A DNA stretch of 64,000 nt. Origin: an uncultured Clostridia bacterium. GTDB lineage: Bacteria > Bacillota > Clostridia > Christensenellales > Borkfalkiaceae. The number at the start of each line of letters is the position of its first letter. Positions within the stretch are counted from its first letter, which is position 1. Under the pieces are notes generated by a model. It worked only from the letters and a program-made list of their open reading frames with translations, was not told the DNA's origin and did not search any database. The stretch is taken from NCBI GenBank assembly GCA_944336975.1, contig CALVLH010000001.1, positions 244,706 to 308,705 on the forward strand. Reading direction: 5' to 3'. Shown in pieces: positions 1 to 64,000 of this stretch. The translations under genes were made by a program, and so were the position numbers.

Positions 1-1
1 C

Positions 2-232
2 GCGGTGCTTTCCGTTATCGTGGAGGACCGCTCCGTCACGGACAAACTCAACGGGTATCTCTCCGAATTCGGGGAGTACGTCGTGGGCAGGATGGGCATT
101 CCCTATCGCGAAAAGGGCGTTTCCGTGCTCTGCGTAGTGCTCGACGCGCCTGCGGGCGTCATCAATTCCCTCACGGGAAAGATCGGGATGCTCTCGGGCG
201 TGACCGCCAAGACTTTATTCAGTAAATATTGA
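2..232 (+). CDS. TM1266-type iron-only hydrogenase system regulator (5' end outside window)
   Basis: The visible 76 residues belong to the small ferredoxin-like/ACT-like family named after TM1266, which is found next to [FeFe]-hydrogenase maturation genes and is thought to regulate that system. Recognisable family features are the middle GRMGIPYREKG segment, the DAP segment and the C-terminal SGKIG..GV.AKT motif. The reading frame is open to the first base, so the true start lies upstream of the window. It is followed after 25 bases by the ABC transporter genes on the same strand, suggesting cotranscription. The regulatory role is a family-level expectation, not shown by this sequence. Confidence 0.8.
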   Translation, partial: AVLSVIVEDRSVTDKLNGYLSEFGEYVVGRMGIPYREKGVSVLCVVLDAPAGVINSLTGKIGMLSGVTAKTLFSKY

Positions 233-257
233 TCCCGATCGTGGGAAAAGGAGTATT

Positions 258-1241
258 ATGAAAAAACTGTTTCGATTTGCTTCCGCCGCGCTCTGCGGCG
301 CGTTTCTGCTGACCGCCGCTTCCTGTGCGGGGGAGGATAGGGACAAGGTCTATTCCGTCTATGCACCCGACGGCGCACCCGCGCTCGCCCTGGCCCGCGC
401 CATTGCGGCAGGGGACGAAGAGTTCGCATATCACGTCGTCGACTCTTCGACCATTCAGACGTTCGTCACGGGCGAAACGCCCCAAGCGGATTTCTGCGTG
501 CTTCCCGTCAATCTCGCCAGCAAACTGCTCGGGGACGGATCCGTCTATCGGATGCTCGGCACGGTCACGCACGGGAATATGTATTTTCTCACGGTGAACG
601 GAGAAGCGCTCACGTCGGAGAATCTTTCCTCGCTCGTCGGCAAAACGGTGGGCGTGGTACAGCTCGCAAACGTTCCGGGACTGACCTTGCAGGCGGTGCT
701 CAACGATTATGGCATCGACTATGCGATCGTCGGGAACGACGGAGAACTCAGCGAAACCGCGGTCAATCTCAAAGCGACGGATGCGGCGGGCGTGACGCCC
801 GCAGGCGGGTGCGATTATTATCTCTGCCCCGAGCCTGCCGCTTCGACCAAGACGGCGAAAACGCCGCTCGTGTTTGCGGGCGATCTGCAGGCGCTTTATG
901 GCGAAGACGGGTATCCGCAGGCGGTGATCGTCGCAAAGACGTCTCTCGTCGGAACGGACGCGTGCGAAAAGGCGGTCGGGTATCTGGAAGAGAGCGCGGA
1001 ATATCTCGCTTCGACCGCGGCGGCGGACATCGTTTCCCTGCTCGACGGGAAACGCACGGAAGGGCTTTCGCCCTCCTTTACGGCGGAAAATCTCACCGCA
1101 GAGGTGATCGCGAACTGCTCGGTTTCGTTTACCGCGAGCGCGGCTTGCAAAGACGAGGTCAACGCCTTTCTCCAAAAGCTGATGTCGATCAATGCGGGAG
1201 CGGCTTCCGCGGTATCGGATGCGTTTTACTATCTCGGATGA
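258..1241 (+). CDS. ABC transporter substrate-binding lipoprotein, NitT/TauT (SsuA/NMT1-like) type
   Basis: This 327-residue protein begins with a lipoprotein signal (positive MKK, hydrophobic stretch, lipobox ending at Cys23), so it should be anchored to the outer face of the membrane. The body resembles the NMT1/SsuA-like binding proteins that feed SsuBC/ThiXZ-type ABC transporters (APDGAPALALA near residue 38 and an ADFCVLPVNLASK segment near residue 78). The permease and ATPase follow on the same strand, which completes a three-component importer. The ligand cannot be read from sequence; sulfonates, thiamine precursors and other small organics are all used by this family. A strong ribosome binding site (AAAGGAG) precedes the ATG. 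Confidence 0.8.
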   Translation: MKKLFRFASAALCGAFLLTAASCAGEDRDKVYSVYAPDGAPALALARAIAAGDEEFAYHVVDSSTIQTFVTGETPQADFCVLPVNLASKLLGDGSVYRMLGTVTHGNMYFLTVNGEALTSENLSSLVGKTVGVVQLANVPGLTLQAVLNDYGIDYAIVGNDGELSETAVNLKATDAAGVTPAGGCDYYLCPEPAASTKTAKTPLVFAGDLQALYGEDGYPQAVIVAKTSLVGTDACEKAVGYLEESAEYLASTAAADIVSLLDGKRTEGLSPSFTAENLTAEVIANCSVSFTASAACKDEVNAFLQKLMSINAGAASAVSDAFYYLG

Positions 1242-1246
1242 CGGGA

Positions 1247-1277
1247 GGGCGCGCCCGCACTTCGTGCGGGCGCGCCC
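1247..1277 (+). promoter_or_regulatory. Intra-operon hairpin between binding protein and permease genes
   Basis: A perfect 14-bp GC-rich stem (1247-1260 with 1264-1277) with a 3-base loop sits just after the binding-protein stop codon. No T-run follows, so it does not look like a factor-independent terminator. A second, imperfect stem lies at about 1310-1339. Hairpins at this place in ABC operons often protect the upstream mRNA and raise binding protein over permease; that role is inferred. Confidence 0.55.
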
Positions 1278-1368
1278 CTCAAAAGACGGATTTTGCAGGA
1301 GCGCGGTGTTCCCTCTGTGGCGGGAACTGCCGCAGAGGGGAAGCGCCGAACGGTCGGAGGGATGACGG

Positions 1369-2112
1369 ATGAAGAGAACGGCATTGTTTTCCGTGCTCGC
1401 GCTCGCCGCGCTGTGGGCGGGCTGGACGATCGCATATTTTGCTATCGGAAACGAATATATCTTACCTTCCTTTTCGCAGACGCTCGTTGCGACGGGGCGG
1501 TATCTGGCGAGCGGGGCGTTTTACGCCGCGTTTTTCCACACGCTCGGACGCACGGTCGTTGCGTTTCTGTGTTCTGCCATCGCAGGTACGCTGCTGGCGC
1601 TTCTGTCCTATCGCGCGGCATGGGCGCGCGCCTTTCTCGCGCCCGTCGTTTCCGTGCTGAGGACGGTGCCGACGATGGCGATCATCCTCGCGCTCCTCAT
1701 CTGGACGTCGCCCGCCGCGGCGCCCGTGGTGGTCTGCGTGCTGGTGCTGTTCCCCGCATGGTATGCCGCCGCTCTGGCGGGACTGGACGAAGTGGGACGG
1801 GAATACGGCGATCTCGCGCGGGTGTACGACGTGTCGCTTTCCCGCCGCGTTTTCAGAATGTATCTCCCTCTCGCCGCGCCTGTCTTTTTAGGACAGGCAG
1901 GATCGCTCCTTTCCATGGGGTTGAAGATCACCGTTTCGGCGGAGGTCCTCGCAAAGACCTATCGGAGTCTGGGCGGCATGATGCAGGAGGCGCAGACGTT
2001 CGTGGAGATGCCCGAATTGCTCGCGCTCACGCTGGTGACGGTCGTGCTCGGTTTTGCGCTGGAAGGGATTTGCGCACTCGTGTTACGTTTTGCGGTGAGG
2101 TGGAAGAGATGA
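1369..2112 (+). CDS. ABC transporter permease, NitT/TauT (SsuC-like) family
   Basis: A 247-residue integral membrane protein with about six hydrophobic segments. The cytoplasmic coupling region (about residues 140-165, with the pattern ALAGLDEVGREYGDLARVYDV) is the EAA-type loop that docks on the ATPase. It is the membrane channel of the importer whose binding protein is encoded upstream. The ATG at 1369 is preferred because GGAGGG lies 7 bases upstream; another ATG at 1362 is in a different frame. The stop codon overlaps the start of the ATPase gene (ATGA), indicating translational coupling. Confidence 0.85.
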   Translation: MKRTALFSVLALAALWAGWTIAYFAIGNEYILPSFSQTLVATGRYLASGAFYAAFFHTLGRTVVAFLCSAIAGTLLALLSYRAAWARAFLAPVVSVLRTVPTMAIILALLIWTSPAAAPVVVCVLVLFPAWYAAALAGLDEVGREYGDLARVYDVSLSRRVFRMYLPLAAPVFLGQAGSLLSMGLKITVSAEVLAKTYRSLGGMMQEAQTFVEMPELLALTLVTVVLGFALEGICALVLRFAVRWKR

Positions 2113-2774
2113 AACTCGTTTCGGTCACAAAAAAGTACGGCGACAGAACGGTGTTTTCCGATTTTTCGCTGGAATTCGAAGAGGGGAAGATCACCGCGAT
2201 CCTCGGGGAGAGCGGCGCGGGAAAAACGACGCTCCTTAACATCCTCGCGGGGCTGACCGCATACGGCGGGAAGGTCGAGGGCGTCGGGCGGTGCTCGTAT
2301 CTGTTTCAGACGCCGCGCCTTTTGCCCAATCTCACGGTGGAGGGTAACCTTCGCTTTGTCCTGCCCGAAAGCGAATGGGGCAAGATCTCGGGAATGCTCC
2401 GCCGCGTAGGGCTCGACGGCAGAGAAAAGAGCTACCCCGCCTCCCTTTCGGGCGGGGAAGCGCAACGGGCGGCGATCGCCCGCGCCTTCCTGTTCCCTCA
2501 CGACCTTCTGCTCATGGACGAGCCTTTTTCTTCGCTCGATCTGTCTTTGAAAAAGAGCCTGTTGTCGCTGGTAGGGGAGTTGTGGCGGGAGCGCGGGGAC
2601 ACGGTGATCTTCGTCACGCACGACGTGCATGAGGCGGCGTTGCTTTCCCATCGCGCCGTGGTATTGCGCAAAGGGGAGCTGCGCGCCGATATCCCCGTGG
2701 ACGCGCCCTTTCCCCGCGACTTTTTCGCCCGACAGCCTGCGGAAGAGGCGCTGATCCGCGCGCTGACCGAATGA
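2109..2774 (+). CDS. ABC transporter ATP-binding protein, NitT/TauT (SsuB-like) family
   Basis: This 221-residue protein has every ABC ATPase landmark: Walker A GESGAGKT (residues 33-40), a Q-loop (LFQTPRLLPNL), signature LSGGEAQR, Walker B LLLMDEP and H-loop FVTHDVHEA. It hydrolyses ATP to drive the permease encoded immediately upstream; the two genes overlap by 4 bases. The C-terminal coding sequence is partly duplicated 1 kb downstream at 3776-3861 as a relic of a second ATPase gene. Hydrolysis and complex formation are safe family inferences; the transported compound is unknown. Confidence 0.9.
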   Translation: MKLVSVTKKYGDRTVFSDFSLEFEEGKITAILGESGAGKTTLLNILAGLTAYGGKVEGVGRCSYLFQTPRLLPNLTVEGNLRFVLPESEWGKISGMLRRVGLDGREKSYPASLSGGEAQRAAIARAFLFPHDLLLMDEPFSSLDLSLKKSLLSLVGELWRERGDTVIFVTHDVHEAALLSHRAVVLRKGELRADIPVDAPFPRDFFARQPAEEALIRALTE

Positions 2775-2948
2775 CGGCGGATCCGGAGTCGGGCACGGCG
2801 AAGCCGCTTCGGGATCCGCGGGGCGGGAACGGAGGAGGCGGCGGAAAAGGTCCGGAAAAACGGGACAGGCGCCGTCTGCAACGGGGCGCGCCGTCGGGAC
2901 GGAAGGGGAAATATGTGCCGTCTGGCCTTCCGAATTGCAATATTTTAT

Positions 2949-2977
2949 TTGACATAAATTGATAATTGTGATATAAT
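2949..2977 (+). promoter_or_regulatory. Sigma-A promoter for gene at 3043
   Basis: TTGACA (2949-2954) and TATAAT (2972-2977) are separated by exactly 17 bases. The 268-base gap before the gene at 3043 otherwise holds GC-rich sequence with an 8-bp inverted repeat (2777-2784 with 2812-2819) and no T-run; I saw no other feature there. Confidence 0.8.
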
Positions 2978-3042
2978 AAAGTAAATTTATTGAATATTCG
3001 GCAGTTGAGATCGGACTGAGGGGGCGGCAAAGGAGGAAGCAA

Positions 3043-3477
3043 ATGGATCTGGCCATGGTAAAAAATCAAATTGACAGGGTGATAAACTATTGGTTTACGG
3101 CGCTTCATCCCAAATGGACTTGCAGGCCCAACGAAATTATGCTGAGTTATGGCAACGGGGAGGACCTGCGTTCCTGTGTGTCCGTGGGTTCGAACGGCAA
3201 TTTCTTAATATGGACCATCGTCGGCAGGGTGCGCGTTACTTCTGCGGTCCAGAAAAATATCGATATGTTCAATGCCACAGAAAAAACATTACAGATCAAA
3301 GCCGTGAACTACGGAACGGAATACTATCTTGCGTTTTATGTGCATAAAACAATAACCGATGAAAGTACGGTAGCGGATGAAATCAGGAAGTTCAGCAACA
3401 ATATGGAATATATCATGTATTTCAGCCAATCGACTTCGGCGCGGTACTATCATGAATTGAAAAATATTTTGTTTTGA
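3043..3477 (+). CDS. Uncharacterised 144-residue protein, possibly YbjN-like fold
   Basis: A soluble protein with no signal peptide or membrane segment. Its alternating amphipathic pattern and the central segments FLIWTIVGRV and EYYLAFYVHK remind me of the YbjN / type III chaperone-like alpha-beta fold, but I cannot assign it securely. It has its own perfect promoter and is followed by strong hairpins, so it is probably a single-gene transcript. It is somewhat AT-richer than the genes around it. No function is proposed. Confidence 0.6.
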   Translation: MDLAMVKNQIDRVINYWFTALHPKWTCRPNEIMLSYGNGEDLRSCVSVGSNGNFLIWTIVGRVRVTSAVQKNIDMFNATEKTLQIKAVNYGTEYYLAFYVHKTITDESTVADEIRKFSNNMEYIMYFSQSTSARYYHELKNILF

Positions 3478-3486
3478 GAGGACGGA

Positions 3487-3620
3487 ACGGGCGCTTTGAA
3501 CAAAGCGCCCGTTGCGGCGATCGGGTTCGGGAAAGCCGACCCGATCGCTTTGTTCTGACGGATAGAATTCCCGAAAAGCGGGCGACCGTGTGCTTTGAAC
3601 GCACGGTCGCCCGCTTTTTT
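3487..3620 (+). terminator. Cluster of three hairpins, the last a factor-independent terminator
   Basis: Three inverted repeats follow the stop codon: an 11-bp stem at 3487-3512, a stem with arms 3517-3526 and 3539-3548, and a stem at 3574-3590/3602-3620 that ends in a T-run (TTTTTT). Only the last has the typical terminator shape; the first two may stabilise the 3' end. Confidence 0.75.
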
Positions 3621-3691
3621 GTTGCCCGCGGATAAAAACGAAGAGCGTAAGCGGAACTTTCCGCGTGTTTGCCGCCGCGCCGATCGGCGCG

Positions 3692-3759
3692 GCGGTCGGC
3701 AGGGCAGTCGGCAGGGCGGTCGGCAGGGCGGTCGGCGGGACGGTCGGCGCGGCGGGCGG
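3692..3759. repeat. Minisatellite of about 12-bp CGGTCGGCAGGG units
   Basis: About five to six tandem, slightly diverged copies of CGGTCGGCAGGG lie between the terminator and the ATPase relic. No credible gene covers them. They probably expand and contract by slippage. Confidence 0.7.
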
Positions 3760-3775
3760 AGCGCGGCGGACGTGC

Positions 3776-3861
3776 GTTGCGATGAGCCGCTCCCGCGGGG
3801 ATTTTTTTCCGCGCAGCCCGCGGAAGAGACGCTGATCCGCGCGCTCATGAACGAAGGATGA
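3776..3861 (+). pseudogene. C-terminal remnant of a second ABC ATPase gene
   Basis: The translation near 3779-3861 (DEPLPRGFFSAQPAEETLIR then ALMNEG) closely matches the last residues of the intact ATPase (DAPFPRDFFARQPAEEALIR then ALTE). At nucleotide level about 26 consecutive bases differ at one position (around 2741-2766 versus 3817-3843). No Walker motifs or other ATPase sequence precede it, so only the tail of a duplicated gene survives. Gene conversion or deletion of a second transporter would explain it. Confidence 0.65.
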
Positions 3862-3950
3862 TTTTGCGGGACGCCCGAAACGCGGCGCCCCGCGTTTCTT
3901 TTGATGATAACTCAAAGTATTGTTAATTGTTTAATTTTTTCGTGAAAATA

Positions 3951-3980
3951 TTGACATTTATGGAAAGGATGTGATAAAAT
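3951..3980 (+). promoter_or_regulatory. Promoter for the giant GH43 protein gene
   Basis: TTGACA at 3951-3956 is followed by an 18-base spacer and an extended -10 (TG-A-TAAAAT, with TAAAAT at 3975-3980). A GGGGG ribosome binding site lies 6-8 bases before the ATG at 4011. The stretch 3862-3950 is AT-rich and holds no gene. Confidence 0.7.
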
Positions 3981-4010
3981 GTTGTTACGATAATTATAAG
4001 GGGGCATTCT

Positions 4011-7000
4011 ATGACAAAGCGCTTAAAAACGATTTTATTGTCCGTGATGAGCGGGCTGTTTGCGGTTTGTCTGGCGATCGGCATGATCGGACTTTCTCCG
4101 CTCATGGCGCGCGCTGATGGCGCCGAAACGGCGTCGGATGTGCGTTACGGCACGGTCGCCGTACACGATCCGTCCATCGTTCTCGCCTATGAGGACGCGG
4201 AGGGAAACACCTATCCCGAAAGCGGGAGCGGGAGGACGAAAGTTTACTATGTGTTCGGGACGCAGTTTTCGCAGGCGAAGTCTTACGATCTCGTGAACTG
4301 GACGAGCTTTACCAACAACCTGAACGTTGCGGCGAATGCTTATGCCATTCTCCAAAAAGAGGCAGAATATTCCAAATTGACGCAGGATACGATCATTGAA
4401 AACTGCTGGGCGCCCGACGTCATCTGGAACGAGGCGATGGGCAAGTGGTGCATGTATCTTTCCGTCAACGGAGCTTCTCAATATTCGTCTATCGTCCTGC
4501 TGACGGCGGATCGTCTGGACGGCGCATGGTCGTACGGCGGCGCGGTTACATATTCGAGGATCACAGACGACAATATCGGCTCCACCGATTATACGAAGGT
4601 GACGGGTGATTCAACGGTCAACGAAAAATATTCCGTCTATCGTAATTCTTCCAATAATCTTCTTTACGGCGTTAATGCGATCGACGCCGCAGTTACCTAC
4701 GACGAAAACGGCGACCTTTGGATGAGCTACGGCTCCTGGTTCGGCGGCATTTATCTGCTCAAACTGGACAAATATACCGGTTTGCGCGATTATACCTATA
4801 CTTATGAGAACAAGGTTGACGGCACGGTCGCTAACGGGCAGTCTTTTACCGCATATTCCGACGAATACCTCGGCATTCATCTCGCGGGCGGACATCACTC
4901 GAATGCAGGCGGGGAGGGGTCTTACCTGCTGGAAATCGACGGTTGGTGGTATCTCTTCCTTTCCTATGGCGGATATGCGCCCGACGGCGGTTACAATATG
5001 CGCGTATTCCGCAGTGAGTCGATCAGCGGCACCTATGTTGATGCGAACGGAAATCGCGCGATACTTTCTTCCGATCAGGCGACATTGAAACCCGATACGA
5101 CTCTCGGCAATCGCGTCATGAGCGGTTATACCTGGAGTTGGTGGGATCATTCCTATATTTCGCAGGGACATAACTCCGCGTTTGTCGACGACGACGGAAA
5201 TGCATATCTCGTCTACCACAATAAATACACGGACGGGACGATTTTCCATGTCCTGAAAGTGCATCAGCTTCTCGTCAATGCGGACGGGTGGCTGGTCACA
5301 TCGCCGTTTGAGGCAACTTCCGCCGACGCGGTCGCAAAGGGGCTTTCCCCGGAAGAGATCGCGGGAACGTACGGCGTGATTAATATGACGAACAACAACG
5401 GACCGTACAGCGACGTTTGTCGAGAAGCGGCAGTCACGCTTTCCGCGGACGGTTTCGTCAGTGGATCCAGTGGATCGGTTTCGGGAACGTGGGCTTATAC
5501 GTCTGACACAGGAGCCCTTACGCTCACGGTCGGCGGTGTCGCGTATAACGGTTATCTGATGTATCAGAACCTGGAAGGCACGAATATCCGTACGCTCGTC
5601 TTTACCGCGGTGAGCACGGAAGGAACTTCTGTGTCCCAGTATACCTATTGGGGTTATCGGTATCCCTCTACGGAGACCGCGGCATATTACGCGGCGAACA
5701 GATTTGCGGTTCCCGATCGCGCGGATATGACCGTTCTCAGAAGCGCGTCTTCGGAAAGCACTCTTTGGCATGACATCGAGCTTTCTTTGACTTTGACGGA
5801 AACGGGATATAGCGGTACGGCAAGTAGCGGGGGGCAGCCCGTTGCAACCAAGACTTATCCCATCGGCGCTTTGCAGGGCGCGGGCAACAGCGTGGAATAC
5901 GATGCGATTTCTGCGGGACAGTATCAGCTTCCTTTGGTGCTGGATGGAAATACGATTTCTATTTCCTTTGATTACAGCGGCTATTCGGATGACTGGACGG
6001 AGATCTTTACAGGTTCGAATTTCCGTATCAATCTCGGCGTCCTCGAATACAACACATCTGGGACGGCGGTCACCCTGTATGAAAATCAGGCGACGGCGGG
6101 CGCTTACGCTCAATTTGGCTCGGCTCCGTATCAGGCATTCTTTACGACAGGGACCGCTCGGGCGACGATCACGCTGAACAGCGACGGCAGCATTTCCTTC
6201 TATCGCGACGGCGTGTTCGTCTATAAATACGAAGCGGGCACGAAGTTTAACCAAGGAGAAGATCTGAACGCTTCTTCCTATACGGTCGCCAATATGAATG
6301 AGGCGATCAAGTCGGGATTGCGCAACGGCACGATCGCTTGTTCGTACGATTTGGAAAATGTTGCGATCAAGGCAGAAAATACGGGAAATAATGGAATGGG
6401 GATCGAGCTCAGCGATGAAACGATCTCTTTACTCTCGACGTATGCGGGAAATACTTCCGGCCTCTCGGTCGGAGCAATTCCCAATGCAGTGGCGGACGGC
6501 GTTGCGGTTTCGTTCTATCTGAGCGAAGCGGCATCGTCCGACTGGGATGCGATTGCAATAGAAATCAACGGTTATAAGATTACGTTGCCGAATTTGGATG
6601 CGTGGGTACCTCTCGGAAATCATAATAAATATCCCGAAGCGTCCAATAAAGTCAACGGTGGCGAATGGAACAGCTTCCTAAATACGACCTGTTATATTAC
6701 GATTTCGATCGATCAATCGAATGTTAAATTCTACAAAGACGGCGTTCTGTTGATACATTATGTCTCTACAGATAAGTTGATTTATAACAATGAGAGACCA
6801 TCTACAAAGGAAGTTTCGGCTTTCACTGCGGGCATTCTTGAGCAGATCCAGTCCAACGGCTTCACGTTTGCAGGAGCAGTTTCGGCACAGAGCCTCATTC
6901 TCACCAACGCGCTCAGCGATACGCAAGCGGCAAGCGTGTATGCCGATTACGTGCAGTTTACGGGCGATCAGCATACGGAAATGGATATTACGCTGACCGA

Positions 7001-10000
7001 CTCTTCGATCGGGCTTATCACGACGTATGCGAACAGCGCAAACGGTACGGTGATCGGGGCGATCCCTGACGCAACCACAAAGGGCGTTGCGGTTTCGTTC
7101 CAGTTGACGGAAACTTTTACGGACGGCTGGGCAGCTCATGTATTGACGCAGTCGGGGATCGACGTTACGCTTGCTTGTCTCGATCCCTTTAACAGCACCG
7201 CAACATCCGGAACTTATACGTTCCCGAATAAGTATAATTGTGCGATCGGCGGCGGAGATACCTTGTTTGCCAATCAGATCGGGTTTGTAACTGTTTCCAT
7301 TCGTGTGGACGGATCCATTTCGTTCTATCTGAACGGGGAGAAAAAGGGTGAATATACTCCTGATATAACTTTCCATGTTTTCCCCGAAGCGAGTGATCAA
7401 AGCGGCAGAACGGTGAAACAGTTTGTCGATTGTATGCTCGGTCTGTATTCTGAAAACGGTTTTGTTTTCGGGAGCGGCATTAAAGCAAAAGATCTCATCC
7501 TCACTTACGCGCTCAGCGATACGCAGGCGGCAAGTGTGTATAACGATTATCTTAGCTACGGTAGATGGGATTGCGACAGGGACGGTCATAAATATGAGGA
7601 AACTTCCCGTACTGGGGACGTTTGCAATGGTTTTACCGTTACTTATACCTGTTCCGAATGCAAGGACAGTTATACCCAGTTTGTTTGGGACGACACAGTC
7701 GGTCATAAGTATACGGAAACGTCCCGTACGGAGCCGACTTGCGACACGGACGGCTCGATCGTTTATACCTGTTCTGTTTGTAAGGACTCTTATACCGTTA
7801 CGCTTCCGGCAACGAGTGAGCATTCTTATTCGGAAGCCTGGACGACAGACGGGGAAAATCATTGGCATGAATGCACCGTTTGCGGCGATAAGAAAGATCT
7901 TGCGGCGCATAGCTGGAATGAAGGCGTGGTGACGAAAGATGCGACTTGCACGGAGGCGGGTGAAATGACTTACACCTGTACCGTGTGCGAAAAGACGAAA
8001 ACGGAAGTGATCGAAGCAAAGGGGCATGAATGGGGCGCATGGTCGGTGACGACGGAACCGACCGCAGAAGCGGAGGGCGCGCTCACGAGAACGTGTTCGG
8101 TCTGCGACGAAACGGATACGTTCACGCTTCCCGCGCTCAATGAGACGGATTACAGAGTGGTGACGAATGCGGCGACCTGCACGGCAGACGGAAGCAAGAC
8201 GTATTTCTATACTCATGAAGGGAAGGAATACGAGGTCACGACGGTCACGCTTCCCGCAACGGGGCACGATTGGGGCGCATGGACGGTGACGACGGCTCCG
8301 ACCGCAACGGCGTCGGGCACGCTCACGAGAACGTGCGAAAACGACGCTTCTCATACCGAAACTTTCTCGCTTCCCATGCTGGATGAGACAAATTATACCT
8401 ATGCGGTGACGAAAGAAGCGACCTGCACGGAGACGGGTACGGCGACGTACACTTATGAAAAAGACGGGCAGAGCATTCTCGCGGCGACGGTGACGCTTCC
8501 CGCAAAGGGGCATGAATGGGGCGCATGGTCGGTGACGACGGAACCGACCGCAGAAGCGGAGGGCGCGCTCACGAGAATGTGTTCGGTCTGCGAGGAAACG
8601 GAAACGGTCACGCTTCCCGTGCTCAGCGAGACGGCTTACAGAGTGGAAACGGTTGAGGCGACCTGCACGACGGCAGGAAGCAAGACGTATTATTACACGC
8701 ATAACGAGGTGGAATACGAAGTCACGACGGTGACGCTTTCCGCGACGGGGCATGATTGGGGCGCATGGACGGTGACGAAGGCGCCGACGGAAACGACGTC
8801 GGGCACGCTCACGAGAACGTGCGAAAACGACGCTTCTCATACCGAAACTTTCTCGCTTCCCATGCTGAACAAAACCGACTACACCTATGCGGTGACGGAA
8901 GAAGCGACCTGCACGGAGACGGGTACGGCGACGTACACTTACGTTAAAGATGAACAGAGCATTCTCGCGGCGACGGTCATATTGCCCGCAAAGGGACACA
9001 GCTATTCGGACGAATGGGCGACGGACGGCACGCAGCATTGGCATGAATGCGCCGTCTGCGGCGATAAGACGGACGTGGAAAACCACAGCGGCGGCACGGC
9101 GACCTGCTGCGACAAGGCAGTCTGTGACGTCTGCGGGAAAGAATACGGAGAGCTTGATGCGGATAACCATGCAGGCGGCACGGAGATCAAAGATGCGGTC
9201 GCGGCGACCGAAGAGACGGAAGGCTACACCGGCGACAAATACTGTCTCGGTTGCGGTGTTCTGCTGGAAAAGGGCACGGTGATCGAAAAGCTCGATCATA
9301 CGCACAATATGGAGTATCACGAAGCCGTCGCGGCGACCTGCACGACGGACGGGATGCAGGAATACTGGGAATGCACGGTTTGCGAAAAGCATTATGCCGA
9401 CGCGGATGGTATATCCGAGATCTCCGATCTTTCCTCGCTCGTCATCCCTGCGGCGCATACCTGGGGCGCATGGACGGTGACGAATGATCCGACCGCCGAG
9501 GCGACGGGCGCGATGGAACGCGAGTGTACTGTCTGCCACGAAAAAGAAACGGCGGAATTGCCCGTGCTGAATACGACCGATTATACTTATAAAGTCGTAT
9601 CGGCGTCTACCTGTACAGCGGCGGGCTCCGCGGCTTATACCTATAAGAGCAATACGTCGATCGTGATCACAGTTTCGCTTCCTTTGGCGGAGCATACCTT
9701 TGGCGCATGGGCAGTAACGACGAAACCGACCGCGGAAGCGGAGGGTGCGCTCACGAGAACGTGTTCGGTCTGCGAAGAGACGGAGACGGCTACGCTTCCC
9801 GCACTCAACGAGACGGCTTACAGAGTGGAGACGAAGGCGGCGACCTGCACGGCAGACGGAAGCAAGACGTATTTCTATACCTATGAAGAGGTGGAATACG
9901 AGGTCACGACGGTGACGCTTCCCGCGACGGGGCATGAATGGGGCGCATGGACGGTGACGAAGGCTCCGACGGAAACGACGACGGGCACGCTCATGAGAAC

Positions 10001-11081
10001 GTGCGAAAACGACGCTTCTCATACCGAAACCTTCACGCTTCCCAAGCTGGATAAGACCAATTACGCTTATGCGGTGACGAAAGAAGCGACCTGCACGGAG
10101 ACGGGTACGGCGACGTACACTTATGAAAAAGACGGGCAGAAGATCGTTGCGGCGACGGTTATGCTTCCCGCGTTCGGGCATGAATGGGGCGCATGGGCAG
10201 TAACGACGAAACCGACCGCAGAAGCGGAGGGTGCGCTCACGAGAACGTGTTCGGTCTGCGACGAAACGGATACGTTCACGCTTCCCGCGCTCAATAAGTC
10301 GGATTACAGAGTAGTGACGAAGGCGGCGACCTGCACGGCGGCAGGAAGCGAAACGTATTATTACACGTATAACGAAGTGGAATACGAAGTCGCGACGGTT
10401 ACGCTTCCTGCGCTCGGGCATGAATGGGGCGCATGGACGGTGACGGCGGCTCCGACCGCAGAAGCGACGGGCACGCTCACGAGAACGTGTTCGGTCTGCG
10501 AAGAGGCGGAAACGGCTACGCTTCCCAAGCTCAATGCGGAAGATTACGCATACGCCGTGACGAAGAATGCGACCTGCACCGAAACGGGTACGGCGACGTA
10601 CACCTATGAAAAAGACGGACAGAACATTCTCGCGGCAACGGTGACGCTTCCTACGTTCGGGCATGAATGGGGCGAATGGTCGGTGACGAAGGCGCCTACC
10701 TATACCGAAAAGGGTACGGAGAGCAGGACGTGTTCCGTCTGCAACGAGACGGAAACGCGCGACGTTCCCGCACTCGGACTGACGGTGAAGTTTACGGACG
10801 AAGTGGCGGCGCTCGAAGAGGCAACGACTCGCGCGGAGAAATTTGAAGCGATCTCGCTCGCGCTTACGACATATTCCGAGTTGACTGCGGACGAGCGCAC
10901 GGAAGTTTCCGAAGCGTATGCGACGCTCGAAGAAGCGGTCGCGGCTTACAATGCAAGTGCGAAAGCGGTCAACGATGAACTCGTATCGGCGACTCAACTT
11001 GCGCTCAGCATCATCGCTTCCACAGTGGCAACGATGAGTGCGCTTGCGGCGGCTTGGTTCGTCGTGAAGAAACTGTTCTGA
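4011..11081 (+). CDS. Giant surface glycoside hydrolase: GH43 arabinanase-like domain plus CxxC repeats and membrane anchor
   Basis: This 2356-residue protein has a Sec signal peptide (about residues 1-36). Residues about 45-440 form a five-bladed GH43 domain like endo-1,5-alpha-arabinanases: base Asp53 in VHDPSIV, pKa-tuning Asp225 in AIDAAVTYD, acid Glu302 in GGEGSYLLE, and the metal-site His387 in QGHNS. A GH43 C-terminal beta domain follows (about 440-570), then three concanavalin-like lectin modules (about 575-790, 800-980, 985-1185). Residues about 1187-2257 are near-identical repeats carrying TCxxC pairs. A charged helical segment (about 2257-2325) leads to a C-terminal membrane helix ending in KKLF; no LPxTG sorting signal is present. 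It probably cuts arabinan side chains at the cell surface. Arabinanase specificity is inferred. A lipoprotein gene follows after 14 bases. Confidence 0.85.
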   Translation: MTKRLKTILLSVMSGLFAVCLAIGMIGLSPLMARADGAETASDVRYGTVAVHDPSIVLAYEDAEGNTYPESGSGRTKVYYVFGTQFSQAKSYDLVNWTSFTNNLNVAANAYAILQKEAEYSKLTQDTIIENCWAPDVIWNEAMGKWCMYLSVNGASQYSSIVLLTADRLDGAWSYGGAVTYSRITDDNIGSTDYTKVTGDSTVNEKYSVYRNSSNNLLYGVNAIDAAVTYDENGDLWMSYGSWFGGIYLLKLDKYTGLRDYTYTYENKVDGTVANGQSFTAYSDEYLGIHLAGGHHSNAGGEGSYLLEIDGWWYLFLSYGGYAPDGGYNMRVFRSESISGTYVDANGNRAILSSDQATLKPDTTLGNRVMSGYTWSWWDHSYISQGHNSAFVDDDGNAYLVYHNKYTDGTIFHVLKVHQLLVNADGWLVTSPFEATSADAVAKGLSPEEIAGTYGVINMTNNNGPYSDVCREAAVTLSADGFVSGSSGSVSGTWAYTSDTGALTLTVGGVAYNGYLMYQNLEGTNIRTLVFTAVSTEGTSVSQYTYWGYRYPSTETAAYYAANRFAVPDRADMTVLRSASSESTLWHDIELSLTLTETGYSGTASSGGQPVATKTYPIGALQGAGNSVEYDAISAGQYQLPLVLDGNTISISFDYSGYSDDWTEIFTGSNFRINLGVLEYNTSGTAVTLYENQATAGAYAQFGSAPYQAFFTTGTARATITLNSDGSISFYRDGVFVYKYEAGTKFNQGEDLNASSYTVANMNEAIKSGLRNGTIACSYDLENVAIKAENTGNNGMGIELSDETISLLSTYAGNTSGLSVGAIPNAVADGVAVSFYLSEAASSDWDAIAIEINGYKITLPNLDAWVPLGNHNKYPEASNKVNGGEWNSFLNTTCYITISIDQSNVKFYKDGVLLIHYVSTDKLIYNNERPSTKEVSAFTAGILEQIQSNGFTFAGAVSAQSLILTNALSDTQAASVYADYVQFTGDQHTEMDITLTDSSIGLITTYANSANGTVIGAIPDATTKGVAVSFQLTETFTDGWAAHVLTQSGIDVTLACLDPFNSTATSGTYTFPNKYNCAIGGGDTLFANQIGFVTVSIRVDGSISFYLNGEKKGEYTPDITFHVFPEASDQSGRTVKQFVDCMLGLYSENGFVFGSGIKAKDLILTYALSDTQAASVYNDYLSYGRWDCDRDGHKYEETSRTGDVCNGFTVTYTCSECKDSYTQFVWDDTVGHKYTETSRTEPTCDTDGSIVYTCSVCKDSYTVTLPATSEHSYSEAWTTDGENHWHECTVCGDKKDLAAHSWNEGVVTKDATCTEAGEMTYTCTVCEKTKTEVIEAKGHEWGAWSVTTEPTAEAEGALTRTCSVCDETDTFTLPALNETDYRVVTNAATCTADGSKTYFYTHEGKEYEVTTVTLPATGHDWGAWTVTTAPTATASGTLTRTCENDASHTETFSLPMLDETNYTYAVTKEATCTETGTATYTYEKDGQSILAATVTLPAKGHEWGAWSVTTEPTAEAEGALTRMCSVCEETETVTLPVLSETAYRVETVEATCTTAGSKTYYYTHNEVEYEVTTVTLSATGHDWGAWTVTKAPTETTSGTLTRTCENDASHTETFSLPMLNKTDYTYAVTEEATCTETGTATYTYVKDEQSILAATVILPAKGHSYSDEWATDGTQHWHECAVCGDKTDVENHSGGTATCCDKAVCDVCGKEYGELDADNHAGGTEIKDAVAATEETEGYTGDKYCLGCGVLLEKGTVIEKLDHTHNMEYHEAVAATCTTDGMQEYWECTVCEKHYADADGISEISDLSSLVIPAAHTWGAWTVTNDPTAEATGAMERECTVCHEKETAELPVLNTTDYTYKVVSASTCTAAGSAAYTYKSNTSIVITVSLPLAEHTFGAWAVTTKPTAEAEGALTRTCSVCEETETATLPALNETAYRVETKAATCTADGSKTYFYTYEEVEYEVTTVTLPATGHEWGAWTVTKAPTETTTGTLMRTCENDASHTETFTLPKLDKTNYAYAVTKEATCTETGTATYTYEKDGQKIVAATVMLPAFGHEWGAWAVTTKPTAEAEGALTRTCSVCDETDTFTLPALNKSDYRVVTKAATCTAAGSETYYYTYNEVEYEVATVTLPALGHEWGAWTVTAAPTAEATGTLTRTCSVCEEAETATLPKLNAEDYAYAVTKNATCTETGTATYTYEKDGQNILAATVTLPTFGHEWGEWSVTKAPTYTEKGTESRTCSVCNETETRDVPALGLTVKFTDEVAALEEATTRAEKFEAISLALTTYSELTADERTEVSEAYATLEEAVAAYNASAKAVNDELVSATQLALSIIASTVATMSALAAAWFVVKKLF
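7567..10780 (+). repeat. Coding tandem repeats (about 70-80 residue units with TCxxC)
   Basis: Within the giant protein, units built on the pattern GHEWGAWxVTxxPTxxxxG, then LTRTCSVCxETxTxxLP, then a second half with ATCTxxGxxTYxY recur about a dozen times. Many copies are almost identical in DNA (for example around 8030, 8510, 9705 and 10180), which implies recent duplication and a risk of assembly collapse. Two alternating half-units (CSVC type and CENDASH type) can be seen. Confidence 0.85.
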
Positions 11082-11095
11082 GGGAGGATAAGCAG

Positions 11096-11692
11096 ATGAA
11101 AAAGATTGTAATCGGAATTGCCGGCGTATGCGCCCTTTCGACGGTTTTCCTTGCCGCCTGCAACGGGGGCACGGCGTATGATAAACTCAATTCGCTGATT
11201 GCGAAAACGCCTTCCTCCGTACAGCTCAGCGTTTCCGTCACGCTCGACGGCGAAACGCTGACGGGCGAGTACGAGACGATTGCGATGGACGGCGGATATA
11301 CCGTGGAATACTCTTACGAAAAGTTCAATACGTTCGAAGAGACGGACGGGGGATATGTTGTTCCCGACGAGATCAAATCGACGTTCGAAGGAAGTATCGC
11401 CGTGAAAGACGGCAAGATCGTCAAGCAGGACGGCGCGGACGCGGACATCAGTTTCGATCAGATGACGGCGGCGGGCTTGAAGTTTGTCGCGAGTTATTTT
11501 AAGAACGAGGTTTCCGAAGAAGGGCGTTTCAGCGCCGACGTGACCGATCCCGACGCTTTTCTGCAAGGGGACGTCGATTGCACGGCGATGAAGGTGGAGG
11601 TCCGCTATAACGACGAGGCGATCGCTTCCCTCGCGATCAGCTATACTTCCTCGGAGAATGCACAGGTCGTGATCGAATACACATTCGGTTGA
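11096..11692 (+). CDS. Small secreted lipoprotein of unknown function
   Basis: A 198-residue protein with a lipoprotein signal ending in the lipobox FLAAC, followed by a soluble, acidic, beta-rich domain. It starts at the ATG at 11096, with GGGAGG 8 bases upstream; it lies 14 bases after the giant GH43 protein and shares its transcript, which ends in a terminator. A partner or substrate-binding role for the surface enzyme is plausible but unproven. I do not recognise the family. Confidence 0.7.
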   Translation: MKKIVIGIAGVCALSTVFLAACNGGTAYDKLNSLIAKTPSSVQLSVSVTLDGETLTGEYETIAMDGGYTVEYSYEKFNTFEETDGGYVVPDEIKSTFEGSIAVKDGKIVKQDGADADISFDQMTAAGLKFVASYFKNEVSEEGRFSADVTDPDAFLQGDVDCTAMKVEVRYNDEAIASLAISYTSSENAQVVIEYTFG

Positions 11693-11723
11693 TCCGAGGG
11701 GGCGGATCTGCCGAATTGAGTAG

Positions 11724-11761
11724 AAAAATCCCGTTTCCGCATTTGCGGAAACGGGATTTTT
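11724..11761 (+). terminator. Factor-independent terminator
   Basis: A perfect stem (11724-11740 with 11745-11761, loop ATTT) ends in TTTTT. It closes the GH43-lipoprotein operon. Confidence 0.9.
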
Positions 11762-11809
11762 CCGTTCCGAGAGGATATTCCTTTGTCGATCGCAAGAGAC
11801 GGATGAGGG

Positions 11810-11900
11810 CGACCGCGTCCGCGCCGAAAAGGGCGCGAAGGCAAGCCATAACGACCGCGTCTGCGCCGAAAGCAATGCGAAGGAGAGTCGCGGCAGCCAT
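11810..11900. repeat. Two imperfect 42-bp tandem units in a gene-free stretch
   Basis: CGACCGCGTC(C/T)GCGCCGAAA starts at 11810 and again at 11852, each followed by related GCGAAGG and AGCCATA segments. The gap 11762-12034 contains no plausible gene; besides this repeat it holds only the hairpin at 11974. Confidence 0.5.
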
Positions 11901-11973
11901 ACCTGTTCGGAAAGAGGATTAAGGGCGGTCATGTCCGCGCCGTCTGTGCGAGAAAAAGCGTTTCGGACGACAA

Positions 11974-12006
11974 TGCCCGCGGCAAAAGCCGCGGGCATAA
12001 ATTTTT
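11974..12006. terminator. Hairpin between convergent genes, probably a bidirectional terminator
   Basis: A 10-bp perfect stem (11974-11983 with 11988-11997, AAAA loop) is followed on the plus strand by TAAATTTTT. It lies just beyond the 3' end of the minus-strand aminopeptidase gene and could stop transcripts from both sides. Confidence 0.6.
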
Positions 12007-12034
12007 AAGGAACGGTTATTTCATTCTTCCGTAT

Positions 12035-13288
12035 TCATCTGATCTCGACGCGGTCGTCGGAGATAAGAATATCGCTCGCATAATAAGCGCGGAGCGCTTG
12101 TTCCAGATACTCACAATCGGAGAGCGCGACCGTTTCCACGGCGGAATGCATGGCGAGTTGCGCGAGTCCGATGTCGGCGGAAGGAATTCCGATCTGTCCC
12201 AGCGAGATCGCGCCTAATGTGCCTCCGCTTCGCATATCCGAGCGGTTGAAGAAGGTCTGCACGGGAACGCCCGTCTTGCGGAATACCGTCTTGACGACGG
12301 CGGAAGTGAGCGCGTCCGTCGTATAGGCGCGGTCGGCGTGCATCTTAATGACGACGCCCTTTCCCATCGTCGCCTGATTGGTCGGATCGCATTTTTCCGG
12401 GCGGTTGGGGTGTACGGAATGTGCGTTGTCCAGAGAGAGCAGGAAGGAAGAGGGGAGGGCGCGGTAAAATTCTTCCTGCGAACATCCTCTTGCCTGCGCG
12501 ATGCGAAGCAGCGTATGCGAGAGAAAATCGCTTCCCGCGCCTTGAAGCGTTCGGCTTCCCACCTCTTCGCTGTCCAGGCAGGCGGCGACGCAGATCCCTT
12601 GCGCCTTCCCGTCGCACAGCGCGCGCAGGGAAGTATATACGCTCGTAAGATTATCGATGCGCGGCGAACAGAGGAATTCCCTCTTTTCTCCGCAGAGGAA
12701 GGGTTTTTCCGCGCAAACGGCGTAGAGATCGTACGAAACGGGATTTCCGAACGCCGCGATCGGATCGCCTTCTCCCGCAGAGAAGAGGGGGAGCAGATCG
12801 GTCTGCGGATTGGGAGCAAACTTGTCGTTGACCTCTCGGTTCATGTGGATGGCGAGCGAGGGGACGACGACGCAGAACGGGCTGACCGCGTTTTCCGACC
12901 GAAGCGCGCCGTCGACTTCCTTCACGACGCGCCCCGCGAGTTTCAACGGGCGGTCGAAAAAGGAATAGAGGATGCCGCCGCCGTACGTTTCCGCATTCAG
13001 GACGGTGAAGCCCGCGCGTTTTAAGGCGGGTCGTTCTTTGAGTTTGAGACAGGGCGAGTCGGTATGGCTCGCGACGATCTTGCAACGCGCGTCGCCGCCG
13101 ACGGTAAAGGCGATCAGACTGCTTCCGCCTCGCACGACGTAATATTTCCCACCGTCGCGAAGGCACCATTCGTCCCGTTCGGAAAGTTCGCAAAAGCCTG
13201 CGTCTTTGAGCATTCGCTCCGCATTTTCCACTGCCTGATAGGCGGTATATGAGGTTTCCAAAAAGCGCAACAAAGATTCGTGATCCAT
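12035..13288 (-). CDS. M18 family aminopeptidase (aspartyl aminopeptidase type)
   Basis: This 417-residue cytoplasmic metallopeptidase has the M18 landmarks: the first zinc ligand in ASHTDSPCLK (about residue 95), an acidic DSEEVGS motif (about residue 216) carrying the catalytic and metal-binding acids, and a late His region (LAQLAMHSAVE) supplying another ligand. The family removes N-terminal, often acidic, residues from peptides. The length fits the family. It has its own promoter and lies alone on the minus strand. Confidence 0.9.
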   Translation of the reverse strand: MDHESLLRFLETSYTAYQAVENAERMLKDAGFCELSERDEWCLRDGGKYYVVRGGSSLIAFTVGGDARCKIVASHTDSPCLKLKERPALKRAGFTVLNAETYGGGILYSFFDRPLKLAGRVVKEVDGALRSENAVSPFCVVVPSLAIHMNREVNDKFAPNPQTDLLPLFSAGEGDPIAAFGNPVSYDLYAVCAEKPFLCGEKREFLCSPRIDNLTSVYTSLRALCDGKAQGICVAACLDSEEVGSRTLQGAGSDFLSHTLLRIAQARGCSQEEFYRALPSSFLLSLDNAHSVHPNRPEKCDPTNQATMGKGVVIKMHADRAYTTDALTSAVVKTVFRKTGVPVQTFFNRSDMRSGGTLGAISLGQIGIPSADIGLAQLAMHSAVETVALSDCEYLEQALRAYYASDILISDDRVEIR

Positions 13289-13312
13289 AATTCACCCGAA
13301 TGTTTTTCTTGT

Positions 13313-13341
13313 ATTATAGCGCGGATGCGTAAAAAAAGCAA
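13313..13341 (-). promoter_or_regulatory. Promoter of the M18 aminopeptidase gene
   Basis: On the minus strand TTGCTT (13341-13336), a 17-base spacer and TATAAT (13318-13313) lie 25 bases before the ATG. Confidence 0.75.
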
Positions 13342-13426
13342 GGCGGCGCGTGCGGAAAGGCGGGATTTGTCGCGAAAAACCTCTTGCCGCGGATGCCGCT
13401 CGGAAAGGATAGGATTTTCCCCGCAC

Positions 13427-13464
13427 AAAAAGGAACGCCGATCGCAAACGCGATCGGCGTTCCT
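13427..13464 (-). terminator. Terminator of the sigma/lipoprotein cluster
   Basis: Read on the minus strand, a perfect 15-bp stem (13464-13450 with 13445-13431, 4-base loop) is followed by a TTTTT run. It lies 53 bases beyond the lipoprotein stop codon. Confidence 0.85.
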
Positions 13465-13516
13465 TACAGGTGAGAAAGAGGAGTCAATCCTCGGGTAAGC
13501 ATATAAATTATCTGCG

Positions 13517-15034
13517 TCAGGCTTGCGCGCCCGCTTTCCTTTCGTTTTTCAGCGCTTCGAGATAGTTGCGCGCGCTCTCTTCCGCCTTAGCGATCGTCTC
13601 TTCCATCTTCGCTCTCGCGTCGGCGAACTTTGCTTCCGCTTCTGCTTTCATCTCTTCGAGCTCCGCGTATTCCTCCTCGCTCAGGTCTTCCTTGATGAGT
13701 TCGAGGATGCGGTCCGCTTCGCCGCGGAGTTCCGCCGCATAGCCGCGCAGGTCTTCCACGGTAAGGCCGTTTTCGGCAATTTTTTCCATCTCTTCCATCA
13801 CGCGGACTGCCGTTGCGATCGCCTTTTCCGTCGCTTCCTGCACGGAATCGGGCAGGAGGGCAACGGTCGCTTTGACCGCCGCCACCGTCGCGTTGACGGA
13901 CGCCGCGATCGCTTCCGCTTCTTCTGCGTATTCCGTCGAAAGGCGTTCGATCTCCGCTTTGATCTTGCTCTCCGTTTCGTTGAGGGCGGCGGTCAGTTCG
14001 GTTTTCATCTTTTCCAGTTCTGCGTTTGCCTCGGAGTTTTTGAAGAGGACGTCCGCATACGCCTCGATGCTCTCGATCGTGATGTTGCCGTTTCCGTCTT
14101 TGATCTTCTCGATCTCCGTTTCCTCCAAGCCGAGCGCGGTCATTACTTTTGCGATCTGCGCCTCGTCGAGAGGGGTGGATGCGAGCACGCCCGCATATTC
14201 CGCGGCGTCGGCGATCGCGTCAAATCCGCGCGCGCCGAGCGCATACATCTGATAAGCCCCTCCGTAATATGCGGTGTCCGTATGATCGAGGAGATTTTTG
14301 GTGTAGTAAACCGAATACACGCTGTCGATCGCGGTCTGCGCGACGCTGTCGTACAGGCGGAATGCCTCCGATTTTGCGGCGTTGTATGCCGCGGTCGCAA
14401 ATTCTGCGATGTCCTCTCTCGCTTCCGCGATATACTGCACGAGCTCGTCGTCGTCCAGTTCGACGGCCGCTTCCAGCGTGATCCCGCCCGCTTCGGTTGC
14501 GGAGAGAGCGAGGCGGAATTCCGCGGCGGTCATCTTCTGAATGTCTTCATCCTCGGGATGTTCCGCTTTGAACGCGTCGAGTTTGCGCAGGAGCGAATAG
14601 GCGCCCGTGCTTTCCGCGGAAACGGCGATGCCGAGCGAATCTGCCGTCGCGGTGAGTTTTGCGTCGATCTTTTCCAGGACCTTGTCCGACTTTCTGCTTC
14701 CGACGGTGGACGAAGCGCTCAGTTCGACGACCTTGTTGTCTTCGTCCAGATAGCCGAGTTCTACGGCGGAAGTGGTGATGATCTCGATCGCGGTATCGAC
14801 GTCTTTGCCGAGGATGGCGGAAGTCTCTCCGTAAAGGAGAACCTGACCGTCTTCGTTGGTCCCGTAAACGCTCACCACGCGGTCGTTGGCGTCGAGGATG
14901 AGCTCCACGGACGGGTTGATGTCGAGGCTGACGAACGTCTTGTCGTCTTTCCCTCCGCTGCAACCTGCGAGCAGACCGGCGGTCATAACGCCCGCGCACA
15001 ATACGCTTGTCAGTTTCAATGCCTTGCTTTTCAT
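13517..15034 (-). CDS. Lipoprotein with RsgI-like Asn-Pro module and long helical body
   Basis: A 505-residue lipoprotein (lipobox ending at Cys25). Right after the lipid anchor, residues about 34-110 read FVSLDINPSVELILDANDRV and continue like the extracytoplasmic module next to the membrane in RsgI-type anti-sigma factors, with the Asn40-Pro41 pair intact; that module is reported to self-cleave in RsgI proteins. The rest (about 115-500) is acidic and alpha-helical with coiled-coil character, rich in Ala and Glu, with no enzyme motif seen. It has its own promoter, which matches the promoter of the sigma gene. I infer a regulon member that senses or titrates the same envelope signal; its function is unknown. 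Confidence 0.75.
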   Translation of the reverse strand: MKSKALKLTSVLCAGVMTAGLLAGCSGGKDDKTFVSLDINPSVELILDANDRVVSVYGTNEDGQVLLYGETSAILGKDVDTAIEIITTSAVELGYLDEDNKVVELSASSTVGSRKSDKVLEKIDAKLTATADSLGIAVSAESTGAYSLLRKLDAFKAEHPEDEDIQKMTAAEFRLALSATEAGGITLEAAVELDDDELVQYIAEAREDIAEFATAAYNAAKSEAFRLYDSVAQTAIDSVYSVYYTKNLLDHTDTAYYGGAYQMYALGARGFDAIADAAEYAGVLASTPLDEAQIAKVMTALGLEETEIEKIKDGNGNITIESIEAYADVLFKNSEANAELEKMKTELTAALNETESKIKAEIERLSTEYAEEAEAIAASVNATVAAVKATVALLPDSVQEATEKAIATAVRVMEEMEKIAENGLTVEDLRGYAAELRGEADRILELIKEDLSEEEYAELEEMKAEAEAKFADARAKMEETIAKAEESARNYLEALKNERKAGAQA

Positions 15035-15066
15035 AACAGGAAACCTCCGTTCGGGTTATTTTCTGC

Positions 15067-15099
15067 TTATTAAACGGGCGGGAGGGGCGTTTTGTTGCA
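15067..15099 (-). promoter_or_regulatory. ECF-type promoter of the lipoprotein gene
   Basis: On the minus strand TGCAACAAAA (15099-15090), 13 bases, then CGTTTAATAA (15076-15067). The same two blocks with the same spacing stand before the sigma gene (17069-17037). The start codon lies 32 bases downstream. The match marks a likely target of the sigma factor encoded in this locus. Confidence 0.75.
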
Positions 15100-15112
15100 C
15101 AAATTAAAAATT

Positions 15113-16498
15113 TTATTGCGAAAGGGAATCCCAATAGGCGTTGAGCGATCCGAATTCCCGTTCGATCCGGTCGAGATATTCCCGATAATCGCGCTCGGAA
15201 ATGGCTTCGCGGGATTGTTCGTATGCTTCGCGGAAGATCTCGAAGCGGAGCCGCGCGCATTCGGTCAAGGCTTCCATCGTCTGACGGAAAAAGGTTTCCA
15301 GATCGGAAGGGAGCTGCATGAGTCTGCGCAGGAGAGCGGTGTCCACGCCGATCGAGTCGAGAAGATCGAGCACGTCTTCCGCAAAGAGGTCGAAGTCCGC
15401 TTCGGTAAAGTCAGTCGCGAGTTTTTCCAGCTCGTCGATGGGCAGGATCTCATAGTAAGAGGCTCTGAGTTCGAGTTCGCTCTTGCTGCTCAAAGCGGAG
15501 CCGCCGACGGCGCGGTACCGGGTGAGGAGCGCCGTCATCTCTTGCGTCAGCGCGAGAAAATCTGCCGTAAATTCGCTTTCGTCCGCGAGGCGAAGGACGT
15601 TCCAATAGTCCTTCAAAAGGAGGAAGTTGGGATTGTCGGGGTGCGCCTCGATGCGCGCGTTCAACTCCGTCATCTTATCGATGAGCGCGGCACATTCGCG
15701 CAGATCGCGGAAGTGTTCGCGGATAAGCGATTGCAGATAGGCGCGGAATTCGTCCAGAAGGACGGTCTCGCGATAATAGGAAGAACGCTCTTCATCCGTC
15801 ATGGTAAGGGCGATCCTCTGCGTGAAGGAAGAAAGGACTTTTTCCGCCTGCGACAGGAGAGAGCCGTCCTCGGGGATGCCGAGGGAAAGGCGGAACTGTG
15901 CGTCGGGGACGCTTTCCGCCGCGACGACGGCATAAGCGCCCTGTTCGCGGAAGAAGTCTTCAAGCGAGGCGGACAGCGAAGAAAGGCACTTTGTCGTTTG
16001 CGCGTCGGATGCGGTCAGCTTTACGGCGCCGCCCGCCTCGTTGAAGTCGAAATATCCCGCCTGTGCGGCGCGATCGACGAAGAGGGATACGGCCTCGTCC
16101 AGCGGTTTTCCCGTGAGGGAACGGAAAAATTCCTCGTCGGAAAAGAGCAGATCGGCGTCCTCGTTGAGGGCGATCACATGAGTCACGTTTCCCTTTTTGT
16201 CGGTAACGAAATTCGCTTCGGGGTTGATCTTCACCGTCACGCAGGACGACGCGAGCGCGGGGAGCGCGGCGGGAAGGGAGGCGATCACGGCGAACAGGAT
16301 GAGGAATGCCGCCGCTGCCGTCGCGAGCGAAGCGAAGAGAGTCTTCTTTGTGCGGGGCGAGAGCGCTCTGCGGCGCTTGCCTTCCGCGAGGTCGGACGCG
16401 GACTGCGCCCGTGCGACGGGCGCGTTGCGCACGTCCTCTCGAAGCTCGGGAACGAGCGCGTCGAGTTCATCGCCGAGTTGTTTTTTCCATGATTTCAT
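15113..16498 (-). CDS. Membrane anti-sigma factor candidate, RsgI-like
   Basis: A 461-residue protein with a cytoplasmic N-terminus (about 1-50) able to hold a sigma factor, one membrane helix (about 53-80), and immediately outside it a module with Asn92-Pro93 (VKINPEANFV) like the self-cleaving module of RsgI anti-sigma factors. Residues about 150-461 form a large helical extracytoplasmic domain with no carbohydrate-binding module visible. The gene overlaps the sigma gene by 4 bases (ATGA), the usual sigma/anti-sigma arrangement. Inhibition of the sigma factor is inferred from gene order and topology. The C-terminal domain is presumably the sensor, with an unknown ligand. Confidence 0.7.
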   Translation of the reverse strand: MKSWKKQLGDELDALVPELREDVRNAPVARAQSASDLAEGKRRRALSPRTKKTLFASLATAAAAFLILFAVIASLPAALPALASSCVTVKINPEANFVTDKKGNVTHVIALNEDADLLFSDEEFFRSLTGKPLDEAVSLFVDRAAQAGYFDFNEAGGAVKLTASDAQTTKCLSSLSASLEDFFREQGAYAVVAAESVPDAQFRLSLGIPEDGSLLSQAEKVLSSFTQRIALTMTDEERSSYYRETVLLDEFRAYLQSLIREHFRDLRECAALIDKMTELNARIEAHPDNPNFLLLKDYWNVLRLADESEFTADFLALTQEMTALLTRYRAVGGSALSSKSELELRASYYEILPIDELEKLATDFTEADFDLFAEDVLDLLDSIGVDTALLRRLMQLPSDLETFFRQTMEALTECARLRFEIFREAYEQSREAISERDYREYLDRIEREFGSLNAYWDSLSQ

Positions 16499-17010
16499 GC
16501 CCGTTCCTCCTTTAAGTATCGTTTGAGCTTTCCCACGGCGCGTTTATATTTGGAAGTGACCGTGCCGACGGGACAGTTCAGAAAGTTTGCAATTTCGCGG
16601 TGTTTATATCCCCATAAGACGTGGAGGACGACGATCTGCCGTTCCTCTTCGTCGAGACATTCCTGCAAGGCGTCGAACACGCCGCTTTCCGTCGCCGTTT
16701 CCCGCGGGGGGACGGGCGGCGCGTCGGTATAGACGATCCGCTTTTGTCTGCGTTTTTCGTCGAGAGCGGTATTTTTTGCGATTTGCAGGATCCATGCGCG
16801 CGCGTTGCTTCCCTTGCGATAGGCGGAAGCCGATTGCTTGATCTTGAGAAAAGCCGTTTGCAGACAATCTTCCGTATCTTGCCTGTTCCCGAAATAGGGA
16901 TAGAGAAAGGCATAAACGCCTCTCGCCGTCTGCCGATACAGATCATCGAACGCGGCGCGGTTGTCTTGGGCGACTTCCGTGAGCAGGAAGTCGAGTCTGT
17001 GTCCGTTCAT
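16495..17010 (-). CDS. ECF-type RNA polymerase sigma factor
   Basis: A 171-residue sigma factor with only the two regions typical of ECF sigmas: region 2 (about residues 20-85; FDDLYRQTARGVYAFLYPYF, the QDTEDCLQTAFLKI helix and the NTALDEKRRQ segment) and region 4 (about 115-165; helix-turn-helix YKHREIANFLNCPVGTVTSK). It should direct RNA polymerase to a small regulon that includes its own operon, since the promoter upstream matches that of the lipoprotein gene. The downstream overlapping gene is its probable inhibitor. Confidence 0.9.
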   Translation of the reverse strand: MNGHRLDFLLTEVAQDNRAAFDDLYRQTARGVYAFLYPYFGNRQDTEDCLQTAFLKIKQSASAYRKGSNARAWILQIAKNTALDEKRRQKRIVYTDAPPVPPRETATESGVFDALQECLDEEERQIVVLHVLWGYKHREIANFLNCPVGTVTSKYKRAVGKLKRYLKEERA

Positions 17011-17036
17011 ATCTCTCCGCAGTCTGCACCTTTCGA

Positions 17037-17069
17037 TTATTAAACGGAGTGCAGACGTATTTTATTGCA
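17037..17069 (-). promoter_or_regulatory. ECF-type promoter of the sigma/anti-sigma operon
   Basis: On the minus strand TGCAATAAAA (17069-17060), 13 bases, then CGTTTAATAA (17046-17037), 26 bases before the ATG. It differs from the copy at 15067-15099 by one base in the two conserved blocks, while the spacers are unrelated. A sigma-A-like TACAAT just upstream might supply basal expression. Confidence 0.75.
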
Positions 17070-17189
17070 TTGTATCATGAAAAAAACGCAAACACAAATG
17101 ACTTTGCGCCATTTTGCGAAAAAAGGCGAAAATCGGGGAAAGATTTTTGAAAGTATGCAAATTATCGGCATATCGCGCGGAAGGCGGCA

Positions 17190-17218
17190 TTGACTTCGGT
17201 TTTGCGATGTGATATAAT
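17190..17218 (+). promoter_or_regulatory. Promoter of the GH3 gene
   Basis: TTGACT (17190-17195), 17 bases, TATAAT (17213-17218). A GGGAGG ribosome binding site at 17229-17234 precedes the ATG at 17245. Confidence 0.8.
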
Positions 17219-17244
17219 GTTCAAAGCCGCGGGAGGCGGCGATC

Positions 17245-19740
17245 ATGGTAAGGTTCAGGCAAAAAATCGTCAATCTGCTCGTCAAGATCTATACGAAGTT
17301 TTTCAACAACGCGCTCCGTCAGGGCGAAAACATCGCGAAAGAGGGAAGAAGCGCCGCAACGCCCGGGATGGACACGCTGTTGCGCCGCGCGGCGGCGGAA
17401 GGCGCCGTCCTGCTCAAAAACGACGGCACGCTTCCGCTGGAAGGCAAAAAGACGGCGTTCTTCGGGCGCACGCAGACGGACAGTTTTTATACCGGTTACG
17501 GTTCGGGCGGCGACGTCGTTAAGCCCTATCGGGTAAGTATCCTCGACGGCGTCGAGGAGAACGGCGCGATCGATTTCGACCGCCCGCTCGCGCAGGAGTA
17601 TCGCGCATGGGCACAGGCGCATCCCGTCGATCACGGATATTGGGGGAATTGGCCGCGGTATTATCCCGAAATGCCCCTGACGGAGCGGCTCGTCGCGGAA
17701 GCGGCGGCGCGCGCGGGGACGGCGGTCGTCGTGATCGGCAGGGCGGCGGGAGAAGATCGCGAAAACGAAACGCAGAAGGGAAGTTACTATCTGACCGACG
17801 ACGAGAACAAAATGCTCGATCTGGTCACTTCGGCGTTCCGTCGGACGGCGGTCGTGCTTAACATCGGCAGCGTGATCGATCTTTCCTGGACGGAAAAATA
17901 CAAAAACAAGATCGGCGCTCTGCTCATCGTGTGGCAGGGCGGCATGGAGACAGGGAACGCCGTCGCCGACCTGCTGAGCGGCGCGGTATCCCCTTCGGGA
18001 AAGCTGACGGATACGATCGCCCGCCGCTATGAGGACTATCCCTCTGCGGCGCATTTCGGCAATGCGGATTATAACGAGTATGCGGAGGACATTTTTGTCG
18101 GTTACCGCTGGTTCGAGACGTTCGCCAAGGATCGCGTGCTCTATCCCTTCGGCTTCGGACTGAGTTATACGCAATTCGAGGTGTTCGCGCGCGAGCCCGT
18201 GATGACGGACGACGGGATGCGCGTACGCGTCTGCGTGAAGAATATCGGTCAGCGCGCGGGAAAGGAGACGGTGCAGGTATATCTGGAAAAACCGTGCGGC
18301 GTTCTGGGCAACGCGGCGCGGGAACTTGCGGCGTTTGCCAAGACGTCGCTCCTCGCCCCCGACGAAGAGGAGTCGCTCGAACTGCTCGTTCCCTATTCCG
18401 CCTTTTACTCTTACGACGAAGAGGGGCGGACGGGCTTTTGTTCCTGTTACGTCGTGGAAAAGGGTAAGTACAGCGTATATGCGGGGACGGATGTGCGGAG
18501 CGCGGAGCGAATCGGCGGCTTCGAAAGCGAACATACCGTCTGCATGAAACAGTGCGAAGAACAGTCTGCGCCCGTCCGCCCGTTCCTGCGCACGGAGGCG
18601 GCGGAAGAGGACGGCGTACGGCGTGCGGTCGTCCGTCCCGTCCCGTTGGCGAAGGCGGATCTCGCCGCGCGGATGACGGCGTCGATCCCGCCCGATCGCG
18701 CATTTACGGGCGATCGGGGCATCCTGCTCTCGGACGTGAAAGAGGGCAGAGCAACGATGGAGGACTTTGTCGCGCAGCTCTCGGTCGAGGAGCTGGAAGC
18801 GGTCAGTCGCGGCGATTACACGATGAACAGCCCGCTCGGACCGGAAGGCAACGCGGGCGTATTCGCGGGCGTGCTCCCGTCCCTGCGGAAGAAGGGGATC
18901 CCGCCCGTCGTGACGACGGACGGGCCCTCGGGCATCCGCCTTTGCCGCGCGAGTTCGCTCGTTCCCATCGGCACGGCGCTCGCCTGTTCCTTCGACTGTG
19001 CGCTCGCGGAAGAGGTCTATGAGGCGGTGGGCAGGGAAATGCTCGCCCGCGGCACGGACGTATTGCTCGCGCCCGCGCTCAATCTGCACCGCAACCCGCT
19101 GTGCGGGCGCAATTTCGAATATTTCTCGGAAGATCCGCTTTTGTCCGGCAAGATCGCCGCGGCGGCGGTGCGCGGCGTGCAGAAAACGGGCGCGGCGGCT
19201 TGTCCCAAACATTTTGCCTGCAACAATCAGGAGTTCAACCGCAACCGCAACGATTCCCGCCTATCCGAACGCGCCCTGCGCGAGCTGTATCTCCGCGCAT
19301 TCGAGATCTGCGTGCGCGAGGGGAAACCGCTCTTTCTCATGACCTCTTACAACAAGATCAACGGCGTGTGGGGGCATTACCATTACGCGCTCTGCGAAGG
19401 GATCCTGCGCAAAGAGTGGGGGTTCGGCGGCTGTGTGATGACCGACTGGTGGATGCGCTCCGCCCGTTGTCCCGAATTTCCTTCCCTGCGCGATAACGCC
19501 TATCGCGTGCGTGCGCGGGTGAATCTGCTCATGCCTGGCGGCGGGTATCTGGGGCGCAGGAAGCCTGACGGCACGTTGTTGAAGACATACGGCAAAAAGA
19601 AGGGCATCACGCTCGGGGAATTGCAGCGGAATGCGGCGGAGATCCTGGGCGCGGTCCTGACGCTGCCCGCGATGGACAGGGAATATCCCGACGCGCCCGC
19701 GGGCGATAATACATCACAGAACGAGGAGGAAGAACAATGA
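17245..19740 (+). CDS. Circularly permuted GH3 beta-glucosidase-type glycoside hydrolase
   Basis: This 831-residue protein has GH3 domains in inverted order. The alpha/beta sandwich (usually C-terminal) comes first (about 40-300; AAAEGAVLLKNDGTLPL, WQGGMETGNAVADLLSG, PSGKL), followed by the fibronectin-like domain (about 310-440; FGFGLSYTQF) and then the TIM barrel (about 500-800), which ends with the nucleophile Asp734 in the VMTDWW motif. Substrate-site features are present (PKHFACNNQE, MTSYNKING). No signal peptide is evident, so it probably acts on imported oligosaccharides. The inverted order is known for some ruminal GH3 enzymes. The following SIMPL gene overlaps by 4 bases. The exact sugar specificity cannot be read. 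Confidence 0.9.
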   Translation: MVRFRQKIVNLLVKIYTKFFNNALRQGENIAKEGRSAATPGMDTLLRRAAAEGAVLLKNDGTLPLEGKKTAFFGRTQTDSFYTGYGSGGDVVKPYRVSILDGVEENGAIDFDRPLAQEYRAWAQAHPVDHGYWGNWPRYYPEMPLTERLVAEAAARAGTAVVVIGRAAGEDRENETQKGSYYLTDDENKMLDLVTSAFRRTAVVLNIGSVIDLSWTEKYKNKIGALLIVWQGGMETGNAVADLLSGAVSPSGKLTDTIARRYEDYPSAAHFGNADYNEYAEDIFVGYRWFETFAKDRVLYPFGFGLSYTQFEVFAREPVMTDDGMRVRVCVKNIGQRAGKETVQVYLEKPCGVLGNAARELAAFAKTSLLAPDEEESLELLVPYSAFYSYDEEGRTGFCSCYVVEKGKYSVYAGTDVRSAERIGGFESEHTVCMKQCEEQSAPVRPFLRTEAAEEDGVRRAVVRPVPLAKADLAARMTASIPPDRAFTGDRGILLSDVKEGRATMEDFVAQLSVEELEAVSRGDYTMNSPLGPEGNAGVFAGVLPSLRKKGIPPVVTTDGPSGIRLCRASSLVPIGTALACSFDCALAEEVYEAVGREMLARGTDVLLAPALNLHRNPLCGRNFEYFSEDPLLSGKIAAAAVRGVQKTGAAACPKHFACNNQEFNRNRNDSRLSERALRELYLRAFEICVREGKPLFLMTSYNKINGVWGHYHYALCEGILRKEWGFGGCVMTDWWMRSARCPEFPSLRDNAYRVRARVNLLMPGGGYLGRRKPDGTLLKTYGKKKGITLGELQRNAAEILGAVLTLPAMDREYPDAPAGDNTSQNEEEEQ

Positions 19741-20369
19741 AAACGATAACGGTCACGGGAGTCGGAAGGGCGAGCTGTCCCGCCGACTTCGCGGAAATAT
19801 GCTTCACCGTACGCCGCGTGAACGAGGATTGCGGCAAGGCGGTCTCGGAAGTGAACGAACGGGCGCAGGCGCTTACGGAGATATACCGATCGCTGTTCCC
19901 GAAGAGCAAGCTGGTCACTGCGTCCTTCGACGTCTCCGTCGAATATGCGGAAGCGGACGAGGGCGGGCTGCGGCGCAGGAAAGCCGTCGGGTTCGCCTGC
20001 CGTCAGACCTTCCGTCTCGGCGTCGCCTATTCGCAGGACAACCTCGCGGCGGCGATCGGTGCGCTCGGGGAAACGGAAGCGGAACTTTCCCTTCGCTTTA
20101 CGGTGCGCGATCCCGAACGCCTGCGCAAAAAACTGCTCGAAGCGGCGTGCAAAGACGCCGCCGAAAAGGCGAAGATCCTCGCGGGCGCTTGTGGCGGCAA
20201 GGCGGGCGAGATCGCGGAGATCCGCTATGGCACGTCCGTCGGAGTACAGCCGTCGCCGCTGAGGATCGGCGAGCGCGCGGTCGCGGCGTTTGCCTCCGCC
20301 CGCGCCGAGATCGTCCCCGACGAGATCAGGGCGGAAGAGTGCGTGGAGATCGTCTACCGCCTCGATTGA
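19737..20369 (+). CDS. SIMPL (DUF541) domain protein
   Basis: A 210-residue protein of the SIMPL/DUF541 family, recognised by the N-terminal ITVTGVGRASCPADFAEICF strand pattern and the later KDAAEKAKILA helix followed by GGKAGEIAEI. Family members form oligomeric shells and are mostly of unknown function. No export signal is seen here, unlike many homologues. Its ATG overlaps the GH3 stop codon, so translation is coupled; a shared function with GH3 is not obvious. Confidence 0.85.
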   Translation: MKTITVTGVGRASCPADFAEICFTVRRVNEDCGKAVSEVNERAQALTEIYRSLFPKSKLVTASFDVSVEYAEADEGGLRRRKAVGFACRQTFRLGVAYSQDNLAAAIGALGETEAELSLRFTVRDPERLRKKLLEAACKDAAEKAKILAGACGGKAGEIAEIRYGTSVGVQPSPLRIGERAVAAFASARAEIVPDEIRAEECVEIVYRLD

Positions 20370-20391
20370 GCCGCGAAAGGCGGCGATTTCG

Positions 20392-20420
20392 TTGACAACG
20401 CGCCCGCTCTCTGTTATAAT
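20392..20420 (+). promoter_or_regulatory. Consensus sigma-A promoter of the MATE gene
   Basis: TTGACA (20392-20397), 17 bases, TATAAT (20415-20420). About 90 bases of leader follow before the chosen start; no known riboswitch was recognised in them. Confidence 0.85.
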
Positions 20421-20519
20421 GAAGGCGTTCATCGGAGGGGAACTAACCGCAGTTACGGACCGGATAAGATGACGGGTGCGCCTGTTGTTTTGTTCGGTTT
20501 TTTCTTTTACGGAGGGGAT

Positions 20520-21851
20520 ATGGATCTGCTCAACGACCGCATCGGAAAAATCTTTCCGCGCTATCTGCTTGCTTGCATGGGGAGCGCGCTCATCGTGTCT
20601 GTCTATTCGCTCGTCGATATGATCATGGTCGGGCAGTACGAAGGGCCCGCGGGTTCGTCCGCGCTGGCGGTCGTCATGCCCGTGTTCACCATCGTCAACA
20701 GTTTGGGATTGCTCTTCGGGATCGGCGGCGCGGTGCTCATGAGCGTGGCGCGCGGCAGGGGAAACGCGGAGGAAAGCAACGTCTTTTTCACCGTGTCGCT
20801 GATCGGCTGTGCCGTTCTGACCGCCGTGGTCTGGACGGCGATGCTCGTCTTTACCGAGCCGCTTCTTCGCCTGTTCGGCGGGAACGGGGATACGTTGGAG
20901 CTGGCAAAGAAATATGCGTTTTATCTCGCGCTTGCTGTTCCGTCGTTCATGTTCGGGCAGTATCTCTCCGCCGTCGTCCGCAACGACGACAACCCTTCGC
21001 TTGCGACCGCCGCCGTGCTTTCCGGCGGGGCGTTCAACGTATTCGGGGACTGGTTTTTCGTCTTTTTCTGCGACATGGGGATCGCGGGAGCTGGGCTGGC
21101 GACGGCGCTGGGGCAGACGATCGCGCTCGCGATTTTGATCTCTCACTTTTTTACCCGCCGCAGGAAGGTGGCTTTTGCCCGTCCTGCCGCCTTTTTCCGC
21201 CGTACGGGGGCGATCGTGTCTGCGGGCTTTGCTTCCTTTGCTACCGATTTTTCCGTCGGCGTTCTCTGCGTACTCTTCAATAACAGTGTCATGGCGTATT
21301 TCGGCGAGGACGCGCTCGCCGTCTACGGGGTGCTCATAAACGTCGCTTTTCTCGTGCAGGCGCTCTCTTACGGCGTGGGGCAGGCGGCTCAGCCGATATT
21401 TTCCGTCAATTACGGCGCAGGGAATTTTCGACGGATCCGCAAGACGATCGTCGCGGGCGCGCTGACGGCGCTCGCGGTGGGGACGGCGACGCTTCTCGTC
21501 ACCGAGCTCGCGCCTCTTCCCGTCGTGCGCCTGTTCATGACCACCACGCCGCAGGTGGAGGAGATCGCTCCGCCGATCATCCGCGCCTATTCGGCGGCGT
21601 TCTTCTTCCTGCCGTTCAACGTGTTCGCGCTCTATTATTTTCAATCGGTCATGCGTTCCGCTCTGTCGTGGATCATGTCCTTTGTGCGCGGTATCTTGCT
21701 CAGCGGCGTCCTGCTGTTCGTCTTGCCCGACGTCGCGGGCGCGGATGCGATCTGGATCGTCATGCCCCTCACCGAAGGCGCCGTCTTCGTCGCGACCGCC
21801 GCGATCGTCCTCGTTTTATCCCGCGCAAAAACGTCCGCGCGGGCGTCGTAA
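20520..21851 (+). CDS. MATE family multidrug/metabolite efflux transporter
   Basis: A 443-residue polytopic protein with about 12 membrane segments in two related halves, the hallmark of MATE transporters. Typical signatures are the N-terminal VDMIMVGQYEGPAGSSALAV region and the matching AVYGVLINVAFLVQALSYGV then GQAAQP stretch in the second half. It exports cationic drugs or metabolites using an ion gradient. The ATG at 20520, preceded by GGAGGGG, is preferred over an in-frame ATG at 20469. It is a single gene between its own promoter and terminator. Confidence 0.9.
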   Translation: MDLLNDRIGKIFPRYLLACMGSALIVSVYSLVDMIMVGQYEGPAGSSALAVVMPVFTIVNSLGLLFGIGGAVLMSVARGRGNAEESNVFFTVSLIGCAVLTAVVWTAMLVFTEPLLRLFGGNGDTLELAKKYAFYLALAVPSFMFGQYLSAVVRNDDNPSLATAAVLSGGAFNVFGDWFFVFFCDMGIAGAGLATALGQTIALAILISHFFTRRRKVAFARPAAFFRRTGAIVSAGFASFATDFSVGVLCVLFNNSVMAYFGEDALAVYGVLINVAFLVQALSYGVGQAAQPIFSVNYGAGNFRRIRKTIVAGALTALAVGTATLLVTELAPLPVVRLFMTTTPQVEEIAPPIIRAYSAAFFFLPFNVFALYYFQSVMRSALSWIMSFVRGILLSGVLLFVLPDVAGADAIWIVMPLTEGAVFVATAAIVLVLSRAKTSARAS

Positions 21852-21945
21852 AGAGCCGCACGGGCGCAGAAGAAGGGGATTTTTTGTGCCGAAAAAGGGC
21901 AAAAGTGCCCGCAGGTGCGTTTTTTATGAGGTTTTGTAAAAAAAT

Positions 21946-21981
21946 CAAGGGGAAATTTTCCAATGCCCCTTGTATTTTTTT
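21946..21981 (+). terminator. Terminator of the MATE gene overlapping the GH13 promoter
   Basis: CAAGGGG (21946-21952) pairs with CCCCTTG (21966-21972) and is followed by TATTTTTTTA. The right arm overlaps the -35 box of the next promoter. Confidence 0.6.
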
Positions 21982-21998
21982 ATGCCGTATGGTACAAT
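21970..21998 (+). promoter_or_regulatory. Promoter of the GH13 gene
   Basis: TTGTAT (21970-21975), 17 bases, TACAAT (21993-21998). The transcript would begin near 22005 and carries a GGAGGA site before the ATG at 22031. Confidence 0.7.
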
Positions 21999-22030
21999 AT
22001 TTGGGTAAGCTCATCGGAGGAGAACACAAT

Positions 22031-23344
22031 ATGTGGTTTGACGAAAGTACATTTTATCAGATCTACCCGCTCGGCTTTTGCGGCGCCGAGCGCGAAAACG
22101 ACTTCGGCGAAGTGCGCCACCGTCTCGACAAGATCGCAGCGGAGATCCCGCGCCTCAAAGCGCTCGGCGTCACGGCGGTCCTGTTCAATCCGCTGTTCGA
22201 GAGCGAGCGGCACGGATACGATACGATAGATTTTTATCGCGTCGACCGCCGTCTCGGCACCAATGAGGAATTTCGCGATCTCGTGAAGCAGTTCCACGAG
22301 GCGGGCATCCGCGTCGTGCTCGACGGCGTGTTCAACCATGTCGGCAGGGCGTTCGCGCCCTTCCGCGAAGTGCTCGAAAAGCGCGAGGGCACCGATTACA
22401 GATTTTGGTTCAACATCAACTTTTTCGGCAATTCGCGCTATAACGACGGGTTGGATTATGAGAATTGGGAAGGTCATCCCGAGCTCGTAAAACTGCGCCT
22501 GGACAATTGGGACGTGCAGAAATACCTCATGGACGCGGTGCGCTTCTGGATCTCGGAATTCGGGATCGACGGACTGCGCCTGGACGTATGCTATCTCCTT
22601 CCGCCCTGGTTCATGGAACTTTTGCGCCGTACCGTACGCGAATGCAGGGAGGATTTCTTCCTCGTCGGCGAGGTCATCCACTGCGGCAACTTCCAACAGA
22701 ATATCAGCCCCGAGCGCCTGGACTCCATCACCAATTACGAGTGTTTCAAGGGGATGGTGTCGGCGTTCAACTGCGACAACCTCTTCGAGATCGAATCCTC
22801 GCTCACCCGCCTGTTTTCCTCTCAGCCGTGGGCGCTGTATACGGGCAAGCGGATGCTCAATTTTGTCGACAATCACGACGTCGTTCGCGTATATACGGCA
22901 TTGAAGGAGAAGCGCAATCTGCTCAATCTCTATACCTTGCTGTTCACCATGCCGGGCATTCCGTGCGTCTATTACGGCTCGGAATTCGGCGCGGAGGGGG
23001 ATAAATCCGATCTCGATTACAAACTGCGCCCGTGCATCGACGCGCTGGACAAGTCCGCGCACCCCGAGATCTCCGAGCGGATCGCGCTTTTATCCAAAAT
23101 ACGGCAGGGCAGCCGCGCGCTGTGTTACGGGACGTACGCGAAGACGACGATCATGAACAGAAACTTCTCCTTTGTCCGCGAGGCGGACGGAGAAAAGATC
23201 ATCGTCGCGATCAACATCGCGGATACCGATTGCACCATCCGCGTGGAAGAGGCGGAGGGGACGGATCTGCTCACGGGACAGGTGCGCAACCTCAACGATA
23301 TTTATCTGCCGCCCTTCACGGCGAGCATTTACCGCAGAAACTGA
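22031..23344 (+). CDS. GH13 alpha-amylase family glycosidase (cytoplasmic maltodextrin-type)
   Basis: A 437-residue single-domain-plus-tail GH13 enzyme without signal peptide. Catalytic residues are readable: nucleophile Asp185 in GLRLDV, acid Glu214 in LVGEV and transition-state Asp283 in FVDNHD, together with the GVFNHVG region. The TIM barrel begins almost at the start (TFYQIYPLGF) and a short beta domain closes the protein. It lacks the N-terminal module of neopullulanases. It should hydrolyse alpha-1,4-glucans or maltodextrins in the cytoplasm. It is a lone gene with its own promoter and terminator. Confidence 0.9.
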   Translation: MWFDESTFYQIYPLGFCGAERENDFGEVRHRLDKIAAEIPRLKALGVTAVLFNPLFESERHGYDTIDFYRVDRRLGTNEEFRDLVKQFHEAGIRVVLDGVFNHVGRAFAPFREVLEKREGTDYRFWFNINFFGNSRYNDGLDYENWEGHPELVKLRLDNWDVQKYLMDAVRFWISEFGIDGLRLDVCYLLPPWFMELLRRTVRECREDFFLVGEVIHCGNFQQNISPERLDSITNYECFKGMVSAFNCDNLFEIESSLTRLFSSQPWALYTGKRMLNFVDNHDVVRVYTALKEKRNLLNLYTLLFTMPGIPCVYYGSEFGAEGDKSDLDYKLRPCIDALDKSAHPEISERIALLSKIRQGSRALCYGTYAKTTIMNRNFSFVREADGEKIIVAINIADTDCTIRVEEAEGTDLLTGQVRNLNDIYLPPFTASIYRRN

Positions 23345-23360
23345 ATAAAACGGCAAAAAT

Positions 23361-23390
23361 AGCGGGGGATCGTGCGATCTCCCGTTTTTC
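23361..23390 (+). terminator. Terminator of the GH13 gene
   Basis: A stem around AGCGGGGGATCG / CGATCTCCCG with a 2-base loop ends in TTTTTC. Confidence 0.7.
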
Positions 23391-23426
23391 TGTATAAAAG
23401 CAGGAAAAATTCCCCAAAGTATTCGT

Positions 23427-23525
23427 ATGAAAAAGATCAAGGCGAATCCGCTCGGCAAGACGAGGGACGAGAGGGAGACCTGTTTCCCCGATTGCGTTCG
23501 CGAGGAGCTTCGGGAACGGACATGA
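23427..23525 (+). CDS. Possible 32-residue leader ORF of the spoVA cassette
   Basis: An ATG at 23427 opens 32 codons (MKKIKANPLGKT at the start) whose TGA overlaps the SpoVAC ATG in the ATGA arrangement. It has no good ribosome binding site. The overlap suggests coupling, but the peptide could be chance. Confidence 0.3.
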   Translation: MKKIKANPLGKTRDERETCFPDCVREELRERT

Positions 23526-23977
23526 CGGGCAGAAGCAGGGAAAACTACAACAGGAATTATATCGAATACGTCAATACGTTCGCGCCGCCGACCAAGCATT
23601 TCAAGACGTGCGGCAGGGCGTTCCTCGTCGGCGGCTTCATTTGCTGTATCGGGCAGTTCCTGCGCTATATGCTGGAACTTGCGGGGCTGTCGGGCGATAT
23701 GCTCGCGGGGACGGTCTCCGTCATCCTCATCTTTCTCGGGACATTGCTCACGGGATTGGGCGTTTACGACCGCATCGGGCGCAACGCGGGCGCGGGGAGC
23801 ATCGTGCCCATCACGGGCTTTGCCAATTCCGTCGCCTCTCCCGCGATCGAATTCAAGACGGAGGGATATGTCTACGGCACGGCGGCAAAGATGTTCAACG
23901 TCGCGGGGCCGATCATCGTCTTCGGCGTGAGCGCGGGCGCGGCGGTCGGGCTCGTCTATTGGCTCTTAGGGCTTTGA
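23522..23977 (+). CDS. spoVAC: Stage V sporulation protein AC
   Basis: A 151-residue membrane protein with about four hydrophobic helices and the SpoVAC pattern CGRAFLVGGFICCIGQ, GVYDRIGRNAGAGSIVPITG and FANS. In spore formers it is part of the inner-membrane SpoVA channel that moves dipicolinic acid into the forespore and releases it on germination; SpoVAC is reported to be mechanosensitive. SpoVAD and SpoVAE follow directly, giving the compact C-D-E cassette typical of Clostridia. Expression should be forespore-specific, but I could not identify a sigma-G promoter with confidence. Confidence 0.95.
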   Translation: MTGRSRENYNRNYIEYVNTFAPPTKHFKTCGRAFLVGGFICCIGQFLRYMLELAGLSGDMLAGTVSVILIFLGTLLTGLGVYDRIGRNAGAGSIVPITGFANSVASPAIEFKTEGYVYGTAAKMFNVAGPIIVFGVSAGAAVGLVYWLLGL

Positions 23978-23990
23978 AAGGGAGGGGAAT

Positions 23991-24983
23991 ATGCAACATC
24001 AGACGATCGTCTTCCGCAACCGGCCGCGCATCGTCGCGGTGAGTTCCGTCGCGGGGACGAAGGAGAGCGAAGGCGTGATCGGCAGATACGCCGAAACGGT
24101 GCTTTCGGACGATATGTTCGGCGAATCCACTTACGAAAAGGCGGAATGCAAGATGCTGTCGCACGTCATCGACGGGGCGATCAAAAACGCAAACCTGCGG
24201 CGTGCGGACGTGGATATGATCGTCTCGGGCGATCTGCTCAATCAGATCATTTCCGCGAGTTTTGCCGCGCGCGATTTTTCCGTGCCCTTTCTGGGCGTTT
24301 ACGGCGCGTGTTCGACGATGGCGGAGAGCCTTGCGGTGGCGGCGGCGCTCGTCGACGGGGGATATTGCCGCCGCGCGGTGGCGGCGACGGGCAGTCATTT
24401 CGCATCCGCGGAACGGCAGTACCGCTATCCGCTCGAATTGGGAACAACGCGCCCGCCGCAATCGCAATGGACGGTGACGGGCGCGGGCGCTTCGCTCGTC
24501 GCGGCGGAGGGGGATGGGGTGCAAATCACGTCCGCCACGCTCGGGAAAGTGGTGGATTTCGGCGTTACCGACGTGAACAACATGGGCGCGGCGATGGCGC
24601 CCGCGGCGGCGGATACCATCCTCACCTATTTCCGCGGTACGCGGAAGGAGCCCGAGGAGTTCGATCTCATCGTGACGGGCGATCTCGGCGCGCTGGGGAG
24701 CAGACTTTTGAAAGATCTTACCTGGGAAAAGGGGCTGGATCTCTCGCAGAATCATGTGGATTGCGGCGAGATCGTCTATAACGTCGTCGAGGATGAATTT
24801 CAGGGCGGGAGCGGCGCGGGGTGCTCGGCGCTCGTGCTCAATTCCTATCTTCATGCCAAGATGATGGCGGGGAGCCTGAAAAAGATCCTGTTCGTCGCGA
24901 CGGGTGCGCTTCTTTCCACCACGTCTGCGGGGCAGGGGGAAAGCATTCCGTGTATCGCGCATGCGGTCACGCTGGAACGGTAA
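23991..24983 (+). CDS. spoVAD: Stage V sporulation protein AD
   Basis: A 330-residue protein with a thiolase-like fold, recognised by VGVYGACSTMAESL-type sequence (here FLGVYGACSTMAESLAVAAA), the TGSHFASAERQYRYPLELG segment and the closing GALLSTTS motif. SpoVAD binds dipicolinic acid in the spore membrane complex. The length matches the family. It lies 13 bases after spoVAC and 9 bases before spoVAE, with GGGAGGGG before its ATG. Confidence 0.95.
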   Translation: MQHQTIVFRNRPRIVAVSSVAGTKESEGVIGRYAETVLSDDMFGESTYEKAECKMLSHVIDGAIKNANLRRADVDMIVSGDLLNQIISASFAARDFSVPFLGVYGACSTMAESLAVAAALVDGGYCRRAVAATGSHFASAERQYRYPLELGTTRPPQSQWTVTGAGASLVAAEGDGVQITSATLGKVVDFGVTDVNNMGAAMAPAAADTILTYFRGTRKEPEEFDLIVTGDLGALGSRLLKDLTWEKGLDLSQNHVDCGEIVYNVVEDEFQGGSGAGCSALVLNSYLHAKMMAGSLKKILFVATGALLSTTSAGQGESIPCIAHAVTLER

Positions 24984-24992
24984 GGGGGAATT

Positions 24993-25373
24993 ATGTCGGA
25001 ACTTTGGGAAATCCTTTTGATGTTCGTCAAGGCGTTCGGCGTCGGCGGACTCATCTGCGCGGGTGCGCAGTTGGTCATCAATCTCACCGATCTCACGTCG
25101 GGCAAGATCCTCGTCTGTTTCATGCTCGGCGGAGTGGCGCTGACGGCGCTGGGGCTGTATCAGCCGCTCGTCGATTTTGCGGGCGCGGGAGCGACCGTTC
25201 CCATCAGCGGGTTCGGGTATCTGCTCGCCAACGGCGCGATGAGGGGCGCGCAGAAAGGACTATATGAGGCGCTCACGGGATCGCTCGCCGCGGCGAGCGC
25301 GGGCGTATCCGCCGCCGTCGTGTTTTCCTTCCTCATGTCGCTCATCTTCCGTTCTCATACCAAACACAGTTGA
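24993..25373 (+). CDS. spoVAE: Stage V sporulation protein AE (SpoVAE/SpoVAEb)
   Basis: A 126-residue membrane protein with about three to four helices; the GGLICAGAQLVINLT and ATVPISGFGYLLANGAM segments are typical. It completes the SpoVA membrane channel with the two upstream products. A terminator follows 26 bases after the stop codon. Confidence 0.95.
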   Translation: MSELWEILLMFVKAFGVGGLICAGAQLVINLTDLTSGKILVCFMLGGVALTALGLYQPLVDFAGAGATVPISGFGYLLANGAMRGAQKGLYEALTGSLAAASAGVSAAVVFSFLMSLIFRSHTKHS

Positions 25374-25399
25374 TTTTTGGTGGAAATATTTTTCGCTCG

Positions 25400-25425
25400 G
25401 GCGTTTTTTCGAAAACGCCTTTTTT
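25400..25425 (+). terminator. Terminator of the spoVA cassette
   Basis: GGCGTTTT (25400-25407) pairs with AAAACGCC (25412-25419) around a TTCG tetraloop and runs into TTTTTT. Confidence 0.85.
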
Positions 25426-25431
25426 CGTGCC

Positions 25432-25461
25432 TTGACAAACGGACGGCAAAAGGGGTACAAT
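25432..25461 (+). promoter_or_regulatory. Promoter of the DUF1294 gene
   Basis: TTGACA (25432-25437), 18 bases, TACAAT (25456-25461). It places transcription start near 25468, which rules out the ATG at 25462 and decides the start at 25504. Confidence 0.75.
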
Positions 25462-25503
25462 ATGCGAAAAGGAGCGAGGCGTCCGCGCGAAAGGACGAAG
25501 AAG

Positions 25504-25779
25504 ATGAATATTTATCTGATCGCATTTTTGTGTGCGTGCGGGGCGATGTCTCTCATCGCGTTTATCTGTTACGGCTCGGATAAAGGCAGGGCGAGGCGCG
25601 GGGAATGGCGGATCCCCGAAAAGGTGCTGCTCGGGCTTTCCTTTTTCGGGGGGAGCGTCGGCGGGCTCCTCGGCATGAACGCATTCCGCCACAAGACGAA
25701 GCATTGGTATTTCTGGGCGGTCAACCTGGCGGGACTCGTCTGGCAAGCGGTCGCCGCATATTTTCTTTGCGCGCTGTGA
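25504..25779 (+). CDS. DUF1294 small membrane protein
   Basis: A 91-residue protein with two or three membrane segments and the DUF1294 core: DKGRARRGEWRIPE, then LGLSFFGGSVGGLLGM, then FRHKTKHWYF. The family is widespread and has no established function; in some proteins the domain is fused to cold-shock domains. The start at 25504 is chosen because the promoter lies between here and the earlier ATG. It is a short single-gene transcript. Confidence 0.85.
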   Translation: MNIYLIAFLCACGAMSLIAFICYGSDKGRARRGEWRIPEKVLLGLSFFGGSVGGLLGMNAFRHKTKHWYFWAVNLAGLVWQAVAAYFLCAL

Positions 25780-25814
25780 TCGCGCCTTTTTCTTCCGCTT
25801 TTTTTCTTTTCATA

Positions 25815-25843
25815 TTGACAATTACACGCAAAACATTTATAAT
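25815..25843 (+). promoter_or_regulatory. Perfect sigma-A promoter directly abutting the esterase start codon
   Basis: TTGACA (25815-25820), 17 bases, TATAAT (25838-25843). Only 6 bases separate the -10 box from the ATG at 25850, so the predicted first transcribed base is the start codon itself. Confidence 0.8.
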
Positions 25844-25849
25844 AAAATC

Positions 25850-26629
25850 ATGTTGAAAAAATTTGACGTGACCGTACCTGCGCCCTCGGGAGAACAGAGA
25901 CGAAGCGCTTATGTATGGCTTCCCGACGGTTATGACGGGGAGAAACGCTATCCCGTGCTGTATATGTTCGACGGGCACAATCTCTTTCTCGACGAAGACG
26001 CCGCCTACGGGCAGAGCTGGAAAATGGGGGAATATCTCGCCGCGAACGCGACTCCGCTCATCGTGGCGGCGGTCGAGTGCGACAAGAAAGACCGCCTGAG
26101 CGAATATTCGCCCTTTCCCTTTTCCGTCAAAAGGCTGGGCTGGGAGTCCCGCGGCAAGGGGAAAGCGTATATGGATTGGCTGACGGGGGAGTTCAAGACC
26201 CGGATCGACGGGGAATTTTGCACGCTGTCAGACCGTAGGCATACCTACATCGCGGGGAGCTCGATGGGTGGGCTGATGTCGCTGTATGCGATCACGGCGT
26301 ATAACGGGGTGTTTTCCGCCGCCGCCGCGCTTTCGCCCAGCCTTTGGGCGGATCCCGACGAATGCGAACGGATGCTTCTGTCCGCCGAGTTTCTGCCGCA
26401 CACGCGCATCTACGTCGATTATGGGAGCGAAGAACTGAAAACGCACCCCGCGAGGCAGAAACGCGGACTGAAAAAATGCGCCGCGGCACTGTTGGCGAGC
26501 GGTGTGTCCCACACCTTCCGCGTCGTGGACGGCGGAACGCACAACGAGGGATCCTGGGGCAGACAGATCCCCGCATTCATGGAATGCCTCGGCATCGCCC
26601 GAGGAGAGGAGCCGAACGAAACCGTATGA
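25850..26629 (+). CDS. Esterase of the EstD/Fes-like alpha/beta-hydrolase family
   Basis: A 259-residue hydrolase with the nucleophile elbow GSSMGG (catalytic Ser near residue 139), an upstream YPVLYMFDGHNLF strand typical of the 'putative esterase' family, and a late His in GGTHNEGSW. It has no signal peptide. It probably cleaves an ester on an imported sugar or siderophore; the substrate is unknown. The promoter lies so close that the mRNA would be leaderless if the ATG at 25850 is used; no Shine-Dalgarno sequence is present. The next gene overlaps by 4 bases. Confidence 0.8.
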   Translation: MLKKFDVTVPAPSGEQRRSAYVWLPDGYDGEKRYPVLYMFDGHNLFLDEDAAYGQSWKMGEYLAANATPLIVAAVECDKKDRLSEYSPFPFSVKRLGWESRGKGKAYMDWLTGEFKTRIDGEFCTLSDRRHTYIAGSSMGGLMSLYAITAYNGVFSAAAALSPSLWADPDECERMLLSAEFLPHTRIYVDYGSEELKTHPARQKRGLKKCAAALLASGVSHTFRVVDGGTHNEGSWGRQIPAFMECLGIARGEEPNETV

Positions 26630-27807
26630 AAAATTTTGTGTTTATTTCCCCGAATTTTCCCGCGAATTATTGGAGATTCTGCGCGGAACTCAAAAAGAAC
26701 GGCATGAACGTTTTGGGCGTGGGCGATTGCGCTTACGACAAACTTTTGCCGCAACTGAAAGATTCCCTGACCGAATATTATAAGGTCGGAAGCCTGGAAA
26801 ATTACGACGAGGTGTATCGCGCCGTCGCGTTTTTCGCCTATAAATACGGAAAGATCGAGTGGCTGGAAAGCAACAACGAGTATTGGCTGGAGCAGGACGC
26901 GAAGTTGCGCGACGACTTCAACATCGGCACCGGGTTCCGCACGGCGGATATGGACCGCATCAAATACAAATCCAAGATGAAAGCGTATTATCGCGAAGCG
27001 GGGATCCCCGTCGCGCGCTATCATCTCGTGGACGATCTCGCGGGCTGTCTCGCCTTTATCCAGAAAGTGGGCTATCCCGTCGTCGTCAAGCCTGACAACG
27101 GCGTGGGGGCGAATGCGACCTACCGCATTTCCGACGAGTATGAACTGCGCACCTTCCTTTCGCAAAAGCTCAAAGGGTATATCATGGAAGAATACGTCCC
27201 CGGCGAGGTCTGTTCTTACGACGCGATCGTGGACTCTTCCGGAACTCCCGTGTTCGAAACAGGGAACGTCACACCCAATTCGATCATGGACGTGGTCAAT
27301 ACGCACGACAACAGCATCTATTATATCGTGAAGGAACTTTCGCCCGACGTACGCAAGCGCGGAAGGGATACTCTGAAGAGTTTCGGCGTCAGGAGCCGCT
27401 TCGTGCATTTCGAGTTTTTCCGCCTCACGCAGGACTGTCATCTCGGCAGGAAAGGGGAGGTCGTCGCGTTGGAAGTGAACATGCGCCCCTGCGGCGGCTA
27501 TTCTCCCGATATGATGAATTTCGCCAACAGCGTCGACGTCTACAAGATCTGGGCGGATATGATCGCCTTCGACCACGTCAATGCGCTTCCGCGCGGGGAA
27601 AAGAGCTTCTGCGCTTACATGGGGCGCCGCGACGGGAAAAATTTCCGTATGTCGCACGAATATGTCATGCACGAATACGGTGCGAATATGCGCATGGTGG
27701 AGCGGATTCCGCCCGCGCTCGCTCCCGCCATGGGCGATCAGATGTACGTCGCCGTGTTCCCCACAGAAGAGGCGCTCTGGAAGTTCTATCGCGATCTGAG
27801 CGAATAA
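26626..27807 (+). CDS. ATP-grasp domain enzyme of unknown substrate
   Basis: A 393-residue protein with an N-terminal Rossmann-like part (FVFISPNFPANYWRFC) and an ATP-grasp fold: the GYPVVVKPDNGVGANATYRI nucleotide-binding segment, YIMEEYVPGE adenine-binding loop and late metal-binding VVALEVNMRPCGGY. ATP-grasp enzymes join a carboxylate to an amine or thiol through an acyl phosphate. The substrate cannot be predicted. Its ATG overlaps the esterase stop codon (ATGA), so the two probably act in one small pathway. Confidence 0.8.
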   Translation: MKNFVFISPNFPANYWRFCAELKKNGMNVLGVGDCAYDKLLPQLKDSLTEYYKVGSLENYDEVYRAVAFFAYKYGKIEWLESNNEYWLEQDAKLRDDFNIGTGFRTADMDRIKYKSKMKAYYREAGIPVARYHLVDDLAGCLAFIQKVGYPVVVKPDNGVGANATYRISDEYELRTFLSQKLKGYIMEEYVPGEVCSYDAIVDSSGTPVFETGNVTPNSIMDVVNTHDNSIYYIVKELSPDVRKRGRDTLKSFGVRSRFVHFEFFRLTQDCHLGRKGEVVALEVNMRPCGGYSPDMMNFANSVDVYKIWADMIAFDHVNALPRGEKSFCAYMGRRDGKNFRMSHEYVMHEYGANMRMVERIPPALAPAMGDQMYVAVFPTEEALWKFYRDLSE

Positions 27808-27812
27808 ATCAC

Positions 27813-27846
27813 GCCGCCGCGGAATGCTCCGCGGCGGCATTTTCTT
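27813..27846 (+). terminator. Terminator of the esterase/ATP-grasp operon
   Basis: A perfect 11-bp stem (27813-27823 with 27828-27838, loop ATGC) followed by ATTTTCTT. Downstream (about 27872-27930) a longer imperfect stem of unknown role leads into a T-rich stretch. Confidence 0.85.
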
Positions 27847-27962
27847 GTCGGTCGGTCAAGTATGTTTGCCCGAGTCGGTTCGGCGGTTCTTCTGTTCCTG
27901 AACTTCGAGCCGACTCTGTCGTTTTCAAAATATTTTTTTGTTTTTTCGGAAAAAAATTTCGT

Positions 27963-28113
27963 GTTCGCCTATGCGAACGTTTGACAGCACTCTTAGGATG
28001 TGATATAATACGACCGTAAACGCGATGGGAGACCTGCGTTTTTATCGGCGCATTAAGTTCGTTTATGCGAACCGGATGCGTTATTTGCAAGAGCGTAGTT
28101 CGCACAAGCGAAC
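27963..28113. promoter_or_regulatory. Three 16-bp palindromes GTTCG-N6-CGAAC around the feo promoter
   Basis: Copies lie at 27963-27978 (centre CCTATG), 28057-28072 (centre TTTATG) and 28098-28113 (centre CACAAG). The first touches the -35 box; the others are in the leader. Centres are 94 and 41 bases apart, close to whole helical turns, as for a DNA-looping repressor. The binding protein is unknown; iron-dependent regulation is inferred from the genes. Confidence 0.65.
27981..28009 (+). promoter_or_regulatory. Consensus promoter of the feo operon
   Basis: TTGACA (27981-27986), 17 bases, TATAAT (28004-28009). The predicted leader is about 147 bases and contains two of the palindromes. Confidence 0.85.
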
Positions 28114-28162
28114 TAAAATGCGAAAGCGCGGACAGCGCGTTTTCGGCAAGGAGAAAAAAATC

Positions 28163-28375
28163 ATGCCTTTGGTATTTGCCCCCGTGGGGCAGGAAATGAA
28201 AGTCGTCAAGATCGTATCCGACGACAAGACGAAAAAACATCTCGCCAATCTCGGAATCTTATCGGGAGCGACGATCACGGTGGTCTCATCCACGGGCGGG
28301 AACGTCGTCTGCATCGTAAAGGACGGCAGACTCGCGCTGGACAGAAACGTATCCATGCACATTTTCGTTGCGTGA
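28163..28375 (+). CDS. feoA: FeoA-domain protein, first copy
   Basis: A 70-residue SH3-like FeoA protein; the KKHLANLGILSGATITVVSS core and the RLALDRNVSMHIFV end are typical. FeoA is a small cytoplasmic partner of the FeoB ferrous-iron transporter. The start at 28163 is set by AAGGAG 11 bases upstream. It is followed 34 bases later by a second FeoA. Confidence 0.9.
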   Translation: MPLVFAPVGQEMKVVKIVSDDKTKKHLANLGILSGATITVVSSTGGNVVCIVKDGRLALDRNVSMHIFVA

Positions 28376-28409
28376 TGAGGTACGGGATAAGAATATAAGG
28401 AGTGGCAAT

Positions 28410-28643
28410 ATGAAAAAAACGTTGGACGAATTCAACATCGGAGAGGCGGGAAAGATCGTATCCGTCTCGGGAGAAGGGCGCTTGCGGCGCAGACTGTTCG
28501 ACATGGGAGTCACGCCCGGCGCGGAAGTGCTGCTACGGAAAAAAGCTCCGCTCGGCGATCCGCTGGAAGTGACGATCCGAGGCTATGAACTCACTTTGCG
28601 CAAGACGGAAGCCGCCTGCGTGACCATGGAGGTGGAAAAATGA
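28410..28643 (+). CDS. feoA: FeoA-domain protein, second copy
   Basis: A 77-residue FeoA with the fuller family pattern (RRRLFDMGVTPGAEVLLRKK, PLGDPLEVTIRGYELTLRK). It diverges clearly from the first copy, so the duplication is old. AAGGAG precedes the ATG, and its stop codon overlaps the feoB start by 4 bases. Two FeoA proteins with one FeoB are common in Clostridia. Confidence 0.92.
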   Translation: MKKTLDEFNIGEAGKIVSVSGEGRLRRRLFDMGVTPGAEVLLRKKAPLGDPLEVTIRGYELTLRKTEAACVTMEVEK

Positions 28644-30937
28644 AGAAATTTGCCTTGGCGGGAAACCCGAACTGCGGTAAGACGACGCTGTTCAACGCGC
28701 TGACGGGTTCCACGGCTTATGTCGGGAACTGGCCGGGCGTCACCGTCGACAAGCGGGAGGGAACGTATAAGCGCTGTCCCGAACCCGTTTCCGTCGTCGA
28801 TCTTCCTGGGATTTATTCGCTTTCTCCCTATACGCCGGAAGAGGTGATCTCCCGCAATTTCATTTTGGACGAACGCCCCGACTGCGTCATCAACATCGTG
28901 GACGCGACCAACCTCGAGAGAAATCTCTATCTCACGACGCAGCTCATGGAGATCGACGTCCCGCTCGTCATCGCACTGAACATGATGGACGCGGTGGAGA
29001 AGAACGGCGACGCGATCGACGCGAAGGCGCTGGAAAAGAAGATGGGCGTGCCCGTCGTGGAGATTTCGGCGCTCAAAGGCAAGGGGATCGCGGAACTCAT
29101 GGACCGCGCCTATCGCGCGAGCGAAAAGGCGAGACGGGGCGAGACGGTGCTCCGCGATTCGCCGCTCGCGCATCTCATCCGCGACGTGACCATCGCGCTG
29201 GAGGGGCAAAAGGTCTCCGCGCCGCTCTTCCACGCGGTCAAACTGAGCGAGACGGACGAGATCGAGGTGAAGATGCACCCCGAACTCGTGCGGATGGTGG
29301 AGGAGTTCAAAGCGACTTTTTCTGACGATACGTTCGGGACGGATTTCGAGGCGATCGTCGCTGACGCGCGTTATCGCTACATATCGCAGAACTTTTCTTC
29401 CGTTCTGACCAAAAAGGATGCCGAACGGGGAAAACTCACCAAGTCCGATCGGATCGACCGTGTGTTGACGCACAGGATCTGGGGGATCCCTATTTTCCTC
29501 GTTATCCTCTTCGCGGTCTTTCATCTTACCTTTTCGGAGGATTTTCTCTATCTCGGAGCCATCTTCCGCCTTCCCTCGCTGGAAGAGCTGGGGCTGATGA
29601 CGGCAGACGGCGAATATATCAATTTCGGCGCGCAGTTTGCGGCGGTATTCTATGACGGCGCAGTCTATTCGCCGGGCGTGATGCTCACCAATCTGCTCTC
29701 GCTTGCGCTCGACAGCGTCTCCGCTCTTGCCGCAGGCTGGCTGTCCTCGTCTCCCGCGTGGGTTTCGGGCTTCCTCGTGGACGGCTGTCTCGGCGGTCTG
29801 TTCGCGGTGCTCGGCTTCCTGCCGCAGATCCTGCTCCTGTTCCTGTTTTTCTCCGTTCTGGAAGACACGGGGTATATGGCGCGCGTTGCGTTCATCCTCG
29901 ATCGCATCTTCCGTAAGTTCGGGCTTTCGGGCAGGGCGTTCATGCCCATGATCATGGGCTTCGGCTGTTCGCTCCCCGCGATGATCAACACGCGGACGCT
30001 CGCGGACGAAAAGGAGCGCACGGCGACCATCCGCGTCATCCCGTTCTTTTCCTGCGGCGCGAAACTGCCCATTCTGACGGCGATCGCGGGCGCGATCATC
30101 TATCAGCTCGGCGCGGGAAATGCCGACGTCATCACCTATTCGATGTACCTGCTCGGCATGGCGACGGCGATCGTGACTGTCATCCTTATGCGCTCGACGA
30201 CCATGCGCGGCGATGTTCCGCCGTTTATCATGGAACTGCCCGCGTATCATCTTCCGCAGTTCCGCGGGCTGATGATCCACCTGTGGGATAAACTCAAGCA
30301 CTTCGTCAAAAAGGCGTTCACCATTATTCTCGTGTCTACCATTCTGGTCTGGTTCCTGTCCCACTTCAACTGGGCGTGGGGATACCTCGACGATGAGCAG
30401 ATGAACGAAAGCATCCTCGCGAGCGTCGGAATGCTCCTTCAGCCGCTGTTCACGCCGCTCGGGTTCGGTTCGCAGCTTACGCAATACGGCTGGATCTTCG
30501 CGGTGGCGGCGATCAACGGTCTGATCGCCAAAGAGAACGTCGTTTCCACGTTCGGGACGATCGCGGCGTGCCTCGGCTTCGCCCTGATGGACGGCATGGA
30601 CGAAGGGGTGGCGGAAGCCGTCTCCATGATGCAGGCGACGGGCATCACCGTTCCCGCGCTCATCGCGTTCATCGCGTTCAACATGACGACCATTCCCTGC
30701 TTTGCGGCGGTGGCGACGGCGAAAGCGGAACTTCCCAAGGGGAAATTCAAGTGGACGCTCCTTTTCTGGTTGGTGACTTCCTATATCGTCGCTTCCATGA
30801 TCTATGTCATCGGGAGTTGGTGGTGGACGGCGTTCCTCTATGCCGCGGCGTTCGCGGTCGCGATCGCGCTCATCGTGCTTTGGAATAAAAGACGCCCCGT
30901 CTCGCATAAAGTAAACAGGGGAGAGGAGGCGGAATAA
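28640..30937 (+). CDS. feoB: Ferrous iron transport protein B
   Basis: A 765-residue FeoB. The N-terminal G domain has G1 GNPNCGKT (residues 8-15), G3 DLPGIYS and G4 NMMD; a helical GDI-like part follows (about 170-265). The membrane part contains the two Gate repeats and paired core helices with conserved Cys and Glu patches (SFILDR-type and GCSLPAMINTRTL regions). It takes up Fe2+ under anaerobic conditions. A very short gene for a Cys-rich partner overlaps its stop codon. Confidence 0.97.
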   Translation: MKKFALAGNPNCGKTTLFNALTGSTAYVGNWPGVTVDKREGTYKRCPEPVSVVDLPGIYSLSPYTPEEVISRNFILDERPDCVINIVDATNLERNLYLTTQLMEIDVPLVIALNMMDAVEKNGDAIDAKALEKKMGVPVVEISALKGKGIAELMDRAYRASEKARRGETVLRDSPLAHLIRDVTIALEGQKVSAPLFHAVKLSETDEIEVKMHPELVRMVEEFKATFSDDTFGTDFEAIVADARYRYISQNFSSVLTKKDAERGKLTKSDRIDRVLTHRIWGIPIFLVILFAVFHLTFSEDFLYLGAIFRLPSLEELGLMTADGEYINFGAQFAAVFYDGAVYSPGVMLTNLLSLALDSVSALAAGWLSSSPAWVSGFLVDGCLGGLFAVLGFLPQILLLFLFFSVLEDTGYMARVAFILDRIFRKFGLSGRAFMPMIMGFGCSLPAMINTRTLADEKERTATIRVIPFFSCGAKLPILTAIAGAIIYQLGAGNADVITYSMYLLGMATAIVTVILMRSTTMRGDVPPFIMELPAYHLPQFRGLMIHLWDKLKHFVKKAFTIILVSTILVWFLSHFNWAWGYLDDEQMNESILASVGMLLQPLFTPLGFGSQLTQYGWIFAVAAINGLIAKENVVSTFGTIAACLGFALMDGMDEGVAEAVSMMQATGITVPALIAFIAFNMTTIPCFAAVATAKAELPKGKFKWTLLFWLVTSYIVASMIYVIGSWWWTAFLYAAAFAVAIALIVLWNKRRPVSHKVNRGEEAE

Positions 30938-31104
30938 TGCAGCCTATCGAGATCATCGTCATCGCGGCGGCGGTCCTGTTTGTGGCGCTCGTGACGATCG
31001 GAGCGATCGTGCGCAGAAAGAAGGGGAAATCCTCCTGCGGATGCGACTGTTCGTCCTGCGGCGGCTGTTCCGCGTGCAAGGAACGGAAGGAAAAGAAAAG
31101 TTGA
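30937..31104 (+). CDS. FeoB-associated Cys-rich membrane protein
   Basis: A 55-residue protein whose ATG overlaps the feoB stop (TAATG). It has one N-terminal membrane helix (about residues 4-25), a basic stretch, and a cysteine cluster CGCDCSSCGGCSAC. This is the family found right after feoB in many Firmicutes, presumed to handle iron or help FeoB. It is the last gene of the operon. Confidence 0.85.
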   Translation: MQPIEIIVIAAAVLFVALVTIGAIVRRKKGKSSCGCDCSSCGGCSACKERKEKKS

Positions 31105-31147
31105 ATTAGTTCACACATCGATAGCAATCTCCATAAAATCTTCGGGG

Positions 31148-31188
31148 GACGGACGGACGAACGAAATCGTCCGTCCGTCTTCCATTTT
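31148..31188 (+). terminator. Terminator of the feo operon
   Basis: A 13-bp perfect stem built of GGAC repeats (31148-31160 with 31167-31179) followed by TTCCATTTTAT. The rest of 31105-31361 is AT-rich with only the next promoter. Confidence 0.75.
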
Positions 31189-31273
31189 ATTCATAAAATA
31201 TGAATATTTATACAGAAACGGCGAATTTTTTGCCCTTTCGGAAATAAAAAATGCGTATAATCTCCTTCGCCAG

Positions 31274-31302
31274 TTGACAATTTTTTTCCGATTTGTTATG
31301 AT
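31274..31302 (+). promoter_or_regulatory. Promoter of the citrate-synthase-like gene
   Basis: TTGACA (31274-31279), 17 bases, TATGAT (31297-31302). Confidence 0.8.
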
Positions 31303-31361
31303 AAAACATGAATTGTTGAAAAAGCGCAGCGGGCGGATACCCGCGCGCGGAGAAGGAAGTT

Positions 31362-32753
31362 ATGATTTTTTACAACAAGAGCACCAATATGTTGGAGGAC
31401 GAGGTCTACCATTACGAGTTGCAGGACGTGGAACAGCCCGAACTGTTCCGCGAGATGTTCGATTACGAGAGCATTCCCAAGATCTCTTTCAACCACAGAA
31501 ACGTCCCGATGAACGTCCCCGAGGAGATCTGGATCACCGACACTACCTTCCGCGACGGGCAGCAGTCCACGTCGCCGTTCACCGTGAAGCAGATCGTCGA
31601 TCTGTATAAGCTGATGGCGCGTCTGGGCGGCCCCAAGGGGATCGTGCGGCAGTCGGAGTTCTTCATCTATTCCAAGAAGGACAAAGACGCGCTCCGCGCC
31701 TGCCAGGATACGGGGCTGAAATTCCCCGAGATCACGACCTGGATCCGCGCGAACGAAAAGGATTTCGAGCTCGTCAAGCAGGCGGGTGTAGCGGAAACGG
31801 GCATTCTCGTGAGCTGTTCGGACTATCACATCTTCAAAAAGATGAACCTCACCCGCCGTCAGGCGCTCGATAAATATCTCGGCATCGTCAAGAGCGCGCT
31901 TTCTTACGGCATCCGCCCGCGCTGCCATTTCGAGGACATCACCCGCGCCGATTTTTACGGATTCGTGGTGCCGTTTGCCTATCAGCTGATGCAGCTTTCG
32001 CGCGAGAGCGGGATCCCCATCAAGGTGAGGATGTGCGATACGATGGGATTCGGGGTATCCTTCCCCGGGACGTCGCTTCCCCGCAGCGTGCAGGGGATCG
32101 TGTACGGGCTCAATCACTATGCGGGCGTGCCGCACGAACTGCTCGAATGGCACGGGCATAACGATTTTTATAAGGTGGTCACCAACGCGTCCACGGCGTG
32201 GCTGTATGGGGCGTCGGGCGTCAACTGCTCCCTGCTCGGGATCGGCGAGCGCACGGGCAACTGCCCGCTCGAAGCGATGGCGGTGGAATATGCTTCCCTG
32301 CGCGGTACGATGGACGGGATGGATTTCACGGCGATCACCGACATCGCGGACTATTTCGAGCGCGAGATCAACTATCCCGTGCCGCCCAAAACCCCGTTCG
32401 TCGGCCGCGCCTTCAATTCCACGAGAGCGGGCATCCATGCGGACGGAATGCTCAAAGACGAGGAGATCTACAACATCTTCGACACGGCGAAGATCCTCAA
32501 CCGCCCCGCGCGCGTTTCCGTCAACAAGACGAGCGGGCTGGCAGGCATCGCGTTCTGGATCAACGACTATTATAAACTGCCCGACGAGCACAAGGTGGAT
32601 AAACACGACCCGCTCGTCGCAAAGATGAAGGAACGGGTGGACGCGGAATACGAGGAGGGGCGCAACAGCTCCTTCGGAGACGATGAGCTGGTCAACCTCA
32701 TTTACAGTATCGATTCTCACCGCATCCGTGAATTCGACGCGTTCAGTCAGTGA
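31362..32753 (+). CDS. HMGL-like acyl transferase, probably Re-citrate synthase
   Basis: A 463-residue enzyme of the isopropylmalate/homocitrate synthase superfamily. TIM-barrel landmarks are ITDTTFRDGQQS (metal-binding Asp and catalytic Arg), the CHFEDITRADFYGF segment, and HGHNDF supplying metal-binding His residues. The LeuA-type C-terminal regulatory domain is missing, and the first ~50 residues resemble the group that includes the Re-face citrate synthase of Clostridium kluyveri. It would make citrate for glutamate synthesis in an anaerobe lacking ordinary citrate synthase. Homocitrate or isopropylmalate synthase remain alternatives. It is a single gene upstream of a Crp/Fnr regulator. 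Confidence 0.75.
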   Translation: MIFYNKSTNMLEDEVYHYELQDVEQPELFREMFDYESIPKISFNHRNVPMNVPEEIWITDTTFRDGQQSTSPFTVKQIVDLYKLMARLGGPKGIVRQSEFFIYSKKDKDALRACQDTGLKFPEITTWIRANEKDFELVKQAGVAETGILVSCSDYHIFKKMNLTRRQALDKYLGIVKSALSYGIRPRCHFEDITRADFYGFVVPFAYQLMQLSRESGIPIKVRMCDTMGFGVSFPGTSLPRSVQGIVYGLNHYAGVPHELLEWHGHNDFYKVVTNASTAWLYGASGVNCSLLGIGERTGNCPLEAMAVEYASLRGTMDGMDFTAITDIADYFEREINYPVPPKTPFVGRAFNSTRAGIHADGMLKDEEIYNIFDTAKILNRPARVSVNKTSGLAGIAFWINDYYKLPDEHKVDKHDPLVAKMKERVDAEYEEGRNSSFGDDELVNLIYSIDSHRIREFDAFSQ

Positions 32754-32754
32754 G

Positions 32755-32783
32755 AAAAAGCCGTCCGCGGGGACGGCTTTTTT
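32755..32783 (+). terminator. Factor-independent terminator
   Basis: AAAAAGCCGTCC (32755-32766) pairs with GGACGGCTTTTT (32771-32782), loop GCGG. Confidence 0.9.
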
Positions 32784-32791
32784 ACATTGGG

Positions 32792-32820
32792 TTGACAGGA
32801 CCTTGCAAGTATGATAAGAT
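32792..32820 (+). promoter_or_regulatory. Promoter of the Crp/Fnr regulator gene
   Basis: TTGACA (32792-32797), 17 bases, TAAGAT (32815-32820). Confidence 0.75.
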
Positions 32821-32849
32821 AAGCGGGACCGAACGCGGAGCGAAAGACC

Positions 32850-33518
32850 ATGCAGACATTATCCGAATATTTCCCTTTCTGGGCAAAACTGAACGAATCC
32901 GACCGCCGCGCGCTGGAAGGCGCCGCGCGGAAAGCGAAGCTGTCCGCGTATGAGCGGGCGGGCAAGAACGGCGATTCCTGCGCGGGGCTGCTTGCCGTGC
33001 AGAGCGGGAGACTGCGCATCTATACCGTGACGGAGACGGGAAAAGAACTCACGTTATACCGCCTGTTCGAGGGGGATATCTGCCTGCTGTCCGCGTCGTG
33101 TATGTTCCGCAGCCTGCAATTTGCCGTGCGCGTGGAGGCGGAAGAGGAGACGCAGGTGATCGTGCTCCCGACGGAGTCGTTCCGTCCCATAGCGGAACAC
33201 AGCGCGCCTGCGGCGAATTACGTCAACGAACTGATGGCTTCGCGGTTCAGCGAAGTCATGTGGAAGGTGGAGGAGATCCTGGGCAAGAAAATGGATTCCC
33301 GCCTTGCGGAACTGCTCCTCGAAGAAGCGTCGCTTTCGGACGGAAAGACGGTCACGGTCACGCACGAGAGGCTGGCGGCGCATCTCGGCAGCGCGCGCGA
33401 GGTCGTCACCCGCCTGCTCCGCTATCTGCAGGACGAGGGCATGGTGCGTCTCTCGCGCGGAAAGATCGAGATCGCCGACGAGGCGCGGCTGCAAAAACTC
33501 GCGCGGGAGACCGCCTGA
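32850..33518 (+). CDS. Crp/Fnr family transcriptional regulator
   Basis: A 222-residue protein with an N-terminal cyclic-nucleotide-type beta barrel (about 1-120; LLAVQSGRLRIYTVTETGKE, LYRLFEGDICLLS) and a C-terminal winged helix (about 150-215; VTVTHERLAAHLGSAREVVT as the recognition region). A run of early Cys residues for an FNR iron-sulfur cluster is not seen; only Cys44, Cys76 and Cys83 occur in the barrel. It probably senses redox state or a small effector. The thioredoxin gene lies 93 bases downstream, with a candidate binding palindrome at its promoter. Confidence 0.9.
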   Translation: MQTLSEYFPFWAKLNESDRRALEGAARKAKLSAYERAGKNGDSCAGLLAVQSGRLRIYTVTETGKELTLYRLFEGDICLLSASCMFRSLQFAVRVEAEEETQVIVLPTESFRPIAEHSAPAANYVNELMASRFSEVMWKVEEILGKKMDSRLAELLLEEASLSDGKTVTVTHERLAAHLGSAREVVTRLLRYLQDEGMVRLSRGKIEIADEARLQKLARETA

Positions 33519-33539
33519 ACCGCTGCGGAAAAGAGAGGT

Positions 33540-33580
33540 GTGATAATGTCACGGTGATCGCGTTTGATTGCGGGTATAAT
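33540..33580 (+). promoter_or_regulatory. Thioredoxin promoter with a Crp/Fnr-like palindrome at about -41
   Basis: TATAAT (33575-33580) has no recognisable -35 box at the right distance (CGGTGA). Instead GTGA-TAATG-TCAC (33540-33552) is centred near -41 from the predicted start, the place used by class II Crp/Fnr activators. The half-sites are 5 bases apart, one less than the Crp consensus. Confidence 0.5.
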
Positions 33581-33611
33581 AGAACCGTAAAGAAAAACAC
33601 GGAGGTGCCGT

Positions 33612-33920
33612 ATGGCTTTATTTCACGTTACCGAAAACAATTTCAAAAAAGAAGTGCTCGAATCCGATCAACCCGTCCTGCTCGATTTCTGGGCGGAGTG
33701 GTGTATGCCCTGCCGCATGATGGGGCAGATCCTCGAAGAGACGGCAAAGGAACATCCCGAACTTAAAATCGGGAAAGTCAACGTCGACGAGGAGCGCGCG
33801 CTTGCGGAACAGTTCCGCGTGATGAGCATTCCCACGCTCGTCGTCATGGAAAAAGGGAAGGTGCGTTCGGCGGTCGTCGGGGTGCGCCCCAAAGAGCAGA
33901 TCGTCGCGATGCTGAAATGA
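33612..33920 (+). CDS. trxA: Thioredoxin
   Basis: A 102-residue thioredoxin with the fold's usual landmarks: FWAEWCMPCRMM active site (Cys31, Cys34), buried Asp25, cis-Pro in MSIPTLVVME and GVRPKEQI near the end. The active site is WCMPC instead of the common WCGPC, which may change the redox potential. It reduces protein disulfides in the cytoplasm. A single-gene transcript ends in a strong terminator. Confidence 0.95.
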   Translation: MALFHVTENNFKKEVLESDQPVLLDFWAEWCMPCRMMGQILEETAKEHPELKIGKVNVDEERALAEQFRVMSIPTLVVMEKGKVRSAVVGVRPKEQIVAMLK

Positions 33921-33930
33921 AAGGGAACGG

Positions 33931-33966
33931 AAAAACGCGCCTCGGTTGATTGAGGCGCGTTTTTTG
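33931..33966 (+). terminator. Terminator of the thioredoxin gene
   Basis: A 13-bp stem (33931-33943 with 33952-33965) ends in a T-run. Confidence 0.9.
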
Positions 33967-34017
33967 CGGGTATAAATAAGAAAATAAACAAATGCGCCCG
34001 AGGCGCAGAGGTTGATT

Positions 34018-34626
34018 TTGAAAGTAAAAGAATTTTTCGGGCGCGTCCGCTGGGGGACGTTCGTCTCGTCTCTTCTGACGATCATCGTCGGGATCCTGCT
34101 TGTCGCGCTTCCCGAAAGCTCGTCGCGCATCCTGTGCGTGATTGTGGGGGTACTTTTCCTGCTGAGCGGGATTTTCGGCATCGCGGGGTATTTCGTGCGG
34201 CGTATTTCGGATATGTCCGATTTCGTGCTGGGATTCGTTCAGATCGCGTTGGCACTGTGGCTGTTCATCGCGCCCGGTTCCGCGCTGAAAGTGCTCATGG
34301 TCGTGTTCGGCGTGCTCCTTCTGCTCCGCTCTTTTGCGGGAGCAGGGCACGCGATGGAGAGCTATCGGCATAACGCAAAGTATTGGTGGACGGGGCTCAT
34401 CGTATCCCTGCTCACGCTCGTGCTTGCGATAATCGTGCTCTGCAACCCATTCGAGACACTCCGCGTGCTCATGATCGTCGCGGGGATCGCCTTCATCTAT
34501 GACGGCGCGGCGGATATGTTCGTCATGTTCCGCACGGCGAACGAGATGAAGCATTCCGAGCAAAAGAGCAGGCTGGACGGAATGACGGAGATCGAAGAGG
34601 ATCCCGACGTCGGCGAGGACAAATAA
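34018..34626 (+). CDS. HdeD-like (DUF308) membrane protein
   Basis: A polytopic protein of about 202 residues with six membrane helices arranged as DUF308 repeats (TIIVGILLVALPESSS, FGVLLLLRSFAGAGHAM). The HdeD family is linked to acid resistance in enterobacteria; here the function is unknown. The start is a TTG: the one at 34018 has AGAGG at a good distance, while a TTG two codons upstream (34012) is possible. The C-terminus is charged and cytoplasmic. Confidence 0.8.
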   Translation: MKVKEFFGRVRWGTFVSSLLTIIVGILLVALPESSSRILCVIVGVLFLLSGIFGIAGYFVRRISDMSDFVLGFVQIALALWLFIAPGSALKVLMVVFGVLLLLRSFAGAGHAMESYRHNAKYWWTGLIVSLLTLVLAIIVLCNPFETLRVLMIVAGIAFIYDGAADMFVMFRTANEMKHSEQKSRLDGMTEIEEDPDVGEDK

Positions 34627-34636
34627 ATGCAGAAGA

Positions 34637-34665
34637 CAGGGACGGCGCGTGCGCGCCGCCCCTGC
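34637..34665. terminator. Hairpin between convergent genes
   Basis: CAGGG-ACGGCGCG / CGCGCCG-CCCCTG forms a stem with a small bulge between the DUF308 and amidase genes. It could end both transcripts. Confidence 0.5.
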
Positions 34666-34672
34666 TTTGCGC

Positions 34673-35155
34673 TCAGCGCCTTGCGCCGAGGATGTGAAGC
34701 CCGCGTATGCGGGCGAAGGAATAGGAAGAGAGAGGGCGCGCATAGGCGTCGTAGCTGTGCGCGGCGACGAGAATGTCCTTTCCGCGGAATCCCACGACGA
34801 CGGGCGTATGGTAAAAATCCCCCGTTTCGCGTCCGAGCTGTACGAGATCTCCGATCTCCAGCTCCCAGAGCGGCGCTTCTTTCGCGAAAGGGCCTGCGCC
34901 TTCGTTCTGCGTGAGAAAGCGGTAGAGATATTCCACGCCCGTCCACGAAGCGGTGCGGTCGTCCGCGGAGCGGTAAAACCAGCCCGTCACGGGCGTGAAG
35001 TTCATCACGCCGCTGCCCGCATAGACGCATTGTGAGGCGAAATTGGTGCAGTCCCCTCCGATGAGGTCGAAATTGTAATAATCGGGATTGCGCCCGAACG
35101 CCCAGCGTTTGGCATAAAGGACCGCGGCTTCGCGGTCATAACGTATAAGTTCCAT
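34673..35155 (-). CDS. Putative amidase-domain protein (amidase_6-like)
   Basis: A 160-residue protein resembling the 'putative amidase domain' often found at the C-terminus of Gram-positive wall proteins: DCTNFASQC carries the presumed catalytic Cys, followed by HTPVVVGFRG with the His and AAHSYDAYARPL near the end. Here the domain stands alone without signal peptide. It begins at the ATG at 35155 (MELIRYDREAAV), with only a weak ribosome binding site. Peptidoglycan or peptide amide hydrolysis is inferred. Confidence 0.75.
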   Translation of the reverse strand: MELIRYDREAAVLYAKRWAFGRNPDYYNFDLIGGDCTNFASQCVYAGSGVMNFTPVTGWFYRSADDRTASWTGVEYLYRFLTQNEGAGPFAKEAPLWELEIGDLVQLGRETGDFYHTPVVVGFRGKDILVAAHSYDAYARPLSSYSFARIRGLHILGARR

Positions 35156-35168
35156 AATCCATCGTATG

Positions 35169-35200
35169 AAAAAAACGCGCGCGGTGGTTCCGCGCGCGCC
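35169..35200 (-). terminator. Terminator of the AraC-type regulator gene
   Basis: On the minus strand a 9-bp GC stem (35198-35190 with 35184-35176) is followed by a run of seven T. Confidence 0.85.
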
Positions 35201-35201
35201 G

Positions 35202-36089
35202 TCAGGCGTCTTTCTGTTCCTGTTGCGACGATTCGATGAGTTCGCAGTCGAAGAGGGTGGGATTGAATTTTTCTTCGCTCGGATAGGAAAATTTTTCGTC
35301 GAGCGTGAACCCTTCGGGCAGGCGGGAGGGGGAGAATCCCGTCGCCTCTTTGAAGATGCGGTTAAAATTCCGCACGGTCGCAAAGCCGCATCGGTCGGCG
35401 AGCTCGGTGACGGAAAGGTCTCCGCCTTCGCGGAGAAGCCGCACGGCGTTGTCGGCGCGCACGAAATTGAGATACTGCGAAAAGGTAAATCCCGTGATCT
35501 TTTTGAAATAGCGGGAAAAATAGGCGGGGCTCATCCCCATGAAGGCAACGGCGTCCTCGAAGGTATAGTAGCGGTAATTTTTCCCCATCTCTTCGAGCAG
35601 GCTTTTGAAGATCTGAACGGTCTTGTCGGGGGATTTCTTCACGAGCAGTTCGCCGCGGAAGATATCGATGAGCAGTTTTCCGAGCACAAAGGACGCTTCC
35701 GCGCCGAAATAGGGCTTGCGCTCGGTGAGGATGCGCCGCAGTTCGCGATAGGTCTCCGCAATGGGATAGGCGCCGTAAAGGATAGGATCCGCGAGCTGAT
35801 ATTCTCCCGCAAAGGATTGCAGGATATTATAATTGAAGATGATGACGATGAGGACGGTGTTCGGTTCCTGCGCCTGCATATAGTGCACCTGTCCGCTGTC
35901 GACGAACAGCCCGTGTCCCGCGGTGAGCGTATGTTTTTTCCTCTCGCAGAATACGTCCAGGCGTCCTTTTTCGAGGAAAAGCAGTTCGCAATCGAAGTGC
36001 CAGTGCAGCAGATTGTGCGAATTGCGGTATTTTCCCACCCACACGCGGCTCTCGTCCGAATAGTTCCATATCTCCTGTTTCGCGATCAT
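35202..36089 (-). CDS. AraC family transcriptional regulator with cupin sensor domain
   Basis: A 295-residue regulator: an N-terminal cupin (about 1-120; HWHFDCELLFLEKGRLDVFC) that would bind a sugar, and a C-terminal double helix-turn-helix (about 165-265; FEDAVAFMGMSPAYFSRYFK and the second helix-turn-helix ending in GFATVRNFNRIFKEATGFSP). It is divergent from galT-galK-galE, 322 bases away, and is the likely activator of that operon. The inducing sugar is unknown. Confidence 0.9.
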   Translation of the reverse strand: MIAKQEIWNYSDESRVWVGKYRNSHNLLHWHFDCELLFLEKGRLDVFCERKKHTLTAGHGLFVDSGQVHYMQAQEPNTVLIVIIFNYNILQSFAGEYQLADPILYGAYPIAETYRELRRILTERKPYFGAEASFVLGKLLIDIFRGELLVKKSPDKTVQIFKSLLEEMGKNYRYYTFEDAVAFMGMSPAYFSRYFKKITGFTFSQYLNFVRADNAVRLLREGGDLSVTELADRCGFATVRNFNRIFKEATGFSPSRLPEGFTLDEKFSYPSEEKFNPTLFDCELIESSQQEQKDA

Positions 36090-36111
36090 TTTCTTGCCTC
36101 CCGTTTAGTTT

Positions 36112-36140
36112 ATTATAAACGGAACTATTTTAGCTGTCAA
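36112..36140 (-). promoter_or_regulatory. Promoter of the AraC-type regulator gene
   Basis: On the minus strand TTGACA (36140-36135), 17 bases, TATAAT (36117-36112), with GGGAGG before the ATG. Confidence 0.85.
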
Positions 36141-36183
36141 GTTATTTATGTCAATAAATGTCCGAAACGTGACAATCGTCTGC

Positions 36184-36315
36184 TTGCAAATCGGCGGGGA
36201 AAAAGGTATACTGTTATCAGATGAAACGCAAGGGAACGTATCAAGGATATCGCCTGAGGGTTCTCGGACGTTCCAAAATCATCCATTGCATTTTCTTTAC
36301 TCCCCCTATTATAAT
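36184..36315 (+). promoter_or_regulatory. Two tandem promoters and an inverted repeat before galT
   Basis: Promoter 1 is TTGCAA (36184-36189)-17-TATACT (36207-36212); promoter 2 is TTGCAT (36286-36291)-18-TATAAT (36310-36315). Between them GGAACGT (about 36233) and ACGTTCC (about 36268) form an inverted repeat, a candidate operator for the divergent AraC protein. Weak -35 boxes suit an activated promoter. Confidence 0.6.
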
Positions 36316-36411
36316 ATGGCAAGAAGGCGGTACAAGTTATCGTCTTTTTGTCTTGTCAAGGGGATTTCAGGGGCGGTGAAGGGGAAAAAGTCGTATTTCG
36401 GAGGGGAAAAC

Positions 36412-37884
36412 ATGGATCGTATCAGTGCCGCCGTCGATCGTTTGGTCGCATACGCGGAAGAAAATCTCGGACTTGACGCGCGCAACGCCGTCTATGCGCG
36501 CAACGCCGTACTCGACGCCGTGGGCGCGGAAACGTATGCAAAAGAAGAAGGCGCGGTTTACGGCGGCGAGAGCGGTGCGCAATTGCTGTCCGAATTGACG
36601 CAGGCGTGCGTGCAGGAAGGATTGTTCACGGCGCAGGAAGCGGAGGGGATCGCCGACAGAGCTGCGGCGGCGCTCATGCTTTCGCCCAAGGAAGTGGAAG
36701 AGGAGTTTTTCCGCCGCGCGGCGCGCTCTTCGGCGGAGGCGACCGATTGGTTTTACCGTTATTGCGTTGCCTGCGACTATGTCAAGAAGGAGAAACTGGA
36801 TAAAAATCCGAGATTCACGGCGAAAAACGGACTCATCGTCACCATCAACAAGGCGAAGCCGGAATTCCGCGATCCGAAAAAGGCGGCGAGCGGCAACAGT
36901 ACCAAGGGCGGTTATCCCAAATGCACCATTTGCCGCGAAAACGAGGGATTCGGAGGCAGACAGAAGCGTACGCTTCGCACCGTGGGGCTTAAACTCGGCG
37001 GACAGGACTGGTTTTGGCAATATTCCCCTTACGGGTATTTTTATCAGCACGGCATTGCGGTCAACTGCGAGCATACGCCCATGCACGTGGATAAAAGCAC
37101 CTTTTACCGCCTGATGGATTTCGTCGATCTTTTCCCGCATTATTTTATCGGATGCAACGCGGCCCTGCCGCTCATCGGCGGGAGCGTGCTCGCGCACGAT
37201 CACTATCAGGGCGGCGGCGAAACGCTTCCTTTGCAGACGGCGAAGATCGCGATCGGGTTGAAGCATGAGAAATATCCCGACGTGGAGATCGGCGTGTGCG
37301 ACTGGTTCGGCACGGCGCTCCGCGTGACGGGCGTCGATCGCGACTGCGTCGCGGCGGTGTGCGACATCATCCGCAAAGGGTGGACGGAATACGGCGACCG
37401 CGAGCGCGGCATCATCCCTTACGACGCAAACGGCGTGCACAGCGCGATCAGTCCGACGGTCGTCAAGACGGCGCGCGGGTACGAGATGACCATCATCCTG
37501 CGCAACAACATCACCTCCGAACAGTATCCCGACGGTGTATTCCATGCGCATCCGGAATTTCATGTCATCAAAAAGGAATCCATCGGGCTGATCGAGGCGC
37601 AGGGGCTGTTCATTCTGCCAGGCAGGCTGGAAGAACAGCTCAGGCAGGTGGAGGAATGCATCGCGGCGGATCGTACGCTTCCCAAGGAACTTTCCGATTT
37701 TTCCATGGTCTACGAAGAGACGCGGGCGCTCTGTCCCGCGCGTCCGAGCGCGGAGCAGGTGTCTCAGGCGATGAAAGAGGAGCTCGGAAGCGTATGCGAG
37801 CGCATCCTCAAAAATACGGCTGTCTTCAAAACATACCGCGAAACGGCGGAATTTATGAAAGGATTGGGGTTTGAAAATGTTTGA
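36412..37884 (+). CDS. galT: Galactose-1-phosphate uridylyltransferase, type 2
   Basis: A 490-residue enzyme of the Gram-positive (type 2) GalT group. Family sequence includes YPKCTICRENEGFGGRQKRT, HYFIGCNAALPLIGGSVLAH, AHDHYQGGGE and the late MTIILRNNITSEQYPDGVFH region. It exchanges UMP between UDP-glucose and galactose-1-phosphate in the Leloir pathway. GGAGGGG stands 6 bases before the ATG. The galK gene overlaps its end by 8 bases. Confidence 0.95.
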   Translation: MDRISAAVDRLVAYAEENLGLDARNAVYARNAVLDAVGAETYAKEEGAVYGGESGAQLLSELTQACVQEGLFTAQEAEGIADRAAAALMLSPKEVEEEFFRRAARSSAEATDWFYRYCVACDYVKKEKLDKNPRFTAKNGLIVTINKAKPEFRDPKKAASGNSTKGGYPKCTICRENEGFGGRQKRTLRTVGLKLGGQDWFWQYSPYGYFYQHGIAVNCEHTPMHVDKSTFYRLMDFVDLFPHYFIGCNAALPLIGGSVLAHDHYQGGGETLPLQTAKIAIGLKHEKYPDVEIGVCDWFGTALRVTGVDRDCVAAVCDIIRKGWTEYGDRERGIIPYDANGVHSAISPTVVKTARGYEMTIILRNNITSEQYPDGVFHAHPEFHVIKKESIGLIEAQGLFILPGRLEEQLRQVEECIAADRTLPKELSDFSMVYEETRALCPARPSAEQVSQAMKEELGSVCERILKNTAVFKTYRETAEFMKGLGFENV

Positions 37885-39010
37885 CGAAAAAGATTACGAA
37901 TACGTCGTGACGGCGGCGGGACGGGTGAACATCATCGGCGAGCACGTCGATTATTGCGGCGGAAAGGTCTTCCCCGCGGCGCTTTCCCTGCGCAATGCGG
38001 TCTATGTGCGCAGGAACGGCACCGACCGCATCAACATCTCCTTCACCGATATTCCCGACCGCGTGTCGCTGTCCGTCGACGATCTGGAAGCGGGCAGGTC
38101 TCTCAAATACGGCAATTATCAGGCGGGAAGCGCGCTCATGTGGAAGAACGCGGGGCATAAGCTCGTCGGTTGCGATATGGTGCAGGATTGCACCGTTCCG
38201 TTCGGGAGCGGGCTGTCGTCGTCGGCGGCGATCGAGGTCTCCACGATCGCGGCGCTCGCGGTCATCGCGGGAGAGAAATTCGATCCCGTCGAAGTCGCTC
38301 TGCTCGCGCAAAAGGCGGAACGGGAATTTGCGGGCGTGAATTGCGGCATCATGGATCAGTATGCCTCCGCCTGCGGGAAGAAAGACTGCGCCATCCTTCT
38401 CGATTGCAAGACGTTGGAGCGGGAGTATGTCCCGCTGGAACTGGGCGAATATACGCTCGTCATCGCCGATTGCAAAAAGCCGCACAGCCTGGTCGAGAGC
38501 AAATACAATGAGCGCCGCGCGCAGACGGAGGAAGCGCTGAGTCTGCTCGCTCCCGTGACGGGCGCGTCCTGTCTTGCCGAGATCGCTCCCGCGCAATTGG
38601 AAGCGCACAAGGGGCTGTTGTCCGAGGTCGTATATCGCCGCGCAAAGCACGTCGCGGAGGAATGTGAGCGCGTTCACCTCGCGGCGGATGCGATGAAGAG
38701 AGGGGATATTATCGGGCTCGGAAAACTGCTCAGCGCTTCGCATGCGTCTCTGCGCGATCTGTATGAAGTGACGGGCAAGGAGCTCGACGCGCTCGCTTCG
38801 GCGGCGCAGGCGCATCCCGCCTGCCTCGGGTCGCGCATGACGGGGGCGGGCTTCGGCGGCTGTACCGTGTCCATCGTCCGCGCGGACGCCGCGGAGGATT
38901 TCCGCCGCACGGTGGGCGAGGCATACGAGCGGGCGACGGGGTACCGCGCGCAGTTTTACGATGCTTCCGTCGCGGACGGAATTACGGTTGCAAAAATCGG
39001 AAAAGAATGA
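37877..39010 (+). CDS. galK: Galactokinase
   Basis: A 377-residue GHMP kinase: galactose-binding signature near the start (GRVNIIGEHVDYCGG), ATP-binding PFGSGLSSSAA motif and late GAGFGGC motif. It phosphorylates galactose at C1. The ATG at 37877 is inside the end of galT; a TTG at 37871 is an alternative start. It is followed by galE after 27 bases. Confidence 0.95.
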   Translation: MFDEKDYEYVVTAAGRVNIIGEHVDYCGGKVFPAALSLRNAVYVRRNGTDRINISFTDIPDRVSLSVDDLEAGRSLKYGNYQAGSALMWKNAGHKLVGCDMVQDCTVPFGSGLSSSAAIEVSTIAALAVIAGEKFDPVEVALLAQKAEREFAGVNCGIMDQYASACGKKDCAILLDCKTLEREYVPLELGEYTLVIADCKKPHSLVESKYNERRAQTEEALSLLAPVTGASCLAEIAPAQLEAHKGLLSEVVYRRAKHVAEECERVHLAADAMKRGDIIGLGKLLSASHASLRDLYEVTGKELDALASAAQAHPACLGSRMTGAGFGGCTVSIVRADAAEDFRRTVGEAYERATGYRAQFYDASVADGITVAKIGKE

Positions 39011-39037
39011 TAGAATAGACAGAAAAGGGAGGGTATT

Positions 39038-40051
39038 ATGAAAATTCTGGTTACGGGCGGCGCGGGCTATATCGGTTCGCATACTTGCGTGGAGTTGTTG
39101 CAGAGCGGGCACGAGGTCGTCGTCGTCGATAATTTCGACAATTCCTCGCCCGAGAGCATCAGGCGGGTGGAAAAGATCACGGGAAAGAAGATCGCCCTGT
39201 ACGAAGCGGACATCCGCGATCGGGCGGCGATGGAAAAGATTTTTTCCGAACACAAGATCGACTGCGTCATCCATTTCGCAGGGCTGAAAGCGGTCGGGGA
39301 ATCCTGCCGCAAACCCATCGAATATTACGACAATAACCTCTACGGCACGCTCGTGCTCCTGGAAACCATGAAGGCGCACGGCTGCAAGAGCATCGTGTTT
39401 TCCTCGTCGGCGACCGTATACGGCACGCCCGAACGTCTGCCGCTCGATGAGACGTGCAGGACGGGCGGGACGACCAATCCGTACGGCACGAGCAAGCTCT
39501 TTCAGGAGCAGATCCTGCGCGACGTGTACGCTTCGGACGCGGAATGGCAGATCGTCCTGCTCCGCTACTTCAATCCCGTCGGCGCGCACGAAAGCGGGCT
39601 GATCGGCGAGGATCCGCAGGGCATCCCCAACAATCTTACGCCCTATATCGCCAAGGTCGCGGTGGGCGAACTCAAAGAGATCGGCGTATTCGGGAACGAT
39701 TATCCCACGCCCGACGGCACGGGCGTCCGCGACTATATCCACGTCGTTGATCTTGCCAAAGGTCACGTCGCGGCGATCGAAAAGATCTCCGCTCCCGGCG
39801 TATATACCTACAACCTGGGAACGGGCAAGGGATACAGCGTGCTCGACGTCATCCACGCGTTTGAAAAAGCGTGCGGAAAGAAATTGCCCTATTCCATCAA
39901 GCCCCGCAGGGACGGCGACGTGGCGGCGTGCTACTCGAATGCCGAAAAGGCAAAAAGGGAACTCGGCTGGGAAGCGAAGCTCGGTATCGACGAGATGTGC
40001 GCATCTTTGTGGAAATGGCAGTCAATGAATCCGAAGGGGTATCAATCGTAA
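39038..40051 (+). CDS. galE: UDP-glucose 4-epimerase
   Basis: A 337-residue extended short-chain dehydrogenase: NAD-binding GGAGYIGSH at the start, the catalytic Ser/Thr in FSSSATVYG and Tyr-Lys in NPYGTSKL, and [19 protein letters not shown] typical of GalE. It interconverts UDP-galactose and UDP-glucose and finishes the Leloir pathway. AGGGAGG precedes the ATG. It is the last gene of the operon. Confidence 0.97.
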
Positions 40052-40053
40052 AG

Positions 40054-40089
40054 AAAACGGGCGGTCGGCGCAAGCCGACCGCCCGTTTT
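40054..40089 (+). terminator. Terminator of the gal operon
   Basis: A perfect 16-bp stem (40054-40069 with 40074-40089, GCAA loop) ends in TTTT. Confidence 0.9.
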
Positions 40090-40111
40090 CGTTCAAAATC
40101 ATTTTAGCCTA

Positions 40112-40140
40112 TTGACAAAAGGGAAAACAGGGGGTAGAAT
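40112..40140 (+). promoter_or_regulatory. Promoter of the two-gene membrane protein operon
   Basis: TTGACA (40112-40117), 17 bases, TAGAAT (40135-40140). Confidence 0.8.
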
Positions 40141-40161
40141 GTAGGCAAGAGGTGAAAGGAT

Positions 40162-40641
40162 ATGGAACGCTATCTTTATCGACAGGGGCTGATCGATCGC
40201 GGAGGAGTCACATTGCGGAAGCTGTGCTGGCTGTGCGCGGCGATCAGTATGTTATCGTTGGTCGGTTGGGCGATGTCTCTGTTGTGGATGTTTTTTGTCG
40301 TGTTCATGACCTTGATGCTGATCGCAGTCACGTTTGCCACGCTCGGACTCTTGTTGCTTCGGGAGGATTTCCGCGCTCTGTTCACGGGGTTGGGCGAGAC
40401 TTCTCCCTCCGACGTTCTGCTGCCGCTTTACCAGTGGCTTTCGGTCGCATTGCCCGTTTGTTGCGCGCTAGCCGTGACGTTCGGGCTGACGTCGGTCATC
40501 CTTGCGATCGTGCGCCGAAATCGGAAAAGCCCCGTCGGGACGATCGTCAGCGTGGCATTTGCGCTGTTGTTCATTCTGCTTTCGGTATGGGTATTCTATT
40601 CCTATCCCGAATTCGGGCTGGGGGCAGGAGGCGCCGTATGA
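40162..40641 (+). CDS. Uncharacterised four-helix membrane protein
   Basis: A 159-residue protein with four predicted membrane helices (about 20-40, 42-65, 88-112, 125-148) and short loops. No motif recognised. Its stop codon overlaps the start of the next gene by 4 bases, so the two products are likely made in equal amounts and may form one complex. Confidence 0.7.
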   Translation: MERYLYRQGLIDRGGVTLRKLCWLCAAISMLSLVGWAMSLLWMFFVVFMTLMLIAVTFATLGLLLLREDFRALFTGLGETSPSDVLLPLYQWLSVALPVCCALAVTFGLTSVILAIVRRNRKSPVGTIVSVAFALLFILLSVWVFYSYPEFGLGAGGAV

Positions 40642-41144
40642 AACTGAATGTTCAATTTAAAAAAGACTTTGAATTTTTCCAGGACGGAAAACCCGTCGAA
40701 ATGAAGCGGGAAGGCGACGTTCATGTCGCGGATCTGCGGGAAGATGAGAACGGGGAGGTTCGCTTTACCGTTCTTCGCCGCTCGGAATTTTCTTCGCCGC
40801 TTTGGTTCGTGTGGTGCCTGTTCTTCTGGATCGTCGGCATATTCGGCATTTTTACCAAGGGATATTCCCGCTCCACGGCGCGCGTCACGGCGAACATCAA
40901 AGTGCCGCAGGGGCACGCGGATACGCTCTTTTTGAAGATGTCCGCGCTTCCCGACCGCGGAAGGGAAAAAGGCGTCGCGGCGTTCTCGGTCGGCAAGGAT
41001 GAGTGCATCGTCTGCGATGATTGGTGTTTCAATGAGGACCGCGTCGCGGCACGCCGCAGGCTCTTTTATACGTTGGTGTTCGGCGTCGTCCTGCGCATCT
41101 CGGGGATCGTGCTGGTCGCATGGGCGATCGGCTCCTCGATCTGA
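40638..41144 (+). CDS. Uncharacterised membrane protein with cytoplasmic beta domain
   Basis: A 168-residue protein: a polar N-terminal part (about 1-50), one hydrophobic segment (about 54-75), a polar middle (about 80-140) and a C-terminal membrane helix (about 145-166). A DECIVCDDWCF stretch carries three Cys/Trp-flanked residues of unknown role. No family recognised. Partner of the overlapping upstream gene. Confidence 0.65.
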   Translation: MKLNVQFKKDFEFFQDGKPVEMKREGDVHVADLREDENGEVRFTVLRRSEFSSPLWFVWCLFFWIVGIFGIFTKGYSRSTARVTANIKVPQGHADTLFLKMSALPDRGREKGVAAFSVGKDECIVCDDWCFNEDRVAARRRLFYTLVFGVVLRISGIVLVAWAIGSSI

Positions 41145-41169
41145 GCCGATATTCGGGTGAACGATGAAA

Positions 41170-41195
41170 GGGGCGGGATCGTTCGATCCCGCCCC
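41170..41195. terminator. Bidirectional hairpin between convergent genes
   Basis: A perfect 12-bp stem (41170-41181 with 41184-41195) with a 2-base loop, followed by GTTTGATT. Confidence 0.75.
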
Positions 41196-41219
41196 GTTTG
41201 ATTGAAATTGGAATAGCCT

Positions 41220-41945
41220 TTATGCGTTTGTCGTTTCCGTATATTCCGGATAGAGGTCAATATCCATGAGCTGAACGTTGTTTTCATCCATAAGGGTATA
41301 ATAGAAAATGGTGTTGACGGCTGTCTGTTCCGTCTGCTCCATCGTGAAGGAATCAAAGAGGAGGGCGTGCATCGCCACATTCTTGTTTCCCGTTCGGCAC
41401 AGTCCTAATTGGATCTCGGTGCCGTTTTCGCCCTCTCTGCCGAACTGGATCCCTTTGAATTTCTCGGGCTCGACCGTGCCGCCGTTTTGCAGCTTGACCG
41501 TCTGCGATTTGCCGTTGGGGTAGACGATCTCTACGTCGACCTCGTCGGCTTCGGCTCCGATCTTGAATTTGAATCCGTCAACGCACTCGAAGGCATTTTG
41601 CGACGCTTTGTCCATGAACGCGATGAACGCGTCTACGCTCTTCGTCGCCTCGTCGGTCAGTTCGATGGGGAAATACTGGTTCGCACGGAAGGATTCTTTC
41701 GTGAGCTCCCAATCGACCTGATCGAAGTATTTTTCCAACACCTCGCGCCTTGACTTTTTAAGATCGTCAAGGTCGTTGTACGTCACGCCGTGCATTTCGT
41801 CCCAATATATGGGCATCGCTTTGCCGGTATATTCGTAGGTCTTGTTGTACATGGGGTCCGGATTGAAGCCGCTGCACGCGGTAAAACAGATAAGCTGTAC
41901 AAAGAGGAAAGCGGCTAAAAATATCGCCATGCCTAGTTTTTTCAT
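41220..41945 (-). CDS. Lipoprotein of unknown function
   Basis: A 241-residue lipoprotein with a clear signal (lipobox FTAC, Cys24). The mature part is acidic, mixed helix and strand (KVKLQNGG-type beta segment near residue 150) with no recognisable enzyme motif. It has its own promoter and terminator. I do not recognise the family. Confidence 0.75.
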   Translation of the reverse strand: MKKLGMAIFLAAFLFVQLICFTACSGFNPDPMYNKTYEYTGKAMPIYWDEMHGVTYNDLDDLKKSRREVLEKYFDQVDWELTKESFRANQYFPIELTDEATKSVDAFIAFMDKASQNAFECVDGFKFKIGAEADEVDVEIVYPNGKSQTVKLQNGGTVEPEKFKGIQFGREGENGTEIQLGLCRTGNKNVAMHALLFDSFTMEQTEQTAVNTIFYYTLMDENNVQLMDIDLYPEYTETTNA

Positions 41946-41972
41946 CGTATTCTCTCCCTAAACTTTTTATCC

Positions 41973-42001
41973 ATTGTAACATAGCGGGGGCGGTTTGTCA
42001 A
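41973..42001 (-). promoter_or_regulatory. Promoter of the lipoprotein gene
   Basis: On the minus strand TTGACA (42001-41996), 17 bases, TACAAT (41978-41973). Confidence 0.85.
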
Positions 42002-42118
42002 TATGGGAAACAATGATTTAACGGACGGCATTCTCTGATAGGACGCAAGAGGGGCGCGAACGGGCGATGATCGGGCTGAGGGAGACGTTCTGCGGCGCCG
42101 CGGAAGAGATTCGCGGCA

Positions 42119-42145
42119 TGAAAAAAGGACGCTTTTTGCGTCCTT
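42119..42145 (-). terminator. Terminator of tRNA-Arg
   Basis: On the minus strand AAGGACGC pairs with GCGTCCTT around a 5-base loop and ends in TTTTTT. The stretch 42002-42118 holds nothing I recognise. Confidence 0.85.
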
Positions 42146-42154
42146 CTCAACATT

Positions 42155-42231
42155 TGGTGCACCGTAAGAGATTCGAACTCCTGGCCTTCGGTTCCGTAGA
42201 CCGACGCTATATCCAGCTTAGCTAACGGTGC
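42155..42231 (-). tRNA. tRNA-Arg (anticodon ACG)
   Basis: A 77-base cloverleaf with acceptor stem GCACCGT/ACGGTGC, anticodon loop CTACGGA giving ACG, GTTCGAATC T-loop region and encoded CCA. ACG (inosine-modified) reads CGU/CGC/CGA arginine codons. Confidence 0.95.
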
Positions 42232-42251
42232 GTTTTTTCAAATGCTCAATC

Positions 42252-42280
42252 ATTATAGCCGTTTCCGCCGCTTTTGTCAA
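42252..42280 (-). promoter_or_regulatory. Consensus promoter of tRNA-Arg
   Basis: On the minus strand TTGACA (42280-42275), 17 bases, TATAAT (42257-42252). Confidence 0.9.
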
Positions 42281-42324
42281 CAGATTTTGCGCCCGAAAAC
42301 TCACTTCCCGAAAAAATTTCCGAA

Positions 42325-42508
42325 TGTGGAAGGCTGTGGATGATTTCGCGGCGGTTTCCGCGATGTTTTGTCGAATTGTGGAGAATACCGTTCATTTTGT
42401 GGATAAATTGTGGATAACTTCCGACATCTTTTCATTTTCCCGTACAGTTATGCCCGAGGTCGGCGCGGAAACTGTGGACATCTGTGGACAACTCTCCGCT
42501 TATCCACA
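42325..42508. other. DnaA-box cluster
   Basis: Three perfect boxes TTATCCACA/TGTGGATAA lie at 42398-42406, 42409-42417 (tandem, 11 bases apart) and 42500-42508 (opposite strand). Near-matches are TGTGGATGA 42335, TGTGGAGAA 42377, TGTGGACAT 42473 and TGTGGACAA 42483. This density far exceeds chance (one perfect box is expected in about 130 kb). No dnaA gene and no clear AT-rich unwinding element are next to it, and gene orientation does not flip here, so a DnaA-binding regulatory or titration site is more likely than oriC. Confidence 0.7.
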
Positions 42509-42557
42509 CGGCGCGGGAAGAAGAGAAAGTTTTTCCCGCAAACAGGTGCGAAAAACG

Positions 42558-42586
42558 TTGTAAACGGGCGCGCTTTGTGGTATAAT
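42558..42586 (+). promoter_or_regulatory. Promoter of the DUF1858 gene
   Basis: TTGTAA (42558-42563), 17 bases, TATAAT (42581-42586). Confidence 0.75.
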
Positions 42587-42620
42587 AAGAACGATAACAA
42601 GCAAAAAAGGAGTTATATTT

Positions 42621-42821
42621 ATGGCTAAAATCACGGCGGATACGCTGATCATGGAATGTCTGGAAATCAACCCCAATTCCGCGGAGATCCTTCTTTCTGC
42701 GGGAATGCACTGCCTCGGCTGTGCGATGGCGCACGGCGAGACGATCGCGGAGGCGGTCGCCGTTCACGGCGAAGATCTCGACGCGCTGCTCGCAAAGCTC
42801 AACGAGGGCGTAGAAGACTAA
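42621..42821 (+). CDS. DUF1858 protein (hybrid-cluster-protein-associated redox domain)
   Basis: A 66-residue protein of the DUF1858 family: ITADTLIMECLEINPNSAEI followed by a GMHCLGCAMAHGETI motif with a redox CxxC pair. The domain is found with hybrid cluster proteins and with the ScdA/Ric iron-sulfur repair protein. A role in iron-sulfur or nitrosative stress is suggested by the family. AAGGAG precedes the ATG; a terminator follows at once. Confidence 0.9.
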   Translation: MAKITADTLIMECLEINPNSAEILLSAGMHCLGCAMAHGETIAEAVAVHGEDLDALLAKLNEGVED

Positions 42822-42824
42822 ATG

Positions 42825-42855
42825 AAAAAAGCGGCTTTGAGCCGCTTTTATTTTA
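42825..42855 (+). terminator. Terminator of the DUF1858 gene
   Basis: AAAGCGGCT / AGCCGCTTT with a 3-base loop, followed by TTATTTTAT. Confidence 0.85.
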
Positions 42856-42943
42856 TGAACGGAATGCAAAAATATGCCTTCGGTCTGATTTCTGCGTTCC
42901 GTCCGATCGGGAAGAGATCGCTTTGCCCGTCCCAATGTGGGTA

Positions 42944-42972
42944 TTTACAAAACGGAGAGTCTGTGATATAAT
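42944..42972 (+). promoter_or_regulatory. Promoter of the ribokinase gene
   Basis: TTTACA (42944-42949), 17 bases, TATAAT (42967-42972). The ATG at 42971 lies inside the -10 box, so the start at 42989 is used. Confidence 0.8.
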
Positions 42973-42988
42973 GACGGCGGAGGTGCAG

Positions 42989-43894
42989 ATGAAACGGATT
43001 TATCTTCTGGGAAGTTTTAACATGGATCTGACGATCCGCGCGCCCTATCAGCCCGAATCGGGGGAAACGCTCAAGGGGAGCGATTTCATGATTACCCCGG
43101 GCGGAAAAGGCGCAAATCAGGCGTACGCCTGCGCCAATCTGGGCGGCGACGTCGTGATGAGCGGTTGCGTGGGGAAAGACGAATTCGGCGATCGGCTGTT
43201 GACGGGACTGAAATCGGTCGGGGCGGACGTTTCCCGTGTGAGGCGGGCGGACCGCACGACGGGCGTCGCCGTCATCACCGTGATCGGCGGGGACAATCGC
43301 ATCATCCTGGACGAAGGCGCGAACGGCGAAGTGTGCGAAGCGGACGCGGAACGTCTGCTCGCGGACGCCAAGAGGGGGGATTATTTCATGACGCAGTTGG
43401 AAAATCCGCTTCCCGCCGTGGGCGCCGCGCTTCGCATCGCCAAAGAGCGGGGTCTTTTTACCGTATTCAATCCCGCGCCCGCCAATGCGGCGGCGCGTGA
43501 GTTCGTTCGCTATGCCGACCTGATCACACCCAACCGCAAGGAGCTCAGGCTCATGAGCGGGAAAGAGGGCGTGGAAGAGGGTTGCAGGGAATTGCTCCGC
43601 CTGGGCGCGGGCGCCGTGCTCGTGACGCTCGGGACGGACGGCTCTCTGTATGTATCCGAGGGAAGGACGTTCCGCGGACCGTGTATCGACGTCGGCGAGG
43701 CGATCGACACCACGGCGGCGGGCGATACCTTCTGCGGCGCGCTGACCGTTCGGCTCGCGGAAGGATGCGATACGGAAGAGGCGGTAAAATTTGCCGCGCT
43801 GTGCTCGGGGATCGCCGTGACCAGGCGCGGGGCGCAGGCTTCCATTCCCGACCGCAAGGAAGCGGACGCGCTTTTCGGAACGCTGAAATTATGA
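42989..43894 (+). CDS. rbsK: Ribokinase (PfkB family)
   Basis: A 301-residue PfkB sugar kinase: N-terminal GSFNMDLTIRAP, substrate motif GGKGANQA and C-terminal DTTAAGDTFCGAL with the catalytic Asp. It phosphorylates ribose or a similar sugar with ATP. Ribose specificity is likely but not certain. A GGAGG site precedes the chosen ATG. With rpiB elsewhere in the window it fits pentose use. Confidence 0.85.
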   Translation: MKRIYLLGSFNMDLTIRAPYQPESGETLKGSDFMITPGGKGANQAYACANLGGDVVMSGCVGKDEFGDRLLTGLKSVGADVSRVRRADRTTGVAVITVIGGDNRIILDEGANGEVCEADAERLLADAKRGDYFMTQLENPLPAVGAALRIAKERGLFTVFNPAPANAAAREFVRYADLITPNRKELRLMSGKEGVEEGCRELLRLGAGAVLVTLGTDGSLYVSEGRTFRGPCIDVGEAIDTTAAGDTFCGALTVRLAEGCDTEEAVKFAALCSGIAVTRRGAQASIPDRKEADALFGTLKL

Positions 43895-44180
43895 CCGCGC
43901 CGTCCGCGCGGCGGACGGACGCGAAAGAGCGGACGGACGCGAAAGAACGGACAGGCCCGCCGCGGTCGGAATATCGACGGCATAAGCGGCGCCGCCCTTC
44001 GGATTCTCCGAAGGGCGGCGTTCATTTTAATTTCGGAATGCGCAAAGACGAAAACCGTTTCGGGCGCGTTCCGTCATTACGGGTAAATTTCGCAGAAGTC
44101 TTTGACCGTGCGGTCCGCTTCGTCGTAGAAAAACCGTCGGACGATTCTTTCAGTCTTACCGTCAAAGCGTATGTTTTTGC
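43895..44180. other. Gene-poor stretch with terminator and possible gene remnant
   Basis: After ribokinase there are two direct 16-bp copies of GCGGACGGACGCGAAA (about 43911 and 43929) and a strong terminator (stem 43990-44002 with 44008-44020, then TTCATTTTAATTT). From about 44175 down to 44090 the minus strand is open and reads RFDGKTERIVRRFFYDEADR ending in CEIYP, protein-like but without a start codon, perhaps the tail of a decayed gene. Nothing else is visible. Confidence 0.45.
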
Positions 44181-44211
44181 AAAAAACAAAAAGTGCCGCA
44201 AAACTTGCGGC
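44181..44211 (-). terminator. Terminator of tRNA-Thr
   Basis: On the minus strand GCCGCAA (44211-44205) pairs with TTGCGGC (44201-44195), then ACTTTTTGTTTTTT. Confidence 0.8.
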
Positions 44212-44220
44212 GCTTCCGAA

Positions 44221-44296
<76 letters not shown>

Positions 44297-44341
44297 GTTT
44301 GTCCGTCTGCGCGGCACAAAATACCCGCGCAACGCTATATA

Positions 44342-44370
44342 AGTATATATAAAACTCGTACACAAGTCAA
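44342..44370 (-). promoter_or_regulatory. Promoter of tRNA-Thr
   Basis: On the minus strand TTGACT (44370-44365), 17 bases, TATACT (44347-44342). Confidence 0.8.
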
Positions 44371-44423
44371 GCGATAATTGTCGCATTTTTCAAAATTCGG
44401 CAATAATTTTTTCTTGTCCGATA

Positions 44424-44453
44424 TTGACTTGACACGCGTCCGTCGGTTATAAT
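44424..44453 (+). promoter_or_regulatory. Promoter of the GH31 gene
   Basis: TTGACT (44424-44429), 18 bases, TATAAT (44448-44453); a GGGAGGG site precedes the ATG at 44480. Confidence 0.75.
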
Positions 44454-44479
44454 AATGAGGAACAACGGGAGGGAAGAAT

Positions 44480-46441
44480 ATGGTATTGCAGGCAGAAAAA
44501 AACGTGCTCGTCTATCGGCGCGGCTATGAAACGGTGCGCGTCGAAGGGTGGGGCGAAAACGCGCTCCGCGTCCGTTCGACGAAAAACGCGTCCTTTTCCA
44601 AGGAGGACTGGGCGCTCGGATACGGCGCTTCCCGCGCGGTCGTGACGGTCGGGGAGCATTCCGCCGTCATCGAAAACGGAAAGATCTCCGCGCGCGTGAC
44701 CGATCGCGGACATATCACCTTTTACCGCGACGGAAAGCCGATCCTCAACGAGTATTACCGTGCGTTCGACATCGATACGCCGCATTCGCCGTCCATGAAA
44801 TATATGGCGCGCGAATTTCGCCCGAACGGGGAAGATTATTCGCTCACCGTGCGCTTTGAATCGGACGATGACGAGCGCGTCTACGGCATGGGACAATATC
44901 AGGACGGGTATCTCAATCTGAAAGGCTGTTCGCTTGAACTTGCGCAGCGCAATTCGCAGATCAGCATTCCCTTTTACATCAGCAGCAAGGGATATGGATT
45001 TCTCTGGAACAATCCCGCCGTCGGGAACTGTACGTTCGGCAAGAACAAGACGGAATGGCATGCCGAACGCACGCGCGACATGGATTATTGGATCGTCGCG
45101 GACGACACTCCCAAAAAGATTGAGCGCATCTATACCTCCGTCGTCGGGCGTTCGCCCGTCATGCCCGAAAACGTGCTCGGACTCTGGCAGTGCAAACTGC
45201 GCTACCGCACGCAGGAGGAAGTGATCGCCGTCGCGCGGGAATACGCGCGGCGCGGGGTGAAGTTGGACGTCATCGTCATCGACTTCTTCCATTGGACGAG
45301 GCAGGGGGATTTCCGCTTTGATCCCAAATATTGGCCCGATCCTAAGGCGATGTGCGCGGAACTGAAAAAGCTCGGCGTCAGGTGCATGGTATCGATCTGG
45401 CCGACGGTAGACCGAAAGAGCGAAAACTACGCCGACATGCAGGAAAAGGGGCTTCTCGTCCGTACGGAAAAAGGGAGCCCGCAGTGCTTCGACTTCCTCG
45501 GCGATACCGTCATTTACGATGCGACCAATCCCGAGGCGCGGAAATTTGTCTGGAACATCTGCAAGCGCAACTATCAGGACTGCGGCGTGGATATGTATTG
45601 GCTGGACGAGGCGGAGCCCGAGTATGTGGCATACGATTATGATCACTTCCGTTACCACATCGGCAGCGTTCTGCGCACGGGCAACATCTATCCCCGCCTG
45701 CACGCGAAGGCGTTTTACGACGGACAGACCGCCGCAGGGCAAAAGGACGTGTGCAATCTCCTGCGCTGTGCGTGGGTGGGTTCGCAGAAATACGCGACCG
45801 TCGTGTGGTCGGGCGATATTTACGGGAATTTCCAATCCCTGCGCGATCAGTTTGCGGCGGGGCTGAATATGGGCGTCGCGGGCATTCCCTGGTGGACGAC
45901 GGATACGGGCGGATTCTTTGTGGATACCTCGCTTCCCGGGTATAAGGAATTGCTCCTGCGTTGGTTCGAGTTTTCCGTTTACTGTCCCATCTTGCGGATG
46001 CACGGAGATAAGGGACCGTATACGCCGAAAGGATTGGACGATCGCGATTGGGGCGGCGGGATGTGTCATTCGGGACTTCCCAACGAGATCTGGTCGTTCG
46101 GAGAAGAGGTATATGAGGTGCTCAAAGGGTATTGCGAGGAGCGCGAAAAGATGAAGCCGTATCTGATGCGGCTCAACCGCGAGGCGTCGCGCAACGGTTC
46201 GCCCCTCATGCGCCCGATGTTCTATGAGTTCCCCGACGATCCCGAATGCTGGAAGGCGGAATGGCAGTATATGTTCGGCGACAAATTGCTCGTCGCGCCT
46301 GTGCTGGAAGAGGACGCGCGCGAAAAAACGCTCTATCTTCCCGCAGGAAAATGGAGGGCCAAGGGGAAGGTTTACGAAGGTGGGCAATGGATCACCGTCG
46401 AGGCGCCGCTTGAATATATCCCCGTCTTTGAAAAGATGTGA
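44480..46441 (+). CDS. GH31 alpha-glycosidase, probably alpha-xylosidase
   Basis: A 653-residue GH31 enzyme without signal peptide. The N-terminal beta domain (about 1-225) contains YGMGQYQDGYLNLKG; the TIM barrel holds VIVIDFFHW, the nucleophile Asp376 in WLDEAEPE and acid/base Asp446 in WSGDIYGNF; GIPWWTTDTGGF is also typical. The WLDEAEPE form and barrel sequence resemble alpha-xylosidases, which would fit plant xyloglucan use, but alpha-glucosidase activity is possible. It is a single-gene transcript. Confidence 0.85.
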   Translation: MVLQAEKNVLVYRRGYETVRVEGWGENALRVRSTKNASFSKEDWALGYGASRAVVTVGEHSAVIENGKISARVTDRGHITFYRDGKPILNEYYRAFDIDTPHSPSMKYMAREFRPNGEDYSLTVRFESDDDERVYGMGQYQDGYLNLKGCSLELAQRNSQISIPFYISSKGYGFLWNNPAVGNCTFGKNKTEWHAERTRDMDYWIVADDTPKKIERIYTSVVGRSPVMPENVLGLWQCKLRYRTQEEVIAVAREYARRGVKLDVIVIDFFHWTRQGDFRFDPKYWPDPKAMCAELKKLGVRCMVSIWPTVDRKSENYADMQEKGLLVRTEKGSPQCFDFLGDTVIYDATNPEARKFVWNICKRNYQDCGVDMYWLDEAEPEYVAYDYDHFRYHIGSVLRTGNIYPRLHAKAFYDGQTAAGQKDVCNLLRCAWVGSQKYATVVWSGDIYGNFQSLRDQFAAGLNMGVAGIPWWTTDTGGFFVDTSLPGYKELLLRWFEFSVYCPILRMHGDKGPYTPKGLDDRDWGGGMCHSGLPNEIWSFGEEVYEVLKGYCEEREKMKPYLMRLNREASRNGSPLMRPMFYEFPDDPECWKAEWQYMFGDKLLVAPVLEEDAREKTLYLPAGKWRAKGKVYEGGQWITVEAPLEYIPVFEKM

Positions 46442-46542
46442 CGTATTTTCGCTCATTCCGTTCCGCATGGAAGCGTAGACGGAAAAAAGGGCTGAAAAGC
46501 GTTTCGGTCTTCATGACGCTGAAAATTCAACGGAAAAAATTT

Positions 46543-46572
46543 AACGCTCCCCGCCATTTCGCGGGGAGCGTT
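46543..46572. terminator. Bidirectional terminator between GH31 and the DnaD-like gene
   Basis: AACGCTCCCCGC (46543-46554) pairs with GCGGGGAGCGTT (46561-46572). Reading leftward it is followed by AAATTTTTT. The rest of 46442-46687 has no gene; two short TTTATAAA-TGAT-like repeats lie near 46600-46640. Confidence 0.75.
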
Positions 46573-46687
46573 TCGTCATAAATCACGTCGGTAAAGCAAA
46601 TTTATAAAGCGCGTTGATCGGATAAGTTTATAAATCACATTGATAAATTCGGCGTGTCTGCGATCGGTTCGGTATTCCCAACAGCTT

Positions 46688-48400
46688 TTATTCGGGATGA
46701 TAGCAATCGCACGGTTTGCCGTCGGGAAGGAATCCCGTATCCGAGCATTTCGGGCAGGCAAAGCGGGGGGTGAGGTCTGCTTCCGTAAGCCCGAGACGGG
46801 AAAGGGCAACTTTGCGTTGTTTCTCGTATTCTTTGAGACGCGCGTTGATTTCGGGTACGGTATCGGGCGCAAACACTTCCGCACGGGCGAGGTCGATCTC
46901 GCCCTTTTTGAGCGCGGTATCCGCGGCGCGGAACGTTTCGTCCCTGTCTGCCGTTTCGGCGGCGCGTTCCGCCTTTGCGATCGCGCGTTGGCGCAGTACG
47001 GCGTAATAATGCTCTCGGTCGGCGCGTTTGTCGGCGGCGACGGTCGCTTCCGAGCGATAGCCTGCGGGGGGCAAAGCGTTGACCGCCGCCTCGGGAATGG
47101 CTTTCACTGTGAACGCACCCGCGCGCTTCCATTCGGAGAGCAGTTTGTTCATATAGGAGAGGGGAGCGGAAGCGGAAGCGCTGCGCTTTGCCGCTTCGAG
47201 GATCATCTCGTCCGAGAAGTTCCATTTGCGCCAGGAGGCTACCATGTCCAAAGCGGAGCCCGTTTTCTTGATCATGCCGCACACGTTCTGTATTTTTTGC
47301 AGAACACGGAACTGCCCCTCGCGTTCCGCGCAGAACTCAGACACGCCCTGCCCGTCCACGACGCCCTGCGCATACAGGGAATCGAGCATGGAATCCATCT
47401 CGGCAAAGCCGTAGCGGAATTTGAAGCAGAGCGCGGCGACGGAGACGAGGCTAGCCTCGTCATAGCCGCGTTCCGTCCATTTTTCCGCATAGGAATCTGA
47501 GAACGGACGGGGATTTTCCACTTTGACGCCCAATTTGCGGGCGATCTTGAACACGAGCGAGGAAAGCTCTTCCCGTCTGGCAAGATAGGTTTTCGCTTCC
47601 GAAAGGGTATGTACGTCCTTTTCGTGCAATTCGGTCACGAGCTGATCGAGCGTGGAAAGGGAGCCCTTTTTGAGCATTTTGGCGCATTCGTACACGGCGC
47701 GGATGTCCGTTCCGAACGCGTTCCAGCGGTCGATGTAATCGTAATCGCTTTCCTGCGGCTTGCGGTAGATGCCGAGCAGAGTGAAGATGCGCGAGATCTC
47801 CTTTTCGTGCGCGTTGAAATCGGCGAGTTCGTGTTCCACCTGCTCATAGGTGAATTTATGCTCTTCCGCGAGCTTTTTCGCCTTGTTGAGGATGTGAGAG
47901 CAGGACAGTTTATCGCCGTCTTTTCTGATGCAGTACTCGGTCACGAGCAGGAACGCCTGCTGTTCCATGGGGGTGTTTTCCAGAAATTCGAGGATGCGCT
48001 GCTGTTCGTAAGGTTTGAGCATTTTCTGCGCCTTTTGCATGAGTTTGAACAGTTCGCGGTTGAATTCGGCGTATTTTTCCGCGCGCACCGTCTTGGGTTT
48101 TCCGATCGCCGCGTTGACCGGCAGATATTGAAGATAGAGCGGCTCGCGGGAGAGGATGTGCACGAGATCGCATTCCTCCCAAAATTCGAAGATGTCGACG
48201 AGGCGTTTTTGATCGATGCGGAGCAGTTTTGCGCACGCCGCGGCGTCGAATTCGTCCGCGCATTGGCACAGATAGAGACCGTAGAGATAGGCGCGGACGG
48301 CGTCCCCGTCCGCCTGCGGCAGATACTTGGTGATAAACTGATTTTCCACGCTCGTGAACATATTTGCGGAAAACTCTTTGGAAAAGGTACAGAAAGCCAT
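46688..48400 (-). CDS. Large DnaD-domain replication protein with DnaC-like zinc tail
   Basis: A 570-residue protein. About residues 1-110 are a winged-helix-like N-terminus as in DnaD; two helical DnaB/DnaD (DnaB_2) regions follow (about 140-290 and 300-430), the second with the hallmark YMNKLLSEWKRAG. The last ~110 residues look like the N-terminus of clostridial DnaC helicase loaders: a basic coiled helix, then RFACPKCSDTGFLPDGKPCD and CYHPE with four Cys. The AAA+ ATPase that follows this zinc motif in DnaC is missing, and no such gene lies next door. It probably helps load DnaB during replication restart or initiation. The ATG at 48400 is chosen as the first Met after the promoter. Confidence 0.75.
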   Translation of the reverse strand: MAFCTFSKEFSANMFTSVENQFITKYLPQADGDAVRAYLYGLYLCQCADEFDAAACAKLLRIDQKRLVDIFEFWEECDLVHILSREPLYLQYLPVNAAIGKPKTVRAEKYAEFNRELFKLMQKAQKMLKPYEQQRILEFLENTPMEQQAFLLVTEYCIRKDGDKLSCSHILNKAKKLAEEHKFTYEQVEHELADFNAHEKEISRIFTLLGIYRKPQESDYDYIDRWNAFGTDIRAVYECAKMLKKGSLSTLDQLVTELHEKDVHTLSEAKTYLARREELSSLVFKIARKLGVKVENPRPFSDSYAEKWTERGYDEASLVSVAALCFKFRYGFAEMDSMLDSLYAQGVVDGQGVSEFCAEREGQFRVLQKIQNVCGMIKKTGSALDMVASWRKWNFSDEMILEAAKRSASASAPLSYMNKLLSEWKRAGAFTVKAIPEAAVNALPPAGYRSEATVAADKRADREHYYAVLRQRAIAKAERAAETADRDETFRAADTALKKGEIDLARAEVFAPDTVPEINARLKEYEKQRKVALSRLGLTEADLTPRFACPKCSDTGFLPDGKPCDCYHPE

Positions 48401-48421
48401 ATCTTCCACTCCGATAGACGC

Positions 48422-48479
48422 TTGCTTTTTTTTGCAAGTCGTTGTATAATAGTATATCATAGAAATCGCGCAAAAGCAA
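48422..48479. promoter_or_regulatory. Abutting divergent promoters for the DnaD-like and hydrolase genes
   Basis: Plus strand: TTGCTT (48422-48427)-17-TATAAT (48445-48450). Minus strand: TTGCTT (48479-48474)-17-TATACT (48456-48451). The two -10 boxes touch, so one polymerase would exclude the other. Confidence 0.7.
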
Positions 48480-48532
48480 AGGCTTTTCGCAGATCTGCGG
48501 AAATTTTGCGCATTCCGACTGTGAGGTGGACT

Positions 48533-50218
48533 TTGGCAAACATCATTTTGACTCCCGTTACGCTGTGGAAGGACTTCGACGAATCCCTTCCTCTCAACGA
48601 AGAGGAGATCTCCCGCGAGGAAGCGGACGGGCTCGTCTGCCGCGAAGTTTATTATTACGGCCGCAAGACGGAAATGGGCAGGGTGAAGATCTTTGCCCGT
48701 TTTGTCGCGCCCGCGGGAGCGGAGGAATACCCCGCCGTCATGATGCTGTTCGAGGCGGGGCTTCCCGCCGATATGAACCTGGTGAAGAAATTCACCTCGC
48801 GCGGCTATGCCGTGCTTTGCGTGGATTACTGCGGCGACGACGGGACGGAGACGTTCACCGTCTATCCCGAAGACGTCGATTATGCGAATTATGCGCGCGC
48901 GGGGCGCGCGATGGAATTTGCCGACCGTTCGGCAAAGGAGACGAGCTGGTACGAATGGGCGGCGGTCGCGCGCTATTCGGTGAAATACCTGCACGAGATG
49001 CCGCAGGTGACGAGCGTGGGCGCGATCGGGATCCGCACGGGTGGGGAGATCCTCTGGAAGATCGCCCCGTATTCCGACCTCTCCTGCATCATTCCCGTCT
49101 GCGCGGCGGGGTGGCTCGCATACCGCGATCTGGACAAATTCGGGGAAAAACCGGAAAAGATCTTCGACGAGGAGCGGCACCGCTTCATCGCGGGAGTGGA
49201 CTCTCAGAGTTACGCGCCTTATGTGAAATGCCCCGTTCTGCTCCTTTGCGCCATCAACGACAGAAAAAACAATTATGACCGCGCTTACGATACCTTTCAG
49301 CGCATCAATCCCGACGTGGAAAAGGCGATTTTGTTCTCTTCGCGCGGGAACGGGCTGATGGGGTCGCACACGATGGTCGATCTCAACCTGTTTCTCGACA
49401 AATATCTCAAAGGCCGCTCGGTATTCGTGAGCGGACTTGCGGACGTCAGCGTCGGGGAGGACGAGGAGGGCAATCTCGTCGCGAAATGCAAGTTTGACGA
49501 GGGAGGAGAGATCGTGGATTGCGGGATCTTTTTCACCGAGGAGATCTCCGACTGTACTTCGCGCGAATGGACGCGGCTCCTTGCCGACGAAGAGCAGATC
49601 GAAGACAACGCCTGCACCGTCCCGTTCAGTGTGTATGCGGGCAGCGAAAAGGCGCTCGTCTATTCGTTCGTCAATTACTCCAATGGTTTCAGCGTGACGT
49701 CCAAGATCAAAGGCGTGCCGCTGACGAAAAAATACCGCAATACCGTCCCGCGCAGCCGCGTGATCTACGATCGCAAAGACGGGCTAAACGGGTTTACGCC
49801 CTACCGTCAGCGCACGCGCGCGGTCGCGGACTGCTTCGTCGACGACGCGAGCGCGGCGCTCAGGCTCCTTCCCGGATACGGCGGGATCACGGGGATCTCC
49901 TGCGAGCTCGGGCTCATCACCTTCCGCGTGGGAGAACCGCGCTATGCCGCGCCGGACGGGGCAAATCTTCAGTTCGACGTCTATGCGGAGCGCGATACTT
50001 CCTGCAAGGCGATCTTCGTGCGGGAAGAGGAAGGCGAGAAGGTGCTGTACACGGCGGATTTTTCCGTGAGCGGCGGCGGGAAGTGGAAGAAAGAGCTGTT
50101 TGCGCCCGAGGAATTCAAATCGGACACGGGCGCGCCGCTTTCCGATTTCACGCAGGTGGACGCGCTCATCTTCCTCGGCGAAGGGAAATTTGTCCTCAAT
50201 AACATCATCTGGTTATAA
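48533..50218 (+). CDS. Alpha/beta-hydrolase-like protein with C-terminal beta-rich region
   Basis: A protein of about 561 residues. The first half follows an acetyl-xylan-esterase / dienelactone-hydrolase pattern ([24 protein letters not shown], a [14 protein letters not shown] elbow-like strand, [13 protein letters not shown] with the acid, GSHTMVDLN with a possible His). At the elbow the usual GxSxG Ser is Thr (GIRTGG), so catalytic activity is doubtful. The C-terminal ~200 residues look like beta sandwiches. The start is a TTG at 48533 (AGGTGG just upstream), or a GTG at 48521; there is no ATG. DUF951 and signal peptidase genes follow. Confidence 0.6.
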
Positions 50219-50222
50219 AGTT

Positions 50223-50405
50223 ATGAAACTCGGCGACGTCATTGAAACGAAAAAGCCGCATCCCTGCGGCGGAAAGACGTGGGAAATCGTCCGCACGGGC
50301 GCGGATTACAAGATCCGCTGCCGTACCTGCGGGCGCGTCGTCATGCTCACCCCGGACGAACTGAAAAAGCGCGTCCGACGCGTTCTGAGCGAGGAGACGG
50401 AATGA
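50223..50405 (+). CDS. DUF951 protein
   Basis: A 60-residue protein of the DUF951 family ([20 protein letters not shown], then [12 protein letters not shown]). The Cys-rich core suggests zinc binding; the family is often encoded near replication, segregation or mechanosensitive channel genes in Firmicutes and has no defined role. Its ATG lies 4 bases after the preceding stop, and its stop overlaps lepB (ATGA). Confidence 0.9.
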
Positions 50406-51010
50406 ACGCACCCAAAATGCTCAACGAAAAAAAGAGTTCGGAGCGGATCGCGGCGATCGCGATCGGCGCGGTTTCCGCGTTGCTCGTGCTGTTTTTGTGT
50501 TTCCTGCTCTGGCTGAACATGTGGCATTTCGGCGTGAAGATCATGGGAAGTTCCATGTACGATACGCTCAAAGACGGCGATTATGTGTACGCCGCGCGCA
50601 CGTTTGAATTGCGCCGCGGGGACATCGTCATCCTTTCCGTGAGCGACTATCGCGAGGAGGACGGGCTGAGCGGGGATTTCCTCGTCAAACGCCTGATCGC
50701 CACGGAGGGCGACAGCGTTTATTGCCGCGACGGAGTGGTCTATCGCAAAGACGCGGGAACGGAGGACTATTATGCCCTCGCAGAGGATTACGTCACGGGC
50801 GAAACGCTCGATTTTTCCGAAGTCACGGTGGGGGAAGGGGAGATATTTTTCCTCGGAGACAACCGTCCCGTGAGCAAGGATTCGCGCATTTTGGGATGCT
50901 ATCGCACGGAGGACGTCGTGGGCGTGGTGCCCGACTGGGCAATAGCGATCAAGGGTTTTACCGGCTGGTGGGAGGGATTCACGTCCCGCCTCACCGGCAG
51001 GTCGGCATAG
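50402..51010 (+). CDS. lepB: Signal peptidase I
   Basis: A 202-residue type I signal peptidase with one N-terminal membrane helix (about 18-40) and the catalytic pair Ser51 (GSSMYDTL) and Lys96 ([13 protein letters not shown]); the [14 protein letters not shown] box near residue 160 is also conserved. It cleaves Sec signal peptides outside the membrane. Translationally coupled to DUF951. Confidence 0.95.
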
Positions 51011-51038
51011 AAAAATATTCACACAGGAGGACAGTATT

Positions 51039-51881
51039 TTGGACATTCAGATCACATCCGACAGCACCTGCGACTTGGGGGAATACGCGGCAAAACGCGG
51101 CGTCGCGCTCATGGCGCTCAACGTCATTTTAGGTTCGACGACCTATTCCGACGGGATCGACATCACGCCCTCGGATATTTTCGAATATGTCGCAAAGACG
51201 AACGAATTGCCTAAGACCGCCGCGCCGAGCGTGGGCGATTACGAGGAGTTTTTCAAAAAATTTGTCGACGAGGGCAAAACGGTCATCCATTTCAGCATTT
51301 CGACCAAGGCGTCTTCCGCGCACGCGTTCGCGCGGACGGCTTCCGAGTCGTTCGAAGGAAAGGTGTTCGTCGTGGACAGCATGGCGCTTTCCAGCGGACA
51401 GGGACTTCTCGTCATGAAGGCGGCGGACCTGCGCGACGAGGGGAAATCGGCAGAAGAGATCGTGGCGACTGTGAAAAAGCTGGCGCCGAAAATCAACACC
51501 TCTTTCGTTCCCGACCGCCTTGATTATCTCTATAAAGGCGGCAGATGTTCGCGCATGGCGATGTACGGCGCCAATCTCCTCAAGATCCATCCGCTCATCA
51601 CGATGACGGACGGACAGCTTACCGTCAAGACGAAGGTCAAAGGGAACATGATCAAGTGCATCGGCACCTACCTTGACGATCTGAAGGCGTCTTATCCCAA
51701 GTACGACAAGACGCGTTGCTTCGTTACGCACAGTTGCGCGGACGCGGAACTCGTCAATTTCGCCAAATGCAAAGTGGCGGAGATGTTTGCGTTCGACGAA
51801 GTCCTGGAAACGGTAGCGGGTTCCGTCATCACGGGACATTGCGGCAGGAATACGCTGGGCGTGCTGTTCATTTCCGAATAA
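51039..51881 (+). CDS. DegV family fatty-acid-binding protein
   Basis: A 280-residue DegV protein: start DIQITSDSTCDLG, the ISTKASSAHAFART segment, and VPDRLDYLYKGGRCSRM. Members hold a fatty acid, and in some Firmicutes they serve as FakB subunits delivering it to a fatty acid kinase; no FakA gene is seen here. The start codon is TTG with AGGAGG 8 bases upstream. Confidence 0.9.
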   Translation: MDIQITSDSTCDLGEYAAKRGVALMALNVILGSTTYSDGIDITPSDIFEYVAKTNELPKTAAPSVGDYEEFFKKFVDEGKTVIHFSISTKASSAHAFARTASESFEGKVFVVDSMALSSGQGLLVMKAADLRDEGKSAEEIVATVKKLAPKINTSFVPDRLDYLYKGGRCSRMAMYGANLLKIHPLITMTDGQLTVKTKVKGNMIKCIGTYLDDLKASYPKYDKTRCFVTHSCADAELVNFAKCKVAEMFAFDEVLETVAGSVITGHCGRNTLGVLFISE

Positions 51882-51933
51882 AATTGCCGTATAGATCGCT
51901 CGTTGCGGGACGAAAGAGGAAGGAGGAAGAGAG

Positions 51934-52470
51934 TTGATCATTTTTCAAGCGATCGGCGCGCTCATCGCCTTGTTCTTTCGTCTTGTCGCGACGGCGCTCA
52001 AAGTCATATACCGCATCCTGAAATTTTTCCGCATCCGCCTGCTGACGCTCTATCTTGTCGTCTGCGGGCTGTTGCAACTTTGCTTTCATACCTTCGAGGG
52101 CTTTGCCGTCACCTATTTCTGGATCGGCGTCGCGGCGTGCGCCGCGGTTACGCTGTACGGCTGGACGAGCCGCGCAAGGGAGAAAGCGCGTCGCCGCGAG
52201 CTTGCCCGCCGCGAGCGCGGAGAAGCGGAGCGGGAAAAGCGGGAACGCGGAAACAAACGGGAAGAGCGCGTGGAGAGCACGCGCGAAGAGAGGGCGTCCG
52301 CGCCCGAAACGCCCGCATTTATGCCGCGGGCGCAATATCCGCAGTATTTCGAAGTGGAAGGGCATGAAGGCTTCATGTTTGCGGAATACGAGGACAGGTA
52401 CGAGCTGTTCCGCCGCGAGGCGAGCGGCTGGACTTACATAAGGACGGATTATAAAGAGGACAACACATGA
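51934..52470 (+). CDS. Membrane protein with charged linker, unknown function
   Basis: A 178-residue protein: two hydrophobic stretches (about 1-30 and 38-78), then a very Arg/Glu-rich helical linker (about 80-130) and a small C-terminal domain (about 140-178; PQYFEVEGHEGFMFAEYEDR). The start is a TTG behind AGGAGG. It overlaps the next membrane protein gene by 4 bases. Family not recognised. Confidence 0.7.
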   Translation: MIIFQAIGALIALFFRLVATALKVIYRILKFFRIRLLTLYLVVCGLLQLCFHTFEGFAVTYFWIGVAACAAVTLYGWTSRAREKARRRELARRERGEAEREKRERGNKREERVESTREERASAPETPAFMPRAQYPQYFEVEGHEGFMFAEYEDRYELFRREASGWTYIRTDYKEDNT

Positions 52471-53009
52471 TCAGGATGTATTCTGACGAAGATCTTTGGG
52501 AAGCGATGCGGCAAAAGCGCCGTATTCTTTCGGTATTCTGGGCGGTCACGGCGGCATATTTTGTCGGGCTTGCGGCGTTGATCGTCTATTACGTTTCGCT
52601 CCCGTATGCGGATCCGAACGGGACGTGGGTGATTTGGGTAGCATCTATCATCACGGCGCTCTATTTGTTTTTTGCATTTCCGTACATGGGGATCAGCTTC
52701 AAGCGCAGCCGCGCTTACTGCAAGATGCTCTGCTATATTTCGGCAGGGCTCAAGGAATATGCCGATCTTCCCTTTTCGGAGATCGACAACTGGATCACGC
52801 ACGACGGCGTGGACGTCAACGTCGCGGTATTTCTCATCCCCAACGCAAAAAAGAACGAGCCGATGAACCGTCAGATCTATGTGGACGGAGAAAAGGATTT
52901 CCCTCCCTTCCGCGAAGGGGCGCGGGCGAGGATGATCTTACAGGGCAATCTGCTCATCGAATACGAAATCGACGCGTCCGCGTCTGCGGACGGCGGGCAA
53001 GGAGAATAA
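52467..53009 (+). CDS. Membrane protein with two helices, unknown function
   Basis: A 180-residue protein with a short cytoplasmic N-terminus, two membrane helices (about 20-43 and 53-75) and a C-terminal soluble part (about 80-180) of mixed strands. It is translationally coupled to the preceding gene (ATGA), so both likely form one membrane complex. Family not recognised. Confidence 0.7.
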   Translation: MIRMYSDEDLWEAMRQKRRILSVFWAVTAAYFVGLAALIVYYVSLPYADPNGTWVIWVASIITALYLFFAFPYMGISFKRSRAYCKMLCYISAGLKEYADLPFSEIDNWITHDGVDVNVAVFLIPNAKKNEPMNRQIYVDGEKDFPPFREGARARMILQGNLLIEYEIDASASADGGQGE

Positions 53010-53010
53010 T

Positions 53011-53280
53011 ATGCGTGCAGTAGTAACGGTTACGGGTACCGATAAGCGCGGTATCATTGCAAAGGTGAGCGGCTTCCTCGCGGAGCGCGACGTCAACATC
53101 GAAGACATCTCCCAGACCATTCTGGGGGACAAATTCGCGATGATCATGATCGTGGATATTTCCGACAGCGGGAAAAAGATCGCGGAGCTTGCCAAAGAGT
53201 GCGAGGAAATGGGCAAATCCATCGGGATGTCTGTCCGCTTGCAGCATGAAGATATATTTTACGCGATGCACAACGTATAA
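53011..53280 (+). CDS. ACT-domain protein (UPF0237 type)
   Basis: An 89-residue ACT-domain protein: [20 protein letters not shown], then the [20 protein letters not shown] strand. It is almost always encoded directly before the PFL-like gene that follows, as here, 11 bases away, and the two are thought to act together in an unknown regulatory or glycyl-radical-related role. AAGGAG precedes the ATG. Confidence 0.92.
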
Positions 53281-53291
53281 GAGGGCGCGCC

Positions 53292-54647
53292 ATGTTCAAT
53301 AAATTCGACGTATTGGAAACGATCGACATGATCGAAAAGGAGCACCTCGACATCCGCACGGTCACGATGGGCATATCTTTGCTGCCCTGTATCCGCGAGA
53401 CGGCGGACAAGACGGCGCAGGCGGTGTACGATAAAGTCTGCTCCAAGGCGGAAAATCTCGTCAGAGTTGCGGAAGAACTCTCTGCGGAATACGGGATCCC
53501 GATCGTCAACAAAAGGGTATCGGTCACGCCCGTTTCCCTCATCACGGCGCCCTTCGCGGCGGACAGCGCGCGCGTCGGGCTTGCGCTCGACAAGGCGGCA
53601 AAGACGCTCGGCATCGACTTTCTGGGCGGATATTCCGCGCTCGTGCACAAGGGGATGTCCGACTATGAGGAGACCTTCCTCCGCACCATTCCCGAAGTGC
53701 TCGCTTCCACCGATCGGCTTTGCTCCTCGGTGAACGTCGGCTCGTCCAAATCGGGCATCAATATGGACGCCGTGCGCCTGATGGGCGAGATCGTGAAAAA
53801 GACGGCGGAACTCACCAAGGAAGAGGACGGCAAGGGCTGCGCGAAACTCGTGGTATTCTGCAACGCGGTGGAGGACAATCCCTTCATGGCGGGCGCCTTC
53901 CACGGCGTGGGCGAAGCGGACACGGTCATCAACGTGGGCGTATCCGGTCCCGGCGTCGTGCAGCACGCGCTCTCGTTCATCCCCGAGGCGGACCTCACGG
54001 ACGCCGCGGAGACGATCAAGCGCACCGCGTTTAAGATCACGCGCGCGGGTCAGCTCATCGCCAGAGAGGCGGCGAAACGGCTTTCGGCGCGGTTCGGCAT
54101 CGTCGATCTGTCGCTCGCTCCCACGCCCGCGCGGGGGGATTCCGTCGCGCATATCTTAGAGGAGTTAGGGCTCGAAGTGGTGGGCGGTCACGGCACGACC
54201 GCCGCGCTCGCCATGCTCAACGACGCGGTCAAAAAGGGCGGCGTCATGGCTTCGTCGCGCGTCGGCGGGCTTTCGGGCGCGTTCATCCCCGTTTCCGAGG
54301 ACATCGGCATGATCGAATCGGCGGAGGCGGGCAAGATCAGCCTCGACAAGCTGGAAGCGATGACGTGCGTATGCTCGGTGGGTCTGGACATGATCGCCAT
54401 TCCCGGCGATACCCCCGCGACGACCATCGCCGCGATGATCGCGGACGAGGCGGCGATCGGCATGATCAACAACAAGACGACCGCGGTCCGCGTGATCCCC
54501 GCTTACGGCAAGAAGGTGGGCGATCAGGTGAGTTTCGGCGGACTTCTGGGCAGGGCGCCCGTCATGCCCGTCCATACGGGGGACGCAGGCAAATTCATCC
54601 GCCGCGGCGGACTCATCCCCGCGCCCATCCACAGTTTCAAAAATTAA
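53292..54647 (+). CDS. PFL family protein (UPF0210/DUF711)
   Basis: A 451-residue protein of the UPF0210 family: [16 protein letters not shown] near the start, [15 protein letters not shown], and [20 protein letters not shown]. It is named for a distant likeness to pyruvate formate-lyase, but the glycyl-radical motif is not expected or seen. Its partner is the upstream ACT protein. Confidence 0.92.
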
Positions 54648-54668
54648 ACGAGGAGTTTTTTGTTTTTT

Positions 54669-56438
54669 ATGGAAAGAAGCGAAGTGCAGGAAAAATACAA
54701 ATGGAAGATCTCCGACGTCCTTTCGGGGGACGAGGAATGGGAGAAGAGGTTCGCGGAGCTGGAAGGAAAGATCGATTTCGCGAAGTACCGCGGAACGCTG
54801 AACACGGCGGAGAACGTGCTCGCGTACTTCCGCGCGGAAGAGGCGTTCGAAACGGACATGATGCGCGTCTATCTGTACGCGTTCATGCGCCATGACGAGG
54901 ACGTCCGCGTGACCAGGTATAACTCCTACATGGCGAAGATCATGAACCTCGCGACGCGCGTTTCGGCGGAGACCTCCTTTGCCATGCCCGAACTGAGCGC
55001 GCTTCCCGACGAGACGCTCGCGGCGTTTGCCAAGGACGAGCGGCTCAGAGATTACGATTATGTGATCTCCCGCATCATCGCGCGCAAGAAATACACCCTT
55101 TCCGAGGCGGAGGAGAAGATCCTCGCGCAGACGGACGAGGTCATGGGTACGGCGCAGGAAGTATTCACCATGCTCGACAACGCCGAACTCAATCTCCCCG
55201 AGATCGAATACGAGGGGAAAAAGGTACCCATCACGCACGGCCTGTATTCGGTCATCCTGAGCGGAAGCGATCAGAAGAAGCGCGCGGAAGTGTTCTCGCT
55301 CTATTATTCCGCCTACCGCAAGATCATCAACACGCTCGCGGCCACCTATTACGGAAACGTCAAGAAAGATATTTTCTATAAGAACGTGCGCGGCTTTGAA
55401 TCGTGCCTGGATATGGCGCTGTTCGGCGAAGACGTCGACCGCAGCGTATACGAGAACCTCATCGCTTCCGTCAACGAGGCGTGCCCCGTCATGCACCGTT
55501 ACATCGCGGACCGCAAGAAGGCGCTCGGCTATGACGAGATGCACATGTACGACCTGTATATCCCGCTCGTGGAGAACGCGGAGCTGAAACTTACCTACGA
55601 GGAGGCGTACGATCTCGTCGTCAAGGGGCTTGCGCCGCTCGGGGAGGAATATGTCTCTCTGCTCAAAAAGGGCAGAGACGAGCGCTGGATCGACGTGTGC
55701 GAGACGGAAGGCAAGCGCAGCGGGGCGTATTCCATCGGCATTTTCGGGATCCATCCCTTCGTCCTTCTGAACTATCAGCAGACCACGCACGACGTGTTCA
55801 CGATCGCGCACGAGATGGGGCATTCCATCCACTCTTATTTCTCCAACCGCACGCAGCCGTTCGCGAAGTCGGACTATAAGATCTTCGTCGCGGAAGTGGC
55901 GAGCACGGTCAACGAAGTGCTTCTGCTCAAATATCTCAAAAACACGACCGAGGACGCAAACCTCAAAAAATATCTGCTCAACTACTTCATGGATATGATC
56001 CGCACGACGCTCTTCCGTCAGACGCATTTCGCGCAGTTCGAACAGGAAGCGCACGCGATGGCGGAGCGCGGCGAACCGCTCAACAAGGACAACCTGTCCG
56101 CGCTCTATTACGGGCTCAATCAGAAATACTACGGCGACGCGGTCGTGCACGACAAGGACATCGAGATCGAATGGGCGCGCATCCCGCATTTCTATCGCTC
56201 TTTCTATGTGTACAAGTACGCGACGGGCATCATCTCGGCGATCACGATCGCGAACCGCATCCTCAAAGAAGGGGAGAGCGCGGTCAGGGATTATTTCGAA
56301 TTCCTCTCGGGCGGCTGCAAGACGGATCCCGTGTCCCTTCTGAAGATCGCGGGCGTCGATCTCACCACGCAGGCGCCTTTCCGCACCGCGATGGAGGAAT
56401 TCCGTTCGACGTTGGAAGAATTCGAATCGCTCATGTAA
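54669..56438 (+). CDS. pepF: Oligoendopeptidase F (M3B peptidase)
   Basis: A 589-residue zinc metallopeptidase: HEMGH at residues 381-385 (preceded by TIAHEMGHSIHSYF) and a downstream Glu in the VAEVASTVNE helix as third ligand. PepF cleaves medium-length peptides in the cytoplasm. The ATG at 54669 gives family-like sequence from the start; a TTG at 54660 closer to AGGAG would add three residues. Length matches the family. Confidence 0.95.
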   Translation: MERSEVQEKYKWKISDVLSGDEEWEKRFAELEGKIDFAKYRGTLNTAENVLAYFRAEEAFETDMMRVYLYAFMRHDEDVRVTRYNSYMAKIMNLATRVSAETSFAMPELSALPDETLAAFAKDERLRDYDYVISRIIARKKYTLSEAEEKILAQTDEVMGTAQEVFTMLDNAELNLPEIEYEGKKVPITHGLYSVILSGSDQKKRAEVFSLYYSAYRKIINTLAATYYGNVKKDIFYKNVRGFESCLDMALFGEDVDRSVYENLIASVNEACPVMHRYIADRKKALGYDEMHMYDLYIPLVENAELKLTYEEAYDLVVKGLAPLGEEYVSLLKKGRDERWIDVCETEGKRSGAYSIGIFGIHPFVLLNYQQTTHDVFTIAHEMGHSIHSYFSNRTQPFAKSDYKIFVAEVASTVNEVLLLKYLKNTTEDANLKKYLLNYFMDMIRTTLFRQTHFAQFEQEAHAMAERGEPLNKDNLSALYYGLNQKYYGDAVVHDKDIEIEWARIPHFYRSFYVYKYATGIISAITIANRILKEGESAVRDYFEFLSGGCKTDPVSLLKIAGVDLTTQAPFRTAMEEFRSTLEEFESLM

Positions 56439-56525
56439 CGGCGTGCGCCGTCCGCCGCCCGCCCGCGGGTGTTTTGCTTGCGGTGCGCGGCGCAGGCGCA
56501 GAGCGCGCAAAAGAAAAGGAGTATT

Positions 56526-58034
56526 ATGGCAACAAATCAGATGCCGCACAATCTGGACGCGGAAGCAGCCCTGCTCGGCTGTATCATCATCGACGCGGAA
56601 ATTCAGTCCGACCTGTTGGAAGCCCTCCGCGAGGAGGATTTCTATCAGGACTCGCACAAGGAGATCCTGACGGCGATGAAGGCGGTGTACGCGGCGCGTA
56701 CGCCCGTCGACGTCGTCACGCTTTCCGACCGCCTGGAACGGGACGGAAAGCTGGAACGCGCGGGCGGGATCGTCTATCTCACCGAACTCGCTCAGCTCAC
56801 GCCCTCCTCGGCGAATTATAAACACTATCTCGAAATCGTGCGGCGCGATTCGGTCAACCGCAAGCTCATCCGCGCGGCAAAGGAGATCGTGGAGAACAGC
56901 ATGCAGGGCGCGGAAGAGCGCTCCGCCATTTCCTTTGCGGAAAAGTGCGTTTACGACATCTCCAAGCAGAGCGACCGCTCTTCGCTCGTAGGCATGGCGG
57001 ACGGGGAAGCCATTCAGGAAGTGCTCCATAAATTCGAGAACATCCAGGCGGATCCCAACGCCTTCCGCGGCATCGAGACGGGCTTCCGTCACCTCGACCG
57101 CATCACCAACGGCTTGCAGCGTTCCGACCTCATCGTCCTTGCGGCGCGTCCCGGCATGGGGAAAACGTCGCTCGCGATGAACATCGTCGAGCACGCCGCG
57201 CTCATCAAACATAAGGTGTGCGCGGTGTTCTCGCTGGAAATGCCGCGCGTGCAGATCGTGCAGAGACTGCTCTGCGCGCACGCGGGCGTGAGCATGGAGA
57301 AGGCGCTTTCGGGCAAGCTCGTTCAGCGCGATTGGAAAAACCTCATGATCGCGAGCGATCGGTTGCAGAAGAGCCATATCTATATCGACGATTCCTCGCG
57401 CACCTCTCCCGCGGAGATCCTCTCCAAATGCCGCAGACTGAAAACGGCGGCGGGCGGGGTCGATCTCATTATGATCGACTATATCCAGCTCATGGGCGAC
57501 AAGGCGGAGGACGGTCAGAAGGGCGGCAATCGCGCGGAAAACCGTCAGCAGGAGATCGCGTCCATCACCCGCGAACTGAAAATCATGGCAAAAGAATTGG
57601 ACGTGCCCGTCATCGCGCTCTCGCAGTTGCGCCGTATCCAGACCAAGGAGCCGCAGCTTTCCGACCTGAGAGAGTCTGGCGCGATCGAGCAGGACGCGGA
57701 CATCGTCATGTTCATCAACCGTCCCGACGCGACGGCGACGCCCGAAGAGATGCAGAAGGGCGGGATCGTTAAGGGCGCGGCGGAACTCATCATCGCGAAG
57801 CACAGAAACGGCAGTTGCGGCAGGATCCAGCTCCGCTTTATCGGCGAGAGCACCAAATTCGTGGACGAGGACGCGCAGGGCGAACCGCACGAAGAACCGC
57901 AGTACGGCAAACCCAAGCGCCCCGAATGGGAAGAAAATCCCGATGCGGAACAGGCGTTCCCGCCGCAGGACGGGGACGTTCCGCCCGAAGGAGACGACGT
58001 TCCTCCGCCCGACGAAGAGCTTCCTTTCGATTAA
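56526..58034 (+). CDS. dnaB: Replicative DNA helicase DnaB with acidic SSB-like C-terminal tail
   Basis: A 502-residue DnaB: N-terminal helical domain (about 8-110; PHNLDAEAALLGCIIID), linker, RecA-like motor with Walker A PGMGKT (209-214), Walker B LIMIDYIQLM and the H4 region DLRESGAIEQDADIVMFINR. Residues about 450-502 are a Pro/Glu/Asp-rich extension ending in DEELPFD, unlike usual DnaB ends and similar to the acidic tip of SSB. It unwinds DNA at the replication fork as a hexamer. AAGGAG precedes the ATG. Confidence 0.95.
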   Translation: MATNQMPHNLDAEAALLGCIIIDAEIQSDLLEALREEDFYQDSHKEILTAMKAVYAARTPVDVVTLSDRLERDGKLERAGGIVYLTELAQLTPSSANYKHYLEIVRRDSVNRKLIRAAKEIVENSMQGAEERSAISFAEKCVYDISKQSDRSSLVGMADGEAIQEVLHKFENIQADPNAFRGIETGFRHLDRITNGLQRSDLIVLAARPGMGKTSLAMNIVEHAALIKHKVCAVFSLEMPRVQIVQRLLCAHAGVSMEKALSGKLVQRDWKNLMIASDRLQKSHIYIDDSSRTSPAEILSKCRRLKTAAGGVDLIMIDYIQLMGDKAEDGQKGGNRAENRQQEIASITRELKIMAKELDVPVIALSQLRRIQTKEPQLSDLRESGAIEQDADIVMFINRPDATATPEEMQKGGIVKGAAELIIAKHRNGSCGRIQLRFIGESTKFVDEDAQGEPHEEPQYGKPKRPEWEENPDAEQAFPPQDGDVPPEGDDVPPPDEELPFD

Positions 58035-58046
58035 AGAAGGCGCGAT

Positions 58047-59042
58047 ATGGAAACGAAGATTTTACCCGCGGACGGGCAGGCGCTCGATCTCGCGAAACGG
58101 CTGATCTTTTCGGGCGAAGTGGTCGCTTTTCATACGGAAACGGTGTACGGGCTGGGGGCGGACGCGCGCAACGACGAGGCGGTGAAAAAGGTGTTCGCCG
58201 TCAAGGGGCGTCCTGCGGATAACCCGCTCATCGCGCACGTCCACCGCGATTACGACCTCTCGTCGCTCATCGACGGCGAGCCGCCGTATGCGGAAAAACT
58301 GCGCAAAGCGTTTTTGCCCGGACCGTTGACCATGGTATATCCCTCGACGGGGAAGGTGAGCCGCTTTGTATCGTGCGGACTCGATACGCTGTCCATCCGC
58401 GTTCCGTCCTCGCCGACGGCGCAGGCGTTCCTGCGCGCGGTGGACATTCCCATCGTCGCGCCCAGCGCGAATTTATCCAAGCACGTCAGCCCCGTGTCCG
58501 CGCGGCACGTCTACGACGATTTCGCGGGAAAGATCCCGCTCATTCTGGACGGCGGCTTCTGTACGGGCGGCATCGAAAGCACGGTGCTCGACTGCACGGG
58601 CGACATCCCGCAGATCCTCCGCGCGGGACTTGTCACGCGCGAGATGATCGCGGAAGTGGCGGGGGACTGCGGCGTTTACGTCATGCACGAAGGGGAGCGC
58701 CCCAAAAGCCCCGGCATGATGTACAAGCATTATTCGCCGCGTTGCAAGACGGCGTATTTTGAACGTGACGCGCGGGAAGCGGCGATCGGGAGATACCGCG
58801 AAGAGCTTTCCGCGGGCGGCACGCCCTATTTTCTGTGTTCTTCCGCCGACGCGCGTGCGCTTTCATGGGCGAACGTTCTCGATTTGGGAAGTACGCCCGA
58901 AGAAATGGCGGCGAGGCTGTATGCCGCCCTGCGCGACGGGGAAACGAAGGCGACGCTCATCGTGGCGATCCGACCCGAAGGGGAGGGAGGCGTCATGGAC
59001 GGCGTGCTCAACCGTCTGACGAGGGCCTGCCGGGGGGACTGA
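58047..59042 (+). CDS. Threonylcarbamoyl-AMP synthase (Sua5/YwlC)
   Basis: A 331-residue Sua5-type enzyme: the YrdC domain (about 1-200; VVAFHTETVYGLGADA, KGRPADNPLI, the LPGPLT segment, APSANLSKHVSPVSA and DGG...GIESTVLDC) plus the C-terminal Sua5 domain (about 215-331; SPGMMYKHYSP). It makes the threonylcarbamoyl-adenylate used for the t6A37 modification of tRNAs. It lies in the order Sua5 - protein-arginine phosphatase - rpiB also seen in Bacillus (ywlC-ywlE-ywlF). Confidence 0.93.
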   Translation: METKILPADGQALDLAKRLIFSGEVVAFHTETVYGLGADARNDEAVKKVFAVKGRPADNPLIAHVHRDYDLSSLIDGEPPYAEKLRKAFLPGPLTMVYPSTGKVSRFVSCGLDTLSIRVPSSPTAQAFLRAVDIPIVAPSANLSKHVSPVSARHVYDDFAGKIPLILDGGFCTGGIESTVLDCTGDIPQILRAGLVTREMIAEVAGDCGVYVMHEGERPKSPGMMYKHYSPRCKTAYFERDAREAAIGRYREELSAGGTPYFLCSSADARALSWANVLDLGSTPEEMAARLYAALRDGETKATLIVAIRPEGEGGVMDGVLNRLTRACRGD

Positions 59043-59043
59043 C

Positions 59044-59700
59044 ATGAAACGCAAGAAGATCATTTTCGTCTGTACGGGCAATACCTGCCGTTCGCCCATG
59101 GCGGAGGCGGTGCTTAAAGACGAACTGAAAAAGAGGAAGATCCGCTGGTATTCCGTCTCTTCCGCGGGATTGCGCGCGGAAGAGGGGAGCGGACTCAATC
59201 CCAAGAGCGCGGCGGTGCTGTCCGACGCGGACATCCCCGTCCCCGCATTCGCGTCCCGTCAGCTCACGGAAAAGATGATCGCGGAGGCGACAGCGGTCGT
59301 CTGCATGACGGAGACGCAGCGGCGCGAGCTTGCGCGGTATTCCAACGTGACGAGTATGTACGCGCTCGCGGGCAGGGAGATCCCCGATCCGTACGGACAG
59401 GACGTGCTCGTGTACCGCGAAACGCTCCGCGCGATCTGCGCGGCGATGCCGTACGTCATCGAGAAGCTCGGCATCCGCAACGAAGAGGGAGAGGGAGCCG
59501 CGCCCGCCAAGGCGAAAAAAGCGCCTGCCGCGGCGAAAAAAGGGAAGGCGGGTAGCACGGCTAGGACTTCGAAAAGTGCGGTCGGCGCAAGGTCGGCAAA
59601 GTCCCCGAAGAGCGGAGGAGGCGCAAAGACGGCGAAGGCTTCGGGGAGCGGAACGGCGAAAAAGAAAAATACCGCGAAGAAAAAACCGACAAAATCTTGA
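59044..59700 (+). CDS. Low-molecular-weight protein-arginine phosphatase-like protein with Lys/Ala-rich tail
   Basis: A 218-residue protein. Residues 1-150 are a LMW phosphatase: P-loop CTGNTCRS (Cys10-Ser17) and the acid loop DPYGQD. The Thr at position 14 of the P-loop matches the residue that gives Bacillus YwlE its phospho-arginine specificity. The last ~65 residues are a low-complexity tail of Lys, Ala, Ser and Gly (PAKAKKAPAAAKKGKAG and onward), like histone H1 tails, absent from YwlE. It starts 1 base after the Sua5 stop codon. The tail may bind nucleic acid or acidic surfaces; that is inference. Confidence 0.88.
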   Translation: MKRKKIIFVCTGNTCRSPMAEAVLKDELKKRKIRWYSVSSAGLRAEEGSGLNPKSAAVLSDADIPVPAFASRQLTEKMIAEATAVVCMTETQRRELARYSNVTSMYALAGREIPDPYGQDVLVYRETLRAICAAMPYVIEKLGIRNEEGEGAAPAKAKKAPAAAKKGKAGSTARTSKSAVGARSAKSPKSGGGAKTAKASGSGTAKKKNTAKKKPTKS

Positions 59701-59752
59701 AAATGTCGGAAAAATATGATAAAGTGAAAGAAATATTCAGGAGGGAAAAAAG

Positions 59753-60217
59753 ATGAAAATTGCATTGGCGAGCGATCACGGCGGACTTGCGCTCAAAAAC
59801 GAGATCGTGAAGTATCTCAAAGAAAACGGACACGAAGCGGTGGACTTCGGAACGACGACGTTCGATTCGTGCGATTATCCCGATTTTGCGCTCCGCGCCG
59901 CGGAAGCGGTGGCGCGCGGGGAATGCGAGAAGGGGGTATTCGTCTGCACGACGGGCATCGGCATCAGCATCGCGGCGAACAAAGTGCCCGGGATCCGTTG
60001 CGCGCTCTGCACCGATCCTTATCTCGCGAAGATGACGCGCGAACACAACGACGCGAACGTGCTTGCGCTCGGCGGCGGGTTCATCGGCGTCAACCTGGCG
60101 CTGGAAACGGTCAGGACTTTCCTTTCGACTCCCTTCTCGGGCGAGGCGAAGCACCAGCGCAGAATCGACAAGATCTCCGAAATCGAGAAAAAATACAACA
60201 AAGTAAGATTGTTCTGA
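59753..60217 (+). CDS. rpiB: Ribose-5-phosphate isomerase B
   Basis: A 154-residue RpiB: ALASDHGGLALKNEIVKYL start, FVCTTGIGISIAANKVPGIR active-site region with the catalytic Cys, and CTDPYLAKMTREHNDANVLA. It interconverts ribose-5-phosphate and ribulose-5-phosphate (or allose phosphate). A strong GGAGGG site precedes the ATG. It joins ribokinase elsewhere in the window in pentose metabolism. Confidence 0.95.
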   Translation: MKIALASDHGGLALKNEIVKYLKENGHEAVDFGTTTFDSCDYPDFALRAAEAVARGECEKGVFVCTTGIGISIAANKVPGIRCALCTDPYLAKMTREHNDANVLALGGGFIGVNLALETVRTFLSTPFSGEAKHQRRIDKISEIEKKYNKVRLF

Positions 60218-60253
60218 TTGCGCCCCGCTTGCGGGGCGCCCGCGGAGGGCGGC

Positions 60254-61771
60254 ATGACAAAAGCGTTAAGAGATAAAATCGTCGAATCGCTGACATCCAT
60301 ATTGCCCATTGCGCTCATCGTCTTTGCGCTGAGCGTTACGATCGCGCCGTTGGATTCGGGGACGTTTGTCCTCTTCTCCGTGGGCGTGTTTTTGCTGATC
60401 GTCGGAATGGGCTGTTTTACGCTGGGCGCGGATATGTCCATGCTCGTCATCGGCGAAAAGATCGGTTCGACCGTCACGCGGACGCGCAAGGTCTGGCTCA
60501 TCGCGCTCATCTCTTTCGTCATCGGCATCATCGTCACGGTCGCGGAGCCGGATCTGCAGATCCTCGCGGAACAGGTGTCCGCCATCAATAATTATATCCT
60601 CATCCTGACCGTCGCGGTCGGCGTGGGGATCTTTCTCATGATCGCCATGCTGCGCATCGTGTTCCGCATTCCGCTTTCCGCGCTCCTCATCGTCTTTTAC
60701 GTCGCGGCGTTTGTTTTGAGCATTTTCGTCCCGCACGATTTCTGGGCGGTGTCCTTCGATTCGGGCGGCGTCACGACGGGACCGATGACCGTTCCCTTCA
60801 TCATGGCGCTCGGCGTGGGCGTCGCGTCCATCCGAAGCGATAAAAAAGGGCAGGACGACTCCTTCGGCCTCGTCGCGCTGTCCAGCGTGGGGCCCATCAT
60901 TGCCGTCCTGGTGCTCGGGATCGCCTTTCAGGTAGAGGGGATCTCCTATGAGATGTCCGAATCGGTTGTGATCGAAAATACTCGGGGCGCATTCTTTGCC
61001 TATCTGCACGGATTCGTCGATTACGGGAAGGAGGTCGCGATCGCGATCAGTCCCATCCTCGTATTTTTTGTGCTGTTTCAGCTTGCGGCGCGCGCTTTCC
61101 ATAAAAAGCAGATCGTCAAGATCATCATCGGATTTTTATATACCTTTTTCGGGCTCGTTCTCTTTCTGACGGGCGCGAACGTCGGGTTCATGCCCGTCGG
61201 TTCGCAGATCGGACAGTCTCTCGCCAAACTGTGGGGCGGCTGGCTCCTCATTCCCGTGGGGATGATCATCGGTTATTTCGTGGTCGCGGCGGAACCCGCC
61301 GTGCACGTTCTCAACAAGCAGGTCGAACGGATGTCCGCAGGCGCGATCACCTCTTCCGCCATGAAGAAGGGGCTTTGCGCGGGCGTGAGCGTGTCCCTCG
61401 GCCTCGCCATGCTGCGCATCCTGACGGGAATCAACATCATGTGGATCCTCATTCCGGGATATGCGATCGCGCTCATCCTGACTTTTTTCACGCCCAAGCT
61501 GTTCACGGGTATCGCGTTCGACTCGGGCGGCGTCGCGAGCGGCGCGATGGTCTCTTCCTTCGTGCTGCCCATGGCGATCGGCGCGTGCTATGCGCTCAAC
61601 GGCGGCACGGAGGCGATCATGACGCAGGCGTTCGGATGCGTTTCCTTCGTCGCGCTCACGCCGCTCATCTCCATTCAGATCCTCGGTATTCTCTATAAGA
61701 GAAAGACGTCGAAGATCAAACGCAACTTCCTCGCCGTCGAGGACAGCATACTGGAATACGAGGTAGATTGA
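60254..61771 (+). CDS. DUF1538 membrane transporter-like protein
   Basis: A 505-residue protein with about 12 membrane helices in two DUF1538 halves; each half carries a repeated SFDSGGVTTGPMTVPFI or AFDSGGVASGAMVSSF motif, likely the transport site. A tandem PII-like protein is encoded 1 base downstream, suggesting regulation by a PII-type switch. The substrate is unknown. The ATG at 60254 has GGAGGG upstream; a short GC hairpin (60219-60238) separates it from rpiB. Confidence 0.88.
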   Translation: MTKALRDKIVESLTSILPIALIVFALSVTIAPLDSGTFVLFSVGVFLLIVGMGCFTLGADMSMLVIGEKIGSTVTRTRKVWLIALISFVIGIIVTVAEPDLQILAEQVSAINNYILILTVAVGVGIFLMIAMLRIVFRIPLSALLIVFYVAAFVLSIFVPHDFWAVSFDSGGVTTGPMTVPFIMALGVGVASIRSDKKGQDDSFGLVALSSVGPIIAVLVLGIAFQVEGISYEMSESVVIENTRGAFFAYLHGFVDYGKEVAIAISPILVFFVLFQLAARAFHKKQIVKIIIGFLYTFFGLVLFLTGANVGFMPVGSQIGQSLAKLWGGWLLIPVGMIIGYFVVAAEPAVHVLNKQVERMSAGAITSSAMKKGLCAGVSVSLGLAMLRILTGINIMWILIPGYAIALILTFFTPKLFTGIAFDSGGVASGAMVSSFVLPMAIGACYALNGGTEAIMTQAFGCVSFVALTPLISIQILGILYKRKTSKIKRNFLAVEDSILEYEVD

Positions 61772-61772
61772 T

Positions 61773-62606
61773 ATGTCGGATAACGTGCGCAAAGAAAAAA
61801 CGACGAAAAAGGCGGGAATGGGAACGGCAGTCCTCGCCGCGGCGAAGAAAGCGACCGCCCGTCCCGAACGCCGCCCCAATCGGGTGAAATTGCTCGTGAG
61901 CATCGTCAATCCGGGAGACGAGGTACGCCTCACGGAAATTCTGAACGACTTTTCCGTATCTTTGAACCATGTCTTTTCGGGGACGGGAACGGCACGTTCC
62001 GCCGTGCTCGATTATCTCGGGATAGGCACGACGGAAAAATCGGTCATGTTCTCGCTCATCCCCGAGAGCGACGAGGAGGCGATCCTGCGCGAGATCCGCA
62101 CGCGGATGTCGCTGTACCTGGTCGGGCGGGGGATCTCCTTCACGTTGCCGCTTTCGGCGATTTCGGAGATCGTGGCAAAGGGCATCGTCGCGGCGGCGAC
62201 GGAAAAAACGGTGGACGGGAGAAAGGTCATGAAAGACGAAAACAGAAAATACGATCTCATCATAGCGGAAGTAGCGGCGGGGTTTGTGGATGACGCGATG
62301 GAGGCGGCGCGTTCCGCCGGCGCGGCGGGCGGTACCATTCTCCGCGCACGGTCGGTCAATAATTCCAAGGCGGAGCAGTTTATCGGCATCTCCTTGCAGA
62401 AAGAGACGGAGATCCTGCTCATTCTCGCTCAACGCGAAGGGAAGACTGCGATCATGAATGCGCTTTCCGAGGCGGCAGGCTTAAAGACGGAAGCGGGCGG
62501 CGTGCTTTTTTCGTTACCTGTGGACAGGACTGTCGGGATCGGCGCGTCGGGCGGGGAAACGGACGCGTCCGCGGCGGAACAGAGCGCAGACGAGGCGAGA
62601 GAATGA
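61773..62606 (+). CDS. Tandem PII-like regulatory protein
   Basis: A 277-residue soluble protein with two ferredoxin-like PII-type units in one chain: the first about 36-130 (VKLLVSIVNPGDEVRLTEIL, GTGTARSAVLDYLGIG), the second about 155-255 (LIIAEVAAGFVDDAMEAARS, GGTILRARSVNNSKAE). The basic N-terminal 35 residues and the acidic tail look disordered. By its place next to DUF1538 it probably gates that transporter in response to a nucleotide or similar signal. Its stop codon overlaps the peptidase E start by 4 bases. Confidence 0.75.
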   Translation: MSDNVRKEKTTKKAGMGTAVLAAAKKATARPERRPNRVKLLVSIVNPGDEVRLTEILNDFSVSLNHVFSGTGTARSAVLDYLGIGTTEKSVMFSLIPESDEEAILREIRTRMSLYLVGRGISFTLPLSAISEIVAKGIVAAATEKTVDGRKVMKDENRKYDLIIAEVAAGFVDDAMEAARSAGAAGGTILRARSVNNSKAEQFIGISLQKETEILLILAQREGKTAIMNALSEAAGLKTEAGGVLFSLPVDRTVGIGASGGETDASAAEQSADEARE

Positions 62607-63301
62607 CAAAGCGTCTCATCTGTATCGGCGGCGGCGAGTTGAAAGACCGCGAAACGTTGGAGATTGACCGCTACATCGCGGAAGAAGCGAAGAGGGCGGC
62701 GGGCGATCGCCGCGCCTGCGGCCTGTTCATTCCCACGGCAAGCCACGACTGTATGCCGTATTATAATACCTTTCATAAGGTATACACGGGGTTGTTCGAT
62801 ATCAAGACGGACGTCGCCCTGACGGTCAACCGCGAGGTCGATCCGGAGAAATTGCGCGTCAAGATCGCGAAGGCGGATTTCATCTATGTGGGCGGCGGGG
62901 ATACCGTCTTTATGCTGCATCACTGGGAACAAACGGGGTTGACGCCGCTTCTGCTCGAGGCGTACGAGCAGGGCAAGCTGCTGTGCGGGCTGTCGGCGGG
63001 GGCGATCTGCTGGTTCGAACAGATGTATTCCGATTCGGTCGTAGAAGGGGAATACCATATTTATGACGGACTCGGTTGGATAAAAGGAAAAATTTCTCCG
63101 CATTATAATGAAAGAACGCTTGACTTTGATAAAATAGTGTTGTATAATAAATGTCGCGCTTGGGGCATTGAGAATAAAGCCGCCCTTGAATTTCGAGACG
63201 GAGAGCCGTACAAGGCGCTCGGGGAAGGGAAGGTCTGGCTGATCGATGGAAATGCAGGCGCATCCGTTCAGAAGACGGAATGGAACGCGGATCAAGCGTA
63301 A
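62603..63301 (+). CDS. Peptidase E-like serine hydrolase (S51 family)
   Basis: A 232-residue S51-family protein: KRLICIGGGELKD start, ADFIYVGGGDTVFMLHHWEQ, and the nucleophile Ser in LCGLSAGAICWF. The family cleaves Asp-X dipeptides or cyanophycin. Around 63060-63160 the DNA turns markedly AT-rich and contains a consensus promoter. Coupled by ATGA overlap to the PII-like gene. Confidence 0.88.
   Translation: MTKRLICIGGGELKDRETLEIDRYIAEEAKRAAGDRRACGLFIPTASHDCMPYYNTFHKVYTGLFDIKTDVALTVNREVDPEKLRVKIAKADFIYVGGGDTVFMLHHWEQTGLTPLLLEAYEQGKLLCGLSAGAICWFEQMYSDSVVEGEYHIYDGLGWIKGKISPHYNERTLDFDKIVLYNKCRAWGIENKAALEFRDGEPYKALGEGKVWLIDGNAGASVQKTEWNADQA
63120..63148 (+). promoter_or_regulatory. Promoter inside the peptidase E gene, probably for tRNA-Leu
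   Basis: TTGACT (63120-63125), 17 bases, TATAAT (63143-63148), within the coding region and 198 bases before tRNA-Leu. No other promoter was seen in the short gap 63302-63345. Confidence 0.55.
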
Positions 63302-63345
63302 AGCTCCGCCTCGGTGATCCCGCCGTGTAAAAATCAGGGAAGAAT

Positions 63346-63428
63346 GCGGACGTGGCGAAATTGGCAGACGCGCAGGTTTCAGGTTCCTGTGGGAGACCAT
63401 GGGGGTTCAAGTCCCTTCGTCCGCACCA
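63346..63428 (+). tRNA. tRNA-Leu (anticodon CAG)
   Basis: An 83-base class II tRNA with acceptor GCGGACG/CGTCCGC, D-arm GTGGCGAAATTGGCAGACGC, anticodon loop TTCAGGT giving CAG, a variable arm (GTGGGAGACCAT), GGTTCAAGTCC T-loop and encoded CCA. Confidence 0.93.
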
Positions 63429-63433
63429 AAAAA

Positions 63434-63468
63434 ACTCGGACAGGCAAACGCCTGTCCGAGTTTTTTTG
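63434..63468 (+). terminator. Terminator of tRNA-Leu
   Basis: A perfect 12-bp stem (63434-63445 with 63450-63461, AAAC loop) and a T-run. Confidence 0.9.
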
Positions 63469-63565
63469 TACCGAACACGCGAAGGGACTTGAGGGTGGAG
63501 AGAATCGCGGGAGCGATTCGTTTGCGGCGAAGAGGCAGGGGGACAGGAGAGAAGGAAACGCAAAC

Positions 63566-63588
63566 TCAACAGCACGGTGTGCTGTTGA
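63566..63588. repeat. Perfect 10-bp inverted repeat between the tRNA-Leu repeats
   Basis: TCAACAGCAC (63566-63575) and GTGCTGTTGA (63579-63588) around GGT. Possibly a recombinase or regulator site, or an RNA hairpin. Confidence 0.5.
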
Positions 63589-63665
63589 TCGGGGCGCGCC
63601 GCCAAAGGCGCAAGTCCCTTCGTCCGCACCATGTTTCGTGGATAAAAATGCTGTCCACGGCAAAA

Positions 63666-63700
63666 GCCCTGAAAAACGATGAGTTTTTCAGGGCCTTTTG
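63666..63700 (+). terminator. Hairpin with terminator features
   Basis: GCCCTGAAAAAC (63666-63677) pairs with GTTTTTCAGGGC (63683-63694), followed by CTTTTG. From here to 63850 the DNA is AT-rich with no gene found. Confidence 0.7.
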
Positions 63701-63853
63701 TTGCTTTTCGAGCAAAAACGCGGCTTTTTGGCTTCGTAAAAATGGGTTTCGATTTTATGCTGTCTTTTACCTGTTTTTGAGTAAAAACAGTACTTGAACC
63801 TTGTTTGATTCTTTGTGCAAGAAAAATTATATATTCACTTACCCTAAATTCTG

Positions 63854-63882
63854 TTGACAGAATAAGATAACGGTGTTATAAT
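63854..63882 (+). promoter_or_regulatory. Consensus promoter of the TetR gene
   Basis: TTGACA (63854-63859), 17 bases, TATAAT (63877-63882). Confidence 0.85.
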
Positions 63883-63893
63883 AACGATGTTAT
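63867..63893. promoter_or_regulatory. Doubled palindromic operator over the TetR promoter
   Basis: ATAAC-GGT-GTTAT (63867-63879) and ATAAC-GAT-GTTAT (63881-63893) are two 13-bp palindromes one base apart, covering the spacer, the -10 box and the start region. They are the expected autoregulatory site of the TetR protein encoded next. Confidence 0.8.
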
Positions 63894-63905
63894 CGGAGGT
63901 AATGA

Positions 63906-64000
63906 ATGAAGTTTAAGGATGAAGAAGCGGTAGGGCAGATTCTGGAGTGTGCAAAAGAGGAATTTATGCAAAAGGGATTTGCAGATGCTTCCATGCGTAC
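63906..64000 (+). CDS. TetR/AcrR family transcriptional regulator (3' end outside window)
   Basis: The first 31 residues (MKFKDEEAVGQILECAKEEF, then MQKGFADASMR) are the start of a TetR DNA-binding domain: helix 1 followed by the F.KGF..AS motif before the helix-turn-helix. GGAGGT lies 5 bases upstream. Codon choice (GGA, GCA, GAT, TTT) is more AT-rich than in neighbouring genes, suggesting transfer. The controlled genes lie outside the window. Confidence 0.8.
   Translation, partial: MKFKDEEAVGQILECAKEEFMQKGFADASMR

Follow-up and report, generated by a model that had tools for sequence, protein, structure and literature searches.

The 64,000-nt stretch of DNA analysed here (hereafter the window) carries on its minus strand adjoining genes for an ECF sigma factor, a membrane anti-sigma factor and a lipoprotein. 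The sigma factor (16495..17010, 171 aa) has regions 2 and 4 only, and its matches to Sigma70_r2 (E = 6.8e-15) and Sigma70_r4_2 (E = 5.3e-10) both exceed the cut-off. Its stop codon is overlapped by the start codon of the second gene (ATGA), which encodes a 461-aa protein (15113..16498; AlphaFold2 mean pLDDT 86) composed of a short helical N-terminal part, a probable transmembrane helix (model helix 51–74), an RsgI_M domain (PF23750, E = 2.4e-13) at residues 85–199 that holds Asn92-Pro93, and a helical C-terminal part. We regard this membrane protein as the putative co-encoded anti-sigma factor, presumed to bind the sigma factor; a Pfam search at E up to 0.1 returned RsgI_M only, with no RsgI_N sigma-binding domain. 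The lipoprotein (13517..15034, 505 aa; mean pLDDT 84) also contains PF23750 (E = 3.2e-20), at residues 33–138 and with Asn40-Pro41, preceded by the lipobox Cys25 and followed by a long helical C-terminal part. Cys25 is invariant across 29 aligned lipoproteins; signal peptide and lipobox were judged by eye.

An earlier note on this DNA had described the lipoprotein gene as separate, but it directly follows the anti-sigma gene. The anti-sigma stop ends at 15113, the -35 element of the lipoprotein gene begins 13 nt later and its ATG lies 78 nt later, which places this gene third in an apparent operon, behind a promoter internal to that operon. On the minus strand, a scan for terminators listed none between these two genes. 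A terminator-like hairpin lies 3' of the lipoprotein gene (13430..13465, minus strand; -33.9 kcal/mol over a 55-nt stretch, z = -6.8) and is absent from the consensus terminator scan listing. On the plus strand, a TTGACT-N17-TATAAT promoter-like site (17190–17245) precedes a divergent ORF at 17245 that by eye resembles a GH3-type glycosidase.

Two matching promoters at the locus

Copies of TGCAAYAAAA-N13-CGTTTAATAA had been reported ahead of the sigma and lipoprotein genes, and both are present where claimed, differing at one of 20 block positions. The minus-strand copy at 17069..17037 reads TGCAATAAAA-tacgtctgcactc-CGTTTAATAA and ends 26 nt ahead of the sigma ATG (17010), and that at 15099..15067 reads TGCAACAAAA-cgcccctcccgcc-CGTTTAATAA and ends 32 nt ahead of the lipoprotein ATG (15034). 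Expressed in standard ECF form, the motif is TGCAAY-N17-CGTTTA, the blocks of the earlier note taking in the A-tract that follows the -35. From the sequence and its conservation in relatives, we annotate 17037..17069 as the operon promoter ahead of the sigma and anti-sigma genes (TGCAAT-N17-CGTTTA; blocks TGCAATAAAA-N13-CGTTTAATAA) and 15067..15099 as an internal promoter of the lipoprotein gene (TGCAAC-N17-CGTTTA). An AAC/CGT-type promoter is thus present at the sigma factor's own gene, with AAT in the place of AAC; AAC itself occurs in the copy at the lipoprotein gene.

No further copy had been seen by eye in the window, and the search agrees: at up to three mismatches the motif returned those two sites only, and 100 dinucleotide shuffles gave none. 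At the same tolerance, the draft genome (1.72 Mb, 93.7% complete) held no third copy, and the reversed control gave no site.

Conservation of the promoter pair and size of the regulon

We searched 396 genomes of the order, 130 of which gave a match to the sigma factor with E no higher than 1e-20, and fetched 40 regions, of which 34 were analysed together with the window's own locus; L203–L208 were left out, four having a more distant sigma factor and two none that was found. This first set yielded 35 sigma, 35 anti-sigma and 28 lipoprotein genes. With a spacer of 13, at least 15 of 17 consensus positions were matched upstream of 29/35 sigma and 26/28 lipoprotein genes, and none of the 35 anti-sigma upstream regions reached 14. 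The refined consensus, NNCAAYAAAA-N13-YGTTTAATA, was fitted on these loci, so that the first set alone would be circular.

The second set comprised the best 80 of 233 stretches encoding a relative, taken from a collection of named genomes; their record titles mostly name uncultured Clostridia MAGs, with animal caecum, colon or rectum as the source of many. Upstream sequence was sufficient for the sigma gene in 79 of the 80 loci. A site was accepted at up to two mismatches with a spacer of 13 or 14, control windows were drawn from the same loci, and loci having no exact 300-nt central stretch in common with earlier loci were treated as held out. Among held-out loci, the motif preceded 47 of 51 sigma genes and 39 of 42 lipoprotein genes, compared with 7 of 3979 control windows; among loci already seen, it preceded 24/28 and 24/24, compared with 3/2204 control windows. 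Lipoprotein genes left unplaced by the script may have contributed promoters to the control windows. Misses with more than two mismatches numbered 8/79 for the sigma gene (five mismatches in L341 and L344, four in L282 and L283, three in four others) and 3/66 for the lipoprotein gene (five in L285, four in L307, three in L313). L344, whose record is titled Acholeplasma, gave no anti-sigma match. Two records titled Corallococcus sp. (L284 and L300) carry the module and are probably mislabelled MAGs.

In the closest relative (L266, sigma 77% identical), the blocks are identical save for one base and the spacers have diverged. Nine loci with more diverged sigma clades (L256–L260 and L262–L265) lack the motif upstream of the sigma gene. 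Among 36 other genomes of the same genus, the best sigma identity was 44%, so the system is patchy within its own genus. A separate observation concerns G384:C12:5103-5839, where two motif-like copies with near-identical spacers lie 0.7 kb apart; no sigma or RsgI_M gene was found nearby in L203, the locus around them.

The earlier note had proposed scanning the genome and its relatives for the motif, and the comparison is strongly supportive, most of the homologous loci of relatives carrying it. The reading as an autoregulated ECF promoter gains from the pair being conserved before orthologous sigma and lipoprotein genes in several families while the spacers diverged. The claimed link between lipoprotein and sigma factor is likewise supported by comparison, and expression of the former would depend on the latter.

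The two promoters of a genome also resemble each other. In 65 of 66 pairs (L327, with too little upstream sequence, was left out), block identity was 0.892 within genomes versus 0.815 across them, a value matched in none of 5000 permutations, and spacer identity was 0.356 versus 0.289. The last -35 base of TGCAAY is T in 36/65 and C in 29/65 sigma promoters, and the first -10 base is C in both promoters of 19 pairs, T in both of 34 and C with T in one, the other 11 pairs involving A or G. Shared ancestry partly explains this likeness. Mapped onto the sigma tree, changes of the first -10 base number six in the sigma promoter and five in the lipoprotein promoter, with only two independent pairs on well-supported branches; coupled changes being few, no sign test was significant, and coupled evolution did not reach statistical proof.

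Exact sites of the refined pattern number 43 across the 396 genomes, in 32 of them, and the reversed pattern gave four. Of these 43, 33 lie directly before a family sigma or RsgI_M lipoprotein gene (the window's two included), one lies 237 nt before an RsgI_M lipoprotein gene that has a nearer site too, and nine lie elsewhere. The motif is kept where the lipoprotein gene stands apart, about 12 kb from the sigma gene on the same contig in G115 and about 2.9 kb beyond the anti-sigma gene in G202. In G072 and G380, the sigma and lipoprotein genes fall on separate contigs but close to contig ends, and these two genomes were dropped as proof of movement of the lipoprotein gene. Two of the nine sites elsewhere are exact copies in two genomes of one genus, at L247 (G364:C92) and L255 (G346:C15), each between genes that by eye are gltX-like and of M20 peptidase type, possibly marking a third target or a small RNA.

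In the window's own genome, the refined pattern at up to two mismatches returned the two module sites only. A larger regulon there was rejected: the pattern added six sites, all at three mismatches, against 21 sites for the reversed control. The detectable regulon consists of these two promoters, with no large set behind them.

Known systems and a paralogue in the same genome

The window's sigma factor resembles ECF factors in having regions 2 and 4 only, a co-encoded membrane anti-sigma factor and an own promoter of the form TGCAAY-N17-CGTT, and B. subtilis SigM and SigV likewise have TGCAAC-like promoters. Autoregulation is known among ECF factors, and the cited passages give AAC at -35 and CGT at -10 as the promoter hallmark (PMC8103513). 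Unlike hallmark promoters, those of the window have AAT or AAC followed by an A-tract, and an extended GTTTAATA -10; for several B. subtilis ECF factors, the passages cited describe a T-tract after the -35 (PMC6056542). The module also differs from known ECF systems in its RsgI-type anti-sigma factor and in the second conserved promoter, at an RsgI_M lipoprotein gene.

SigI/RsgI systems are known, in the passages cited, from Bacillus subtilis and Clostridium thermocellum (PMC12203970, PMC6056542, PMC10202637), and RsgI anti-sigma factors are there paired with SigI, which is without sigma4 and has SigI-C instead (PMC6056542). Like RsgI as described in those passages, the window's anti-sigma factor has an RsgI periplasmic domain (self-cleaving in RsgI) with Asn-Pro, and SigI promoters are described there with an A-tract, a gap of 12–15 (the range searched in that work) and CG, as in the window. 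Unlike SigI as there described, the window's sigma factor carries region 4 in place of SigI-C, for which reason we rejected a SigI system; unlike RsgI, its anti-sigma factor has no RsgI_N match. The SigI/RsgI passages cited describe no lipoprotein with an RsgI domain such as that of the window module. In the passages of open-access literature covered, the combination of an ECF sigma factor, an RsgI-type anti-sigma factor and a conserved second promoter at an RsgI_M lipoprotein gene was not found.

The window's genome has three further ECF-like sigma matches, and at G000:C8 it holds a second ECF sigma/RsgI_M anti-sigma pair (system B), whose sigma factor is 38% identical. A lipoprotein gene upstream of that pair has the promoter TCCAACAAAA-N13-TGTTGTAAGAGTGAAA, which occurs once in the genome; across the genus the form is an A-tract TCCAACAAAA-N13-YGTT, with TCCAAC as the -35 in the window's genome, and the arrangement recurs in same-genus relatives. 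System B is thus like the window module in its ECF sigma factor, RsgI_M anti-sigma factor and adjoining lipoprotein gene with an A-tract ECF-like promoter. It is unlike it in that its lipoprotein has no RsgI_M match and its sigma operon is itself under a TTGACA/TATAAT-like promoter, present in 18 of 21 loci (L073–L092 and L107, window's genome included) and missing at L089, L090 and L092. In seven same-genus system-B loci (L073–L078 and L080), sigma and anti-sigma lie in one open frame of 511–558 aa. The junction in L073, L074, L076 and L078 has a GGAGG-like site and an in-frame GTG, so that either a fusion or a separately started anti-sigma factor is possible.

In the window's genome, system B has Trp in sigma region 4.2 where the window's sigma factor has Ser153, and C where the window module has G at the second -35 base. 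Trp at that site goes with C at the second -35 base of the lipoprotein promoter in 37/37 rows (19 from system B, 18 from the window family). The residue is Ser or Ala, and the base is not C, in a further 48/48, an agreement of 85/85; L082 and L092 (no promoter read) and L103–L105 (recognition-helix pattern unmatched) were excluded from the count. Among the window family's own sigma promoters, T stands in place of C in 4 of those 18 rows. The match of Ser/Trp with G/C suggests how two paralogous systems could stay apart in one cell. Both changes map to the same single branch, one evolutionary event, and we therefore offer a recognition switch as a hypothesis.

Proposed mechanism and rival explanations

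Self-cleavage of RsgI falls between Asn and Pro within a domain, RsgI_M, that we take to be the SEAL domain. That name is drawn from a reference title in PMC12203970. The Asn-Pro pair occurs in all 73 anti-sigma factors and all 66 lipoproteins placed by the script across the 80 loci; one first-set anti-sigma factor (L201) is without it. In a phmmer search, the lipoprotein matched 8hep_B, whose structure is solved and which is named as an anti-sigma factor; the alignment starts with chain residue 1 opposite Pro41, as would be expected of a chain cut before that proline. Foldseek searches with the AlphaFold2 models gave RsgI structures as top PDB matches at probability 1.00 for both proteins, 8t9n and 8hdj for the anti-sigma factor (best E = 1.7e-3) and RsgI structures for the lipoprotein (best E = 2.5e-4). 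The two proteins have in common an RsgI-type domain that is probably self-cutting. Beyond it, the lipoprotein as a full duplicate of the anti-sigma factor was rejected, the profile alignment of the two families covering the RsgI_M domain only. The genome also encodes a strong M50 site-2 protease homologue, as do all 14 control genomes.

The anatomy of the module and the conservation of both promoters are plain from the loci themselves, and we infer that the window's sigma factor drives both. A compact autoregulated ECF module, in which the sigma factor reads both promoters, an RsgI-like step releases it and the lipoprotein is the output, is in our judgement a highly probable account of the whole. 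The sigma factor would read both TGCAAY-N17-CGTTTA promoters, the upstream one providing positive feedback on the sigma factor together with its inhibitor and the internal one boosting the lipoprotein. For RsgI, the cited passages describe periplasmic domains that cut themselves, strand 1 separating on a signal and RseP and ClpXP then acting (PMC12203970), and the same course is described for B. subtilis RsgI (PMC10202637). By analogy, the outer RsgI_M (SEAL) domain of the window's anti-sigma factor would cut itself at Asn92-Pro93, its pieces staying associated until strand 1 is drawn off by a signal at the envelope; intramembrane cleavage of the anti-sigma factor by a site-2 protease would then free the sigma factor. 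In the lipoprotein, which has this Asn-Pro domain too, a lipid anchor takes the place of the transmembrane helix, and we infer that the lipoprotein is an envelope output dedicated to the sigma factor as well as its partner in feedback. It might also, and this is the least secure element, retain or release its helical domain in response to that stress.

Both promoters could instead be read mainly by another sigma factor, for instance the system-B paralogue, their linkage to the adjoining sigma gene being incidental. The further ECF-like sigma factors of the genome and the similar A-tract promoter of system B (TCCAACAAAA-N13-TGTTGTAAG) lend this some plausibility, but the motif tracks the clade of the window's sigma factor, being missing upstream of the sigma gene in the nine diverged loci; the system-B lipoprotein promoters that were read all start with TCC or GCC; and 33 of the 43 exact sites in the order fall at the module. 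We consider such a reading very improbable. Marginally less credible still is that the lipoprotein gene is mainly co-transcribed with the sigma and anti-sigma genes, the internal promoter being a remnant of a duplicated operon start. The gene does lie directly downstream with no terminator listed on that strand, and the RsgI_M domains of lipoprotein and anti-sigma factor are homologous; however, the spacers are little alike, yet the blocks are kept at nearly all held-out lipoprotein genes (39/42), and the promoter persists at lipoprotein genes set apart from the operon, in G115 and G202.

The least probable of the alternatives is that the conserved blocks are the operator of a DNA-binding repressor or activator rather than promoter elements. 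Two short conserved blocks at a nearly fixed gap could form a bipartite operator, but they are not inverted repeats of one another, and the blocks, the TGCAAY-N17-CGTT spacing and the distance to the start codon fit ECF promoters, judged by the AAC/CGT hallmark in the cited passages of PMC8103513.

Within the autoregulated module, the lipoprotein might have a more specific part, that of a strand-capping feedback device in a two-promoter homeostat kept apart by Ser/Trp and G/C, a proposal that we think unlikely. The self-cleaved body of its RsgI_M domain would bind the strand that the cut anti-sigma factor retains, or donate its own, which would shield the anti-sigma factor from the site-2 protease and switch the sigma factor off. 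If this were true, the two-promoter regulon would be a self-contained homeostat of two self-cutting domains, separated from its paralogue by Ser/Trp in sigma region 4.2 and G/C in the -35.

For this family of ECF sigma factors from uncultured Clostridia, the comparison supplies a promoter motif and a two-promoter regulon, links that are hard to obtain without cultures. The module unites true ECF sigma factors with the self-cleaving RsgI-type anti-sigma domain, which are treated apart in the literature passages cited here. That the domain is common to the anti-sigma factor and to the sole other conserved target suggests a feedback design that can be tested.
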